Below the pieces are notes generated by a model, which saw only the letters and a program-made list of their open reading frames with translations, searched no databases and was not told the DNA's origin. This document shows positions 1-51,916 of a stretch of DNA of 51,916 nt, piece by piece. This stretch comes from Methanobacteriota archaeon. Its GTDB lineage: Archaea > Thermoplasmatota > Poseidoniia > Poseidoniales > Thalassarchaeaceae. Within the stretch, counting starts at the first letter, position 1; the number at the start of each line of letters is the position of its first letter. Where the stretch lies: positions 1 through 51,916 of the forward strand of contig JAAZXW010000003.1 of the NCBI GenBank assembly GCA_014239955.1. Direction: 5' to 3'. Made by a program: the position numbers and the translations under genes.

Positions 1-1
1 C

Positions 2-2434
2 TGGCCATCTCCAGTGCTCCCGATAGGAGAGTGGTCCTTCCCAGTGGCCTTCGCCGAGGGGGGGTACACTTCAGAAATACCAGTCATCTCCGCCAGTCAC
101 GTAGGCAAGGGGAGGATGCTCGGCTATGGCCATGAGAGCTGGGTCTACGGCAGTGGTGGCGTCGATGAGACTGCTTTCTCACTCAGAGCAGTGGAGTGGG
201 TGTGCGTGGCCAATGCAGACGTCGGTCTGGCTTATGGTGCCGGATTCGACGGTTTCCAAGACGATTTGGAGTCAGAGGGTCACACAGTTCACAACTCCGT
301 TTCTCCAGACAACCTGTCCGGAGTGGACTGCTTTCTGGACGAGTTCTGGAACGGCCATGATGACGTTGACAACGCGAACATCGTCACATTCCTCCTCGGT
401 GGAGGTGGGGTGATAATGGGCGGCCATGCATGGTACTGGTCATATTCCAACACAGACGTGGCCCACAACTATCCTGGGAACAAGATAGCCAAGGAAACCG
501 GACTTTTCGTATCCAATGCTTGGGGCTACAACGAGATTGACATGAGCGAGCTCCCCCATGAACTCACTCGGCCCCGAGCCGCTATCGACGCAATCAGAGG
601 GGATCGAATCGAAGGACAGTCTCTCTCCACCGACGAGGCCTCAATAGCCGATTCGACCCTCTCACTATGCACGAGCGTGGTCTCACTCGACTTCGATGAC
701 TTCTGGGCACCTCTTAGGGAGGTCGTGAACCAGACTGGATGGACCGTGATAGAGTACGGGACCCTCTGGGACGACGTAGGCTACAATCTCGGAGAGGACC
801 CAGTGGCGGACTCCCTCCTGAGGGTCGAGACTGCCCTGACTCAGGGCCTCCCAGCCAATGAGCTCCCCTCGCACCCCAGTCACCAAGAGTTCCCGGGGGA
901 GGTCCCAGGCAATGCCAGTAGGGTCATGCGAACGGTCTCGGTGGATGGAAACCAGAGCGGACTACCGTCGAACTTCGGCTACTCCTCAGCGAGAGCCCAC
1001 CTCAGGATGACCACAGGGACCTACGCAGCCCCGGGAGAGGTGGTCACAGTAACACTCCCCCCCCAGGTAGTGGACTCGGGTACCTACATCCTCGTTGGGG
1101 CCCATAGTGATAGCCTGTGGGGCAAGGAACAGTTGCACCGGCATCCGGAGATCGTTCGTTGGTGGTACGTGGATGGCATCGAGATGGAAGTGGGAAACGC
1201 CTTCGGCGGGCCGATCTACGTGGCCATCGAACCGGGCTCCAGCCTAGGCGTATTCGACGTGACGATCTCAAATGCCGTGGAGGCCCCGACCTACACTCAT
1301 GGGGAGACCAGCGTCGAGGACTGGGTCCAGCAGGGCCGCCACTCCCCAGCCCCATGGGCGGAGATAGGGAGCGACCAGTTCATCCTCTCCGTCCCAAGCC
1401 ATGAGATCAGGGACCTCGAAGACCCAGACGACCTCATGGAATGGTGGGGCCAGGCACTCGGCATGGAGCACGAGCTGTACGGCTTCTTGCCATGGAGCAG
1501 GGTCGAGAGAGCCGTCTTCGATGCTCAGATCTCAGCCGGATGGATGCACTCCGGATACCCGTTCATGGCTCACGACCTCAGTGTTCCATCGGTGGTAAAC
1601 GTCACTCACATGAGCCAGGAGGGCGATTGGGGGATGTTCCACGAGCTCGGGCACAATCACCAGTGGATGCCCTCAACCCTGCCCGGGACGACCGAGACCG
1701 GTTGCAACTTCGCAAGTGTCTACCTGATGGAGGACCTAGTCGGGGTGGACGGCCACGGGGCCATCTCCCCAGAACAGCGGGAGACTAGGACCAGGGCCTA
1801 CTTCGACAACGGGGCAAACATCGCGGATTGGTCGGTCTGGGTCGCGCTGGAGACATTCCTCATGGTCAAGGAGGGGTGGTCATGGGCAGAGATCACATCA
1901 GCCCTCTCGGTGTACTACGACCTGCCTGCAGCGGAGGTCCCATCCACCGACGACGAGAAATTCAACGCATGGGTGCTGCATCTCTCGAACTCCACCGGAT
2001 TCAACCTAGCCCCTTACCACGCTGCTTGGGGGTTTCCACTCTCCCAATCGACGTTCGACGCACTGGGCCACCTCCCCGTTTGGGTGGACGATCCGCTGAG
2101 GGGCGAGTTCTACGAGTACCCAGCAATCCTCAGGGACCTGCACTCCCCCAGCATCTCGGGAACGAACTCAACCGACATCTCATGGCTGACCTATGACAAC
2201 GGGACAAACATCACCCTCACGGCTTTCTACGGGACGACCGATGGCGGGACGCAGCCCGCAGCCTGGTCGAACAATGTCGTTGTCGGCTCGACGCAAGTCG
2301 GCAACGAGACTCTGGAGATTACCGGGCTTTCGTGCTGCGGTACCGAGTACCATGCCCGGATTAGGGCGGCCAATGATGCTGGTGAGACGTGGTTCGGGCC
2401 GATTTCGTGGACCACTGACTACCTGGAAGACTGA
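2..2434 (+). CDS. Secreted M60-like (enhancin-type) zinc metallopeptidase with C-terminal Fn3, 5'-truncated by window edge
   Basis: The reading frame is open from the first bases, so the gene very probably begins upstream; a GTG at 14 is only the first possible start inside the window. Numbering from that GTG, a zincin motif HELGH lies at residues 543-547. It is followed by a Glu at about 561 in a GTTETGCN context, matching the M60/enhancin pattern HExxH-x(8-28)-E that is known to bind catalytic zinc. Upstream, the 'G-Y-A-x-P-G-E-V-V-T-V' stretch near residue 335 resembles the Ig-like domain that usually precedes M60 catalytic domains. The last ~90 residues look like a fibronectin type III domain (ending 'AANDAGETWFGP'). 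Family members cleave mucin or other glycoproteins; a secreted degradative role is inferred. No C-terminal membrane anchor is visible. The stop overlaps the convergent acyltransferase gene by 16 nt. Confidence 0.82.
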   Translation, partial: WPSPVLPIGEWSFPVAFAEGGYTSEIPVISASHVGKGRMLGYGHESWVYGSGGVDETAFSLRAVEWVCVANADVGLAYGAGFDGFQDDLESEGHTVHNSVSPDNLSGVDCFLDEFWNGHDDVDNANIVTFLLGGGGVIMGGHAWYWSYSNTDVAHNYPGNKIAKETGLFVSNAWGYNEIDMSELPHELTRPRAAIDAIRGDRIEGQSLSTDEASIADSTLSLCTSVVSLDFDDFWAPLREVVNQTGWTVIEYGTLWDDVGYNLGEDPVADSLLRVETALTQGLPANELPSHPSHQEFPGEVPGNASRVMRTVSVDGNQSGLPSNFGYSSARAHLRMTTGTYAAPGEVVTVTLPPQVVDSGTYILVGAHSDSLWGKEQLHRHPEIVRWWYVDGIEMEVGNAFGGPIYVAIEPGSSLGVFDVTISNAVEAPTYTHGETSVEDWVQQGRHSPAPWAEIGSDQFILSVPSHEIRDLEDPDDLMEWWGQALGMEHELYGFLPWSRVERAVFDAQISAGWMHSGYPFMAHDLSVPSVVNVTHMSQEGDWGMFHELGHNHQWMPSTLPGTTETGCNFASVYLMEDLVGVDGHGAISPEQRETRTRAYFDNGANIADWSVWVALETFLMVKEGWSWAEITSALSVYYDLPAAEVPSTDDEKFNAWVLHLSNSTGFNLAPYHAAWGFPLSQSTFDALGHLPVWVDDPLRGEFYEYPAILRDLHSPSISGTNSTDISWLTYDNGTNITLTAFYGTTDGGTQPAAWSNNVVVGSTQVGNETLEITGLSCCGTEYHARIRAANDAGETWFGPISWTTDYLED

Positions 2435-3495
2435 CCCAGCCTCAGGATCGCCTCTAGCGAGAACCAGGGAATCGTCCTCTCGTGCACAGCTGCGAGAGGT
2501 ATCCATGCCAGGGTATGCAGGATTGTTACGAAGAACGCAGGTACAAGGGCGAGCCTAGGTTCTCCCTCCATCATCAAAGCCACTGCTCCCAAGATCGCGA
2601 AGTGCGCGACATAGATCGTCAGTGACAACCTCCCCGCTGGTTCCAGGAAAGATAGCCTATCTCCCATGAATGGCTCTCCTCCCGTTTCCTCATCACCCTC
2701 AAGAATCCTGAGGGATAGCGCTACCATGGTTCCCGAGACAATCAGGAATGGCATGCTAGCGGGGAAGAATGTGAGCACTGCCTCACCTGAAGTATTGGCC
2801 CAGTCAATTTCCTCAATCACGGAAAGCGCCAATGTCACAGTGGTCGCAAGGACGCCAAATACAATGCCCCTCTCTCGTGTAGTGGTATCCGCACTCAGGT
2901 CATGGAGTACAGTGCCAAGAAGGACGTAGAACATCCATGGGACCACGGGGTATGTGCCGTTCAAGAGAAGCCTTGCGAACCACTCCTCTGCACTCTCAGC
3001 ACCAACCCTCTCGAACCATCCAATATCTGGTTCGGATAGGCTACCCAATAGCAACGGAGAAATCCCGAAGGCAAGCATTGCTAGGGACCTATTCCTCGTA
3101 GTGGCTCTGACAAGTACTGGACATAGAGCAGCCGATATGGCAAGTAACGTCAGAACACCAGGGGTGTGCCATTCGAACCTGCCCCCCCTCTCTACGTTCA
3201 GAAGGAGATTTACCAGAAGTTGGCACAGGCACAACAGGGCCACCCTAGGCATTATCCAACTGGTCCATTGCACGGTGGAATGGCCTTCTGAGAGCCTCCG
3301 AGAAGCACTCCTGTACATCCCCCACCCAGAAATGGTGACGAACATCGGTGCAGCCATGCCTCCGAAGGCAGCCGCAACGAATGCTGCAGGATGGCCCACC
3401 GTGATCCCTTCGGGAGGTACGATTGCCGCCGTATGCACCTCCACCATGCAGAGGATCGCTATGGCTCTCATCCTGTCTATGTGTCTGAGCCTCAT
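2419..3495 (-). CDS. Multipass membrane acyltransferase (HGSNAT/DUF1624 or acyltransferase-3 like)
   Basis: A protein of about 358 residues with roughly ten hydrophobic segments. The N-terminus reads RHIDRMRAIAILCMVEVHT, matching the 'R-x-x-x-x-D-x-x-R-G-x-A-I-x-x-M-x-x-x-H' opening of heparan-alpha-glucosaminide acetyltransferase/DUF1624 and acyltransferase-3 families. These move acyl groups across a membrane onto sugars or other polymers. A following 'PMFVTISGWGMYRSA' segment is also typical (family 'lF.ltsG'). ATG at 3495 is preferred because the family motif begins at once and a GGGTG-type ribosome site precedes it; an upstream in-frame TTG at 3546 would add 17 polar residues. The gene follows the CD36-like gene by a short gap on the same strand and is probably co-transcribed. 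The acceptor substrate is unknown. Confidence 0.72.
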   Translation of the reverse strand: MRLRHIDRMRAIAILCMVEVHTAAIVPPEGITVGHPAAFVAAAFGGMAAPMFVTISGWGMYRSASRRLSEGHSTVQWTSWIMPRVALLCLCQLLVNLLLNVERGGRFEWHTPGVLTLLAISAALCPVLVRATTRNRSLAMLAFGISPLLLGSLSEPDIGWFERVGAESAEEWFARLLLNGTYPVVPWMFYVLLGTVLHDLSADTTTRERGIVFGVLATTVTLALSVIEEIDWANTSGEAVLTFFPASMPFLIVSGTMVALSLRILEGDEETGGEPFMGDRLSFLEPAGRLSLTIYVAHFAILGAVALMMEGEPRLALVPAFFVTILHTLAWIPLAAVHERTIPWFSLEAILRLGQSSR

Positions 3496-3570
3496 CCTAG
3501 CACCCGCCACTGTGGACGAATCCAGTTCGGCAGTAATAGGATTCAATGCTTCCGGAGAAGCACCGACTCC

Positions 3571-6306
3571 CTATTCTTCTTTGTCATTCCCGACAAGGCC
3601 AAACAAGGCTCTTGCATTGGGGTCTGAAAAACCGTAACCAAGCAATGCTATGGATGCGGTGTAAAGGACGGCTATGAAGTAGTGAACGTAACTCAGGGGT
3701 GCCCCAGCATCCCCTCCGAAGTTGGTCCAACCCATCGGCCCTAGGTTATCCGAAACCGCTCCAGTGAAGTCCTCCGCACTCTCGTCATCGATCTCGCTGA
3801 AAACGTGGATTTCGAATACTGGCATCGACTCCGTGCTATCTTCCGAAAGGTCCGGGCCCACGAAACCGGGTCCTCGTGTGTCCAAGTGGAAAGTAACCTT
3901 GACCTTCCCATACATTATCGCTGTAGTAACAGGTTCGACCTTCAGGTCTATGTCTGCCGAGAGGTATACAGGTAGTGCACCAGGAATCACGTCGACGTAG
4001 GTGGAAGAGCCAATCAGCTTCCCTTGGATCTGTGTATTCTCGGGCTCAACTGTCACTGAATGCTCTACCATTTCGATTCCCTTGTATGTCGTCTTGCTCC
4101 CCACTTCGGAGGTCGCAATTGCGTATCCTGCCACATTGAAGCTGAATGGGTCATTAGGTGTCGCCAACGAACCGGCAGTACCCACGAGAGAAGTATCATT
4201 ATTTCCGGCATGAGCAGATAGGAGGCCACTGGCCCCTTCCTCTCTGTGAGGTGCTCGCCAAGTCAAGTGCTCGGTCATTCCGTACACCTGCCCTTCCTCA
4301 CATTCCAGGTCATAGCCGATGAACGCACCATCTGATTCGTAGTCGAAGTCGCAAAGGCCATTTCCGTCCGAATTGATGTATCCCTGGGCCATTCTCTGGC
4401 CCATGGTGTCGCCCTTGGTGCTCATCTTGTATACTGACCAGTCTCCGGTGCTGATTCCATCAGATCCATAGAATGTTGCATTCGTCTCAAGGCTGTTCCA
4501 GGAGAAGAATCCGAAGTACGCGCTAACAGCATCGTCCCAGCCGTAGAGCCAGTTGCTGATTGGCATCGAGTAGTAGGGGGTGTTGCCAGTGACGAAGTTC
4601 AGCAGAACCGGCATCACCGTGTCGAAGTAGAAGTTGGCGACCCAGTCCCTAAGTGCGTGTGCTGCATCCTCGGTTATCCCGTACAGGGAAGCGACATAGG
4701 CATCGTCCCAAACGTGCTGCACGCCTTCTGCATCAGGAAGGCTCATCCCAGACAGCTCACCATACATGAATGACCCTGGGAATGATGACTTGAGTCCAAT
4801 GTCCGGATCGTTAAGGATGAAATCGGATTGCTCCTGAGTCAGCTCTGCCATACCTGCGAAACCGTCTCTGTTAAGCCCTATTGGGATGTATATCCCTCCC
4901 AATGGGTCGTAGTCCCCGAATGCAGTCAGCCACCAATCGTTGGAGGACATGGTCCCCTGGCCACCAGTCAGAATCAACTCGAACTCAGTAGGGGAGCCAG
5001 TTAGTCCCAAGCCCACCCAAGGCTCGACGTATCCCGCAATATCTGCTATCGACAGCAGACCGACGTTGTAGGTCGTCATTGCTCCGAAGTAGTCCGCACT
5101 CTGGAGTGGAAGGAGGAGCCCAACTACCATTCCAGGCAGAGGGATCCCGCTTATCTCGAAGGAGGTGAGGAGGCCCACACTCTCGTTGAATAGGAGGTTT
5201 TCCAGAGTAGCAGGGTCATTCATGGTCACTCCGCTGACTTCTGCGAACCTCTCCTTCAACTGAGGAGTCTGGTTGTTGACCTCTGCTCCTCCGCCCTTCT
5301 CAACGAACTTGGAGGCTGCGAGCGAGTAAACCGCCATATCCATATGGTATGTCCACAGTTCTCCGCCGTAGCCATATAGTTCGGCTCTGGCAAAAGTATT
5401 GTTCAAACAACCATCATCTACGGCACCCGTCAAGCCACTATCGGGAGCGCAAGGGGCCCCCATTCCTGTGATCAGGACTGGTCCAATGTCACAGGTTAGA
5501 GCAATACAGTTTCCATTGCCATCATCCGCATTGTAGAAGATATCTTTGATTTGCTGTGATGTAGCGTTGCCAGAACCAAACGAGAATGTCAAGTCCTCGC
5601 TAATGCCCAGCGACTCATAGGTGCCTACGATTACTTGCTCCTCAGCGCTCATATTCCCGAATCTACTTCCCCCAAGTGCTTCAGCCATGGCCCCTATGTC
5701 CTCGGAGGCCCAGATGCTAGGTGCTCTGTTGGAGAGGTCGAATTCGACCATCTGAGCTGCGAACATCGCCTTAGCGAATATCTCCCCATACTCGATGCCG
5801 CTACCCATTCCAGCTATCCTCTGGGTGTTCCAGAGGATGTTGATCTGATTGACTACGGTGTCACCGGATACCGATGCGTGCTCCACTCCATCGTCATCCG
5901 CCCAGGTGCAATCCTCGCACCACTCGAAAGTCTCGTATCCCGAGTATGTGATCGAGCCCCCGTCATAGTCGAATTCGATGACCTCCCGGGTTGTGTTCTC
6001 GTAGTAGATGAATGGGCCTAACATCTCATAGGTGGGCTCAACCGTCGCATCCGCCAGTATGTCCTCCAGATTGGCGATCGAGTTGCCGAAGTACGCCTTC
6101 TCCGATGAGGCGTTGATCCAGTCGTCCCCGAAGTCAGCCGTGTAATCCTCATTACCATCGTCATCCAATCCATCATAGCCGCTTGCCACTGTTTCTGCTA
6201 CGGTTCCTTCAATAATTCCGTCTATAGTCCCTGTAACTGCTATTCCGACGTTTACCATCAGTAGAAGTGCTCCGATTACCATTGCAATAGTTCCCTTGTT
6301 TTCCAT
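3571..6306 (-). CDS. CD36/LIMP-2-like membrane protein with two terminal transmembrane anchors
   Basis: A protein of 911 residues with one N-terminal TM (about 6-28), a large acidic ectodomain and one C-terminal TM (about 873-893) followed by a short tail. This is the hairpin topology of the CD36/scavenger receptor B family. Three stretches resemble that family in order. Residues ~68-130 run from 'N-x-E-D-I-L' through 'EMLGPFIYYE' to 'GGSITYSGYETFEW' (family: 'NpeEvl', 'E.GPYvYrE', 'nGtVsY.e..tf.f'). Residues ~148-158 read 'GDTVVNQINIL' (family: 'D.itt.NiPl'). Residues ~768-790 read 'STYVDVIPGALPVYLSADIDL' (family: 'fLdvePlTG..l.a..rlQin'). It is about twice the usual ~470-500 residues, with a long central insertion. 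ATG 6306 is chosen over ATG 6342 for its GGTGA ribosome site. Family members bind lipids or lipoproteins; function here is unknown. Confidence 0.62.
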   Translation of the reverse strand: MENKGTIAMVIGALLLMVNVGIAVTGTIDGIIEGTVAETVASGYDGLDDDGNEDYTADFGDDWINASSEKAYFGNSIANLEDILADATVEPTYEMLGPFIYYENTTREVIEFDYDGGSITYSGYETFEWCEDCTWADDDGVEHASVSGDTVVNQINILWNTQRIAGMGSGIEYGEIFAKAMFAAQMVEFDLSNRAPSIWASEDIGAMAEALGGSRFGNMSAEEQVIVGTYESLGISEDLTFSFGSGNATSQQIKDIFYNADDGNGNCIALTCDIGPVLITGMGAPCAPDSGLTGAVDDGCLNNTFARAELYGYGGELWTYHMDMAVYSLAASKFVEKGGGAEVNNQTPQLKERFAEVSGVTMNDPATLENLLFNESVGLLTSFEISGIPLPGMVVGLLLPLQSADYFGAMTTYNVGLLSIADIAGYVEPWVGLGLTGSPTEFELILTGGQGTMSSNDWWLTAFGDYDPLGGIYIPIGLNRDGFAGMAELTQEQSDFILNDPDIGLKSSFPGSFMYGELSGMSLPDAEGVQHVWDDAYVASLYGITEDAAHALRDWVANFYFDTVMPVLLNFVTGNTPYYSMPISNWLYGWDDAVSAYFGFFSWNSLETNATFYGSDGISTGDWSVYKMSTKGDTMGQRMAQGYINSDGNGLCDFDYESDGAFIGYDLECEEGQVYGMTEHLTWRAPHREEGASGLLSAHAGNNDTSLVGTAGSLATPNDPFSFNVAGYAIATSEVGSKTTYKGIEMVEHSVTVEPENTQIQGKLIGSSTYVDVIPGALPVYLSADIDLKVEPVTTAIMYGKVKVTFHLDTRGPGFVGPDLSEDSTESMPVFEIHVFSEIDDESAEDFTGAVSDNLGPMGWTNFGGDAGAPLSYVHYFIAVLYTASIALLGYGFSDPNARALFGLVGNDKEE

Positions 6307-6440
6307 AGTTTCACCCAAACGTCCGAAAAGGGGACTAGGCATAAACCATTACACTAGGTTTAGCCACGGATACCTGATGCCCAAAGAACCACCCATTGTA
6401 AGATAAGGTTCATTTTGACATTCATGGGCGATGGCTATGG

Positions 6441-6517
6441 GGACCCGTAGCTCAGTTGGTTAGAGCGCTCGGCTCATAACCGAGTGGTCATCGGTTCAAA
6501 TCCGGTCGGGTCCACCA
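6441..6517 (+). tRNA. tRNA-Met (CAU anticodon), 3' CCA encoded
   Basis: A complete cloverleaf can be drawn. The acceptor stem pairs GGACCCG (6441-6447) with CGGGTCC (6507-6513), with A as discriminator and CCA at 6515-6517. The anticodon stem CTCGG/CCGAG encloses the loop CTCATAA, giving anticodon CAT. The T arm is ATCGG-TTCAAAT-CCGGT. No intron is present. It is probably the elongator Met tRNA because the acceptor stem lacks initiator features, but a CAT anticodon can also belong to a lysidine/agmatidine-modified tRNA-Ile2, which sequence alone does not fully exclude. Confidence 0.96.
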
Positions 6518-6530
6518 TAATTGAGACCTG

Positions 6531-6537
6531 TTATATT
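6531..6537 (+). promoter_or_regulatory. TATA-like box for the secreted protein gene at 6599
   Basis: TTATATT sits 14 nt after the tRNA-Met CCA end. An archaeal start of transcription about 25 nt downstream (~6560) would leave a ~40 nt leader containing a GGGG(AT) ribosome-binding stretch at 6587-6590 before ATG 6599. Inferred from spacing only. Confidence 0.45.
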
Positions 6538-6598
6538 GACACATTTCGGGCCCGTCTTGGGCGAAGCCTCAAATATGGTTCAATCAGGGGATTTAGTG

Positions 6599-7534
6599 AT
6601 GAGTGCATCGTTTAGAGTACCATTGGTGATACTGGTTGTCTATTTCATGAGCCTCTGCGCGGGCGTAGCTGCTGTACAAGCGCAGACTTCTCCTGACGTC
6701 TCGCTTACCTGTGACCAACCGGCCCCAATAGAGGTATACCCCGGTGCCCTAAGATCCACTATCATATACTGCACACTGTCCAATCCAACTACCTTCTCCG
6801 AGAAGGTCGACCTGACGTATCAGCAAGGGATAATTTCCGTTGCAGGCCCAGGTTCGGCTACAGTTCCACCTGGGGACACATCCTTCCAAGTGGCCGCGAG
6901 AGCTGATTTGAGGCAGCCCGAGGGTCAACAGGTAGTCACAATCACTGCTACTGTGACACAATGGAATGGTGCGCCAGTCAGTTCAGCAACATCTCCTACT
7001 GAGGCGAAGGTGATGACCGTATTCAAGCAGTTCAGTAGACTCAGGGTCGGCGCCGAGTTGGCTTTCATCCAACTCAGGCCGAAAGTCGACTACACTCTGG
7101 TGTTCGACGTGTATAACGACGGCAATGCAAGAGACAAGTTCAACGTGGAGATACAGAACTACGACGAGTTGAATGACGAGGGTTTCCAACTGAGTTTACC
7201 CCTGATATCGCAGGAGATTGACTCGCTCGCACCTCCCGAGAAGTTCAGGGTGCAGATGAGAACCCCGAAGAATCAGGGCTGGACTGACAAGTACTTCAAT
7301 CTCCAGTTCAAGGCGTCTTCGGAGTATTCAGTGAGATCCGAGGGCGTCCCCAATTATCAGGTTCAAGTCATGACCATCTACATCAGAGGCGTTTACCTAC
7401 CAGGTTTCGAACTAGTCGGGACCACGATGATGGCCGCCCTTGCAGGTGCCGCGATTGGCAGGAACTCCTCTAATGACGAGTTGCTAGTCGATGACAGGGG
7501 GAACGTCACGCCTCTGGATAATCGGTTATTCTAG
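6599..7534 (+). CDS. Secreted/membrane-anchored protein with Ig-like domains, unknown function
   Basis: About 311 residues. ATG 6599 is preferred because it opens directly on a signal peptide or N-terminal membrane segment (VPLVILVVYFMSLCAGVAAV, then 'QAQT'), with a purine-rich ribosome site a few bases upstream. An in-frame TTG at 6521 would put 26 charged residues before the signal. The mature part resembles NEW3/CARDB-type beta-sandwiches: 'PGALRSTIIYCTLSNPTTFSEKVDL' style segments and 'LVFDVYNDGNARDKFNVEIQN' at ~170-190, as seen in archaeal extracellular proteins. The C-terminus holds 'LPGFELVGTTMMAALAGAA', a hydrophobic stretch introduced by PGF, followed by a ~25 residue polar tail. PGF before a C-terminal TM recalls PGF-CTERM sorting signals, but the expected Arg-rich end is missing, so a simple TM anchor is equally likely. 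Confidence 0.72.
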   Translation: MSASFRVPLVILVVYFMSLCAGVAAVQAQTSPDVSLTCDQPAPIEVYPGALRSTIIYCTLSNPTTFSEKVDLTYQQGIISVAGPGSATVPPGDTSFQVAARADLRQPEGQQVVTITATVTQWNGAPVSSATSPTEAKVMTVFKQFSRLRVGAELAFIQLRPKVDYTLVFDVYNDGNARDKFNVEIQNYDELNDEGFQLSLPLISQEIDSLAPPEKFRVQMRTPKNQGWTDKYFNLQFKASSEYSVRSEGVPNYQVQVMTIYIRGVYLPGFELVGTTMMAALAGAAIGRNSSNDELLVDDRGNVTPLDNRLF

Positions 7535-7609
7535 TTTGTAACACACCTGGAGCCGTGAGGCAACGTATTGATAACCATCAGACAAGTGTGATAGATTCAA
7601 GGCGATTGG

Positions 7610-8818
7610 ATGAGTAAGCAGGGGCTTCTTGAAAAAATCTCCGAACAACAACCAGATTTTCTCGACGCAGAGATCAATGAGGTGCCCAAGGAGAAATTAG
7701 ATGCTTCAAGGATCGCAGCGACTCTGGTAATCACCACACTCTCACTATTAGTTTACTTCGCCATGCAGTTTGGAATATTCTTCGACTATGACTCGAAGGT
7801 GGTCGTATCTCTTTTGGCGGGGTCATTTGCCATACTTTGGCTCGGCTTCGATTTAGGGATCCCTGGGTCCCGGGCCAATTTCAGTAAAGTTACAGCTTCA
7901 CTAGTCACTGCTTCATTCCTACTTGTTTCCGTGTTGCCGGTAGTTTTCATTGCAATATTGGGAGGTGATCTCTCACTAGATTTACTAGGATACGAAGAAG
8001 ATGGTGACGAGATCACGCTCACCCTTAGGAAGAATGGCATCGGCTCAGATAGTTTTGATGCAAATCTATCTATCGAGAGACAGGGATCCATTATTTGGTC
8101 AAATTCAATTCCCTTTAAAATTGACAAAAGTGATGGGCGCGGAGATTATGCAATTATTTCAGTAGAGGTAGACGATTTCTACGAAGGAAATGCTTTCACC
8201 GGTAACCCGCAACAGCCAGAAATACCCTACACACTCTCTATCAGAGTTGATGACTTCAATTGGGAAAGGACTCTGGACTCCTCATTCCTGACTAGGAATG
8301 TTACCGGTACTGAGAGCTACGTAAGCGGAGTCTTTTCGGATGATTCCAATGACTGTCAGGATAAAGGGGAGAATTGTCTAGTGGGGGTGACTCTGATGGG
8401 ATGGGTTGGTCTAGATTCCGGATCAACCATTCCAACAAACCTGCAATTTTCCAGCTACACAGTCAATGCAGTTCTTATGGAGGAGGGCGACGTTGCAATT
8501 TCATACCCTGCCATTTCCGTGGAGAACACCGTGGCATCTTGGGCATCTTCAGATGGTAGATTTGGGTCTGGTAGTGCTACCTTCGGAGAAATAAATTCAG
8601 AAATCCGGTTCGAGGGATCCCAAATAGACCCTGACTCTGGGGGTCTGTCATACATCCCCTTGGATCACTTTGAAGAATCAGCCGGTGACTACGGTTGCTA
8701 TACATTCACTGTTGACGTCAGCCCAAGCGGCTCCGAGGACGTAGTTTCCTCAACCACATACTACGAATATTCCAACAGTAACTCCCAGGACATCTGGAAA
8801 CAAGAATCGAGCTGTTAG
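7610..8818 (+). CDS. Membrane protein with three N-terminal TM helices and an extracytoplasmic beta-rich domain, unknown
   Basis: 402 residues. A short charged cytosolic start (1-38) is followed by three hydrophobic helices at about 38-58, 66-84 and 98-120. The remaining ~280 residues are acidic and beta-strand rich, with several Cys (for example the 'CQDKGENCLVG' pair and C-terminal 'YGCYTF' and 'ESSC') that could form disulfides outside the cell. No family is recognised. ATG 7610 follows a weak GGCGATT stretch. The stop lies only 3 nt from the convergent stop of the ABC ATPase gene. The local base composition is somewhat more AT-rich than its neighbours. It may be co-transcribed with the secreted protein gene 75 nt upstream; no functional link can be claimed. 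Confidence 0.75.
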   Translation: MSKQGLLEKISEQQPDFLDAEINEVPKEKLDASRIAATLVITTLSLLVYFAMQFGIFFDYDSKVVVSLLAGSFAILWLGFDLGIPGSRANFSKVTASLVTASFLLVSVLPVVFIAILGGDLSLDLLGYEEDGDEITLTLRKNGIGSDSFDANLSIERQGSIIWSNSIPFKIDKSDGRGDYAIISVEVDDFYEGNAFTGNPQQPEIPYTLSIRVDDFNWERTLDSSFLTRNVTGTESYVSGVFSDDSNDCQDKGENCLVGVTLMGWVGLDSGSTIPTNLQFSSYTVNAVLMEEGDVAISYPAISVENTVASWASSDGRFGSGSATFGEINSEIRFEGSQIDPDSGGLSYIPLDHFEESAGDYGCYTFTVDVSPSGSEDVVSSTTYYEYSNSNSQDIWKQESSC

Positions 8819-8821
8819 GTT

Positions 8822-9559
8822 TCAGTCATTGATACTCGAGAGGAACTCCTTCATCCTCTCCGTCTCCGGCTTGTCGATAATGGAAGACGGACCCTCCTCT
8901 GCAACAAGACCTTGGTCCATGTATATGACTCGGTCAGCAACGTCTCTGGCAAAACTAATCTCGTGGGTAACCACCACCATGGTCATGCCTTCTTCCGCCA
9001 ACCCCTGAATAGTCTCGAGCACCGAACCGATTAGCTCCGGGTCAAGGGCGCTGGTGGGTTCGTCGAACAGCATTACCTCTGGACTCATCGCAAGGGCCCT
9101 AGCAATGGCGACCCTCTGCTTCTGGCCTCCAGACAGGTTTCCAGGATAAGCATCAACTCTGTCTAGCATATCTACTCGCTCCAAGACGTTCCTTGCCTTC
9201 GACTCGGCCTCTTCCTTGCCCATCCCCCTGACGTGAATTAGTCCGAGGGAAACATTGTCTATCACCCTCAGATGGGCGAATAGCTCGAATGACTGGAAGA
9301 CCATCCCGATTCTCGAACGCACGTCATTGATGTCAGATGCAGGGGTGTTGATCCTCTCGCCTTTCAGCTTGACTATTCCCTTGGTGGGCTCGATCAGCCT
9401 ATTGATGCACCTGAGGACTGTCGACTTCCCGCTTCCCGACGAACCGATAATCGCCAGAGATTCCCCTTCGGTGACTTCGAACGAGACTCCTCTTACTGCA
9501 TGGACCCCTCCAACGTAGGTTTTCTCCATGTCCTTGACACTGAGTATTATCTCTGACAT
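8822..9559 (-). CDS. Polar amino acid-type ABC transporter ATP-binding protein (GlnQ/HisP family)
   Basis: 245 residues, the standard length. Motifs are complete: Walker [10 protein letters not shown] (39-47), Q-loop Gln89, signature LSGGQ (142-146), Walker B VMLFDEP (162-168) with catalytic Glu167, D-loop SALD, and switch His199 in VVVTHE. '[19 protein letters not shown]' and '[19 protein letters not shown]' are typical of the PAAT (polar amino acid transport) ATPase subfamily. It hydrolyses ATP on the cytosolic face to drive import through the partner permease. Its ATG directly abuts the TGA of the permease gene (TGAATG arrangement), so the two are translationally coupled. No substrate-binding protein gene is next to it. 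Substrate is inferred to be an amino acid from subfamily only. Confidence 0.95.
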
Positions 9560-11923
9560 TCAAGCGCCCCCTGAGATCCCTAGCCCGGGTATCCTGGTCC
9601 TTTCCTCTAGATACCTTAGGAAGAGTGCAAGCGTCCAAGTGATTAGGAAGTAGGAAACAAGTACCATCCCCCATGTCCAGAAAACTTGGAACGTGGTCGC
9701 GACAATCAGCTTGCCCTGCCTGGTTATTTCTGCATAACCTATTATCATGGCCAAAGATGAGTTCAGCACAAGATTGACCATCTCGTTACCCAATGGTGGG
9801 ATGCAAATCCTGACTGCCTGTGGCATGACTACCAGTCTCATCGACTGCATATAGTTCAGGCCGATGCTCCTCCCTGCCTCCATCTGCCCGGAAGGTATTG
9901 CAGCGACAGCACCTCTGATGGTTTCGCACTGGTAGGCCCCAGAGTTCAGGCCGAGGGCGAAGATCGCGCTAATGTATGCCCTATCTTCCAGGATTCCACC
10001 AATTGGCCTCCTATAGGCCAGGGATTCCGGGTCGGTCTCGTAGACTACGAAAATATCAGTGAGGAAGTTCGCATTTCCTTGTAGGTATTCGAAGTTGAAT
10101 AGCATCAGACCGGGTTCCTGCATCCTCCTGCCAAGCTCGAATCCGAAGTGGATGAACATGAACTGCACGAGGAGAGGGGTATTCCGGAAAATATCAGTGT
10201 ATGCCGTCGCGATTGTGTTCAGCGGCCTGATCCCCCATGGGTTCAATGAGAATTCTGCCTTCCCCACCTTTAGGTCACGAATCGAGAAGTCCCCATTGCA
10301 GGAGAGGAAAATCCCACCAAGAACTGCGATCGCCAATCCGAGAATTATCCAAAATACAGCCGACGGAGCCCCAATCGGGGAGTAAATATGCTCCCAACCA
10401 TCTAGATTTAGCGCACTAATTTTGTCAAGATTGGATAATATCCGGTAGACTCCGAAAACAATCAATGTCATGCCTATAAATCTAATCGCGAATATGTTCA
10501 GTGGCTCACTCGCGGAAATCTGTGCTGACCTCTCTCTATAGGAAATCAAGGTGCTATCGAGGGGATTTTCTATGGGAATTCTGATGATCCTAAGAACCAA
10601 AACGGGAACTTGCAGAATGGCCCATGTTGGCACTAATGCCACCATTACCAGAAGCTGGTATCGATTGGTCTGAGCGACGTTCTTCAGAGTTATGGGGGAG
10701 GTCTTCAGCATCGATAGAATGATTCCCAGTGAGAAACCCATCAGGATTCCGAAAAAGACGATTTTGGCAGTTGCAACCAAACCGTCCATGAGCCTCTCTT
10801 TGGAGTAGTCGACGAATTGTCCGAAGTCATTGAAGTCAGCGACCTCGAATCCAACGAAATCCTCTGAGCCAGCATTCTCGGTCCTGAGGATGACTCCTCC
10901 GTCGCCGACTGCAACGCCCCTGAACCCATCTTGCATGGCGAATGCATTGAAACTAGTATCATTCGACACGGGAATCATCTGTCGAGAGACTATGTTGCCC
11001 CCATCCTTGCTCAGTGACAGGTATCCATTCGGGCCAGCTAGCATGATTTTGGATTGGGATAGGACGTTGATTGACGAGGCATCATAGTCAATCTCAGTTC
11101 CCCCTTTGACCCACTCATTACTGCCTCCTGCAGGGTACTCCCTTTCTATTTCCACTATGCTCCAAACGAATCCTACCGCGAGGCTCCCTTCTCTGGATGA
11201 TTTCAGGATATGGCCATCCTCGGAGATTGCGTATGCTCTGATGGAGCTGAAGTACTCAATGTCAACTATGTCTACTTCTGACAAAGCCCCCGGAGCATCC
11301 CGGTAATCCCATGTCTCCCCCCCATCATTAGTAGCCAGAATCAACCCACTTTCCCCTGCGATTAGGCCATTTTCCGAATCTAAGAAAGACACACTATTGA
11401 GGGAGTTAGCTGAATCGCCCCAAACGATTTCCCAGTCAACTCCCCCCTCATTGATTGTGCAAGTCCATGCAGTATTGCCAGAAACGACGACAAGACTGTT
11501 GTTTCCAGTTAGAGAAATATCTGTAATGTCGCCAATTATATCAGTACTTAGATCAGTCCAGATGCCATCATTCAGCAAAAGTACCGTGCCGTTATTTCCA
11601 GCGACTACCATTGCTCCAAAGTTTGAATCCGAAGATGTGAGGTTCTGACTAGTCTCGGACAATACTTCACTCCATGTCACCCCATCGTCACTGCTAATGA
11701 TCGTGATTCCCCCGGTCCCGAAGGCCCAGATATCATTCTCGTGGACTTCTGCGCTTAGTAAGTCGAACTCCGTTCCACTTTCCATCACTTCCCACCCACT
11801 TCGCACTTCTTGAGCGGAGACCTCGCTGATCGAGAAAATAAGGGAAAATATTGCTACTGAAACGAATAGTACGACGCCACGAGGAACTCTCCGGGCACCT
11901 TCGATAGTTGCTTCCGATGCCAT
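9560..11923 (-). CDS. Fusion: extracellular Ycf48/BNR-like beta-propeller + amino acid ABC permease (HisM/GlnP type)
   Basis: 787 residues in one continuous frame. Residues ~15-37 are a signal/TM segment. Residues ~40-345 contain repeated 'DGGxTW', 'GxxGxIL' and 'AVGDGGVILRTENAG' motifs, the hallmark of photosystem II assembly factor Ycf48/BNR-type propellers. The first permease TM is near 375-400. A ~180 residue hydrophobic region follows that is not part of ordinary PAAT permeases. The core resumes at ~580 with 'DIFRNTPLLVQFMFIHFG', then 'RGAVAAIPSGQMEAGRSIGLNY' style EAA-loop sequence near 675-690, and 'PPLGNEMVNLVLNSSLA'. PAAT permeases have an outside N-terminus, so the propeller should face outward, where a binding protein would dock. 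ATG 11923 has a GAGGGG ribosome site 5 nt upstream. Confidence 0.88.
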   Translation of the reverse strand: MASEATIEGARRVPRGVVLFVSVAIFSLIFSISEVSAQEVRSGWEVMESGTEFDLLSAEVHENDIWAFGTGGITIISSDDGVTWSEVLSETSQNLTSSDSNFGAMVVAGNNGTVLLLNDGIWTDLSTDIIGDITDISLTGNNSLVVVSGNTAWTCTINEGGVDWEIVWGDSANSLNSVSFLDSENGLIAGESGLILATNDGGETWDYRDAPGALSEVDIVDIEYFSSIRAYAISEDGHILKSSREGSLAVGFVWSIVEIEREYPAGGSNEWVKGGTEIDYDASSINVLSQSKIMLAGPNGYLSLSKDGGNIVSRQMIPVSNDTSFNAFAMQDGFRGVAVGDGGVILRTENAGSEDFVGFEVADFNDFGQFVDYSKERLMDGLVATAKIVFFGILMGFSLGIILSMLKTSPITLKNVAQTNRYQLLVMVALVPTWAILQVPVLVLRIIRIPIENPLDSTLISYRERSAQISASEPLNIFAIRFIGMTLIVFGVYRILSNLDKISALNLDGWEHIYSPIGAPSAVFWIILGLAIAVLGGIFLSCNGDFSIRDLKVGKAEFSLNPWGIRPLNTIATAYTDIFRNTPLLVQFMFIHFGFELGRRMQEPGLMLFNFEYLQGNANFLTDIFVVYETDPESLAYRRPIGGILEDRAYISAIFALGLNSGAYQCETIRGAVAAIPSGQMEAGRSIGLNYMQSMRLVVMPQAVRICIPPLGNEMVNLVLNSSLAMIIGYAEITRQGKLIVATTFQVFWTWGMVLVSYFLITWTLALFLRYLEERTRIPGLGISGGA

Positions 11924-12031
11924 GATGCCCCCTCACTCGCTGACCTCAGAGGATTTAGTCTAGCCGACCGACTTGACCGAGGAACCAACTAAGGTGTCCA
12001 GTGGGCAATATTGATGTGGGAAATCTCTCCG

Positions 12032-12952
12032 ATGCTTCTTATGGGAGAATTGTTGTACAGTGGAAAGGTAAAGCAGGTATGGAGCACAGACGACCCAGAA
12101 ATCATTGAATTCAGGTATACCAATCAGATTTCTGTCTTCGATCAGGTCATCCCCAGTCTAATACCTAGGAAGGGCGAGTCACTCAACAGGGCGTCCTGTC
12201 ACTGGTTCGGATTGATCGAGGAAGAGGGAATATGCAAGACTCATGTCATCGAGATGAATGCTCCCGACAGGGTGCTCGCAAGGCGCTTCGATGTCATCAG
12301 GGAACCGGGCTCGATTCCCAAGGACGCCGAGAACTTCTTCGTCCCCTTGGAGGTAATATGCAGGCACTATCTAGCTGGAACGGCTTGGAGGCGGTACCAG
12401 AGGGGGGATGTCACTCCCGAGCATTTTGGATTCGACCAAGGAGAGGTCCTGCAGGAGGGAGTACGACTTCCCGAACCCTTCCTCGAGGTGTCCACCAAAT
12501 TCGAGAAGTTCGATCGTAACCTCGGAAGGGAGGAAGCATTGACAATTTCCAATCTCGATCCGGAGGAGCTGGATGCTATCCTAGAGATTGTCCTGGAGGT
12601 CGATTCTGTAATAGATCGTGAGACATCGAAGAGAGGGCTAATTCACGTGGATGGGAAGAAGGAATTCGCACTGGGGCCTGGGAGAGAGCCGGTTCTTATC
12701 GACTCGTTCGGAACATTGGACGAGGATCGTTGGTGGGATGCAGAGTCTTACGAAGACGGCGAGATAGTCCAACTATCCAAGGAGGCAGTAAGGAAGCATT
12801 ACATCGAAACTGGGCACCACGCAGCACTTTACGAAGCGAGGCAGTCCAATTCTTTGGAACCCCCAATACCCGCTCTACCAGATGACATCATAGCCAGTAC
12901 GGCTGAACTATACGCAAGTATGTTCCAGCGCCTCACTGGAGAGGCACTCTGA
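12032..12952 (+). CDS. purC: Phosphoribosylaminoimidazole-succinocarboxamide (SAICAR) synthase
   Basis: About 306 residues. It condenses CAIR with aspartate using ATP in de novo purine synthesis. The family start 'LLYSGKVKQVW' (usual 'lyeGKaK.vy'), 'SVFDQVIPSLIPRKG', 'NRASCHWF', 'VICRHYLAGTAWRRYQRG' and 'SKRGLIHVDGKKEFALG' are recognisable, and 'LIDSFGTLDEDRWW' matches the conserved 'DE.. TPDSsRfW' region. It is the longer (~300 residue) SAICAR synthase form rather than the ~240 residue one. The start is uncertain among ATG 12014, 12032 and 12041; 12041 fits family alignments best, and 12032 has a GTGGGA stretch upstream. Its TGA overlaps the next ATG by 1 nt (TGATG), so translation of the aminotransferase gene is coupled. 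Confidence 0.93.
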   Translation: MLLMGELLYSGKVKQVWSTDDPEIIEFRYTNQISVFDQVIPSLIPRKGESLNRASCHWFGLIEEEGICKTHVIEMNAPDRVLARRFDVIREPGSIPKDAENFFVPLEVICRHYLAGTAWRRYQRGDVTPEHFGFDQGEVLQEGVRLPEPFLEVSTKFEKFDRNLGREEALTISNLDPEELDAILEIVLEVDSVIDRETSKRGLIHVDGKKEFALGPGREPVLIDSFGTLDEDRWWDAESYEDGEIVQLSKEAVRKHYIETGHHAALYEARQSNSLEPPIPALPDDIIASTAELYASMFQRLTGEAL

Positions 12953-13848
12953 TGGGGACCCATGAGTACGAAGAAGATCCAAGAAACGAGACGGTACTAA
13001 TCTCCGTCAATGGCGAACTATTCCCACGTAGCGAAGCAATGGTTTCCGTCTTCGATGCTGGATTCCTACTGGGGGATGGTGTCTGGGAGTCTTTCAGACT
13101 CCACGAGAGCAAACTCGTCTTCATCGAAGATCACATGGATAGGCTATTTCGAGGAGCAGCCAAACTATCCCTTGATCCCGGCAGATCCAGAGGGGAGATA
13201 AGGGATGAAATCGACAGGGTAATCACTGCAAACCAGATGCACGATCAAGTTCATCTGCGCCTGATTATTTCTAGGGGGATTAAGCCAACGCCTTACCAAG
13301 CTCCTTGGGTGATCTCATCCCCCCCAACTATCGTCATTATTCCCGAGTACAAGAAAGCCAATCCGAGAAGGTCAATAGAGGGGATACGACTTGTTTCTGT
13401 TGAAGTCAGAAGGAGCGGACCCGAGGTCCAGGATCCTAAGATAAACAGCCTTTCCAAGCACAATTGTATTGCAGCATGTATCGAAGCAGCTGAGAAGGGC
13501 GGAGAGGAGGGGCTAATGCTGGATCCACATGGTTTCGTTTCTACCTGCAACTCCACTCATTTCTTCATGGTTAAGGGCGGTGTGGTCTGGACATCGACAG
13601 GTGAGTTCTGCCTAGAGGGAATTACCAGGGGGAAGGTACTGGAGATTTGCGATAGGAACGACATACCTTTCTCTGAAAGAAACTTTACCATCGAAGATGT
13701 GAGTTCCGCCGAAGAGGCATTCGTAACCGGGACATTCGCAGGCCTCACACCCGTCGTTTCTTTTGATGGCAGACCTATTGGAGAAGGAAAGAGGGGACCA
13801 ATATGCGAACTACTCCAGAATCTCTACCAAGAACTCGTCAGGGGGTAA
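12952..13848 (+). CDS. Class IV PLP-dependent aminotransferase-like protein (BCAT/D-AAT fold)
   Basis: 298 residues. Fold type IV signatures are clear: 'SVFDAGFLLGDGVWESFRLHESKL', 'HMDRLFRGAAKL', 'HLRLIISRGI', 'EEGLMLDPHGFVSTCNSTHFFMV' and 'EEAFVTGTFAGLTPV'. The family performs transamination (branched-chain or D-amino acids) or aminodeoxychorismate lysis. The PLP lysine normally sits in 'I-K-S-L-N'; here that position is Asn165 in INSLSKHN, and the nearest candidate lysine is Lys169, one helix turn later. From memory, related proteobacterial proteins also keep this displaced lysine, so the shift looks like a subfamily trait rather than inactivation. The gene is sandwiched between purC (1 nt overlap) and a sulfotransferase-like gene. 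Branched-chain transaminase activity (ilvE) should not be assumed. Confidence 0.88.
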   Translation: MGTHEYEEDPRNETVLISVNGELFPRSEAMVSVFDAGFLLGDGVWESFRLHESKLVFIEDHMDRLFRGAAKLSLDPGRSRGEIRDEIDRVITANQMHDQVHLRLIISRGIKPTPYQAPWVISSPPTIVIIPEYKKANPRRSIEGIRLVSVEVRRSGPEVQDPKINSLSKHNCIAACIEAAEKGGEEGLMLDPHGFVSTCNSTHFFMVKGGVVWTSTGEFCLEGITRGKVLEICDRNDIPFSERNFTIEDVSSAEEAFVTGTFAGLTPVVSFDGRPIGEGKRGPICELLQNLYQELVRG

Positions 13849-13852
13849 CTTC

Positions 13853-14587
13853 GTGTCGGACGGAGTCAGTATCGCGATGTGGTCCGGGCCACGGAACATC
13901 TCTACAGCGATGATGTACGCTTTTGATAACAGGGAAGATTGCCATGCTACGGATGAGCCCCTCTACGCGAACTTCCTACAATCCACGAGTACCCCTCATC
14001 CAGGGGCCCAAGAGGTAATGGAAAACCACGAGGCAGACATCGGAGTCGTGATCTCGCATCTCACCGGGCCAATTCCTCGCGGGATGCCGATTTGGTATCA
14101 GAAGCACATGTGCCACCACGTGATGGATGGTGCTAACATCTCTTGGATTAATGGACTAGCCAACTGCTTTCTAATTCGCAATCCGAGAGAAGTGCTCCTC
14201 TCTCTATCGAAAATCACCGATTCAATTGACCTGAGAGCAACAGGGCTTCCCCAGCAGATTAGGATTATCGACCACGTTTCCATGGTTTCGGGGCGAACCC
14301 CCCCGATCGTCGACTCTGCGGATATATTGGAGAATCCCGGTGCAGTACTGACGAAGCTATGCGAGTCCTTGGGTGTCCCATTCTCTGAGCAGATGCTGTC
14401 TTGGGATCCTGGACCTCGGAAGTGCGATGGAATTTGGGCGAAGTATTGGTACGATTCCGTGCGCTTAACATCCGGATTCGTCCCACCTAGGCCTAGGCAG
14501 GGGGAATTGGGAACTCACCTTTCAGAGGTCTTGGAGGAGGCCATGCCAATTTATCAGGAACTCTGGGAAATGCGCCTAAGTGCCTAG
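13853..14587 (+). CDS. P-loop sulfotransferase-like protein
   Basis: About 244 residues from GTG 13853, chosen because a strong GGGGG(T) ribosome site at 13841-13845 precedes it and the conserved domain begins within ten residues; upstream extension would overlap the aminotransferase gene. The N-terminal 'MWSGPRNISTAMMYAF' is the 5'-phosphosulfate-binding loop pattern of sulfotransferases ('xPRSGSTxL'), followed by 'DEPLYANFL'. 'FLIRNPREVLLSLSKI' matches the 3'-phosphate-binding region ('RdPrevv.S...'). The family normally transfers sulfate from PAPS. In several bacteria and in plant 'branched-chain aminotransferase-like' proteins this domain is, to my recollection, linked or fused to a class IV aminotransferase, and here the two genes are adjacent. 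The real substrate is unknown. It overlaps the convergent gene at its stop by 4 nt. Confidence 0.8.
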   Translation: MSDGVSIAMWSGPRNISTAMMYAFDNREDCHATDEPLYANFLQSTSTPHPGAQEVMENHEADIGVVISHLTGPIPRGMPIWYQKHMCHHVMDGANISWINGLANCFLIRNPREVLLSLSKITDSIDLRATGLPQQIRIIDHVSMVSGRTPPIVDSADILENPGAVLTKLCESLGVPFSEQMLSWDPGPRKCDGIWAKYWYDSVRLTSGFVPPRPRQGELGTHLSEVLEEAMPIYQELWEMRLSA

Positions 14588-15222
14588 GAATGCCTTCTCA
14601 TTAGTATTCCACATTTTCTTCTGCTTGCTGACCTTAGGAAAACCAGGAGGTGCCTGAAGGCATCCTGGACACCCCCATCTAGTGGCTCATCCGACTTCAC
14701 CATCCACCTTCCACGCTCGATCTCCTTCCTAAGTCCGTTCACGTCAGCAGAATCTATCCAACCGAGTAATTCGATCCCCATCGAACCCTCTCCGAATCCG
14801 TCATGCCCCAATATGCCATCGCCAAAACCCCTCCCTAATTTCTTCAGAAGGGCGTGCAGACCAGAGCCCTCCTCGCCTTCTCCGGTGAATTCTAGGAGGT
14901 ACTCTACCGCATTGCCGTCATTACTCGGGAATCTTCCAAGTCTCTCTCTGGAATGCCCCCCGTCCAGAGCTCTTGGTGCCCCGCCATCATCCTGCCAATC
15001 CAGTATTGAGATGAATAACAGTGTGGCCTTGTCCACTGGAGATTGTTCACCCTCCTTCAATTCGGGAAGCCCGCTAATGCCCTCTAGCAGATCTAGGAGA
15101 TTCTCGTGTTTCCCCTTCATTGATTCATTAATTGCCCCTACCAAGGAATCAGGAGACAATTTGATCGGGTCGAATGTGTGGAATGAAGAAGGGCGAATGT
15201 AACTCCCCATGACCCGTTCCAT
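14584..15222 (-). CDS. Hypothetical cytosolic protein, partner of the giant surface protein gene
   Basis: 212 residues, no signal peptide or TM. No family recognised. The N-terminus is enriched in short conserved-looking turns ('GSYIRPSSFHTFDPIKLSPDSL'), the centre is glycine-rich ('GRGFGDGILGHDGFGEGSMG'), and the C-terminus is basic ('RSASRRKCGILMRRHS'). The start ATG lies 3 nt after the TAG of the 1.9-kilo-residue surface protein gene, so the two are co-transcribed and probably coupled; ATG 15210 is an alternative start. The surface protein has a ~78-residue cytoplasmic tail, so an interaction at the inner face of the membrane is conceivable but unproven. Confidence 0.7.
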   Translation of the reverse strand: MERVMGSYIRPSSFHTFDPIKLSPDSLVGAINESMKGKHENLLDLLEGISGLPELKEGEQSPVDKATLLFISILDWQDDGGAPRALDGGHSRERLGRFPSNDGNAVEYLLEFTGEGEEGSGLHALLKKLGRGFGDGILGHDGFGEGSMGIELLGWIDSADVNGLRKEIERGRWMVKSDEPLDGGVQDAFRHLLVFLRSASRRKCGILMRRHS

Positions 15223-15225
15223 TCG

Positions 15226-18200
15226 CTATCTGTCAAGAAGCCTTCTGAGCCTCTGATCGTACTCGTCCCCATCCTCGGATTCCGGTTGGAGCTCAACTTC
15301 ATCCCCCCCTCCATCTTCAGGTGAATTCTCTGGGGTTGCTTCCGATTCATCAGAACCACTCTTCCCCTGCTCTTGGCTTCTTTCCGCCTCCCTCTCAGCC
15401 ATCTTCTCATCTATTGCTGCCTGTGCCAGAGACATCAGCCTCGCTCCCTCTCTTCGATTGCTGACTATCCAAGATAGCCCGAGGTACAAGCCAACCACTA
15501 GGAATGCTGCTAGCAAACCAGTCCCGAACTCGTCGAAATTATCTTCCAGAGACGAACCGCCGCTAAGAACGAGGCGTGACTCATCGTCGTTTGGGTCGGA
15601 ATCAATGTCCCAAGGGAAAGAGCAACCAATAGTCACGACTAATTCCACTCCATCTTCCACATCCGGTCTGTCGAACTTTGGTGCTGGTACGAATGCCTGC
15701 GTCATGTCGACCAGATGCTCCGAGTAGTGAGCCCCAGCGCTCATTGTGATGATGCAGTCTGCACCAATCAGAACGTTCTCGTTGAGCCTCTTCGTTGGGA
15801 CGTTAATCTGCTGACCCTCTCCTTCGCCGACCAGTTCCACGGCCCCAATTCCCACGTTCCAGTCACTCCGCCTCACCTCGAATGTCCTTTCGAAGTCTGT
15901 TACCAGTACCCCCTTGCCATCAAGCAGTCTGATACTGATACTCCTTTCACCAGGGGTCGGGTCCCACTCAGCACCGCTGAGGTTTATTGATTGGGCAGAT
16001 TCGTTTTCACCTATGCTCCCAAAAATGGAGTCCAGCACCCTCCCATCATCCCCGATTAGCAGAACTTGGAATTCGAAATCAAAACTTCCATTGGATATTG
16101 AGCATGATGCCCGGACGTCTTCGAAACCTCCTGTAATGTAGCAGATAGCGGACCTAGCTTCTGACTCCGATGATGACAGGGTGTAGCCTAGGGAAACACT
16201 GCCATCAATAGTCAGGCTCCCATTCGTCGAGGAACTGACCGGGAGCAGCCAACCCATCTCACTCCACTCTAGACTCTTCCCGGAAACATCGTCTACGACG
16301 TGGGAACCCTGGCCAGTGCCATGGACTCTGATAAGCGCATCATCCCCTTGATGGGCGAAGATGTAGGGGGAGCTCTCCCATGAGTATTCTGAAAACTGAG
16401 TCCCGAGGGAAACTTCCCTTTGATTGCCCATTGAGTCCCCAGCAACGATTCTGACAATTCCCCCATCACCACTCCAACCCTCTTCAGGTACAATCTCTAT
16501 CGGTATCCCCCTTACTTCCCCCACTCCGAGAACGACTCCCATCTCCCCCTTGGCCTCCCATCCAGCGGGAAGGTCCAGAACCTGGAACTCGATTGTAGTA
16601 GGCGTGTTTCCTGTGTTCACAACCATGGCGGGGGGTTGTCCTCCTAGTGGGGAGACTAACCAAGCCCCAAGCCCCTCCATTGAGAAGTTGTGCACCGATG
16701 CCACCCTCAAGGGCAGTGTGATCTCTTCTAGGCCCGACGAGTCACCTTCCCTCACCCTGATGTGCAACTCCACAGTTCTACTGGGGGTCGCAGTTTCTGG
16801 GGGGGTGACGTTGAATGACAAAGTGGCCGATGAACCGGGAATTACTTCCGGAAGGTCGCTCCACTCGTCTATGACCCAACCATTCTGACCAGAAATGTAC
16901 GCTGAAACGAAGGGGGTGCTCGGATTGTTGCCTTCTTGGAGTATTTCGATTTCTACGGCTGAACCATTGGCATCAATTTCCAAATCAGCCATCGACGACG
17001 ATATCCCCCAACCCGGTATTCGTGACACCTCGACAAAGAAATGGAATTCCATGACTACTTCGTTTCTGGCATCAGCGATTACGTCCACCCTCATTATTGA
17101 CCCATTCCAAGAGTCTTCAGGGACAGATGCGGAGATGGCCATTGTCACCGTCCCGTTGACGGCCACCCCGGTGGCGGCACTCGCGTTGGCTTCCCAGTCT
17201 TGTGATGAGTCAGAACCACTCAGCAACAACTGAGTCTCCACCAAGAGCGATAGGTCATCTACCAAGTTTCCAGTATTCGTGGCATTGACTGCCATTGTTT
17301 TGCTCTCCCCGGGAGTCAAAAGGAAGGTCGAACCGTTGATCAAAGAGCCGTCGTGCGATAGGTCAATCTCCCACCTGTGATCCTGTCGGACTTCGAAAAC
17401 TACCACTTTCTGCTCCGAGACGGTTCCATTGCCCTGAGAAGTCATGGTGAATGCTACCGTGATGGGAACTCTCGCCGGTGTTTCTTCTGGCAATGTCAGG
17501 ATAATTGGGACGGTCCTCAGGCTACCTGCTCCAAGTTGAACAGGGTTGCTAGAGAATGAAACCTCGATTCCGGGATCGGAAGTGATGTTCTCGTCTAGAA
17601 ATAAGTCATGAGAGAGCGAGTACGAGTCATCACCGTTACCTGGGTTCTCGAGACGTAGAATCACAACATTCGCATCCCCCACTTCAACAACGAAAGGCTG
17701 TGTTGTGGGGGAATTGATCTCTAATCCAGCTCTGTGAATCTGCAGTACCTCAATAGATAGGGAAAGATGCGACCCTTCACCCCCCATTTCTCCGAAATCC
17801 TCGAAAAGATGGAACGAAGGACGTGCATCCTCTGGTAGGCCGAGAGTCAGCGTACCGCTAATTCGGGTTCCGGGCTCTCCCGAGAGGGAAATTACGTCTC
17901 CGGTGATGGATAGGTGACCGTCCCCCTCCCACGTCCAGCCTTGCATAGTCATTCCTGAATCAACCAATGACCAATTCAACTCGTTAGTGTCCTCAGGTAA
18001 ATCCGCCAAGATTTCCCAGGTGAGGTTCTGCGCGGGGACAGACCTCCTATGGCTTGGTTGTACCACTGATCTAGAAGCAACAAACTCTAGTTGGATTTGG
18101 CTGCATTCTTGCTCATCCCCAGTCCCGACGCACATACTCAGGGGGGTGCTAACCCATTCGCCCGGACTAGTTTCGCTCGGGACAACTAGCCTGGCCGTCA

Positions 18201-20877
18201 CTTCCTTCATCTCCCCCGGGCCGAGGGAAAGGGCACTGATCTCATCTCCCTTCGAGTCAAATATTCTGAGATTGGACCCCCAATCGGTTCCATCCCATGA
18301 TATGGCAATCTGTTCTTCGGCAGCATTACCAACGTTCTCTATCAGAAACCAAGCTCTTGCATCTTCGGATACAAGCCCGTAGCCAGTGCTCTGAGCAGTC
18401 CCGTCGGGCCCTCTGATCGATAATCCCCTAGTCCTATTGGCTTCGATGGGAAGGTTGGCTGTGATTTCCGCGACTCCCTCGTCATGGGAAAGGGTAAGTG
18501 ACAGGAAGCCGGAATCTGAACCTAGAGCATCTGTTGGTGAAATTATCCTGAGCATCGGACTCCATGTGCCATCGACGTCAATCTCTACTGAACCGATCCC
18601 TCCCGGGGTGTCGTCTTCCCATGACCAGCCATTTGGGAGGTAAGAGTCATCAACTTCTAGGGTCCATGTGCCTGCAAGTCTTCCCGTTGACCTGATTCCA
18701 AATTCTGCATAACCCTCGCTTCCAGGATCTATTCGCAGAGGTTCGGTCGGAATCTCGAACGATGCATTGTAGGTTGGGATGATAGAAAGAGTGCGAATCT
18801 GGATGTCATTGTCATACCTCGTCTGACTCAAGTTTAGATAAGGGTCTAGGGCCAACTCGAAAGTATGTTCGCCCAGACCCCCACTCCATTCCACGCTAAA
18901 GGACGCGAATGAACCCGAACCACTAGGCTCTACCGGATTCATTACGGAAATGCCCGTCCCTCCAATTTTCTCACCATCAGCGTAGAGTTCCACGTCCACA
19001 ACCTCATCGGTGCTCGCGGTTCCAGCATTCTCGACGTATACAGTAACCGTGACGTCTTCTCCAGGGTCGGGAGCACTTGGGTTGAACTCGATTCCTCGTC
19101 CGTCTGTCAATGGTCTTACGTCCGACATAGACATCGAAACAACCATGCTGCCCAGAACTATGTCTAGTGTGGCGTCTCCGTCGATATCGGCCAGAGAAGG
19201 AGATGACCATGTCCTGTGTTCCAGTTCAATCTCGTCGGACCATTCTGAGTTTATTCCCGCAGGTGACCCACTGGAACCATCAAACGCCCAGAGTGACCTT
19301 CCGTAGGAAACTAGTAGCTCCGGCTCATCCTCGGAATCGATATTCATCCATGTCGGAGCAGCAACTGCAATCTCGTCATTGGGGTTGCCGCTGCTCTGTT
19401 CCAGATCCTGGGCCCATTCTTGATTGGGGGTGCTCCCTGCAACATCATGGCATCCGGCCGCACCATGCCTATCCGTTGTTGTCTGCCACCAGGTATTCCA
19501 ACACACTCTGTCATGGGTCCCATCTCCATCCGTATCTATCGCGGTTGGAGGTGCGTCAGCAAAGCCATTCGAAGCTTCGAATTCCCACAATTGAGACCCA
19601 TCGGAAATCTCCAGGCCTCTGAATTCGGCTCCATCCACAGCCGTGGAGCCATCGGCATCGCTCGGTATCGTGACGATAATTTCTGGTTCGGCATCCGAAT
19701 CTAGGTTAGCGATAATCGGGCCCGGTAGTCTGACATGCGGCGAATTTGTGTCACCATCTAGATTGTTTAGGGAAAGGCCCCCTTGCCAGATCGAACTCCC
19801 GGTTTCAGAGTCTAACTTCCAGACCCACATGCCTCCGTTGTTAGCCTCGATTGTAGTTAGAATCACATAACCGGTATCGTCGTCAACTTGGGCGAAAGCA
19901 GGATCAGAGGGGTGACTTCCTTTGCTCAATGATACTTCCCAAAGTGAATTTGGAGTGCCATTCACCTGAAGAGGCAGAGCGAGGACGACGGGGTCTTCAG
20001 AAACTTCGTCTAGTGCGGCGATGACTAATTCAGCATCCCCATCCATGTCAATGTCAGCAAGAAGGGGTTGAGTTGTGGGTTTGTGACCACCAAGAATCCC
20101 ACTGGTGTATGGCCCCTCGTTACTGCTAATCATCAGAGAATCATCGTTCCATGACCAGAGCAACTCCTCCGAGTGTCCTGAGTATGACCACCCTGTTACA
20201 GAGCATGAAAGCCTAGGTGACCAGACGTCCACGTTCAATGCCCCCCCTGCATCATAGGCAACTACAATCTCTGGTCTCCCATCATCATCAATATCTACTA
20301 TCACAGGGGCCGCCTTGATCTTTTCAGTAGCTCCCAAGTCAACCTGCCATGAGAGTTCAGAATCCTCTCCCTCGATCAATCGAAGCATACTGTGGTCTGA
20401 TCCAGAGGTATCCTCACTCTGAATTAATACCGTGAACAGTGAACTCTCCCCGCACCGCTGCATTGCCCCGGGTCCAACTTCAATGGAACCTGACATATCT
20501 GCTATCGGCGTTGCAAGGGCATCGGTGCCTATCGAGTATGATCCATAGGCCCAATTTACCGAGGGTTCTACGATAGACATCAGTGAGGTCGAGTTAGTAG
20601 GTTCCCCCGCTCCCGCCCCTCCGGTTGGATCATGTTCTGGAACGTCAGCCATTCTAGAAGCAGTTCTACCGGACTGTGGCCACGGCTGACCCCCATCTAT
20701 CCAAACTTCCCCCCCCTCCTCTTGTGTATCCATTTTCTTATCCTGATACTCCTCAAGGATGCCCATCGGAGGTGCTCCAAAATTGATTGTTGCCATTGGC
20801 ATTGTCAATACCGTAGCAACCACTATCGCGTAAATCGCTTTCCGCCGAGACACTTGTTCCGAGACAGCCGCCACCAT
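15226..20877 (-). CDS. Giant membrane-anchored surface protein with FG-GAP/VCBS, CARDB and Ig-like domains
   Basis: About 1883 residues from ATG 20877, which opens on 'SRRKAIYAIVVATVLTMPMATI', a signal/TM segment; upstream codons would add 18 residues before it. Residues ~170-600 carry repeated 'D-I-D-x-D-G-x-x-E-I-V-V' motifs (for example DIDDDGRPEIVVAY, DIDMDGDAELVIAA, DIDGDATLDIVLGS), the Ca-binding loops of FG-GAP/VCBS propellers. A CARDB-like domain follows near 620-730 ('DPGEDVTVTVYVENAGTAS'). About 1000 residues of repeated NEW3-type beta-sandwiches follow ('VENPGNGDDSYSLS', 'TNTGNLVDDLSLL'). Residues ~1786-1804 form a TM, then a ~78-residue tail rich in charged residues with a predicted coiled coil. 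Probably an adhesin or cell-envelope component. The first gene of a two-gene unit. Confidence 0.85.
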   Translation of the reverse strand: MVAAVSEQVSRRKAIYAIVVATVLTMPMATINFGAPPMGILEEYQDKKMDTQEEGGEVWIDGGQPWPQSGRTASRMADVPEHDPTGGAGAGEPTNSTSLMSIVEPSVNWAYGSYSIGTDALATPIADMSGSIEVGPGAMQRCGESSLFTVLIQSEDTSGSDHSMLRLIEGEDSELSWQVDLGATEKIKAAPVIVDIDDDGRPEIVVAYDAGGALNVDVWSPRLSCSVTGWSYSGHSEELLWSWNDDSLMISSNEGPYTSGILGGHKPTTQPLLADIDMDGDAELVIAALDEVSEDPVVLALPLQVNGTPNSLWEVSLSKGSHPSDPAFAQVDDDTGYVILTTIEANNGGMWVWKLDSETGSSIWQGGLSLNNLDGDTNSPHVRLPGPIIANLDSDAEPEIIVTIPSDADGSTAVDGAEFRGLEISDGSQLWEFEASNGFADAPPTAIDTDGDGTHDRVCWNTWWQTTTDRHGAAGCHDVAGSTPNQEWAQDLEQSSGNPNDEIAVAAPTWMNIDSEDEPELLVSYGRSLWAFDGSSGSPAGINSEWSDEIELEHRTWSSPSLADIDGDATLDIVLGSMVVSMSMSDVRPLTDGRGIEFNPSAPDPGEDVTVTVYVENAGTASTDEVVDVELYADGEKIGGTGISVMNPVEPSGSGSFASFSVEWSGGLGEHTFELALDPYLNLSQTRYDNDIQIRTLSIIPTYNASFEIPTEPLRIDPGSEGYAEFGIRSTGRLAGTWTLEVDDSYLPNGWSWEDDTPGGIGSVEIDVDGTWSPMLRIISPTDALGSDSGFLSLTLSHDEGVAEITANLPIEANRTRGLSIRGPDGTAQSTGYGLVSEDARAWFLIENVGNAAEEQIAISWDGTDWGSNLRIFDSKGDEISALSLGPGEMKEVTARLVVPSETSPGEWVSTPLSMCVGTGDEQECSQIQLEFVASRSVVQPSHRRSVPAQNLTWEILADLPEDTNELNWSLVDSGMTMQGWTWEGDGHLSITGDVISLSGEPGTRISGTLTLGLPEDARPSFHLFEDFGEMGGEGSHLSLSIEVLQIHRAGLEINSPTTQPFVVEVGDANVVILRLENPGNGDDSYSLSHDLFLDENITSDPGIEVSFSSNPVQLGAGSLRTVPIILTLPEETPARVPITVAFTMTSQGNGTVSEQKVVVFEVRQDHRWEIDLSHDGSLINGSTFLLTPGESKTMAVNATNTGNLVDDLSLLVETQLLLSGSDSSQDWEANASAATGVAVNGTVTMAISASVPEDSWNGSIMRVDVIADARNEVVMEFHFFVEVSRIPGWGISSSMADLEIDANGSAVEIEILQEGNNPSTPFVSAYISGQNGWVIDEWSDLPEVIPGSSATLSFNVTPPETATPSRTVELHIRVREGDSSGLEEITLPLRVASVHNFSMEGLGAWLVSPLGGQPPAMVVNTGNTPTTIEFQVLDLPAGWEAKGEMGVVLGVGEVRGIPIEIVPEEGWSGDGGIVRIVAGDSMGNQREVSLGTQFSEYSWESSPYIFAHQGDDALIRVHGTGQGSHVVDDVSGKSLEWSEMGWLLPVSSSTNGSLTIDGSVSLGYTLSSSESEARSAICYITGGFEDVRASCSISNGSFDFEFQVLLIGDDGRVLDSIFGSIGENESAQSINLSGAEWDPTPGERSISIRLLDGKGVLVTDFERTFEVRRSDWNVGIGAVELVGEGEGQQINVPTKRLNENVLIGADCIITMSAGAHYSEHLVDMTQAFVPAPKFDRPDVEDGVELVVTIGCSFPWDIDSDPNDDESRLVLSGGSSLEDNFDEFGTGLLAAFLVVGLYLGLSWIVSNRREGARLMSLAQAAIDEKMAEREAERSQEQGKSGSDESEATPENSPEDGGGDEVELQPESEDGDEYDQRLRRLLDR

Positions 20878-20990
20878 CAGAATCGGAGATGCGATTTCGA
20901 GTCCACTTGAACATTCGCACCAAACCCACATTCAGACCTACGGTCTGATGAACAAACCAAGTAGCCGGGCATATCTGTTAGTCCGTTGTG

Positions 20991-20998
20991 CTTATACA
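20991..20998 (+). promoter_or_regulatory. TATA-like box of the rpoE1-spt4-rps24e-rps27ae operon
   Basis: CTTATACA lies ~120 nt before the rpoE1 ATG. A start about 25 nt downstream (~21020) gives a leader of ~95 nt, unusually long here and able to fold (see the entry at 21015-21099). Placement by pattern and spacing only. Confidence 0.4.
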
Positions 20999-21014
20999 GG
21001 AGGGGTTTGTCGCC

Positions 21015-21099
21015 GGGTCGCACGGACCTCTCCTCTAGAGGCATGGCCGATGAGGGACGGGAGGCGACCCCCACCTCTGTCCGGCCTCGGGAAGGTCCG
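21015..21099 (+). promoter_or_regulatory. GC-rich, pseudoknot-capable leader of the rpoE1 operon
   Basis: Two 7-bp perfect complements interleave: GGGTCGC (21015-21021) with GCGACCC (21064-21070), and CGGACCT (21023-21029) with AGGTCCG (21093-21099). The order a-b-a'-b' is that of an H-type pseudoknot. Alternative nested hairpins also exist: CCTCT/AGAGG (21027-21041), and a longer stem using GAGG 21052-21055 with CCTC 21085-21088, GGAC 21055-21058 with GTCC 21079-21082, and GAGG 21061-21064 with CCTC 21074-21077. The AGGAGG ribosome site (21103-21108) lies immediately after the last helix. It could be an autoregulatory leader or a separate small RNA. No known family is recognised, and part of helix a may lie upstream of the inferred transcript start. 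Confidence 0.4.
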
Positions 21100-21116
21100 C
21101 ATAGGAGGAAGAAGAA

Positions 21117-21665
21117 ATGTACACCCTTGAAACAAGAGAGTCAACCATCCGTATACCTGCAGAGTACATCAGAAGGGGCCGTAGGCTAGAGGATCACATA
21201 GATGAGCTGGCTCACGATGCATTCGAGTGCAGGTTTGACGAGGATGAGGACTTTACCCTACTTACTTTCGACCACGAGGCCGTAGGAAGGGGAAAGATAA
21301 TCCATGGCGATGGGGCGATTTACCAGAATGTCCGATTCAAGGCCTTAGTTTTCTCTATGGACAACAACGAGGTTATCGATGGTGCGGTTTCTGAGGTTTC
21401 TGAGTACGGGGCATTCGTTAGGATAGGTCCAATGGAGGCCCTCCTGCACAAGTCTCAGATTCTCGATGAGCCAATACAGGTTAATTTGGGAGTCAAGAGG
21501 ATTGAAGGTTCTCAGAGTGGTAGAAATCTGGAAGAAGGATCATTCGTCAGGTCCAGGATTGTCTCCAAGTCAATCAACCACAATGATCCCCGTTCAAGCA
21601 AGATTGGACTTAACTGCAAGATGGATGGCCTTGGCTCATTCGACTGGGTCGGAGGGGATGAATGA
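21117..21665 (+). CDS. rpoE1: DNA-directed RNA polymerase subunit E' (Rpo7/RpoE1)
   Basis: 182 residues, as in other archaea. The N-terminal RNP-like domain opens 'MYTLETRESTIRIPAEYI' (archaeal 'MYkl....d.vRIPPe.f') and is followed by 'GRGKIIHGDGAIYQNVRFKALVFS'. An S1 RNA-binding domain begins near residue 83: 'NEVIDGAVSEVSEYGAFVRIGPMEALLHKSQI'. Rpo7 pairs with Rpo4 to form the RNA polymerase stalk that contacts nascent RNA and assists promoter opening. A strong AGGAGG site at 21103-21108 sits 8 nt before the ATG. It is the first gene of the archaeal operon with spt4, rps24e and rps27ae, an arrangement widely conserved in Archaea. Confidence 0.96.
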   Translation: MYTLETRESTIRIPAEYIRRGRRLEDHIDELAHDAFECRFDEDEDFTLLTFDHEAVGRGKIIHGDGAIYQNVRFKALVFSMDNNEVIDGAVSEVSEYGAFVRIGPMEALLHKSQILDEPIQVNLGVKRIEGSQSGRNLEEGSFVRSRIVSKSINHNDPRSSKIGLNCKMDGLGSFDWVGGDE

Positions 21666-21666
21666 G

Positions 21667-21885
21667 ATGGTCAGACAACCTTTCGCATGCGGGGAGTGTA
21701 ATATGATCCTTCCAGATCCAGAGAAGAAGTCAGACCCCCCGCAGTGCAATTACTGCCCCAGTGCCCCAGTGACCACTGATTGGCAGGGATTAGTGGTGAT
21801 AATGCATCCCGACAGGTCGGAGGTTGCTAAGAGACTCCAGATAGACAGGCCTGGAAGTTATGCCCTGAAGGTAAACATCAGGTAG
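21667..21885 (+). CDS. spt4: Transcription elongation factor Spt4 (RpoE'')
   Basis: About 72 residues from ATG 21667. The compact zinc ribbon has Cys8, Cys11, Cys27 and Cys30, followed by 'TTDWQGLVVIMHPDRSEVAKRL' and 'RPGSYALKV', which match archaeal Spt4 almost position for position ('LSDDWSGLVVILDPEKSEIAKKL..PGrYALRV'). Spt4 binds the NGN domain of Spt5 and promotes processive transcription. The start is uncertain: ATG 21658 overlaps the upstream gene and lies too close to the GGAGGGG site at 21651-21657, whereas ATG 21667 is spaced 9 nt from it, so the latter is preferred. The TGA of rpoE1 falls between them. Confidence 0.95.
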   Translation: MVRQPFACGECNMILPDPEKKSDPPQCNYCPSAPVTTDWQGLVVIMHPDRSEVAKRLQIDRPGSYALKVNIR

Positions 21886-21893
21886 GTGAAAAA

Positions 21894-22253
21894 GTGGAAA
21901 TCGTTGAGAGAAAGGAAAACGCGGTTCTCGATAGAGTTGAACTAAGTTTCCAGTGGAATCACGCTAGAGAAGCTACTCCATCCCTATCGCAGATGGTCGA
22001 CGCCGCTGCAAAGGCAGAACCGGGAGCAGATAAGAAACTAGTATTCGTCAAGAAAGTCAACACAAGGTTCGGAATGTCGCGAACATCCGGACTTGTCCTT
22101 GTATACGGCTCCGCCGAGTCTGCATCCATAGAGCCCAAATATGTCGTCGAAAGGCACAAGTCTCTGAGCGAAACTAAAACAAAGGAGAAAAAGGCAGAAG
22201 ATCCAATCCCTGAAGGGGAGTCGACCGAAGTCGAAGAGGAAGGTGAGGCTTAA
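21894..22253 (+). CDS. rps24e: Ribosomal protein S24e
   Basis: 119 residues from a GTG with an AGGTGA site directly upstream. 'MEIVERKENAVLDRVELSFQWNHAREATPSLSQM' corresponds to the S24e start ('mei...keNpLL.R.ev.f.v.H.g.aTPsr.ev'), then 'KLVFVKKVNTRFGMSRTSGLVLVYGSAE' is the conserved core ('.vv.v..i.t.fG...s.G.a.vYds.e'). The last ~25 residues are an acidic extension beyond the core fold. A small-subunit protein. Its TAA overlaps the ATG of rps27ae (TAATG), so translation is coupled. The GTP-dependent dephospho-CoA kinase gene that often sits between spt4 and rps24e in other archaea is absent. Confidence 0.95.
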   Translation: MEIVERKENAVLDRVELSFQWNHAREATPSLSQMVDAAAKAEPGADKKLVFVKKVNTRFGMSRTSGLVLVYGSAESASIEPKYVVERHKSLSETKTKEKKAEDPIPEGESTEVEEEGEA

Positions 22254-22435
22254 TGGGGGGTTCCGGAGAAAAATGGAAGAAATCCAAGCCATCAAAATAC
22301 TCTGTAGAGGGTGGCGAGCTCGTCAGGAAGGGTACTGCGTGCCCCAACTGTGGGCCCGGTGTTTTCATGGGTGAGCACAGCGATAGAAAGGTCTGCGGCA
22401 AGTGCGGCCATTCGATTACCGATGACTCTCAATAG
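22253..22435 (+). CDS. rps27ae: Ribosomal protein S27ae
   Basis: 60 residues. A basic N-terminus (GEKWKKSKPSKYS) leads to a C4 zinc ribbon with Cys30, Cys33, Cys48 and Cys51 in 'CPNCGPGVFMGEHSDRKVCGKCG', matching archaeal S27ae ('CPkCG.GvfMA.H.dRy.CGkCg'). It is the last gene of the operon; in many archaea Kae1-Bud32 follows, but here a convergent beta-propeller-like gene overlaps its last 7 nt. Confidence 0.95.
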   Translation: MGGSGEKWKKSKPSKYSVEGGELVRKGTACPNCGPGVFMGEHSDRKVCGKCGHSITDDSQ

Positions 22436-23340
22436 TCCTGAAATCTGCTCCAAGAACCATCGTTTGTCAAAATGTTTCCATCTGTGATGGCCACCCCGAT
22501 GTTTTCCCTGCCCGAAACTCTTGGCTCGGAATCGGTCAACGAGCCATCATGCCTCCAACCGGTCCATTTCCAAGAACCGTCACTGAACTCGGCATCCAAA
22601 ACAGGGCCACTGGTTCTGAAGAGGGAATGATGCCCCTCAATTTTGTCCATTACTGCAATCGAACCTTCGTGGAGCATCACAAACCATCCCCCTTCATCAG
22701 AGAATGTTACATCGGAAACACTGTCCCCGAAATCAATCACTCTCGAGTAAATCTCGAGACCATTTGAGGGATCAAGGACCGAAACCCCTCCTGCCCTTGA
22801 CCAAATTGATATCCCCCCGGGAAATTCCACTACTCCCACTATCTCGTCGAATGCGGAAAAATTAGAGATCGCAGGCCACCTTGGAAGTAGGCCCCTCCAA
22901 ATCTCATTAGCGCCCGAGTCAATCATGTATATCCCAGAAACAGTGGTAAAAACGACTTTATCCTCGTATTTCCCTATCTTCATTGGCTGTGAATCCAGCA
23001 CCCTGTGCCAGAGAGAGTTCGAGGGCAATACTTCTCCCTCTCCGATCGAATTAATCGAGGACCTCAAATCCTCTCTGTTCGAACCATCATTCCACTCCAT
23101 TTCAATCGGCAGAGCAGCCATTCTCGCCTGTCTAAATTCTACGTCTAGCCAAATTCCAATCCAGATTTTGTCCAAGATAACGCCATCAATTATCGAAGTA
23201 GGGAATGGAGTAACCGTCGGCCCCTGTAATTCTCCATTTCGATTGATCTTTGCCATCTCCCCATGTGTCCCTGTCAACACGTGAATACTACTTCCCTTGG
23301 AGATCCTTGAGGGGGCAAAATCGATTTCGCTAGGCCCCAT
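22429..23340 (-). CDS. Cytosolic beta-propeller-like (WD/PQQ-type) hypothetical protein
   Basis: 303 residues from ATG 23340; longer readings back to 23625 would run antisense through dtdA and are rejected. The sequence is a series of four-strand modules with phrases such as 'GIYMIDSGANEIWRG', 'GGISIWSRAGGVSVLDPSNGLEIYSR', 'SDEGGWFVMLHEGSIAVMD' and 'DGSLTDSEPR', typical of PQQ/WD-like propellers. There is no signal peptide or TM. The promoter region is shared with the divergent dtdA gene (70 nt apart). A specific function cannot be assigned; propellers of this kind usually act as binding scaffolds. Confidence 0.75.
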   Translation of the reverse strand: MGPSEIDFAPSRISKGSSIHVLTGTHGEMAKINRNGELQGPTVTPFPTSIIDGVILDKIWIGIWLDVEFRQARMAALPIEMEWNDGSNREDLRSSINSIGEGEVLPSNSLWHRVLDSQPMKIGKYEDKVVFTTVSGIYMIDSGANEIWRGLLPRWPAISNFSAFDEIVGVVEFPGGISIWSRAGGVSVLDPSNGLEIYSRVIDFGDSVSDVTFSDEGGWFVMLHEGSIAVMDKIEGHHSLFRTSGPVLDAEFSDGSWKWTGWRHDGSLTDSEPRVSGRENIGVAITDGNILTNDGSWSRFQDY

Positions 23341-23379
23341 GTGCCTCCGACACCGAACAACTATTGAAAGAGTCCCGAG

Positions 23380-23385
23380 AATATT
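23380..23385 (+). promoter_or_regulatory. TATA-like box for dtdA (leaderless)
   Basis: AATATT is centred about 28 nt before ATG 23411, the spacing expected if the transcript starts at or next to the start codon (leaderless mRNA). It lies in the 70-nt divergent gap shared with the propeller gene. Confidence 0.4.
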
Positions 23386-23410
23386 GAAGTCAGAATCGCC
23401 ATCAGCCGAC

Positions 23411-24349
23411 ATGGCCTCCTTGCTCCTGGCCTCTTCCGAGGACCCCGCCTCGATGAATATCCTCTCCAAAGTAATGGAGGTGGAGGGATGGGGGGCCACC
23501 CAATCATTCAGCCACGGCCAGGTTACGGGGCATTCGAGCGGTAATGTTGACGCCCTTCTTATCGATGGGCTGCACATTTGGGCAGACGGTATTGATTCTG
23601 AACACGAATCAGTTACCGGATCCAAAGTTGACGAGGTTTTCGTTCTCTCTAAGCACGTTTCTGCATCAGAGACCCCTGCCCTGACTCTTCATGCAGTAGG
23701 GGTCCCGGGAGAGTACCCCCACGGGGAGAAGGCTCGCTCGGGGGGCATCACTGGTACCGCTGTGCCCCCCTCAACACGGTTTGGAGAATTATTCAGAACA
23801 ATGAGTAGAATTGCAACGGAATTCGAACTAGACAAAGAGTACGACCTCACTCTGGAGGCAACTCACCATGGCCCCCTTCTAGAAACTCCTACGCTATATT
23901 TGGAAATAGGATCAACCTCCGAACAATGGTCCGATGAAAGAGCAGCTAGAGTCTGGTCAGAGACAATCTCTCTTTGCTTAGGGATGTCAGAAGGATCCGC
24001 TACAAGGAAATGGGATGGGAAAGGAGATGTTATGATAGGCCTTGGTGGTGGGCACTATGCACCTCGACACAAAGCTGTGATTTCAGCTTCAGAGGTCTGG
24101 GTTGGGCATATTCTGGCCAATTACGCAATAGTTTTCGGAGAACAAGAAGGCGATTCCACGCCCCTTGGGCCATGGGCTCACTCAGTTCGCACAGCAGTGG
24201 AGTCAACAAAGATTGCATTCCCTGGGGGCGATTTGTTCGCACACTTGGATCGTAAATCATTCAAGGGCTGGCAGAGGCAGGCTCTGATATCTCTTCTTTC
24301 CGAACTTGGTGTCCCCGTTCTTCGAGGCAAGCAAATCCCCCTCCCGTAA
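23411..24349 (+). CDS. dtdA: D-aminoacyl-tRNA deacylase, GEK1/DtdA family
   Basis: 312 residues. The N-terminal 'MASLLLASSEDPASMNIL' matches the DtdA start ('m..lvvSe.DPAs.nI...L'), followed by 'VFVLSKHVSASETPALTLHAVGV', 'LTLEATHHGPLLETPTLYLEIGST' and 'GLGGGHYAPRHKAV', all diagnostic of the archaeal/plant GEK1 family. The enzyme is zinc-dependent and hydrolyses D-amino acids (and some aldehyde-damaged or glycyl adducts) from tRNA, a proofreading step after charging. ATG 23411 is used because homology starts there; a longer reading from 23297 overlaps the divergent gene. Proline dehydrogenase follows 31 nt downstream. Confidence 0.93.
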   Translation: MASLLLASSEDPASMNILSKVMEVEGWGATQSFSHGQVTGHSSGNVDALLIDGLHIWADGIDSEHESVTGSKVDEVFVLSKHVSASETPALTLHAVGVPGEYPHGEKARSGGITGTAVPPSTRFGELFRTMSRIATEFELDKEYDLTLEATHHGPLLETPTLYLEIGSTSEQWSDERAARVWSETISLCLGMSEGSATRKWDGKGDVMIGLGGGHYAPRHKAVISASEVWVGHILANYAIVFGEQEGDSTPLGPWAHSVRTAVESTKIAFPGGDLFAHLDRKSFKGWQRQALISLLSELGVPVLRGKQIPLP

Positions 24350-24380
24350 TTGTCAAGTCTCTAGACGCTCTGTGGCATGC

Positions 24381-25358
24381 ATGGGTTTCCTCGGCCGGGC
24401 CATTGTCACATTCCTCCCCTTTGCCCCTCGCTTCGTTGTAGGATGGGTAGCAAAGAGGTACACTGCAGGTGAGAGCCTAGAACAGGCACTTGAGATGATG
24501 AGGAAGTTGTCTTCAGAAGGAGCATGCTTCACCATAGATGTACTGGGCGAGGAGATCAAGACCCTAGAGGAGTCATCGCCGTTTATCAATGAGTATGAGG
24601 CTGTTATCGACTCAATCGTGAATAGCGGAATAGATGCTAACATTTCTATTAAGCCAACTGCCTTGGGACTATTGATCGACGAGAAATCAGCACATTCTAA
24701 TATCGAAAGAATAGTTCGTAAAGCGGCGGAAAACGACATCTTTGTGCGGTTAGACATGGAGGATAATCGTGCTACACAGGCAACCATTGATGCCGCACTA
24801 GCCATGCATTACCGAGGCATAGATAACATTGGGGTCGTTCTCCAAGGGCGGATGTTCAGAACCCCGGAAGATATCTCCAGCATGTGTGACTTATTGGGCC
24901 CAAAGTCAGACTTCAGGGTTTGTAAGGGAATCTATCTTGAGCCCCCAGAAATTTCCCACACAAACTACCATGACATCGTTGATGCGACCAATCGTGCCAT
25001 TGATTTGATGTTGGATTCGGGGTCTTACACAGCAATTGCCTCGCATGACATCCCAGTAATAGAGCACGCCCTCCAGTCCCTGGAATCTCGAGGACTAGGT
25101 CCGGGAAAGTGCGATCCACGTCACAAATCTCCTGTTTCACGCTGCAAGGGAAAGGGGCCTGGATACGAATTTCAGTTCTTATTGGGGGTGAGGGGGAACA
25201 TCAGGAGGGATCTATCCAGGAATGGGCATAGGACTAGGATTTACCTGCCATATGGCAAAAAATGGTACGAGTATGGGATGCGTCGACTACGTGAGAACCC
25301 CGGAATCGCCGTGCATGTCACTAAGACTCTGTTGATGCCATGGACCAATCGAAGGTGA
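24381..25358 (+). CDS. Proline dehydrogenase (monofunctional, FAD-dependent)
   Basis: About 325 residues, close to the ~300 of monofunctional PutB-type enzymes. It oxidises proline to pyrroline-5-carboxylate at the membrane. The barrel is recognisable: 'AKRYTAGESLEQALEMMRKLSSEG', 'ANISIKPTALGL', 'FVRLDMEDNRATQATIDA', 'NIGVVLQGRMFRT', 'RVCKGIYLEP', 'TAIASHDIPVIEHAL', then 'GYEFQFLLGVRGNIRRDL' and the C-terminal 'RIYLPYGKKWYEYGMRRLRENP' holding the substrate-binding Arg-Arg pair. An insertion rich in Lys/Cys ('GKCDPRHKSPVSRCKGKG') precedes the FQ motif and is unusual. ATG 24381 follows a GTGGCATGC context; upstream extension to 24306 would overlap dtdA. No P5C dehydrogenase gene lies in the window. 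Confidence 0.9.
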   Translation: MGFLGRAIVTFLPFAPRFVVGWVAKRYTAGESLEQALEMMRKLSSEGACFTIDVLGEEIKTLEESSPFINEYEAVIDSIVNSGIDANISIKPTALGLLIDEKSAHSNIERIVRKAAENDIFVRLDMEDNRATQATIDAALAMHYRGIDNIGVVLQGRMFRTPEDISSMCDLLGPKSDFRVCKGIYLEPPEISHTNYHDIVDATNRAIDLMLDSGSYTAIASHDIPVIEHALQSLESRGLGPGKCDPRHKSPVSRCKGKGPGYEFQFLLGVRGNIRRDLSRNGHRTRIYLPYGKKWYEYGMRRLRENPGIAVHVTKTLLMPWTNRR

Positions 25359-25398
25359 TGCAGAGCGTTCTTACTTTCCATCGTCTCGCACTACGATA

Positions 25399-26226
25399 GT
25401 GAATGACGGCATTCTGAATATCTCTGGCTATCGATTCGTCGATTTGCCCGATCGTGATGACTTGCGTGAACCCTTTCTGGATAGATGCACCGAACTAGAT
25501 CTCAAAGGGACAATTCTATTGAGCCCCAATGGAATCAACTTCTTTCTGGCAGGGGAAGGGGGGACAGTGAACCAGTTTGTCGAATATCTGGAGTCGGACA
25601 AGCGTTTCTCAGGAATCCCAATAAAATTTAGTCGTACTGATTACCAGCCATTCCGTCGCATGCTCGTCAAGAGGAAGAATGAGATAATATCACTAGGGAT
25701 GCCGGAAATTAGACCATCCGAATTTACTGGACCTTACATCAAACCACTGGACTTCAAACACCTTCTGGATTATGGGGGGGACATCCTGGTGCTAGACACA
25801 AGGAATGATTACGAAACTAGAATTGGTTCCTTCGAAGGTTCCCTGGAACTTGGGATTTCTTCTTTCAGGGACTTCCCAGACGCCATCGAATCTCTCTCTG
25901 ACGAGTACAAGTCCAAGACTGTAGTGATGTACTGTACTGGCGGGATTAGGTGCGAGAAGGCCTCGGCAGTGATGTTGAATGCGGGTTTTGAAGACGTGAA
26001 GCAACTCGAAGGAGGCATTCTGGGCTACTTCGAAGAATGCGGCGGCTCTAATTGGAATGGGGATTGCTTCGTTTTCGACCAACGCGTTGCCCTTGATTAC
26101 AATTTGGCCGAGACCGATATCCAGATGTGTTTCAAGTGCCGTGAACCACTGTCTATGGATGAACAGAACTCTGACCACTACGTCATCGGGGAGCATTGCC
26201 CCTATTGTGCGACCATTCAGCATTGA
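25399..26226 (+). CDS. trhO: tRNA uridine(34) hydroxylase, rhodanese-domain (TrhO/YceA family)
   Basis: 275 residues from GTG 25399. An N-terminal acylphosphatase-like domain (~1-95; 'GYRFVDLPDRDDLREPFL', 'LDLKGTILLSPNGINFFLAG') is followed by a rhodanese domain (~110-215) with the active-site loop CTGGIRCEKAS and 'QLEGGILGYFEECGG', then 'WNGDCFVFDQRVALD'. This order is that of TrhO, which in bacteria installs 5-hydroxyuridine (ho5U) at tRNA wobble position 34 without molecular oxygen cofactors being well understood. The C-terminus adds a possible zinc site: CFKC and CPYC. It sits 40 nt after the proline dehydrogenase stop and may be co-transcribed. Confidence 0.9.
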   Translation: MNDGILNISGYRFVDLPDRDDLREPFLDRCTELDLKGTILLSPNGINFFLAGEGGTVNQFVEYLESDKRFSGIPIKFSRTDYQPFRRMLVKRKNEIISLGMPEIRPSEFTGPYIKPLDFKHLLDYGGDILVLDTRNDYETRIGSFEGSLELGISSFRDFPDAIESLSDEYKSKTVVMYCTGGIRCEKASAVMLNAGFEDVKQLEGGILGYFEECGGSNWNGDCFVFDQRVALDYNLAETDIQMCFKCREPLSMDEQNSDHYVIGEHCPYCATIQH

Positions 26227-26290
26227 TCTGGAAACCAGACTAAGGTCTTGGAACCGTCTGGTTCAAGTCTGACTACTTCTCGAACGAAGC

Positions 26291-28210
26291 ATGAGGCCAG
26301 CCTCAATAGCCATGCTTGTGATTTTGGTTTCCTTTCCACTTTCTTCATCGAGCGTAGCCATCTCTGAACCGGGAGGAGACCTCCCATGGTGGGAGGTTAC
26401 TTCCATGGATTTGGATCGTGATGGGATTCACGACGCGATATGGGTGGCAATTGAGAGCGAACTTCACGATTGGGTAGACTCGGACGACATGATTAGCGTG
26501 ATAGTTGACTTCGATCGCCAACCATCCGCCGAGGACCAAGAAATGCTAGAGCGAGAGGTCAACTTCCAAACCCAATTTCGCTATCACCTGATTGATAGCA
26601 TAGCTGGAAGGGTAGCAGTAGATGACATTGTCGAAATGTCTGATTTGCCCGGTGTCGTCCTCATCGAACTCGATGGAATTCTGACAATTCAGATGAATGA
26701 TGTGAAGGATGTCCACGGAATACCGATGATCTGGGAGGATACGGGTTACACGGGCAAAGGGAGCGTCGTCTCCATCATCGATACCGGGATTGATTCAGAA
26801 CACGTCGGACTTGACGACATGGATGATAATAATTCTACCAACGACTCCAAGGTCATTGCTTTCTACGACGCGGTGAACAATCCTGACAAGACCAACGGTA
26901 CCGAGGTGAAGGCCTATGACGATCAGGGGCACGGTTCTCATTGTGCTGGCATTACAGCTGGTACCGGTGCCCCTACCTACGAGTACATCGGCGTCGCACC
27001 GAAGGCACAGTTGGTTGGAGTCAAGGTCCTCGATGAAGGGGGTTCGGGATCCTTTGCCACGGTGATGGCTGGGATGCAGTGGACAGTCGACAAGAGACAT
27101 GACTTCAACATCAGGGCTGCCAGCATGAGCTTGGGAGGTTTCGGGCTAATCGAGTGGACATCTAGCGAGGAGGAAAGCGTAAACAGGATGGCCAACGAGA
27201 TGGTTAGGTCTGGCGTTGCGCTGTTCATTGCCGCCGGAAACTCCGCAGTAAGCGCTCAGATAGGAACCCCTGGTTCTGCCGAGGACGTGATTACAGTGGG
27301 CGCACTAGACAAGGACACTTCGATTGCTGTCTACTCCAGCCAGGGCCCTACTGAGGAGGGGAGGGTAAAACCCAACATTGCATTTGTTGGCTCCAGTGTC
27401 ATGGCTCCAGAGGCAAACTCTGGCGATGGTTATGTGGGCTACTCCGGCACTAGCATGGCCACCCCTGGCGCGGCAGGACTCGCCGCTCTCATGTACCAGG
27501 CAAATCCGGATCTCTCACCATTTGACATACGGAACATCATGCAGGAGACATCCACATACCGGCAGTGCCACTACATGCTTGCCAATGAGCCATGCGCAGA
27601 GGACTTGATTCCTAAGAACCGGCAGAACAATGTCTACGGCCACGGGCACGTCGAGGGTCTGCCGGCACTTCTCGAAGCAGCCAATTACATCTATTCCCTA
27701 AATACCGAACTCAACCTTAGCATAGACTCAGAAACGTTCGAGGGAAATCGACTCCATCTTTCCTCGGGCCAGTCTTTCCAGGTATTAGTGGAGGGTTCTC
27801 CAATGGAGGTTCAATGGAGGACATGGGATATGAGGGATAACTGGATGAGCCACCCAGACTTCTCCGAAGGGGATGCTATTTTCGAGATCAGCCATTCTAT
27901 GCTAATAGATAGGCTACAGTATCTCCCAGGAAACCAGATTGAGGGCAACCAGACAGTGATGGTCCGAGCGATTCTTGGTGACGAGGCTTCCACAAATCTA
28001 GTCGCACATGTGTTTGTCTTAGGATCAGAACCAGAAAATGGGCGTGACCAAGGGAGTCAGAATGGCAACTTGCTTGTATCGGCATTGTCACTAGTTGTCG
28101 CTCTCCTAATTTTGTTGCTTACACTAGCAGTTATGCGTCTTAGACAGGAAAGAGTGGACGATGAGGCCGAAGACAGTACGCACGCCTCCGTCAGATTTGA
28201 TGGGGACTAA
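26291..28210 (+). CDS. Secreted, C-terminally anchored subtilisin-like serine protease (S8)
   Basis: 639 residues. A signal peptide (~1-24) is followed by a short Asp-rich segment and an I9-like propeptide region (~50-130). The S8 catalytic domain carries Asp164 (SIIDTGID), His214 (DQGHGSHCAG), oxyanion Asn317 (AAGNSA) and Ser388 (YSGTSMATP), a complete triad. A beta-rich P/C-terminal domain (~470-590) precedes a TM at ~599-620 ('LLVSALSLVVALLILLLTLAVM') and a short charged tail. It should therefore be tethered to the outer face of the membrane and degrade extracellular protein or process surface proteins. The stop is only 2 nt from the convergent zinc-finger gene. Confidence 0.95.
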   Translation: MRPASIAMLVILVSFPLSSSSVAISEPGGDLPWWEVTSMDLDRDGIHDAIWVAIESELHDWVDSDDMISVIVDFDRQPSAEDQEMLEREVNFQTQFRYHLIDSIAGRVAVDDIVEMSDLPGVVLIELDGILTIQMNDVKDVHGIPMIWEDTGYTGKGSVVSIIDTGIDSEHVGLDDMDDNNSTNDSKVIAFYDAVNNPDKTNGTEVKAYDDQGHGSHCAGITAGTGAPTYEYIGVAPKAQLVGVKVLDEGGSGSFATVMAGMQWTVDKRHDFNIRAASMSLGGFGLIEWTSSEEESVNRMANEMVRSGVALFIAAGNSAVSAQIGTPGSAEDVITVGALDKDTSIAVYSSQGPTEEGRVKPNIAFVGSSVMAPEANSGDGYVGYSGTSMATPGAAGLAALMYQANPDLSPFDIRNIMQETSTYRQCHYMLANEPCAEDLIPKNRQNNVYGHGHVEGLPALLEAANYIYSLNTELNLSIDSETFEGNRLHLSSGQSFQVLVEGSPMEVQWRTWDMRDNWMSHPDFSEGDAIFEISHSMLIDRLQYLPGNQIEGNQTVMVRAILGDEASTNLVAHVFVLGSEPENGRDQGSQNGNLLVSALSLVVALLILLLTLAVMRLRQERVDDEAEDSTHASVRFDGD

Positions 28211-28212
28211 CC

Positions 28213-28809
28213 TCAACGATACGTATTCTCGGGGAGGTGGAGGTATATTCTACGAATCTCGTTCGCAACTCTGCTTCCCGTGAGCGTCCTGCCCTTTCCC
28301 GTGTGAATTGCCCTTATTCTCCATCTCGAATCTGCGAAGTTAATGATTGAACCACACGAGAATAACCGGTCGGGTTCGCATTCCAATTTTCCTGATTCAC
28401 TGAATTCCCCACTGGTCATTGTGATGCCAACTACTGTCTTGTCAGATCTCGTTGCCCACATGGAAAAAATCTTAGATGCGCTGAGGATTTGTTCTGAACG
28501 TGAATCATAATTGTCAATTCTTGTCACCATCCAAGTGATTTCTCGATGCTCGAACATGTCGCCAACGGAGATATCCTCGTCCTCGTCGACCTCAATTTCT
28601 ACACTGAAACTGTCTCTCCCATCCGATAAGGTAGTGTTCACCATTACTGGCCTGGGGGGGCGGATTAGGATAATGTGGACTAGTGAGCACGAATCACATC
28701 TTGCCAAGACATCCTCCCCCTTTCCCTTTTGAGTCCTCTTGATAATTGAATGCCCAGTAACTTCGCCGCAATCAGGGCACTCGGACAAAGCACCTTCGTC
28801 ATCATCCAT
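28213..28809 (-). CDS. HVO_0476-family zinc finger protein
   Basis: About 198 residues from ATG 28809, which opens directly on a C4 zinc ribbon (Cys11, Cys14, Cys38, Cys41: 'CPDCG...CDSC'). The body, with 'VNTTLSDGRDSFSVEIEVDEDEDISVGDMFEHREITWMVTRID' and 'RWRIRAIHTGKGRTLTGSRVANEIRRIY', matches the archaeal HVO_0476 family I recall: a zinc ribbon plus a small beta-barrel domain. Its biochemical role is unknown; an RNA- or ribosome-related role has been suggested only by phyletic pattern. An upstream ATG at 28866 would add 19 residues. It is divergent from the methyltransferase-like gene, about 75 nt apart. Confidence 0.82.
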   Translation of the reverse strand: MDDDEGALSECPDCGEVTGHSIIKRTQKGKGEDVLARCDSCSLVHIILIRPPRPVMVNTTLSDGRDSFSVEIEVDEDEDISVGDMFEHREITWMVTRIDNYDSRSEQILSASKIFSMWATRSDKTVVGITMTSGEFSESGKLECEPDRLFSCGSIINFADSRWRIRAIHTGKGRTLTGSRVANEIRRIYLHLPENTYR

Positions 28810-28884
28810 GCATAATCGTGATGAGGCCGGGTATTCAACCCATCCTAGAGTATTATTGAAGTGCAAGCCTCGTCAGAGTAAAAC

Positions 28885-29679
28885 GTGGACGGTGGCGGTA
28901 AGGGGGCAGATCTTCCTCAGATGTCTGATTCTGATGTTATGAATCTCCTCCTCTCTGAGGACGTTGAGAGGAATCAGTCCGAACCCGATGTAGCATCCAG
29001 CATAGGGGAACAGATGCTGCACATGGACCTCCCCTTGTTGCCTAGATCTGTGAGGGCTAGGATTCGGGACATCTGCTCTAGAATAAAACCAAGTAACGCA
29101 GCTCTCGTAGGTGGTGGTATTGGCCATCTCTCTGCATGGCTCTTTGACCTATGGTCAACAAGTAATGAGGACCACCCAGAAAGGCAAGTAAATCCCCCAG
29201 AGGCTTTCAGAATAATAGAGCCCGGCACCAGATTTTGTGTGATAATTGATAGATTAATCAGGAGATACGAGGCAGAAGACTGGGCTCAAGTGGTTTCTAT
29301 GACATGGCAAGAGGTATTTGCAGAGACTTTGTCCTCACGAGCCTCAAATGTCTCTATCCCTGAATCTGCCCTAAATTCCGTCCTCCCAATGCCCTTGGAC
29401 TTGATTCTAATTGACTTGCCGGAAGAGGAAAGAATTGCAGCTGCTGCAGCGGCATTCGATTTAGTGGCGCCAGGGGGGCTAGTACTTCTGCTGGAACCAA
29501 CCGTTCCAACCGGTGATGTGGGTGATTTCTCAGAGGGGGCGGAACCAACTCCGGCCCAGTTGAAGGTGCAGTCATTCAACTCGTGGATCGAACTTGTCAA
29601 AAGAATCAATGAGGTAGACTCTGTTGGTTTTACAGATCTGTCAGGCGGCACCATTGTGGCCTTTCTGAAGGATCATTAG
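28885..29679 (+). CDS. Rossmann-like SAM-dependent methyltransferase-like protein
   Basis: 264 residues from GTG 28885 (ATG 28921 is an alternative start). The region ~70-80 'AALVGGGIGHLSAWLFDLW' has the glycine-rich loop of class I methyltransferases, 'FRIIEPGTRFCVIIDRLIRRY' matches the acidic second strand and helix, 'PLDLILIDLPEEE' is motif IV-like, and 'LVAPGGLVLLLEP' is the strand-5 motif ('LkpGG.lv...'). The domain resembles the archaeal/mitochondrial Rsm22-type proteins (small-subunit assembly), but I cannot distinguish this from other class I enzymes by eye. No zinc-cluster Cys of Rsm22 is seen. Its last 39 nt overlap the convergent subtilase gene. Confidence 0.72.
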   Translation: MDGGGKGADLPQMSDSDVMNLLLSEDVERNQSEPDVASSIGEQMLHMDLPLLPRSVRARIRDICSRIKPSNAALVGGGIGHLSAWLFDLWSTSNEDHPERQVNPPEAFRIIEPGTRFCVIIDRLIRRYEAEDWAQVVSMTWQEVFAETLSSRASNVSIPESALNSVLPMPLDLILIDLPEEERIAAAAAAFDLVAPGGLVLLLEPTVPTGDVGDFSEGAEPTPAQLKVQSFNSWIELVKRINEVDSVGFTDLSGGTIVAFLKDH

Positions 29680-30840
29680 TGCCCCATCATCCTCCGAGTG
29701 AGAAATTAATCGGTCAATTCTGAGGTGCCCGTATCCATAGTGATCGTCATGCGAATCTTGACCCTCCCTCATCTGTGAGGTCTGTGTTATTGCTTCCTTA
29801 ACCGACTCGATCGATTGCCTTCCCGAAGAGTTCTCCCTCTGTAGGTCCGGATCCTCCTGCAGCAGAAGTGCTAGGGAACCACTTACCCATGCCGTGGCTG
29901 CTGATGTGCCACTGGACCAACCCCACCATCCACTGTTCCCAACCTCGGAGGCCATCAGCACCGGGACCTCGTGACCGGGAGCTACAATCTCCGGTTTCTT
30001 GTCCGGATCGTTTCTTGGTAGGATTGGATTTGGCCAAAGTCTTCCATCGTTATCCCCCTCAGAACTGCCAGACCAGATTCCTCCTGTGCGAGTAATTCCA
30101 CCAACGCATATCACGTCCTCAATCGAACCCGGAGAACCCACGTCTCCGTCATCGTCTTCGCCATCATTGCCCGCAGAAGCAACTACGAATACACCTTTGT
30201 CCAATGCGTCGTCCACTGATTGCTCCAATTGATCGGTTGTGAATAATCCCGATCCGAAACTCTGTCCCCCCCCCAGGCTGAGAGAAATGATATCTGCTCC
30301 CTGTTGGACGCACCAGTCAACAGAATCGGCAACTGCATTTGCGCTCCCCTGACCTTCACCGTCAATAGCCTTCGCTACTAGGAGATCAACCCCCGTGGAA
30401 ATCCCCTTCAATCCACCATCCGCCACAATAATGCCAGACATTGCTGTACCGTGCCCCTCATCGTCATAGGGGTCATCAATGCCATTCACTGAATCCCGCC
30501 ATCCCTTCAATTCGAGACTCCTTAGATCGGGATGGCTGAGGTCTATTCCAGAGTCAACAACGCAAAGAACAACCCCTTTACCATCAAGTCCAGATAGCGA
30601 GTGGTCATTTACCCCGACAAGATTCCGGTATTCCGCTTCCCATGAGGACAGGGCCGAAGACGGTCTTTCGATAACCAGATCCTGTCCTTTCCATAGGTAG
30701 AGTAGTGCAATGGAAGAAGCCACTACAACTAGAAGTGATAGGCTGATAGCGACAATGGTTCCAGCAGCATCTTTCTTCGAGACATCTTCGAAATCGCTGC
30801 CTCCAGCATCTTGAAATTCATTAGTCGGATCCTTCACCAA
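29641..30840 (-). CDS. N-terminally anchored subtilisin-like serine protease (S8)
   Basis: 399 residues. A cytosolic start (1-27) is followed by a TM at ~28-50 ('TIVAISLSLLVVVASSIALLYLW'), so the enzyme faces outward as a type II protein without a recognisable I9 propeptide. The triad is complete: Asp96 (VVDSGID), His130 (DEGHGTAMSG), oxyanion Asn225 (SAGNDG), Ser313 (SSGTSAATA). This is a minimal subtilase, unlike the longer C-anchored paralogue at 26291-28210, so the two differ in topology. It overlaps the downstream convergent methyltransferase-like gene by 39 nt and the upstream membrane protein gene by 7 nt, implying an operon with the latter. Confidence 0.94.
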   Translation of the reverse strand: MVKDPTNEFQDAGGSDFEDVSKKDAAGTIVAISLSLLVVVASSIALLYLWKGQDLVIERPSSALSSWEAEYRNLVGVNDHSLSGLDGKGVVLCVVDSGIDLSHPDLRSLELKGWRDSVNGIDDPYDDEGHGTAMSGIIVADGGLKGISTGVDLLVAKAIDGEGQGSANAVADSVDWCVQQGADIISLSLGGGQSFGSGLFTTDQLEQSVDDALDKGVFVVASAGNDGEDDDGDVGSPGSIEDVICVGGITRTGGIWSGSSEGDNDGRLWPNPILPRNDPDKKPEIVAPGHEVPVLMASEVGNSGWWGWSSGTSAATAWVSGSLALLLQEDPDLQRENSSGRQSIESVKEAITQTSQMREGQDSHDDHYGYGHLRIDRLISHSEDDGALMILQKGHNGAA

Positions 30841-31991
30841 GCCTCAACCCTTCCAAAGTGACTTCCCACTGGGGTGTTGGAACCACAGTTTGTGCACACC
30901 ACTCTAGATGGAATTCTTGCTCCACATTCCTCACATTCCGATCCAGTCACGCCTTTCCCAGAGCAGTCATCCGATTCGCAGGGAATGCTGATTTCACCAG
31001 TCATTTCCTGAATCACGGCTGTGTTTTGGTTACAAACTGGGCATTTGCCCTGTTCGGATTTCTTTGGCTCAAACACTTCTCCCGAAACCTCTAGTGCCCT
31101 GGATGATTGAATCCTTGCCTCAGTTGCCCCAAGCATGAATTCGGGAAACCAGACAATTTCAAGTAGTAGAAATGTGGCGATTATCCCTGTAAAAAGATGA
31201 AGTATGGATAAGGAATAGTTGAAGTCCAAATCACCAGGACTCGGAGCTACAGAATGAGTGCTGCCCCAGAAGCTGATATTCAGAAAAATAATCCAGACTG
31301 CAATCCCAAGACTCCAAGCAAGGAGGCTGTGGTCCCTCCAAGCCCTTTCAATGACTCTAGGATCGGGGTGGAAGTGCTTTCTCTGCACATGTATGTCCCT
31401 AGTTTCGACCACTGCCCTCCTAACTACGAAAACCGATAGAAAGAGCATCACTAGGTTTGAAACCATGATCCAAATCCATCCGCCAATTCCTGATTCCCAT
31501 GGGAAAGTAGGGTTATCTGCGTGTGTTTTGATGTAGCCAAACTGGATAAAACCCATCCCAATCAATAGATAGACCATGTTTTCCCTCATTATCGGATAGC
31601 TATTCCAAAGCATCACAACGAATGAAACCCAGCAAACTAACGAAAGAAGTGCCAGTATTAGGGCTAGGTCCTCCATGTGCAAGAAACCGCTCTTTTCGCC
31701 ACCCAGGATCCCCCATCTGTTGTAGTCCCCACCACTGGAAATCTCGCCAATCCCAAGATCCCATGTGCCCAGAAAGAACCCTGAAACGAATAAACCGACC
31801 ATTATCCCTTCCTTAGCTCCCCAGTATTTTCTGACTAGGAAAATATTGTACTTTACTTCAGATAATAGCACATCTACAATACCCAACCTATTGTCTACTT
31901 TGGAGAACATTTTGCCGACCGGGTAATCACTCAACCTATCCACCAGGCGTTCTTCGCTAACCCCCGAATCGCCCTCTCCCGCCTGCACCAT
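30834..31991 (-). CDS. Six-TM membrane protein with C-terminal double zinc ribbon
   Basis: 385 residues. The N-terminal ~270 residues contain about six hydrophobic helices ('EGIMVGLFVSGFFLGTW', 'LALILALLSLVCWVSFVVMLW', 'MVYLLIGMGFIQFGYI', 'WIWIMVSNLVMLFLSVFVV', 'LAWSLGIAVWIIFLNISFW', 'ILHLFTGIIATFLLLEIVW'). The last ~70 residues hold four CxxC-type knuckles: CPVC, CESDDC, CEEC and CTNC, suggesting two zinc ribbons in the cytosol. The family is not recognised. It heads a two-gene unit with the N-anchored subtilase (7 nt overlap), so the pair may form a membrane proteolysis module, with this protein as sensor or partner. That link is inference from gene order. Confidence 0.78.
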   Translation of the reverse strand: MVQAGEGDSGVSEERLVDRLSDYPVGKMFSKVDNRLGIVDVLLSEVKYNIFLVRKYWGAKEGIMVGLFVSGFFLGTWDLGIGEISSGGDYNRWGILGGEKSGFLHMEDLALILALLSLVCWVSFVVMLWNSYPIMRENMVYLLIGMGFIQFGYIKTHADNPTFPWESGIGGWIWIMVSNLVMLFLSVFVVRRAVVETRDIHVQRKHFHPDPRVIERAWRDHSLLAWSLGIAVWIIFLNISFWGSTHSVAPSPGDLDFNYSLSILHLFTGIIATFLLLEIVWFPEFMLGATEARIQSSRALEVSGEVFEPKKSEQGKCPVCNQNTAVIQEMTGEISIPCESDDCSGKGVTGSECEECGARIPSRVVCTNCGSNTPVGSHFGRVEAW

Positions 31992-32067
31992 GTTCTTGTG
32001 AGGCCATTGGCATTGAATAAGAAACTCGTCCCCAGAGTAATACGATTGACATCAATTGGAAAGATAT

Positions 32068-32154
32068 TGGCGCCGAGGGCGAGATTTGAACTCGCGCGGG
32101 AAAAATCCCACGGGCTTTCCAGGCCCGCGCAATACCGGGCTATGCGACCTCGGC
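32068..32154 (-). tRNA. tRNA-Ser (GGA anticodon), 3' CCA encoded
   Basis: Reading the minus strand, the acceptor pairs GCCGAGG (32154-32148) with CCTCGGC (32078-32072); discriminator G at 32071; CCA at 32070-32068. The anticodon stem CGGGC/GCCCG encloses CTGGAAA, giving GGA for Ser (UCC/UCU codons). A long variable arm (GGGATTTTTCCC type) marks a class II tRNA, and the T arm is GCGAG-TTCAAAT-CTCGC. No intron is visible. Confidence 0.96.
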
Positions 32155-32257
32155 TACTGGGGCGCACCGACCCATTAGTTTTCACACTGACGTTGGTAGA
32201 AGTCCGTCCCTTGGTAGTCGCCACGATTAAACCGCCCCCTTCGGTCGTCGCCGCGCT

Positions 32258-32332
32258 GCCACTGTGGCTTAGAGGTATAGCGTCGCCTTGGTAAGGCGAA
32301 GGTCGGGGGTTCAATTCCCCCCAGTGGCTCCA
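32258..32332 (+). tRNA. tRNA-Thr (GGU anticodon), 3' CCA encoded
   Basis: The acceptor pairs GCCACTG (32258-32264) with CAGTGGC (32322-32328); discriminator T at 32329; CCA at 32330-32332. The anticodon stem TCGCC/GGCGA encloses TTGGTAA, giving anticodon GGT (Thr, ACC/ACU). The T arm is GGGGG-TTCAATT-CCCCC. Divergent from tRNA-Ser with a ~100-nt gap that probably holds both promoters; no ORF or other element is evident in that gap. Confidence 0.95.
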
Positions 32333-32392
32333 TCTAAAAGTCCCTTTTCTTAGAGTTACGTAGATTGGTTCATAACTGACACAATCCACAGC

Positions 32393-35300
32393 ATGAGCAT
32401 GCCCAGTGAACGCGCAAGACTTGCTATTGTTATGACCCTACTAATGATGCTGTCCCCAATATCATACGCAGGTGTATCTAATTGGTCCGGGCCCTCGATA
32501 ATCAATAGCCAAGGAAGCCCTACGGTAGTGGACGGATTCACAGTACCTACGAACTCTACAATAATGGATGGATGGGTCCACGTTACTAATTCGCCACCCT
32601 CTTCTTCTTCAGATTCAGGAATTACCTGGGACGGAGATAATTTCGCCACTGGAAACCTAGTTGGGGTTGAGGTGAACGATGAAGGTGAGTTGATACTCAA
32701 GGACGACGGCACTCGCTCCAATGTGAGCACATTCGATGTAGGGGAGATCGAAGTATCTCTAAATCCTGCATACGAGTATTCTCCAGGGTGGCGCAGGGTC
32801 TTCGTAAAATCCTCATCCTCAAACCTTTCAGACTGTGGAGGCTCAGCCGGGGACTACGTAAATCATGGACTCGATAGCAACTTTGATCAGGTCCTGAACG
32901 ACGACGAAATCCTCGAATCCATATTCTACTGCGAGACATTTGCAAATGGCGACGTCATCACTTCCCTATCAATAGACGATCCAGGGGATGGGTACACTTC
33001 TGGGAATCTATCTGCAACTGGAGGGGGCGGGTCAGGATTCTCTGGGTCATATACGGTGAGTTCCGGCATAGAGAGCATCACAATCAATGATGGAGGTTCA
33101 GGCTTTGATGCCACTGATCAGGTTATGATACAGTGTCAGTGCGATGGTTCTGGGGTCGAAGCATCGGTTGGGTCGGTCGATTCCAGCGGAACAATCACAT
33201 CAATCACCATTGACTCTCCTGGGTCTGGATATCAATCATCAGACGTTATTGCTGTTGGAGTGGCAAATGGGACCGGTGAGTCTCTTTCGGCAAATGTCTA
33301 CTCTACTGGAGTCGTTCACTCTACAGAGGTAACGGATGGGGGTGCCAGCTACACTTCTTCACCCACGATAGTAATCAGCGACTCCAGCGGTTCTGGAGGG
33401 GATATTTCAGCGATATTAGGGGCTTATTACGAATACGAGGTTGACATAATCTCAGAGCCCAGTGGAGGCAACTGCTCATATGCCGGATTCAAGCTTGAAG
33501 CGGGCCTAGATTTGAATGGGAATAGGAATCTTGATGATTCTGAGATTTCTGAGACGGCCTTTATCTGCCATGAGAGCAAACTTTGGCGGGCCACGACATT
33601 CTTAGATCTGAATGGAAGTATTTTCGGCGAGGAGCAGACTCTGACACATGGCGTCGTTCCAGCTTCATCCACACAAGGTCTGGTTTCCGCTGGAACTATG
33701 CCCGGCGAACCTGTCCCTGCAGGAACATTCGGACATCTTCTTATCCCCGAGCAGAATGTTCCAAGGGGCGAATACATTAGCTCATACTACCTCACTTTCG
33801 ATCACTGGTATCATGTTGACAGCACTTCCTCCGGTGGGGGGGACGGCACATGGGTCGAATATCGTCTAAAATCAGATTCACTCTGGAGCGATTGGAACTA
33901 CATTGAACCTCAGGGCGGCTACCCTAGCTCTCTTTCTACAGATGCCCCCACTCCAAATGGAGCGGCATCACCCGTCCCAGTCTTTGCCTCGCCGTCTCAC
34001 AGCGGATGGGTTACTAGTAATTTCTCGATTTCATCATTGACGGGAATAGATGACTCCAATAAGATTCAGTTCAGATTCGTAATCTGGACTCATCCTGATG
34101 CCGCCAACGAAAGGCCAGGCTGGTTCGTCGACAATGTACAAATCATCAACCAGGGAGTGGATCTAGATGTCTGGCATCACGGTTGCTTCACAACAACTTC
34201 TACTTCTTGCACATACAACTCCAATGCATACGGGATCCTGGAGCGGAACATCGACCTAACGGGGACCAACTCCACCTCCAAGATCGAGTTCAACATGGAG
34301 TGGGACCTTGAGGGGGGTTCCAGTGACAACGCATGCGTCGAACTTTCGCTGAATGGAAACACATGGGCCGACATCTCATCTAGCACCAGCAGCACCTCCT
34401 CGGATTGCTCTGCAAGATCAGGTCCAATTCCTGGAAACGGATACGTTGCCGATGACGGACAAACATATGGGGATCAGAACGGTGACCTCAGACTAGTTTC
34501 ATTCGACATACCCGCGGGATTCCAGGACCAATCCAACGTGGACATCAGGATCGTTGTTGACACAAGCACTTCTTTCAATTATGGGGGGACTACTCAAGAT
34601 GCCAGAGAGGGCCTAACTATTTCCCAATTCAGAATTGTAGACTATAACGGGAGTACTCTGTTCATAGACGAATTCAACTCATCCTCAACGATGTCGCACT
34701 ATGGGATGCCAGATTCCCAAGGAAACCCTGCTCCCGATGACTGGATTTATCGATCGATTCCCAAGGGGGGGAATTCGTTAATGCTTGGGTTCGAGGACTC
34801 AACAGCCAACTCCCCCACGGTTTCCGAAGCCCCAGGATGGTCCAGGTCGACCGCTTTAACGTGCAACAATGACAAATGTAAATTCACCCTAAACAAGGTC
34901 TCTACTAACTCGGGGCCCCCAAAGACTTCTTCTTTCCCGTATGCATACGGAATCGGGTTCTCTGGGAATTATGAGAACGGAATTGACGAAGCCAGGCTAA
35001 TCTCTCCTCTCTATGACATCCCAATGAACGGAACTTCCTATCTCACGTTTGACCACTGGTCATGTGCTGAGGCTGGATGGGATGGCGGTGCCGTATTCAT
35101 CAGGGTAAATGGTGGAGCATGGCAGTACTTCGATCCGGGATGGTATACCGGGACATCATCTTCCTTCTCAGGGCACAATCTCCAGGGATTGGGAATCTTT
35201 ACCATGGATCACTGCACTGGAACAGCTTGGAACGGGCAATGGTCTTCAACTAGCGAGATGACGAATCTAAGAGCGAACCTGGATGCTTACAAGGGGGACT

Positions 35301-38300
35301 CTGTGAAGTTCAAGTTCGCATTTGGATCCGATGGAATCTATAGCCTAGGCGGCTGGTTCATCGATAACGCTGGCGTTCAGATTTCCAACTACGGCCTCCC
35401 TGGCAGTTGGATCAGCCCTCCTCTCACTTTGGATAATGCAAAGCAATTCAATCTGGGATTCGTCGATATCGAGGGTCAGGCAAACGAAGGTGGGTGGATT
35501 AGTGGCTCAGTCATCGATGCGTATACAGGCGACCAAGTCCCCGGTTTCTCAAATATCTCCTTCCCCTTCAGCCTCGCAGGTGTCGACTCAAACCAATACC
35601 CACAGGTCCGACTGAAGATCCACATGGGTACGGATGACTCGGAGCAGTCTCCCAAATTGGAAAGAGTCCTCATAGGTGGGAAGAGAGTTCTGAACGCAGA
35701 CTCGGGACAAAATGGCTGGGACCTCAGTTCAGGAGTGGAGGTTGTGAACGGACTTCTCAACGCCACTGCAGTCACTGGAACTGTTACTTCCGACTTCGTC
35801 TTCTCATCCCGCCCCATCAAGAGCGTAACAATCCAAGGCAACATTTCGAGCACTGTGTCCGTAACTGTTTACGACAAGTTGGGCAATTCCCTGGGCTCTG
35901 CAAATAAGGGAGGGACAATACAGTTCTCACACCAACAGGTAGGTTTCGCGGCATCTGTGACCTTGCCTACCAATGGCTGGATCGATGTCCTAAGGATATC
36001 CTCAACATTCTCTGACCCATCTTCAAACTCTCGTTTGGACGTTTTGAACGATGGAACCGACGAGTGGGCATTCCCGATGTTCGATAACGATGATTACGCC
36101 TATGGAAACCTAGGGTGGCAGTCTTGGATGACTCTCGGAGATTCCGTCTCCAGAAGCACATCCGTCTCCTTGGATGGCTCAAACTCTCAGAGTCTAACTG
36201 TGTTGATCCCAGAATCGGCAACCGTAAACTCCGGACTCGTTAGCATTGCTCCAGACACTGATGGTTTCGAGGCACCTGTTACAGTATCCATTGCCGGCTC
36301 GGCAGTCTCAGGTGGGAGTGGGAACTCTCCATTCACTAGTGCCCTTAGCCTGGCACAAATATCCGGCATAAGTCTTCTTAGTGCGACTCACACACAATTA
36401 TCCACTGGGAGGGGCTGGGTCGAGGTTCCATTTTCCGTGACTTCAAATTCTGCACAGATCGTATCTGTCTCTTCAATTGGTTTCGGATACCTGTTCTTCG
36501 AGAACGTCACCGACCTGGGGCCATCCATCGGAAACTATCTGGAAGGAATGTCCGATGTCGGTTTCGAAGAGGAAACCGACATCCCCCTGAGCATCACTTC
36601 TGACTACGGGGCAATTTCAGTCGATGGTTCGGTTATTTACGACTTCTTGTTCGTAAATAGGGAATTCACCGTGCCCAACACCCTCTATCCCGATGGAAAC
36701 CTTGTGGAGATAATCACGAGTCATCATCACTTGACAGATAACTCGCAAATCACCGATATCACCCTTGTCGGGACATCTTCCGATGGAGACTCGATCGGTT
36801 TCAAGGTCCAGAATGGAGCAGACGGATTATGGGGTTCTGGTTCAGTAACTGCTCAGTTCTCTCAGACCTCTGGAGCCTCATTGGCACCACTGGATGCCAG
36901 TGCTAGCTATGTCACCGAGTCCACTCACAGCGATGGGTACGTTGACATCGAAGTTCACTGGCAATTCGGCATCGACTGGAACTGGGACGATGTGGACAAC
37001 ATCGTGTGGATGGCTCGTGCAAATGATGTCAATGGCGACACAATCTGGCCATCTACATCTCAGAGCGGCCGATCGGGCGAGAACGCGGTCGAGAACGACT
37101 TGCAGATCGACTCCTTTGAGATTAGGGATGAGTTTGACAGGCTGATATCGAATACATACGATACACTGTTTTATCCATTCCCAATTCAAGAGGGGGGTGT
37201 CGCCAATATTTCTGGAACTGTTCGCTTCCAGGATGAGGCAGGAAAGAGGCCATCTGCCAGCGATTTCTCAGTAGCACTAAATCTCTCAGGGGCGATTTAT
37301 CCCCTCCAGACTGGTGAAGAGGGAACATTCTACGGTTTGGTCTCACCACCTAGTGGAGCAAGCTCAATGGCTTTCTCACCTCTGATGCTTAGGGTCGGGC
37401 CATCAAGCTCTACAAATGGGGCAGAAGATACTACTGGAGTCCCACCTATCGTCGAAATTGTGGTGGACACAAATCCTCCAGTAGCCGGCTCAATGCAAGT
37501 TCAGACCCCAATTGGCCTACAGTTTGTAGATGGCATGGTCGTACCTCCGACCACCTTCTCCCCATACATCACAATTAGTGAGGGAGAAGCCAGAGGGGAA
37601 ACTCTGACTCTTAGGTACTGGAGGGAAGGAATCGATGATCAGAACGGAGATGGGGTGGCCGACGAAGGCGAGTACCAGTATCAGAACAGCGATCTGAGCG
37701 TGGGACTAACCGGGGAGCAGCAAGTCCAATTCATGGGCATCGATATCTCTTCCTTAGACAATGAAATGATACACCTGTACGTTGAGGGAACTGACTGGGC
37801 CGGACTGAGTTACCAAGATGGCGGGACAGGCGGTGGGCCCGGTGCAGAGAACTCCTGGGCTTCCGTAGTTGCGGCCGAGGACGTAATGGTGGAATTTGCA
37901 GGTGCAGGACTCGGAACCGGTTCCGGCATGGGGTCCACATTCTCTTTGGACAGGCTCACGCAGGACAGCATCGACTACTTCCTAATCCCAGGAAAGGAAC
38001 ACACGTTCAAGGTCCGCTTGGATGAGCCAAACGGTTTCCGAACCATCGACAATATCACTGTATTCCTATGCGGATATTCCAGTGATTTCGGTGTTTTCTC
38101 ATATGAGCCATTCACCTCTACCCTATCCAGTCCAAGCAATAGCATGCTTCAGACAATTAGTGCAAGCACTGAGTACATCACTGCTTCCGTAACCGAGTTG
38201 AGTGTTAGGTTCAAGATGTCATGGGACATGCCTTTCGAGGAGCAAGATTTCGACTGCAAGCCAAGAGTCCAAGTGGAGGATGGCCTGGATCAGATAGAAT

Positions 38301-39619
38301 CCGAGGTCCTCAGTTCTCTTTCATGGCGCTTGGATAACAGGATTACTGCAATTCCAAGCTATGCCGAGGATCTGACAGCGCCGATAATCCCTACCTTCGG
38401 AACATCTCTTTACCTAGGTCAGGGAGATGCGTTCTCAGTAAGCGGGTCGGTGTATCACGAAGGAACAGGGGTCCTGATTTCCGAAGTTACCCCTGACTTG
38501 ACGGTCATGCTATCCATGGTATATGGGAGCGGAAATTACGAGGCGCTCGGAGCAGTCGACTCGTCCGGAAACTTCACCGTCGAGATGGTACTCCCCAACT
38601 TCCAGCCAGTTGAACCAATAACGATGCTAACTACTACTCTGATTGGTAATCCAGGATTATCACACTCCGTGACAAATACTGATGCTTCAGCAACTGTCGA
38701 CACAAAGCCCCCAACCGCTTTGTTCAACGTGGAGAAATATCCGGACTCTTCCCTCACCGTCATCGAGACAAATTCCATGGACTCGGTCATGGTCACGATT
38801 ACAATCAACGAAGAGATAGGTATGAACTACGGGCCACTGCAAGTGTCTTGGGCGTTCCAGAGAAACGGCCAGATAATCCCCGGAACCGAAGAAAACGGTG
38901 AGATTCCTTGGTTCTCCAGCACAGAGGGGGCGTCTGTCTACCAAGGTGAGATCGACTTCTCCCCATCCCTTGTGTTCAACATCGAGGATGGCGACAAGGT
39001 CTCATTCTGGATCACATCAACAGACATGGCCGGGAATGAGGTCGCCGGCCTGGGAGGGCCAGACAACCCCAGAACGCCGACTATCAGGGTAGTGGAGTTT
39101 GATGGGCAGTATACTCGTGCCCAGATTACCCCAACAAAGAATCCACTTGTGGGGGACAAGGTCACCATAGTGACATACTGGGAGAACCCAGGTAAGAGCG
39201 AGGGAACCATTACCGTGGGCCTATACGAGCAGAAGATAGACGGAACATTCCAACCATCTATTTCCACATTGATGAATGGCCCAATTGAGTTGTACCTACC
39301 CCCTGGAAGCACCAGCGTGAAGGCTGAATTCGAGTACAGTCCCGGGCAGGCTGGGCAACCTCTTCTTGTGCTCGTAGTGGATGGAGACTACGGCAATGAC
39401 AACTACATGAACGTGGAGATTAGCGATATAGAGGTCAGCGAACTGTCCGATGGGTCCGGCCCTAACAGTGGAATGTTCTGGATCATCGGCTCTCTAGTGT
39501 TACTGATATCCCTGATGGGATCCGCGTTCTACATTATTCGGAAACCGGGTGCTGGTAGCTACTACGACGAGGAAAACGACGAGGACTGGGATGACGACAA
39601 CAACGAGGAATACGAGTAG
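32393..39619 (+). CDS. Giant surface protein (2408 aa) with DUF7151-like, Gly-Tyr repeat and Ig-like domains, C-terminal TM
   Basis: A signal peptide (~7-25) precedes a very long beta-rich ectodomain. Two modules near 140-180 and 355-395 read 'GLDSNFDQVLNDDEILESIFYCE' and 'LDLNGNRNLDDSEISETAFICHE'. Both match the Cys/Asp module 'GlD.NgNg.Ld..Ei....yvC' that I recall as DUF7151, and they flank four tandem ~40-residue repeats with 'D-x-G-x-G-Y' turns. Segments such as 'SSYYLTFDHWYHVDSTSSGGG' and 'TSYLTFDHWSCAEAGWDGGAVF' (two copies) resemble lectin-like domains found with M6 peptidases. Ig-like folds fill the rest. A TM at ~2360-2382 is followed by an acidic cytosolic tail (DEENDEDWDDDNNEE). 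Probable adhesin or envelope protein. It appears monocistronic. Confidence 0.85.
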   Translation: MSMPSERARLAIVMTLLMMLSPISYAGVSNWSGPSIINSQGSPTVVDGFTVPTNSTIMDGWVHVTNSPPSSSSDSGITWDGDNFATGNLVGVEVNDEGELILKDDGTRSNVSTFDVGEIEVSLNPAYEYSPGWRRVFVKSSSSNLSDCGGSAGDYVNHGLDSNFDQVLNDDEILESIFYCETFANGDVITSLSIDDPGDGYTSGNLSATGGGGSGFSGSYTVSSGIESITINDGGSGFDATDQVMIQCQCDGSGVEASVGSVDSSGTITSITIDSPGSGYQSSDVIAVGVANGTGESLSANVYSTGVVHSTEVTDGGASYTSSPTIVISDSSGSGGDISAILGAYYEYEVDIISEPSGGNCSYAGFKLEAGLDLNGNRNLDDSEISETAFICHESKLWRATTFLDLNGSIFGEEQTLTHGVVPASSTQGLVSAGTMPGEPVPAGTFGHLLIPEQNVPRGEYISSYYLTFDHWYHVDSTSSGGGDGTWVEYRLKSDSLWSDWNYIEPQGGYPSSLSTDAPTPNGAASPVPVFASPSHSGWVTSNFSISSLTGIDDSNKIQFRFVIWTHPDAANERPGWFVDNVQIINQGVDLDVWHHGCFTTTSTSCTYNSNAYGILERNIDLTGTNSTSKIEFNMEWDLEGGSSDNACVELSLNGNTWADISSSTSSTSSDCSARSGPIPGNGYVADDGQTYGDQNGDLRLVSFDIPAGFQDQSNVDIRIVVDTSTSFNYGGTTQDAREGLTISQFRIVDYNGSTLFIDEFNSSSTMSHYGMPDSQGNPAPDDWIYRSIPKGGNSLMLGFEDSTANSPTVSEAPGWSRSTALTCNNDKCKFTLNKVSTNSGPPKTSSFPYAYGIGFSGNYENGIDEARLISPLYDIPMNGTSYLTFDHWSCAEAGWDGGAVFIRVNGGAWQYFDPGWYTGTSSSFSGHNLQGLGIFTMDHCTGTAWNGQWSSTSEMTNLRANLDAYKGDSVKFKFAFGSDGIYSLGGWFIDNAGVQISNYGLPGSWISPPLTLDNAKQFNLGFVDIEGQANEGGWISGSVIDAYTGDQVPGFSNISFPFSLAGVDSNQYPQVRLKIHMGTDDSEQSPKLERVLIGGKRVLNADSGQNGWDLSSGVEVVNGLLNATAVTGTVTSDFVFSSRPIKSVTIQGNISSTVSVTVYDKLGNSLGSANKGGTIQFSHQQVGFAASVTLPTNGWIDVLRISSTFSDPSSNSRLDVLNDGTDEWAFPMFDNDDYAYGNLGWQSWMTLGDSVSRSTSVSLDGSNSQSLTVLIPESATVNSGLVSIAPDTDGFEAPVTVSIAGSAVSGGSGNSPFTSALSLAQISGISLLSATHTQLSTGRGWVEVPFSVTSNSAQIVSVSSIGFGYLFFENVTDLGPSIGNYLEGMSDVGFEEETDIPLSITSDYGAISVDGSVIYDFLFVNREFTVPNTLYPDGNLVEIITSHHHLTDNSQITDITLVGTSSDGDSIGFKVQNGADGLWGSGSVTAQFSQTSGASLAPLDASASYVTESTHSDGYVDIEVHWQFGIDWNWDDVDNIVWMARANDVNGDTIWPSTSQSGRSGENAVENDLQIDSFEIRDEFDRLISNTYDTLFYPFPIQEGGVANISGTVRFQDEAGKRPSASDFSVALNLSGAIYPLQTGEEGTFYGLVSPPSGASSMAFSPLMLRVGPSSSTNGAEDTTGVPPIVEIVVDTNPPVAGSMQVQTPIGLQFVDGMVVPPTTFSPYITISEGEARGETLTLRYWREGIDDQNGDGVADEGEYQYQNSDLSVGLTGEQQVQFMGIDISSLDNEMIHLYVEGTDWAGLSYQDGGTGGGPGAENSWASVVAAEDVMVEFAGAGLGTGSGMGSTFSLDRLTQDSIDYFLIPGKEHTFKVRLDEPNGFRTIDNITVFLCGYSSDFGVFSYEPFTSTLSSPSNSMLQTISASTEYITASVTELSVRFKMSWDMPFEEQDFDCKPRVQVEDGLDQIESEVLSSLSWRLDNRITAIPSYAEDLTAPIIPTFGTSLYLGQGDAFSVSGSVYHEGTGVLISEVTPDLTVMLSMVYGSGNYEALGAVDSSGNFTVEMVLPNFQPVEPITMLTTTLIGNPGLSHSVTNTDASATVDTKPPTALFNVEKYPDSSLTVIETNSMDSVMVTITINEEIGMNYGPLQVSWAFQRNGQIIPGTEENGEIPWFSSTEGASVYQGEIDFSPSLVFNIEDGDKVSFWITSTDMAGNEVAGLGGPDNPRTPTIRVVEFDGQYTRAQITPTKNPLVGDKVTIVTYWENPGKSEGTITVGLYEQKIDGTFQPSISTLMNGPIELYLPPGSTSVKAEFEYSPGQAGQPLLVLVVDGDYGNDNYMNVEISDIEVSELSDGSGPNSGMFWIIGSLVLLISLMGSAFYIIRKPGAGSYYDEENDEDWDDDNNEEYE
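32947..33420 (+). repeat. Four tandem Gly-rich ~40-residue repeats inside the surface protein
   Basis: Within the 2408-residue protein, four units in a row share a beta-strand of the form I-x-S-I-x-I-x-x-x-G-x-G-[YF] followed by a variable loop (turns DPGDGY, DGGSGF, SPGSGY, DGGASY). The DNA copies have diverged, so this is a protein-level repeat and not recent duplication. Such units occur in adhesins and phage-tail-like fibres. They split two DUF7151-like modules. Confidence 0.6.
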
Positions 39620-39676
39620 AATATGGCTTTCTAGCGAGGCTGACAAAAGTCCACATGACTGAAAAATTCTACTGTC

Positions 39677-39685
39677 TTATTTATA
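39677..39685 (+). promoter_or_regulatory. TATA-like box for the small coiled-coil gene
   Basis: TTATTTATA is the clearest AT-rich box in this intergenic gap. A start ~25 nt downstream (~39707) yields a ~35-nt leader before ATG 39741 holding an AGGGAGAG purine run at 39711-39718. Confidence 0.5.
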
Positions 39686-39740
39686 GGCCAAAGTAAGATC
39701 TAACGGTTTGAGGGAGAGATCCTTCAGATGGGATGCGACA

Positions 39741-39902
39741 ATGACAGAGGTAGCCAAGTTAGATGATGTGAAGCAGGAGCTGGAAGAGCTCCGAGCACTA
39801 GTTAACACACTCCTCACGATAATTATGGAGGAGGCCGATGGAGTTCAGTCTGGCTCAGCACAACCGATTACCACCCTGCCCAGAGTAGGCTACTCGATGT
39901 AA
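39741..39902 (+). CDS. Small (53 aa) coiled-coil protein
   Basis: From ATG 39741 the protein reads 'MTEVAKLDDVKQELEELRAL' then 'VNTLLTIIMEEADG', a heptad-like amphipathic helix with hydrophobic a/d positions (V, L, V, L, L, L, V, L, L), and ends in a Gly/Pro/Thr-rich tail 'ITTLPRVGYSM'. No family is recognised. It is supported by its own TATA box and leader and by low coding-shadow alternatives on either strand. An upstream in-frame TTG at 39708 would add 11 residues but lacks a ribosome site. The protein could oligomerise or bind a partner. The following membrane protein gene starts 47 nt later. Confidence 0.6.
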   Translation: MTEVAKLDDVKQELEELRALVNTLLTIIMEEADGVQSGSAQPITTLPRVGYSM

Positions 39903-39948
39903 CCACTATTCCCCCATAGTTCAAGAGAAATACCCACCTCGGGCACAC

Positions 39949-40506
39949 ATGGGTTTTGTCTCCATGACAATCGAGCAATGGCTCCTTTCGGCCGCAGCAG
40001 TGGCCACTGCTGTATTCCTCGCCGTGGCCATATTTCAACCAGGAGTGTTTGATCCGGAACCAGATTGGGGGGTTTCCGATGGCTGCCTAGGGGGCCTAGA
40101 ACACAATGATGTAGGCATTTCTTTCCATTATCATCCAAAATTGAAAGTTATAGTAGACGGCCAACAGATTCCAATTGAGCCCAATACCGGGATAGATCAA
40201 GTTGGCTGCCGAGAGGGGATGAGATGGGTTCATGTGCACGATGCTTCGGAGACTGGCTTCACAACGTTGCACATCGAGACACCGGATAAGATGAACGTCC
40301 CACTCGGGGCTTTCTTCGAGATTTGGGAGAGGGATGGCGGCCCATCTCTAGATGAGAACCGGAAGTTCGACATCGATAGAAGTGGAGTTTCAGATTGGGA
40401 GGAGTACGACATAAGCATGAACGTAAACGGCGAGTCAAATGAGAAATTCGAGAGGTACATCATGTTAGACAAAGATGATATCGAGTTGATATTGACTTCG
40501 AAGTAG
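39949..40506 (+). CDS. Membrane-anchored His-rich domain protein (putative metal-binding)
   Basis: 185 residues. An N-terminal anchor (~9-30, 'WLLSAAAVATAVFLAVAIF') is followed by an extracytoplasmic domain with 'ISFHYHPKLKVIVDGQQIPIEPNTGI' and 'MRWVHVHDASETGFTTLHIETP', then 'VPLGAFFEIW'. The same order (HxH-x-L-x-V-x-x-D-G, then W-x-H-x-H-D-x-x-G-x-x-H-I-E, then L-G-x-F-F-x-I-W) occurs in small secreted proteins of actinobacteria and cyanobacteria that are often associated with thioredoxin-fold or VKOR proteins. The paired HxH motifs suggest metal binding; function is unknown. ATG 39964 is an alternative start. The stop is 5 nt from the convergent rtcB stop. Confidence 0.72.
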   Translation: MGFVSMTIEQWLLSAAAVATAVFLAVAIFQPGVFDPEPDWGVSDGCLGGLEHNDVGISFHYHPKLKVIVDGQQIPIEPNTGIDQVGCREGMRWVHVHDASETGFTTLHIETPDKMNVPLGAFFEIWERDGGPSLDENRKFDIDRSGVSDWEEYDISMNVNGESNEKFERYIMLDKDDIELILTSK

Positions 40507-40511
40507 CCCCA

Positions 40512-41999
40512 CTAGCCTTTGATTACAATTAGCGGCCTTAGACGCGCTACCGGTCTAGCGAGACCAGCTTTCTCAGTGAGCCTCATCACCTCATTCACGT
40601 CTTTGTACGCATCAGGTGCTTCTTCAGAGAGGTACTTCTCATGGGTTTCGTATATTGCAACCCCTTTCTCAGCTAGTTCTCTTTTCACAGTAGCTCCGTC
40701 AATCTTCTTTCTTGCCTCGGTTCTTGACATTGCCCTTCCAGCACCATGGCAAGATGAGCTGAAAGCCCGATTGTTGCCACTAGGTGGCCCTGCCATGACG
40801 TATGATGCGGTCCCCATGTCTCCGGGAACCAGTACCGGTTGCCCGATTCCGGAGAAATTTCCAGAAAGCTCCTTGTTATCCCCTCCAAATGCTCTGGTTG
40901 CCCCCTTCCTGTGTACGCAGCACGTGCAGGACGATCCGTGAACTTCGTGTTCCTCAACACGTGCAATGTTGTGGCATACGTCGTACACGACCCCAACATC
41001 TACTTCGGTCCCCATATGGGCCCGGAGCGCACTTCTCAGATGATGAGTCACGCTGCTCCTATTCGCGAAGGCATAATTCCCCGCTGCCTTCATCGCTTCG
41101 AAGTATGACTCGCCTTCCTTGGAGAAGAAAGGCGCGGAGGCCAGTTGAGGGTCAGCAATCGAAATCCCCCACTCCTCGGACCTCCATCTGCCGTCAGACT
41201 TGCGGAATTTGCCCTCTAGGCTCTTGACGTGCTCTGAGCACACTTGGTAACCCAATCCCCTGGAACCGGTGTGAATCATTGCAGTCAGCCTTCCTTCCTC
41301 CAATCCAAAGCTTCTCGCAGCACCCTCATCCAATATCCTGTCAACGACTTGGATCTCAAGAAAGTGATTTCCCCTACCTATTGATCCGAGAGCAGACAAA
41401 CCCCTTCTCTTTGCGGCCTCAGAAATACTTCCTGAATCCCCTTCCAATCTACCATTCATCTCAATGTTGGAAAGGTCTTTGTCATGACCCAGGCCAATAT
41501 CGGATGCAGCCTTGGCACCCTCTGCGAGGATATCGTTGAGCTCGTTAGAACTAAGATTGTGACCACTCTTACCAGACTCTCCAGCTGGTATTCTAGCCTT
41601 CAGACGGTTTCCAAATTCTTTATTTCCGCTTCCTGATTTTTTCCTAGTCAAGTGCCGCAAGTCTTCAATTCCGAGATCTATTGAGCAAAGCCTGACTCCA
41701 CAATTGATATCGAATCCAACCCCACCAGGAGAGATGACGCCACCATTTTCTATGTCTGTGGCAACTACTCCGCCTATCGGAAAACCATAGCCTTGATGGA
41801 AGTCCGCCATCCCCCATGCTTCCCCAACTATCCCTGGTAGTGATGCCGTGTTGGTAAGTTGCTCAAGTGATCTATCATCGCTCTTGCCAGCATGAGCCCT
41901 ATCTGAAACAATTACCGCATCGACAAGCATCTCCCCTCGCTTCTTTATCCTCAATAGGGAATCTCCATCCCCTTCCAGAAACTGACTCCAGTCTTCCAT
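40512..41999 (-). CDS. rtcB: RNA-splicing ligase RtcB
   Basis: About 495 residues from ATG 41999. RtcB joins 2',3'-cyclic phosphate ends to 5'-OH ends using GTP and Mn, in archaeal tRNA splicing and RNA repair. Diagnostic motifs are 'WGMADFHQGYGFPIGGV', 'PGGVGFDINCGVRLC' (metal Cys100), 'GRGNHFLEIQ', 'MIHTGSRGLGYQV', 'HNIARVEEHEVHG' and 'SSCHGAGRAMSR' (with the guanylated-His region). Upstream readings to 42242 would overlap alaS and lie outside the usual ~480-residue length, so they are not used. A TTG at 42014 with an AAAGGAG ribosome site (42022-42028 region) is a serious alternative start that adds five residues. It is divergent from alaS. Confidence 0.92.
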   Translation of the reverse strand: MEDWSQFLEGDGDSLLRIKKRGEMLVDAVIVSDRAHAGKSDDRSLEQLTNTASLPGIVGEAWGMADFHQGYGFPIGGVVATDIENGGVISPGGVGFDINCGVRLCSIDLGIEDLRHLTRKKSGSGNKEFGNRLKARIPAGESGKSGHNLSSNELNDILAEGAKAASDIGLGHDKDLSNIEMNGRLEGDSGSISEAAKRRGLSALGSIGRGNHFLEIQVVDRILDEGAARSFGLEEGRLTAMIHTGSRGLGYQVCSEHVKSLEGKFRKSDGRWRSEEWGISIADPQLASAPFFSKEGESYFEAMKAAGNYAFANRSSVTHHLRSALRAHMGTEVDVGVVYDVCHNIARVEEHEVHGSSCTCCVHRKGATRAFGGDNKELSGNFSGIGQPVLVPGDMGTASYVMAGPPSGNNRAFSSSCHGAGRAMSRTEARKKIDGATVKRELAEKGVAIYETHEKYLSEEAPDAYKDVNEVMRLTEKAGLARPVARLRPLIVIKG

Positions 42000-42051
42000 C
42001 AACCCTTCTGGCAAACGTTCTCCTTTCAACACACCGGGGCAATTTCGTGCA

Positions 42052-44958
42052 TTGGCTTCAAGACCTGTTGCACAATGGAGTTGCCGAGGGGGTGTAGCAA
42101 TCTTTGGAGAGGTCAATATTCCATTCTGGTCTGAGTCAGGCCACGTTTGCAAGAAATGTTCGGTGACCGGAGCAAGATTCTGGACGAGGGACGAAAGAAG
42201 AGAGACCTGTGGCGACAGTACCGAGGATCCATACACATTCATAGGAAAACCGATAATCTCTGGTTACTCGATGAGAGGTAAGGAACTGAAGGATGCAATG
42301 CGGGAGAAGTTCCAAGATTTCTTCGAACAGAGAGGCCACACTAAAATCACCCCATACCCGGTAGTAGCGAGGTGGAGGGACGATATCCACCTAACAATAG
42401 CAAGTATTGCCGTCTTCCAGCCCCATGTGACCAGCGGACTTGTCCCACCTCCCGCGAATCCCCTGGTAATTAGCCAACCTTGTATTAGGCTAACCGACGT
42501 GGCCGCCGTGGGAAGATCGGGGAGGCACCTATCTACTTTCGAGATGATGGCCCACCATTCTTTCAACAAGCCCAAGGATGATGATGTGGTCTATTGGATC
42601 GACCAATGCGTCAGGTATTGTGACGATATGCTCATAGGGACATTTGGGATTAGTCCGATGGAGCTGACTTATGTTGAGAACCCTTGGTCCGGTGGGGGGA
42701 ATGCAGGACCAGCGTTGGAAGTTATAGTTGGGGGGTTGGAACTGGCCACACTAGTTTTCATGAACCTCGAGGAACACGAAGAAGGTGACACCGAGATCAA
42801 AGGACTCAGATACCGGGAGATGGGCCTGCAGATTATTGATACCGGTTATGGTTTAGAGAGATTCTGTTGGGCGGCTGCTGGCACTCCGACAATCTATGAT
42901 GCAATATATCCGGAGTCTGTTGATTGGCTGAAAGATCTGGTTGGATTCGAGGGAGTGGTGGCTGGCCTCGGACTCTCGGTGGACACCGACTTGCTTCTCG
43001 GAGAACTATCACGATTAGCAGGGATTCTCAACATCGATGTTGGGACTGACGTAGAGTCCCTATTCCTAAAGTTGTCCGAGAGGCTCCAAGACTCAGGTCT
43101 GAAAATCTCAAGCGCGGAGCTCAAGCGCCTCACTGAACCACTATCAAGCATCTATGCCATCCCAGATCATATGCATGCAATATGCAACATGTTGGGGGAC
43201 GGATTAGTCCCAAGCAACTCCAAGGCCGGCTATTTGGTTCGCATGCTAGCAAGAAGAGTCTGCCGAATGAAGGACGAATTGGGACTCGAAGTCTCACTTT
43301 CCGAACTTGGTTCTCACCACATGGAAGTGCATCTCGATTTTACCAATTTCACTCAATCTAATGAAGGCGTCATGCATATCTTGGATATCGAGGAAATGAG
43401 ATACTACGAAATGCTCAGAAAGGGCGAAGCAGCCGTCAAGACCGCTCTAAGGGATTTGCCAAAAGACTCTACCGATGTTCCTGATGAGACTCTCTTCCGT
43501 CTTTCCGAGGAACGGGGTTTGAACCCAGAAATGGTAATCTCAATAGCCAATCTATCTGGCTGGACAGACTTGGGAATCAGAGTCGGCTTCGCTGCAGATA
43601 TGGCCTCAAGAAACGCAGAAAGAACCAAAGCCGCGGCCAAAGAAAGAAAACGGACCAGTATTTTCTCCTCCGAAGCCTTCCCAGAAACATCCATGGACTA
43701 TTATTCAGATGCCAGCCGCACCTCTTTCGAAGCAACGGTTCTCGGTTGTGATAGACTTTCTGAATCACAATTAATTTCACTGAAGTTGTCTAACGAGGTC
43801 AGTAATACACCAACTCACTACGTGGTCCTTGATCGGACTCTATTCTACCCCGAGGGCGGGGGTCAATTAGGAGATCAAGGTTCTCTGGGAGATGTAATTG
43901 TCGTTGACACAAGGGTGGAAAACGGGATTATCTACCATCTAACAGAAGGTTCGCTACCTATGGGTGAAATTTCTGGCGTTGTTAGTTGGGAAAGACGAAG
44001 GCAACTGATGGATCATCACACTGCTGTACATGTTGTCGGAGGGAGTGCCAGGGCACTCCTAGGGCCCCATATTTGGCAGGCAGGATCAAACAAAGGTGCC
44101 CGCTACGCTAGGATTGACCTCACGCACCACTCCAGACTCTCTAGGGATGATCTGAACCGCATCGAGGATCATTCAAATGAGGTTATTGCAGCAAATACTG
44201 CAGTAGAAAAACTCGTAATGTCACGAGCTGAAGCGGACGAAGTATACGGTTTCGAGTTGTATCAGGGGGGCCCTCCAAAAAATAGTGAGATCCGAGTAAT
44301 TAGAATCGGTGATCACGACGTCCAAGCCTGTGGGGGCACGCATCACGACAACGTGGGCAATATTGGCGAGTTACGCATCATTCGCTCCAGTCAAGTCCAA
44401 GACGGGGTGGAGCGTCTGCAAATCGTGGCAGGCGAGACGGCACGAGAGCACGCAAGAATGCAGGAGCGACTATTGAAAGAATCGAGCGAGGTCCTTGGAG
44501 TTTCTTCCGAAGACCTCCCAGCCGCCGTTTCGCGTTTCTTCGATGAGTGGAAAACACAACAGAAGAAGATCGACTCACTAGAGGCAGAAATCGTCAGACT
44601 AAGGACCAGTGGAGGCGGTGATGGAGCAGTTGAGAGAGATGGAATTCGTTATGCGGTTATGGAGGTCAAGGGAGACATGAAGGCAATGATGGCTATGCTT
44701 GGCGAACTAACTAGGGACCCTTCCAAACCAACTCTTGCAGTCCTCGGCACACGGGATGACGGTGGAAAGATCATCGTAGCCAGTACAGAAGGAACGCATG
44801 CAGCAGAGATCCACAATGCGGCCGAAATACTCAATTCAATTTCTGCCCATATCGATGGTGGGGGGGGAGGGAGCCCAACAATGGCCCAGGGCGGGGGTTC
44901 CAAATCCGATGGAATCCCTGATGCTCTCGAATCTGCCCGTCAATTGCTAGGGTTGTGA
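42052..44958 (+). CDS. alaS: Alanyl-tRNA synthetase (archaeal type)
   Basis: Up to 968 residues. It charges tRNA-Ala and edits mischarged Ser/Gly. The archaeal N-terminal zinc-like element 'CKKCSVTGARFWTRDERRETCGD' is followed by 'ITPYPVVARWRDDIHLTIASIA', 'ISQPCIRLTDVAAVGRSGRHLSTFEMMAHHSFN' and 'PWSGGGNAGPALEVIVGGLE'. The editing domain has 'MDHHTAVHVVG' and 'ACGGTHHDNVGN', and the C-Ala domain ends 'GGSPTMAQGGG'. The start is unresolved. TTG 42052 is the only canonical in-frame start before the domain. It has no ribosome site, while a strong GGAGAGGT at 42106-42113 sits 4 nt before a non-canonical ATT at 42118; homology extends slightly upstream of that ATT. Confidence 0.94.
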   Translation: MASRPVAQWSCRGGVAIFGEVNIPFWSESGHVCKKCSVTGARFWTRDERRETCGDSTEDPYTFIGKPIISGYSMRGKELKDAMREKFQDFFEQRGHTKITPYPVVARWRDDIHLTIASIAVFQPHVTSGLVPPPANPLVISQPCIRLTDVAAVGRSGRHLSTFEMMAHHSFNKPKDDDVVYWIDQCVRYCDDMLIGTFGISPMELTYVENPWSGGGNAGPALEVIVGGLELATLVFMNLEEHEEGDTEIKGLRYREMGLQIIDTGYGLERFCWAAAGTPTIYDAIYPESVDWLKDLVGFEGVVAGLGLSVDTDLLLGELSRLAGILNIDVGTDVESLFLKLSERLQDSGLKISSAELKRLTEPLSSIYAIPDHMHAICNMLGDGLVPSNSKAGYLVRMLARRVCRMKDELGLEVSLSELGSHHMEVHLDFTNFTQSNEGVMHILDIEEMRYYEMLRKGEAAVKTALRDLPKDSTDVPDETLFRLSEERGLNPEMVISIANLSGWTDLGIRVGFAADMASRNAERTKAAAKERKRTSIFSSEAFPETSMDYYSDASRTSFEATVLGCDRLSESQLISLKLSNEVSNTPTHYVVLDRTLFYPEGGGQLGDQGSLGDVIVVDTRVENGIIYHLTEGSLPMGEISGVVSWERRRQLMDHHTAVHVVGGSARALLGPHIWQAGSNKGARYARIDLTHHSRLSRDDLNRIEDHSNEVIAANTAVEKLVMSRAEADEVYGFELYQGGPPKNSEIRVIRIGDHDVQACGGTHHDNVGNIGELRIIRSSQVQDGVERLQIVAGETAREHARMQERLLKESSEVLGVSSEDLPAAVSRFFDEWKTQQKKIDSLEAEIVRLRTSGGGDGAVERDGIRYAVMEVKGDMKAMMAMLGELTRDPSKPTLAVLGTRDDGGKIIVASTEGTHAAEIHNAAEILNSISAHIDGGGGGSPTMAQGGGSKSDGIPDALESARQLLGL

Positions 44959-44962
44959 GGAA

Positions 44963-46168
44963 GTGAGGGATCCAGTCAACGTCTCCAAGCGCGCTTCCTC
45001 AATCGAGTACGCGATTAGAGACGTTGTCGTCCCGGCGATGGAACTAGAGAAACAGGGCCATGAAATAATTCGCCTGAATATAGGCGACCCCCTAGCATAC
45101 AAGGGCCTCCAAACTCCAGAACACATGATTTCTGCTTACAAGAATGCACTCGACTCCCAAGAAAACGGGTATGGCCCTTCCTATGGGATTCCTTCCCTAC
45201 GTCAGGCAATAGCAAACACAGAGTCACGAAAGGGGTGGGGATGCACAGAGGAAGATGTTTACGTTACCCATGGGGTGACCGAGGCCTTGCAGATTATTTT
45301 CGCAGCATTCCTAGAGCCAGGAGACACGGTCCTTGCGCCGGGACCTCATTATCCCCCCTACATGGCATACCCGCAGATGTACGGAGCGAAGACAATCGAG
45401 TATAAGCTAGACTCGGATGACCGCTGGCATATAGACTTCGACGATATTCGCTCAAAGATGGATGAAACGGTCAGACTCTTGGTCCTAATTAACCCGAACA
45501 ATCCGACGGGGAACGTCCTCCTTTCTTCTGAAATAGATTCGTTAATTGAAATCGCTAGCGGTTTTCCGAATTGCACAATTATCTCTGACGAGATTTACGA
45601 CGGGCTAGATTTCTCAGGAAATTTCGTATCACTCGCATCGAGATCCAACGATGTTCCAGTAATCACCCTAAACGGGGTCTCGAAGGTCTATTTCGCCCCT
45701 GGATGGAGGATAGGGTACATGGCATGGCACGATCCCAAGGGTGTGCTGACTAGAGTCAGAGATGGGGTCGAGAGGTTGCTCCGAAGTCGCCTTTGCGCCT
45801 CAACTCCTGCTCAGCACGGTTTTCTCGCCGGCCTTATCGGGGATCAAAGTTGGTTGTCTGGGCATCGAGAACTGATTAGAAAAAGACTTGATTACTCATT
45901 GAGCCGTATCGATTCGATTGATGGCATCGAATGCCAGCCCCCCGGGGGTGCATTCTACCTGTTCGTGCGGATTACTGATCCATCTCTGTCAGTGGATGAC
46001 AAGAAGTTCGTCTTGGACCTCCTTCACAAGAAGCATGTTTTACTCGTTCACGGATCTGGTTTCTCTCCCGAAATGGGCAAAGGGCACTTCAGAATGGTAT
46101 GCTTGCCGGAAGTGGAATTGCTATCCGAGGCATTCGACAGGATCGATGCCTTTCTGAAGGGTGAATGA
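44963..46168 (+). CDS. Class I/II PLP aminotransferase (alanine/aspartate aminotransferase type)
   Basis: 401 residues from GTG 44963, only 4 nt after the alaS stop. Fold type I motifs: 'LNIGDPLAYKGLQTP', 'ENGYGPSYGIPSLRQAIA', 'VTHGVTEALQIIFAAFL', 'LINPNNPTGNVL', 'IISDEIYDGLDF', PLP lysine in 'LNGVSKVYFAPGWRIGYMAW', and C-terminal 'FRMVCLPEVE'. Such enzymes interconvert alanine or aspartate with their 2-oxo acids. Co-transcription with alaS suggests alanine metabolism (an AlaT-like role), but the amino acid specificity cannot be read from sequence. It is about the family's usual 380-410 residues. Confidence 0.92.
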   Translation: MRDPVNVSKRASSIEYAIRDVVVPAMELEKQGHEIIRLNIGDPLAYKGLQTPEHMISAYKNALDSQENGYGPSYGIPSLRQAIANTESRKGWGCTEEDVYVTHGVTEALQIIFAAFLEPGDTVLAPGPHYPPYMAYPQMYGAKTIEYKLDSDDRWHIDFDDIRSKMDETVRLLVLINPNNPTGNVLLSSEIDSLIEIASGFPNCTIISDEIYDGLDFSGNFVSLASRSNDVPVITLNGVSKVYFAPGWRIGYMAWHDPKGVLTRVRDGVERLLRSRLCASTPAQHGFLAGLIGDQSWLSGHRELIRKRLDYSLSRIDSIDGIECQPPGGAFYLFVRITDPSLSVDDKKFVLDLLHKKHVLLVHGSGFSPEMGKGHFRMVCLPEVELLSEAFDRIDAFLKGE

Positions 46169-46169
46169 C

Positions 46170-46184
46170 TAATTTTTACTCTTC
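46170..46184 (+). terminator. Possible T-rich archaeal terminator after the aminotransferase
   Basis: Immediately after the stop, 'TAATTTTTACTCTTCT' is T-rich, the pattern of archaeal intrinsic termination. One of very few inter-operon spaces here that could hold such a signal. Weak evidence. Confidence 0.3.
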
Positions 46185-46230
46185 TGGATGCCAAATCTCC
46201 AAAATACCAGCAGTCAATCGCCGTGAATCA

Positions 46231-46236
46231 TTATAG
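46231..46236 (+). promoter_or_regulatory. TATA-like box for the TSP3-repeat protein gene
   Basis: TTATAG lies 49 nt before ATG 46285. A start near 46259 leaves a ~26-nt leader with GGGAGG at 46270-46275 as ribosome site, 9 nt from the ATG. Confidence 0.45.
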
Positions 46237-46284
46237 CCGAACCCAAGTTGCATGAAACGCCCTCTACGAGGGAGGCGTGTTTGA

Positions 46285-49200
46285 ATGGCCTTGACCCACA
46301 ATCAATATGCCGTCGCCGCCATAACCGCAACACTGTGTTTGGCCGGACTATACACGGTAGTAGGGGCTGGACTTTCTAGCACAGACCGAGGAGGTTTCGA
46401 ATCAGCTATAGAGGATTTAGAACTGAATCCGGGCAACCAGAGGGAGTGCCCCCCGGAGATCCCCACAATAGGTTGTGACTGGGACGGGGATGGAATTGCA
46501 GATCGTATGGAAAGTACTCTGTACGGGACAAATTGGCAGGAAGCAGACACCGATGGCGATGGCCTAGACGATGGATGGGAAATTGAGAATGGCCTTGACC
46601 CTCTGGACACGGGGCAGCCTTGTATCACAATCGGCGAGGGTCTCTCCGAGGTCGAATGCGAGGACATCCCAGTGGCCTCGGTGGATACGGAGAGGGAAAC
46701 CGGGGAGCAGAACGAGACATTCCCCAATCCGGACAACGGGCCACTAGGTGACCCCGACAGGGATGGGCTGACAAATCTGGATGAGGCAGAGTTGGGCACA
46801 AATCCCCGCCTAAAGGATACTGATGGGGACGGCCTGAACGATCGCTGGGAGTCTAAACATACGCACGAGATTACCACCCCATCTGGAATAGTTACGCTTC
46901 TAGACCCACTTGATGGAAATTGGAATTGCCCACTCCTAACTCCATCAATGCAGGCTGAAATAAAACTAGACATTGGCGACGATTTGTGGGAGGAGATGGG
47001 ATCTCAGTTTGGACACTCTTGTGATGCCATTTTGGATTTGGAACTACCAGAGCCGGACACCCTGAGAAACTTCGTGGAGGAGAAATATGACACAAACCCT
47101 AGAGATTCCGATAGCGATGGAGATTTGATTGATGATCTGGTGGAGATATCGACTCATCTGGTGGATCTGGAATCTTTCTGCGGCCGTCCCACCTTTGGAA
47201 CTCTTACCCTACCCGCTCCTCACATCCGTGCATTTGCTTCCGAAATACAGTTCACAGCTCAGAACCTCCCAAACGGGGGGATTCATACCACGCTTCAGAA
47301 GAAGAGCCCATTGGATAACCCCAACTGGTTCAATGAGGATATGGACGGCGATGGTAGGCTTAACGGACCTGGGGATTGGGATACCGATGGCGATGGGATG
47401 CCGGATGGTTTCGAGTTCTGCTATTCTTTCGATTCCGATTACAACTGGTTCCTAAATCCAGCAAACTCTACTGACGCTTATGGGGATGCTGACGGTGACG
47501 GGCTGAATAACGTAGAGGAGTTTTCAGTTTCTTACGACTGGGGGCCTTCTAACTTCACTGACCCACTAGACCCAGATACCGATCAAGATGGCATGCCTGA
47601 TGGTTGGGAGTTTCAAAGCGGAATCCACCCGAACGATGGTAGCAATGCTGATGAAGACCCCGATTTCGATGGATATGACGCTGACAACGATGGCGCAGTA
47701 ACATACAAGGATATGATTGGCGCAACTACAATTGAGAGGATTGATGTCGTTCCCGGGGAATATGTTCAGGCAAATCAGACAGTTCTCTGGGTTCGAACAG
47801 TTGTGGATAGCAACTACATCAATATCCCAGTGAAGACGGATACCTCCGGTTGGGTCTACCACATCAATGTCGAGCTCGATGAAGAGGTGAAAAGTCGACT
47901 CCAGTCACTGGTTACTGTGGTCGAGCAGCACGAGAGATTCACAAATCTGGATGAGTATAATGCAAGGGATCGGGACGGCGACGGTGTTGTCGATGGGAGA
48001 TCGACTGACCCATTAGTCCCCGACACCGATGCAGACGGACTCATTGATGGAATAGAGGTGATAGGATGGAAGATTCGCATTGTTGACTTTGGAGTTAGAG
48101 AAGTCATTGTCAGGTCAGATCCCGGTGTTTTTGATACCGATAGAGACGGGCTGTCTGACGCTGTTGAGTTCTACGAGACATTCACAAACGCCACAGACAA
48201 GGATACTGATAACGATGGCCTGGAAGACTACAGGGAGGCTGTCGACGGGCACCCTTGGTACGACAATGGAACTTTGGTCTACTACTTCACCAACGCCTCT
48301 GCGTTTGATACTGACAACGACGGACTCGAGGACGGAGAAGAGGTCGTCGACGGCCTCGACCTGTACATCACCCATGGCAATAATGCCGATACCGACGGAG
48401 ACGGCCTGAATGACGGCAGTGAAGTCCTATTTGTTCCTCGGCCATGGCAGAGCGCCACAAACCCGCTTCTCAATGACACGGATGATGATGGGCAGCCCGA
48501 TGGTTGGGAGATGCAGGTATTCTCGGTCCAAGAAAATACTAACAGCCACAGCCTTTGGATCTCTGCTACCAATTGGCTCCCTCCCGGTTGCGAATCAATG
48601 ATTGAATGCGGAAAGGGGCCCGGTGGGTGGATTTGGATTAACTACGTCTCAGGCTTCGACTCTTCTGGCGATAGGAACGATGACGGGGTTTTAGATCCAC
48701 AATACTTCTTGCATGAGATGAACCTGTCCGGGTTCTCAATCCCCGATGAGGGCAGATGGGCACTAGATCCCTCATTCGGCTCCCCAGTAGATTCAATATT
48801 CGACATAGACAATGACACTCTGCAGAACTCCCTGGAGGCTCCAGATAGGTGGGACACCAATCCCGTGGACGATGACTCCGACGGGGACAGGCTACCCGAT
48901 GGTTGGGAGGTCAGTTATTCCGAAGAGGCCATCGAACTAGGGCTTGTCGATAACAATACGCTGAACGCACTCGGTTCTAGGGGGCCAATGGACCCGAGGA
49001 TGCCAGACTCAGATCTTGACGGGATTAATGACGGCAGTGAGGACCTGGATAATGATGGCCTCAACAGGACTAATCTGATGTATCGATACTGCCCTGGGTG
49101 GGATGACCCCCAAGATTTCGAGTGCCACATAGACCCCTCTTCCAGTGCCGGCTCCCTTTTCTATGATGACCTAGAGAATTACACAAACTTCGAAGAGTAC

Positions 49201-49467
49201 CAGAATGGGACTAGCCCCATCAAAAACGACACTGATGGGGATAAGTGGAACGATGGTTCGGAGGTTTTCCACCAAGACCAGGATAACGATGGCATGTGGG
49301 CTGGATGGGAGTACTATTTTGGATACGATCCGTTCGATGCGTCCGATTCACTGATTGACTCTGATGGCGATGGATTTGTGAATAAGTGCGAGAGCAAGTG
49401 GAACACCAACCCCAAGGACCCCACTAGTTTCCCAGGCCAAGGTGAGCTCTGCAATAACTACGATTAA
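46285..49467 (+). CDS. Secreted/anchored thrombospondin type-3-repeat calcium-binding protein (1060 aa)
   Basis: An N-terminal signal or anchor (~9-30, '[21 protein letters not shown]') is followed by many acidic calcium-binding TSP3 repeats of the form D-x-D-G-D-G-L-x-D-x-x-E ('[19 protein letters not shown]', '[14 protein letters not shown]', '[16 protein letters not shown]', '[15 protein letters not shown]'), spread over residues ~65-1050. Linking stretches are less acidic and Cys-containing. Unlike the neighbours at 15226 and 32393, it has no C-terminal TM, so it is either held by its N-terminal segment or released. A stalk-like or Ca-dependent surface structural role is inferred from the repeat family. 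Its TAA overlaps the convergent guaC stop by 4 nt. The GGGAGG ribosome site supports the start. Confidence 0.88.
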
Positions 49468-50513
49468 TCGACGTTGAACCTCTGGAACACTTCATTTGTC
49501 GTCATACTGACACGGATGAAAGTAGTGCATTTGGGGAGATCTTTGATTCTCCTAGCCCCAACGTACGAGCAAGCAGATCTAAGGCCTCCCAGAATTGACT
49601 GGATGGTGACTTCAAGAGACCCTCGATAGGGGACTCTAACCTCCTTTCCTTCTGGAGCCCTGTGGCTAGCAATTTCCCCATAGTGAGCCTCCATCGCCTT
49701 TGCCGATGACATCCCATAGAATGACTTGTATTGCTTACCATCTTCACCATCAATTCTCTCCCCCCCAGATTCGTCGTGACCTGCTAGCATCCCCCCAAGC
49801 ATCACAAAGTCAGCCCCGGCGGCGAATGCCTTGGATATGTCTCCAGGGGAAGAGCACCCCCCATCCGACATCACATGCCCGTTGAGGCCGTGCGCAGCAT
49901 CGGCGCACTCAGAGATTGCCGATAACTGTGGGTATCCAACGCCAGCAACCTTTCTAGTCGTGCATACCGAACCAGGTCCGATACCGACCTTCACTATGTC
50001 AGCTCCAGCTAGAATCAGGGCTTCAGTCATCTCCCTCGTCGCAACATTACCAGCAATGATGATTTTGTCAACGAACTCTTTCCTGACCTTCATGACGAAC
50101 TGGAGGAAGACTTCTCGATACCCATTCGCAACGTCAATACAAATCATCTTCAGACTCTTGTCGGTAGCCATCTTCCTCTTTAGTAGGTCAAAACTATCGT
50201 CCGTTGAACCACAGGTAACCGCTATGCAACCGGGATCTACTCCAACCCCCCATGCCTCCGAGAATTCTCTAGTGGAGTAGAATTTCTGTGTGCAAGTTAT
50301 CATCTTGTGGCCTTGAAGCACCTTGGCAATCGAAAATAGTCCTGTAGTGTCCATGTTCGCAGCAACTATGGGAATTCCAACCCATGTCTCCTTTGTATGT
50401 CTGAACTTGAACTCCCTTACTAGGTCCACATCTGATCTTGAGACCAGTGTGCTTCTCTTTGGACGAATAAGGACATCATCGAAAGTAAGTTTCAGATCAC
50501 GCTCTATTCGCAT
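49464..50513 (-). CDS. guaC: GMP reductase (GuaC, E. coli/eukaryote type)
   Basis: 349 residues, against 347 in E. coli. Converts GMP to IMP with NADPH, releasing ammonia. Near-identical landmarks: '[23 protein letters not shown]', 'VAANMDTTG', '[11 protein letters not shown]', '[19 protein letters not shown]' with catalytic Cys184 and the downstream Thr-Arg, '[15 protein letters not shown]', '[16 protein letters not shown]', '[12 protein letters not shown]' and the C-terminal '[18 protein letters not shown]'. It lacks the CBS pair of IMP dehydrogenase, so it is reductase, not dehydrogenase. The closeness to bacterial/eukaryotic GuaC suggests horizontal acquisition. A GTG/CAT context at 50513 starts the protein, and the upstream ~170 nt contains a strongly structured element. 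Confidence 0.95.
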
Positions 50514-50576
50514 ATGACCTTACTACTCCAATGAAGGGGGACTTATGACTGTAATCGTCATTTCTACAATTTGGTG

Positions 50577-50659
50577 CTCGTGCCGGGAGATGAGCCCGTT
50601 TCCACCGGAAACGAAGGGTTCAGACACGAGGATTCGCCGATTCAATGGGTACCGAATCC
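50577..50659 (-). ncRNA. Strongly structured intergenic element upstream of guaC (candidate leader RNA or small RNA)
   Basis: Nested perfect or near-perfect complements: CTCGTG (50577-50582) with CACGAG (50625-50630); GAGCCC (50592-50597) with GGGTTC (50616-50621, one G-U); CGTTTCC (50597-50603) with GGAAACG (50607-50613) around a 3-nt loop, leaving a GAA-type 3-nt bulge; and, adjoining, GGATTCG (50630-50636) with CGAATCC (50653-50659). It lies in the 171-nt gap between the guaC start and the stop of a small membrane protein gene, all on the minus strand, where it would be in the guaC 5' leader. The strand is assigned by context only, and no family is recognised. Confidence 0.4.
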
Positions 50660-50684
50660 ATGCAGGCTCAAGGTGGCTCAATCG

Positions 50685-50888
50685 TCAGGCCGCACCAAGC
50701 AACCTCGGAATTTCTCCGACGATGGAGAGAACCTCACGGAAAGAATCGCCGAACAGCATATCCATGAACTTGATGAGGACCAGGACGAGGAGGATCACGC
50801 CAAAGAGCAAAATCAAGGAAGATGCCAATGCCCTTGGGAAATCTCTACGGAAATCGAAATCGTCCTCAACTTCTTCACTATCCCCCAT
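50685..50888 (-). CDS. Small single-TM membrane protein (67 aa)
   Basis: From ATG 50888: an acidic, then mixed-charge N-terminus (MGDSEEVEDDFDFRRDFPRA), one strong TM of ~22 residues (SSLILLFGVILLVLVLIKFM), and a short C-terminal amphipathic stretch (FREVLSIVGEIPRLLG). No family is recognised. The TM on this strand is convincing, while the overlapping readings on the opposite strand are low-complexity and lack any such feature. Longer readings to 50975 are possible but unlikely. Its 3' end is 26 nt from the structured element ahead of guaC. Confidence 0.6.
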   Translation of the reverse strand: MGDSEEVEDDFDFRRDFPRALASSLILLFGVILLVLVLIKFMDMLFGDSFREVLSIVGEIPRLLGAA

Positions 50889-51221
50889 GAATTCAGATGG
50901 GGGTGCATGGCTTGAATGTAACGAGGTCCATCGTGCCCCCTCAAAGGGTCCCCCTCTGACCAGTGGGCGCCTCATAGGGTACCCTCTGAGTCAATCCTCG
51001 TGGGTTCGGACCCACTAGGATTCGTTCCGGGATACTGTACCATAGTTCCTAGGAACCTCAGTGTCAGATTCCATAGATCGAAGGGATTTCAGTGGGACGA
51101 ACTAGACGCTAGACTCAGTACTGACTCACTGAATGCCCATTGTACAGTCATAAGAAATACAGAGGGGGGTTTTGGATAGTCCCCTCAAACACATCTTGTT
51201 CGATTAGTCGGTAATACAAAC
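50889..51221. other. 333-nt gap with hairpins and palindromes but no gene
   Basis: No credible coding region. Structural features seen: a 30-nt hairpin at 50993-51022 (AATCCT/AGGATT outer, GTGGGT/ACCCAC inner, TCGG loop, one mismatch); a perfect 12-bp palindrome GTTCCTAGGAAC at 51045-51056; a 10-bp palindrome TCAGTACTGA at 51115-51124 flanked by GACTC copies; and GAGGGG/CCCCTC at 51162-51186, located just 3' of the minus-strand gene at 51222 and possibly a terminator stem. No CRISPR, tRNA or IS signature was found. Confidence 0.5.
50993..51022. repeat. 12-bp inverted repeat (hairpin, GC-rich, TCGG loop)
   Basis: AATCCT-C-GTGGGT-TCGG-ACCCAC-T-AGGATT: six plus six pairs with a single C/T mismatch. 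Such stability in a gene-free gap suggests an RNA hairpin or protein-binding site; orientation is undecided. Confidence 0.5.
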
Positions 51222-51713
51222 TCAGACGTATCGAGACTTCACTACTCTAGAAGATGGTCCGCTTCCTAATTTCGTCATAGTCGATACGACTAAGGGAGGG
51301 CCCCCGTGTGCTTTCAGGACATTGATTCCTGCAATGAATGCAGCGAAATCTCCCTTTCTTCCTCCAGTTGGTGTTACAAGTTTGAAGTACGTTCCCATTG
51401 CATCATAACTTCCTCCGATTCTGATGTGTCTCAGATGTGGGCAATCACGAACCATGCTTCGGATTGCCTTAATCAGGTCTTCCTTCGACCAATGCTTCGA
51501 GATAAATCCAGTCATTAGGTAATCCGCATCGATTACAAGAAGTTCATTACAACACTTTAGATTGATATCATCCTTCCAATAGCACAAAGGTAATCCACCA
51601 GATCCAAAGCAATCTTCGAGAGGTTTCTCATCTAGCAGAGCCGTCTCCAAACAATTTTCATCCAGGTCTCCAAAATCTTTAGTAAATTCAATATCGGCTG
51701 GGTTCGTATACAT
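51222..51713 (-). CDS. Hypothetical protein, Cys-containing, 163 aa
   Basis: ATG 51713 is chosen because a TATA-like sequence is centred ~24 nt upstream (51733-51740), the geometry of a leaderless archaeal transcript; a TTG-initiated reading to 51797 has no ribosome site. The protein has no signal or TM. It contains 'CFGSGGLPLCYWKDDINLKCCNELLVIDADY', 'SKEDLIKAIRSMVRDCPHLRHIRIGGSYDAMG' and a basic C-terminus 'SSRVVKSRYV'. Four nearby Cys could bind metal. No family is recognised; a mixed alpha/beta fold seems likely. Confidence 0.55.
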   Translation of the reverse strand: MYTNPADIEFTKDFGDLDENCLETALLDEKPLEDCFGSGGLPLCYWKDDINLKCCNELLVIDADYLMTGFISKHWSKEDLIKAIRSMVRDCPHLRHIRIGGSYDAMGTYFKLVTPTGGRKGDFAAFIAGINVLKAHGGPPLVVSTMTKLGSGPSSRVVKSRYV

Positions 51714-51732
51714 GGTTCTGCTAGACCCCCCC

Positions 51733-51740
51733 CATAAATG
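51733..51740 (-). promoter_or_regulatory. TATA-like box for the gene at 51222-51713 (leaderless)
   Basis: On the minus strand CATTTATG is centred ~24 nt before ATG 51713, matching archaeal TATA-to-start spacing for leaderless mRNA. Confidence 0.45.
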
Positions 51741-51797
51741 AGTTTTTTCTACTGAACCAACCCCTTCAGAGGCTACGGTTTCTACTGCCAATCGCAA

Positions 51798-51916
51798 CGG
51801 TCCCCCTTCCGATTAAGGGTGGTCGCATGGGTACCCTTGCGATTATGGATGAAAGAGGGGCTTAGGTCTGATATTCACGCCAATTTTGCAAGTTCAGAAT
51901 GCCATCTACTAATTCA
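51798..51916. other. Window-end segment with inverted repeats, no gene seen
   Basis: AATCGCAA (51790-51797) is repeated inverted as TTGCGATT (51837-51844), enclosing AAGGGT (51815-51820) / ACCCTT (51833-51838). This nested palindrome lies upstream of the minus-strand gene and could be an operator or an RNA hairpin. No complete ORF of interest is seen to the window end. Confidence 0.35.

Follow-up and report, generated by a model that had tools for sequence, protein, structure and literature searches.

A conserved family of Poseidoniales membrane proteins with probable homology to the CD36/LIMP-2 scavenger receptors

A membrane protein encoded by a Thalassarchaeaceae archaeon is very probably a homolog of the CD36 superfamily, and CD36-like proteins form a conserved, order-wide family of the Poseidoniales (Marine Group II). 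The gene lies in a stretch of 51,916 nucleotides (termed the window), at positions 3571 to 6342 of the minus strand (stop codon included, TAG at 3571 to 3573), and encodes 923 aa. A preliminary description of this DNA had placed the gene at 3571 to 6306; the end at 3571 was correct, but 6306 corresponds to the following in-frame Met, located 12 codons into the ORF. The assignment is based on a match to the Pfam CD36 family (PF01130) and on relatives in 256 of the 339 genomes of the class. Free-living ocean archaea would carry a relative of CD36, the animal receptor for fat uptake, with a large extra block, predicted to be helical, at the place where CD36 meets its partners.

The protein has a hydrophobic, putatively transmembrane segment near each end (aa 18 to 36, positions 6235 to 6291, hydropathy of 2.42, and aa 883 to 901, positions 3640 to 3696, hydropathy of 1.65), as expected from the two terminal membrane spans around a large ectodomain that had been described initially. 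An ectodomain between two membrane helices is the operational definition of CD36 proteins (PMC10715195), and hydropathy places it so here. Both segments were found in 30 of 32 nonredundant members of the archaeal family, the two others being a protein cut by its contig and a protein of 1059 aa in which the N-terminal segment was not found. The cysteine count is 8 in the window protein and varies from 0 to 14 across the 32 members.

Between the two helices, profile alignments delimit an N-terminal part of the CD36 ectodomain core (aa 75 to 173, positions 5824 to 6120), a central insertion (aa 174 to 585, positions 4588 to 5823), and a C-terminal part of the core (aa 586 to 880, positions 3703 to 4587), all on the minus strand. 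The N-terminal part holds the GPFIYYE strand and the NIL motif, and the C-terminal part holds WLYGWDD, which corresponds to LLWGYRD in CD36, and STYVDVIPGALPVY. Three of the four motifs listed in the preliminary description read exactly as written (E-x-x-GPFIYYE, aa 106 to 115; G-x-I-T-Y-x-x-Y-x-T-F-x-W, aa 129 to 141; STYVDVIPGAL, aa 780 to 790), whereas D-x-V-x-x-I-N-I-L does not occur in that form: the motif is D-x-V-x-x-x-I-N-I-L (aa 161 to 170), one spacer off. The insertion, also proposed at that stage, is real.

Scanned alone against Pfam, the window protein matched a single family, CD36, with an E value of 2.5e-5 over profile positions 59 to 113 (aa 89 to 144), and its score of 23.4 bits missed the curated cutoff of 26.5 bits. 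No family was matched in an NCBIfam scan of this protein, and a phmmer search of PDB sequences gave no match at an E value of ≤10. Taken by itself, the sequence of the window protein is a good hint at CD36 and no more. PF01130 was, however, matched at an E value of ≤0.01 by all 33 diverse archaeal members scanned singly (best E value, 1.6e-20), with a score of 73.5 bits for the best member listed. Since orthologs pass the cutoff, we attribute the shortfall of the window protein to divergence in its genus. The E value of the window protein and the 33/33 matches among its relatives indicate that the resemblance is more than chance and lies above background, a point that the preliminary description had left to be checked. 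PF01130 also matches a second time, past the insertion, in several genomes; in one of them (G029), residues ∼549 to 683 align with profile positions 133 to 257. Profiles of the archaeal family were also searched against PDB sequences, and LIMP-2 and CD36 occupied the top eight positions with each of two alignments (E values of 1.1e-5 to 2.2e-3 with alignment A2 and 1.6e-5 to 3.7e-4 with alignment A1). The next matches were succinate dehydrogenase with A2 (E value of 1.7) and ADP-ribosyltransferase with A1 (E values of 0.0088 and 0.12).

We then cut the archaeal alignment into three parts and compared each with an alignment of CD36 and LIMP-2 (two eukaryotic sequences) in HHalign, using 60 column shuffles per part and reversed profiles as controls. 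The N-terminal segment (14 to 173) scored 54.5 (P of 1.7e-7; shuffle maximum, 21.4) and the postinsertion segment (586 to 923) scored 35.8 (P of 4.8e-4; shuffle maximum, 21.8), whereas the insertion showed no similarity to CD36 and LIMP-2 (score of 19.0, P of 0.15; shuffle mean, 15.1; shuffle maximum, 23.9); reversed profiles scored 15 to 19. In the uncut comparison, the second match was colinear, covered CD36 residues 162 to 441, and paired LLWGYRD with WLYGWDD. The HHalign probability of the postinsertion half was only 18 to 32% (P of 0.0014 to 0.00048; 32% for the segment 586 to 923), which is expected because the eukaryotic profile consists of two sequences only, so the shuffles are the better guide. 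Thalassarchaeaceae-type rows alone (n = 16, with no Poseidoniaceae-type [f2] member and with loci L029, L078, and L072 left out) still gave three colinear matches (P of 0.0028, 0.0027, and 0.016). The ectodomain resembles CD36/LIMP-2 on both halves and in the same order, and, judged by these profile comparisons, homology is well shown independently on each side of the insertion.

Structure prediction pointed to the same family. Two AlphaFold2 models were built from 30 sequences each, one for the window protein (pLDDT of 65.0, pTM of 0.49) and, as a replicate, one for the member L052, which was worse (pLDDT of 55.4, pTM of 0.42) but gave the same Foldseek ranking. CD36 (5lgd), LIMP-2 chains, and LmcA of Mycobacterium smegmatis exclusively made up the first 17 PDB matches of both models, out of 138 for the window protein (probability of 1.00) and 135 for L052 (probability of 0.90 to 1.00), and the probability dropped to 0.06 and 0.04, respectively, at the 18th match. 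Only seven and three matches, respectively, had an E value of ≤0.001, and over the first 17 matches the superpositions were loose (rmsd of ∼5 to 15 Å, TM score to the target of 0.22 to 0.36), so Foldseek backs the family and not the details. These models, of modest confidence overall and of low confidence in parts of the barrel, support a CD36-like asymmetric β-barrel as the core of the ectodomain, the fold that was to be looked for. The PF01130 matches, the top eight PDB profile matches, and the first 17 Foldseek matches all agree with the initial reading of the gene as a CD36/LIMP-2 relative.

The insertion sits where CD36 carries its ligand-recognizing apex helices, which are replaced in the window protein by ∼410 residues without CD36 similarity, modeled mainly as helices. 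The distance between the GP and WLxGW motifs, measured in the 48 of 55 sequences that have both, is 465 to 682 residues (median, 492), compared to 89 in human CD36. This replacement does not exclude the protein from the CD36 family, because several eukaryotic members share it, as described in a survey (PMC10715195). The insertion keeps invariant residues within the archaeal family, such as G287, R319, D335, G390, and G404 (alignment A1). Internal duplication was considered as its source and was not supported (HHalign P of 0.37 against the postinsertion part, 0.21 against the N-terminal part, and 0.023 for one half against the other), with no detectable relation between the insertion and the rest of the protein in these comparisons.

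A protein search of 60 related genomes recovered a CD36-like gene in 49. The 256 positive genomes of the class (83 without a match), found with a profile of 33 members, represent 19 of its 25 genera; among genomes with at least 90% completeness and at most 5% contamination, 31 of 38 have the gene. Among the matches listed, all positive genomes fall in two families of one order, f1 (Thalassarchaeaceae) and f2 (which we take to be Poseidoniaceae). In a sample of the phylum, PF01130 was found in 101 of 389 genomes (89 above the cutoff), all 101 in that same order, and it was found in none of 14 control genomes. None of the 10 genomes of the Thalassarchaeaceae-type genus g7 (G033, G312, and G532 to G539), only one of them 90% complete, has the gene. 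None of 30 pattern matches in viral contigs was confirmed as CD36-like, and no match was found in plasmids, whether the query was an archaeal member or human CD36.

Some genomes contain two copies. G029 has two divergent CD36-like genes back to back (L120, 5422 to 8028 on the minus strand and 8115 to 10664 on the plus strand), and one of the two groups with f2 members in a quick tree. In the one-contig genome G037, the second copy is broken or misassembled, as it is split over two overlapping ORFs in different frames (L114, 7547 to 8539 and 8503 to 10236, both on the minus strand). The quick tree (55 rows, SH-aLRT only, with a long-branch warning) splits the copies into old lineages and places two copies from f1 among those of f2. 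Recent transfer or contamination was rejected on composition and context: the G+C content is 0.527 for the gene and 0.511 for the window, third-position G+C is 0.601 and ranges from 0.553 to 0.732 in five neighbors, the gene order is the same in many independent genomes, and a copy is present in the one-contig genome.

The preliminary description had also suggested that the CD36-like gene and a membrane acyltransferase form a lipid- or glycan-handling pair. A same-strand downstream neighbor is indeed present (positions 2419 to 3546, minus strand; PF01757, 70.2 bits; HGSNAT_cat [PF07786], 52 bits, above the cutoff), but the idea of a constant functional partner was rejected. In tblastn searches of 31 loci, the acyltransferase was adjacent (<300 bp) in 17 and ∼4.4 to 5.9 kb distant in 9; the other 5, of which three hold at most 1.2 kb downstream, gave no match. 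Nor was it detected in any of 10 regions sampled from nine additional genomes, seven of these regions being f2. As the acyltransferase is separated or not found in these other loci and regions, the pairing owes more to local genome history than to function. In humans, HGSNAT and LIMP-2 both reside in the lysosomal membrane, which is probably a coincidence.

The order choice-of-anchor-T protein, CD36-like protein, acyltransferase, and M60 peptidase recurs in Thalassarchaeaceae-type genomes. In the window, the M60 (enhancin-like) peptidase with its M60-like N-terminal domain (185 and 45.7 bits) is encoded at positions 14 to 2434 of the plus strand, and an M60 peptidase adjoins the acyltransferase in many loci. 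In one separated locus (L044), the genes for a lamin-tail/PLD protein and a pyrimidine-nucleoside-phosphorylase-like protein part the CD36-like gene from the acyltransferase, with a TctA-like permease upstream. The row at 2683 to 13050 of that locus, which also includes an OB-fold-like protein, perhaps serves the scavenging of extracellular nucleic acids or nucleosides. Elsewhere in the window (9560 to 11923, minus strand), an amino-acid-type ABC permease (PF00528, 52.5 bits) is fused behind a YCF48-like propeller (PSII_BNR, PF14870, 44.9 bits).

On balance, we favor the proposal that these proteins belong to the CD36 superfamily as its archaeal branch and may capture lipids at the cell surface and hand them off to the membrane; granted CD36 homology, lipid capture or transfer in itself appears fairly likely. 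The protein would be held at the surface by one membrane helix at each end, with an outer domain composed of the CD36 barrel and the apex insertion. A hydrophobic ligand would bind at the apex and pass through the putative tunnel of the barrel to reach the cytoplasmic membrane, and there it could serve as a substrate for the enzymes of fatty-acid degradation; it could be taken from seawater particles (a fatty acid or a different lipid) or be a lipid of the envelope. We infer the tunnel, the lipid nature of the ligand, and the direction of transfer by analogy; capture at the apex followed by transfer is our best guess because lipid handling is common to CD36, LIMP-2, and LmcA/PgfA and because Poseidoniales are reported to degrade fatty acids. 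Fatty acid degradation is reported to be encoded by all Poseidoniales genera (PMC6461757), and we found acyl-CoA dehydrogenase in all 16 genomes tested, including all seven tested g7 genomes. Since g7 has this enzyme and lacks the CD36-like gene, fatty-acid degradation does not need the latter. No constant partner gene was found, which counts against this proposal.

The chief rival to lipid capture keeps the fold and reverses the traffic, the protein moving envelope lipids or lipoglycans of the cell outward, or placing them on its outer face, in the manner of mycobacterial PgfA/LmcA. The presence of LmcA within the first 17 Foldseek matches of both models speaks for it, as do a weak PF11271 (DUF3068) match in one archaeal member and the failure of the gene to track fatty-acid degradation in g7, and an HGSNAT/Acyl_transf_3-kind acyltransferase adjoins the CD36-like gene in part of the family; that neighbor is not constant, however, the PF11271 match was seen in only 1 of 33 members and below the cutoff, and no MmpL3-like or lipoglycan partner was noticed, so that we consider this role rather unlikely. 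Still less probable is a receptor or adhesin in which the expanded apex would bind a protein, a glycan, or a particle surface while the barrel serves as a scaffold without lipid transfer, as in the LIMP-2–glucocerebrosidase pair. The apex sequence without CD36 similarity is the largest part of the protein, and the apex recognizes ligands in mammalian members and is the part that differs from lineage to lineage (PMC10715195), but none of our results points to a partner, and the invariant residues of the insertion argue against a fast-changing binding surface throughout.

The protein could also be an unrelated archaeal surface protein anchored by two helices, its GP-x-x-Y strand motif having arisen by chance. 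This would fit the sub-cutoff Pfam score of the window protein, its lack of a pairwise PDB match, and the poor superposition of the modest models; the PF01130 matches in 33/33 members, many far above the cutoff, the independent colinear similarity past the insertion, and the restriction of the top structure matches of two models to the CD36 family argue strongly against it, and we regard it as very improbable. Lipid capture and hand-off remains the reading we prefer, and it would make the protein a candidate lipid receptor for one of the most abundant archaeal groups of the surface ocean. Fatty acids are regarded as food for the Poseidoniales, and the source for this, in the part available, does not name a lipid receptor (PMC6461757).

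Our results suggest that the CD36 family extends beyond eukaryotes. That these proteins inform the question of its origin, as raised in the preliminary description, is a possibility only: a conserved branch in archaea, which has both halves of the core and an apex of its own, is either an outgroup for the CD36 family or a transfer event to explain. Somewhat doubtful, in our view, is a broader scenario in which CD36 is a pre-eukaryotic lipid-transfer fold, with a native Poseidoniales branch, sister or ancestral to the eukaryotic class B receptors, that captures particle lipids, and with LmcA/PgfA as the bacterial branch; within it, an ancient transfer between marine protists and archaea that carried an expanded apex is equally open. 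Full-text literature searches combining CD36 or PF01130 with archaea, Poseidoniales, Marine Group II, or Asgard, which covered few subscription papers and preprints, found no report of an archaeal CD36, in line with the preliminary description, which knew of none. Databases may already label some members automatically, because many exceed the Pfam cutoff.

Compared with CD36, SR-B1, and LIMP-2 (class B scavenger receptors, PF01130), the archaeal protein has the same succession of membrane helix, ectodomain, and membrane helix, similarity that is colinear before and after the apex, the long GPxxY strand, a WLxGW-D motif in place of LLWGYRD, and a predicted CD36-like core; it differs by its divergent sequence and by the insertion at 174 to 585 in place of the apex helices. 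A parallel for the insertion is found in protist CD36 proteins (Dictyostelium LmpA, Phytophthora, and Tetrahymena), which also have a lineage-specific apex expansion between conserved N- and C-terminal halves (PMC10715195). The same survey, covering 165 eukaryotic species, describes independent apex expansions in cnidarian, amoebozoan, oomycete, and ciliate proteins and nonmetazoan ectodomains of 413 to 2,294 aa; the word "archaea" is absent from its text.

A bacterial structural relative, LmcA/PgfA of actinobacteria (DUF3068, PF11271), has already been published: the LmcA barrel resembles that of CD36 and encloses cavities, and trehalose monomycolate or an analogue of it is a ligand of PgfA (PMC8972800, PMC9678360). 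As is predicted for the archaeal protein, for which it is a fold match with both models, it is a CD36-like β-barrel held in the cytoplasmic membrane, but LmcA is described as lacking the three-helix apex (PMC8972800), and PF01130 is by far the nearer of the two Pfam families to the archaeal proteins. The single PF11271 match, in the C-terminal half, is weak (E value of 0.0058, 16.4 bits), and none of the 33 archaeal members reached the curated cutoff of 29.5 bits, so that sequence does no more than hint at a link to DUF3068. Together, the LmcA fold matches and this weak match suggest a superfamily represented in all three domains of life.
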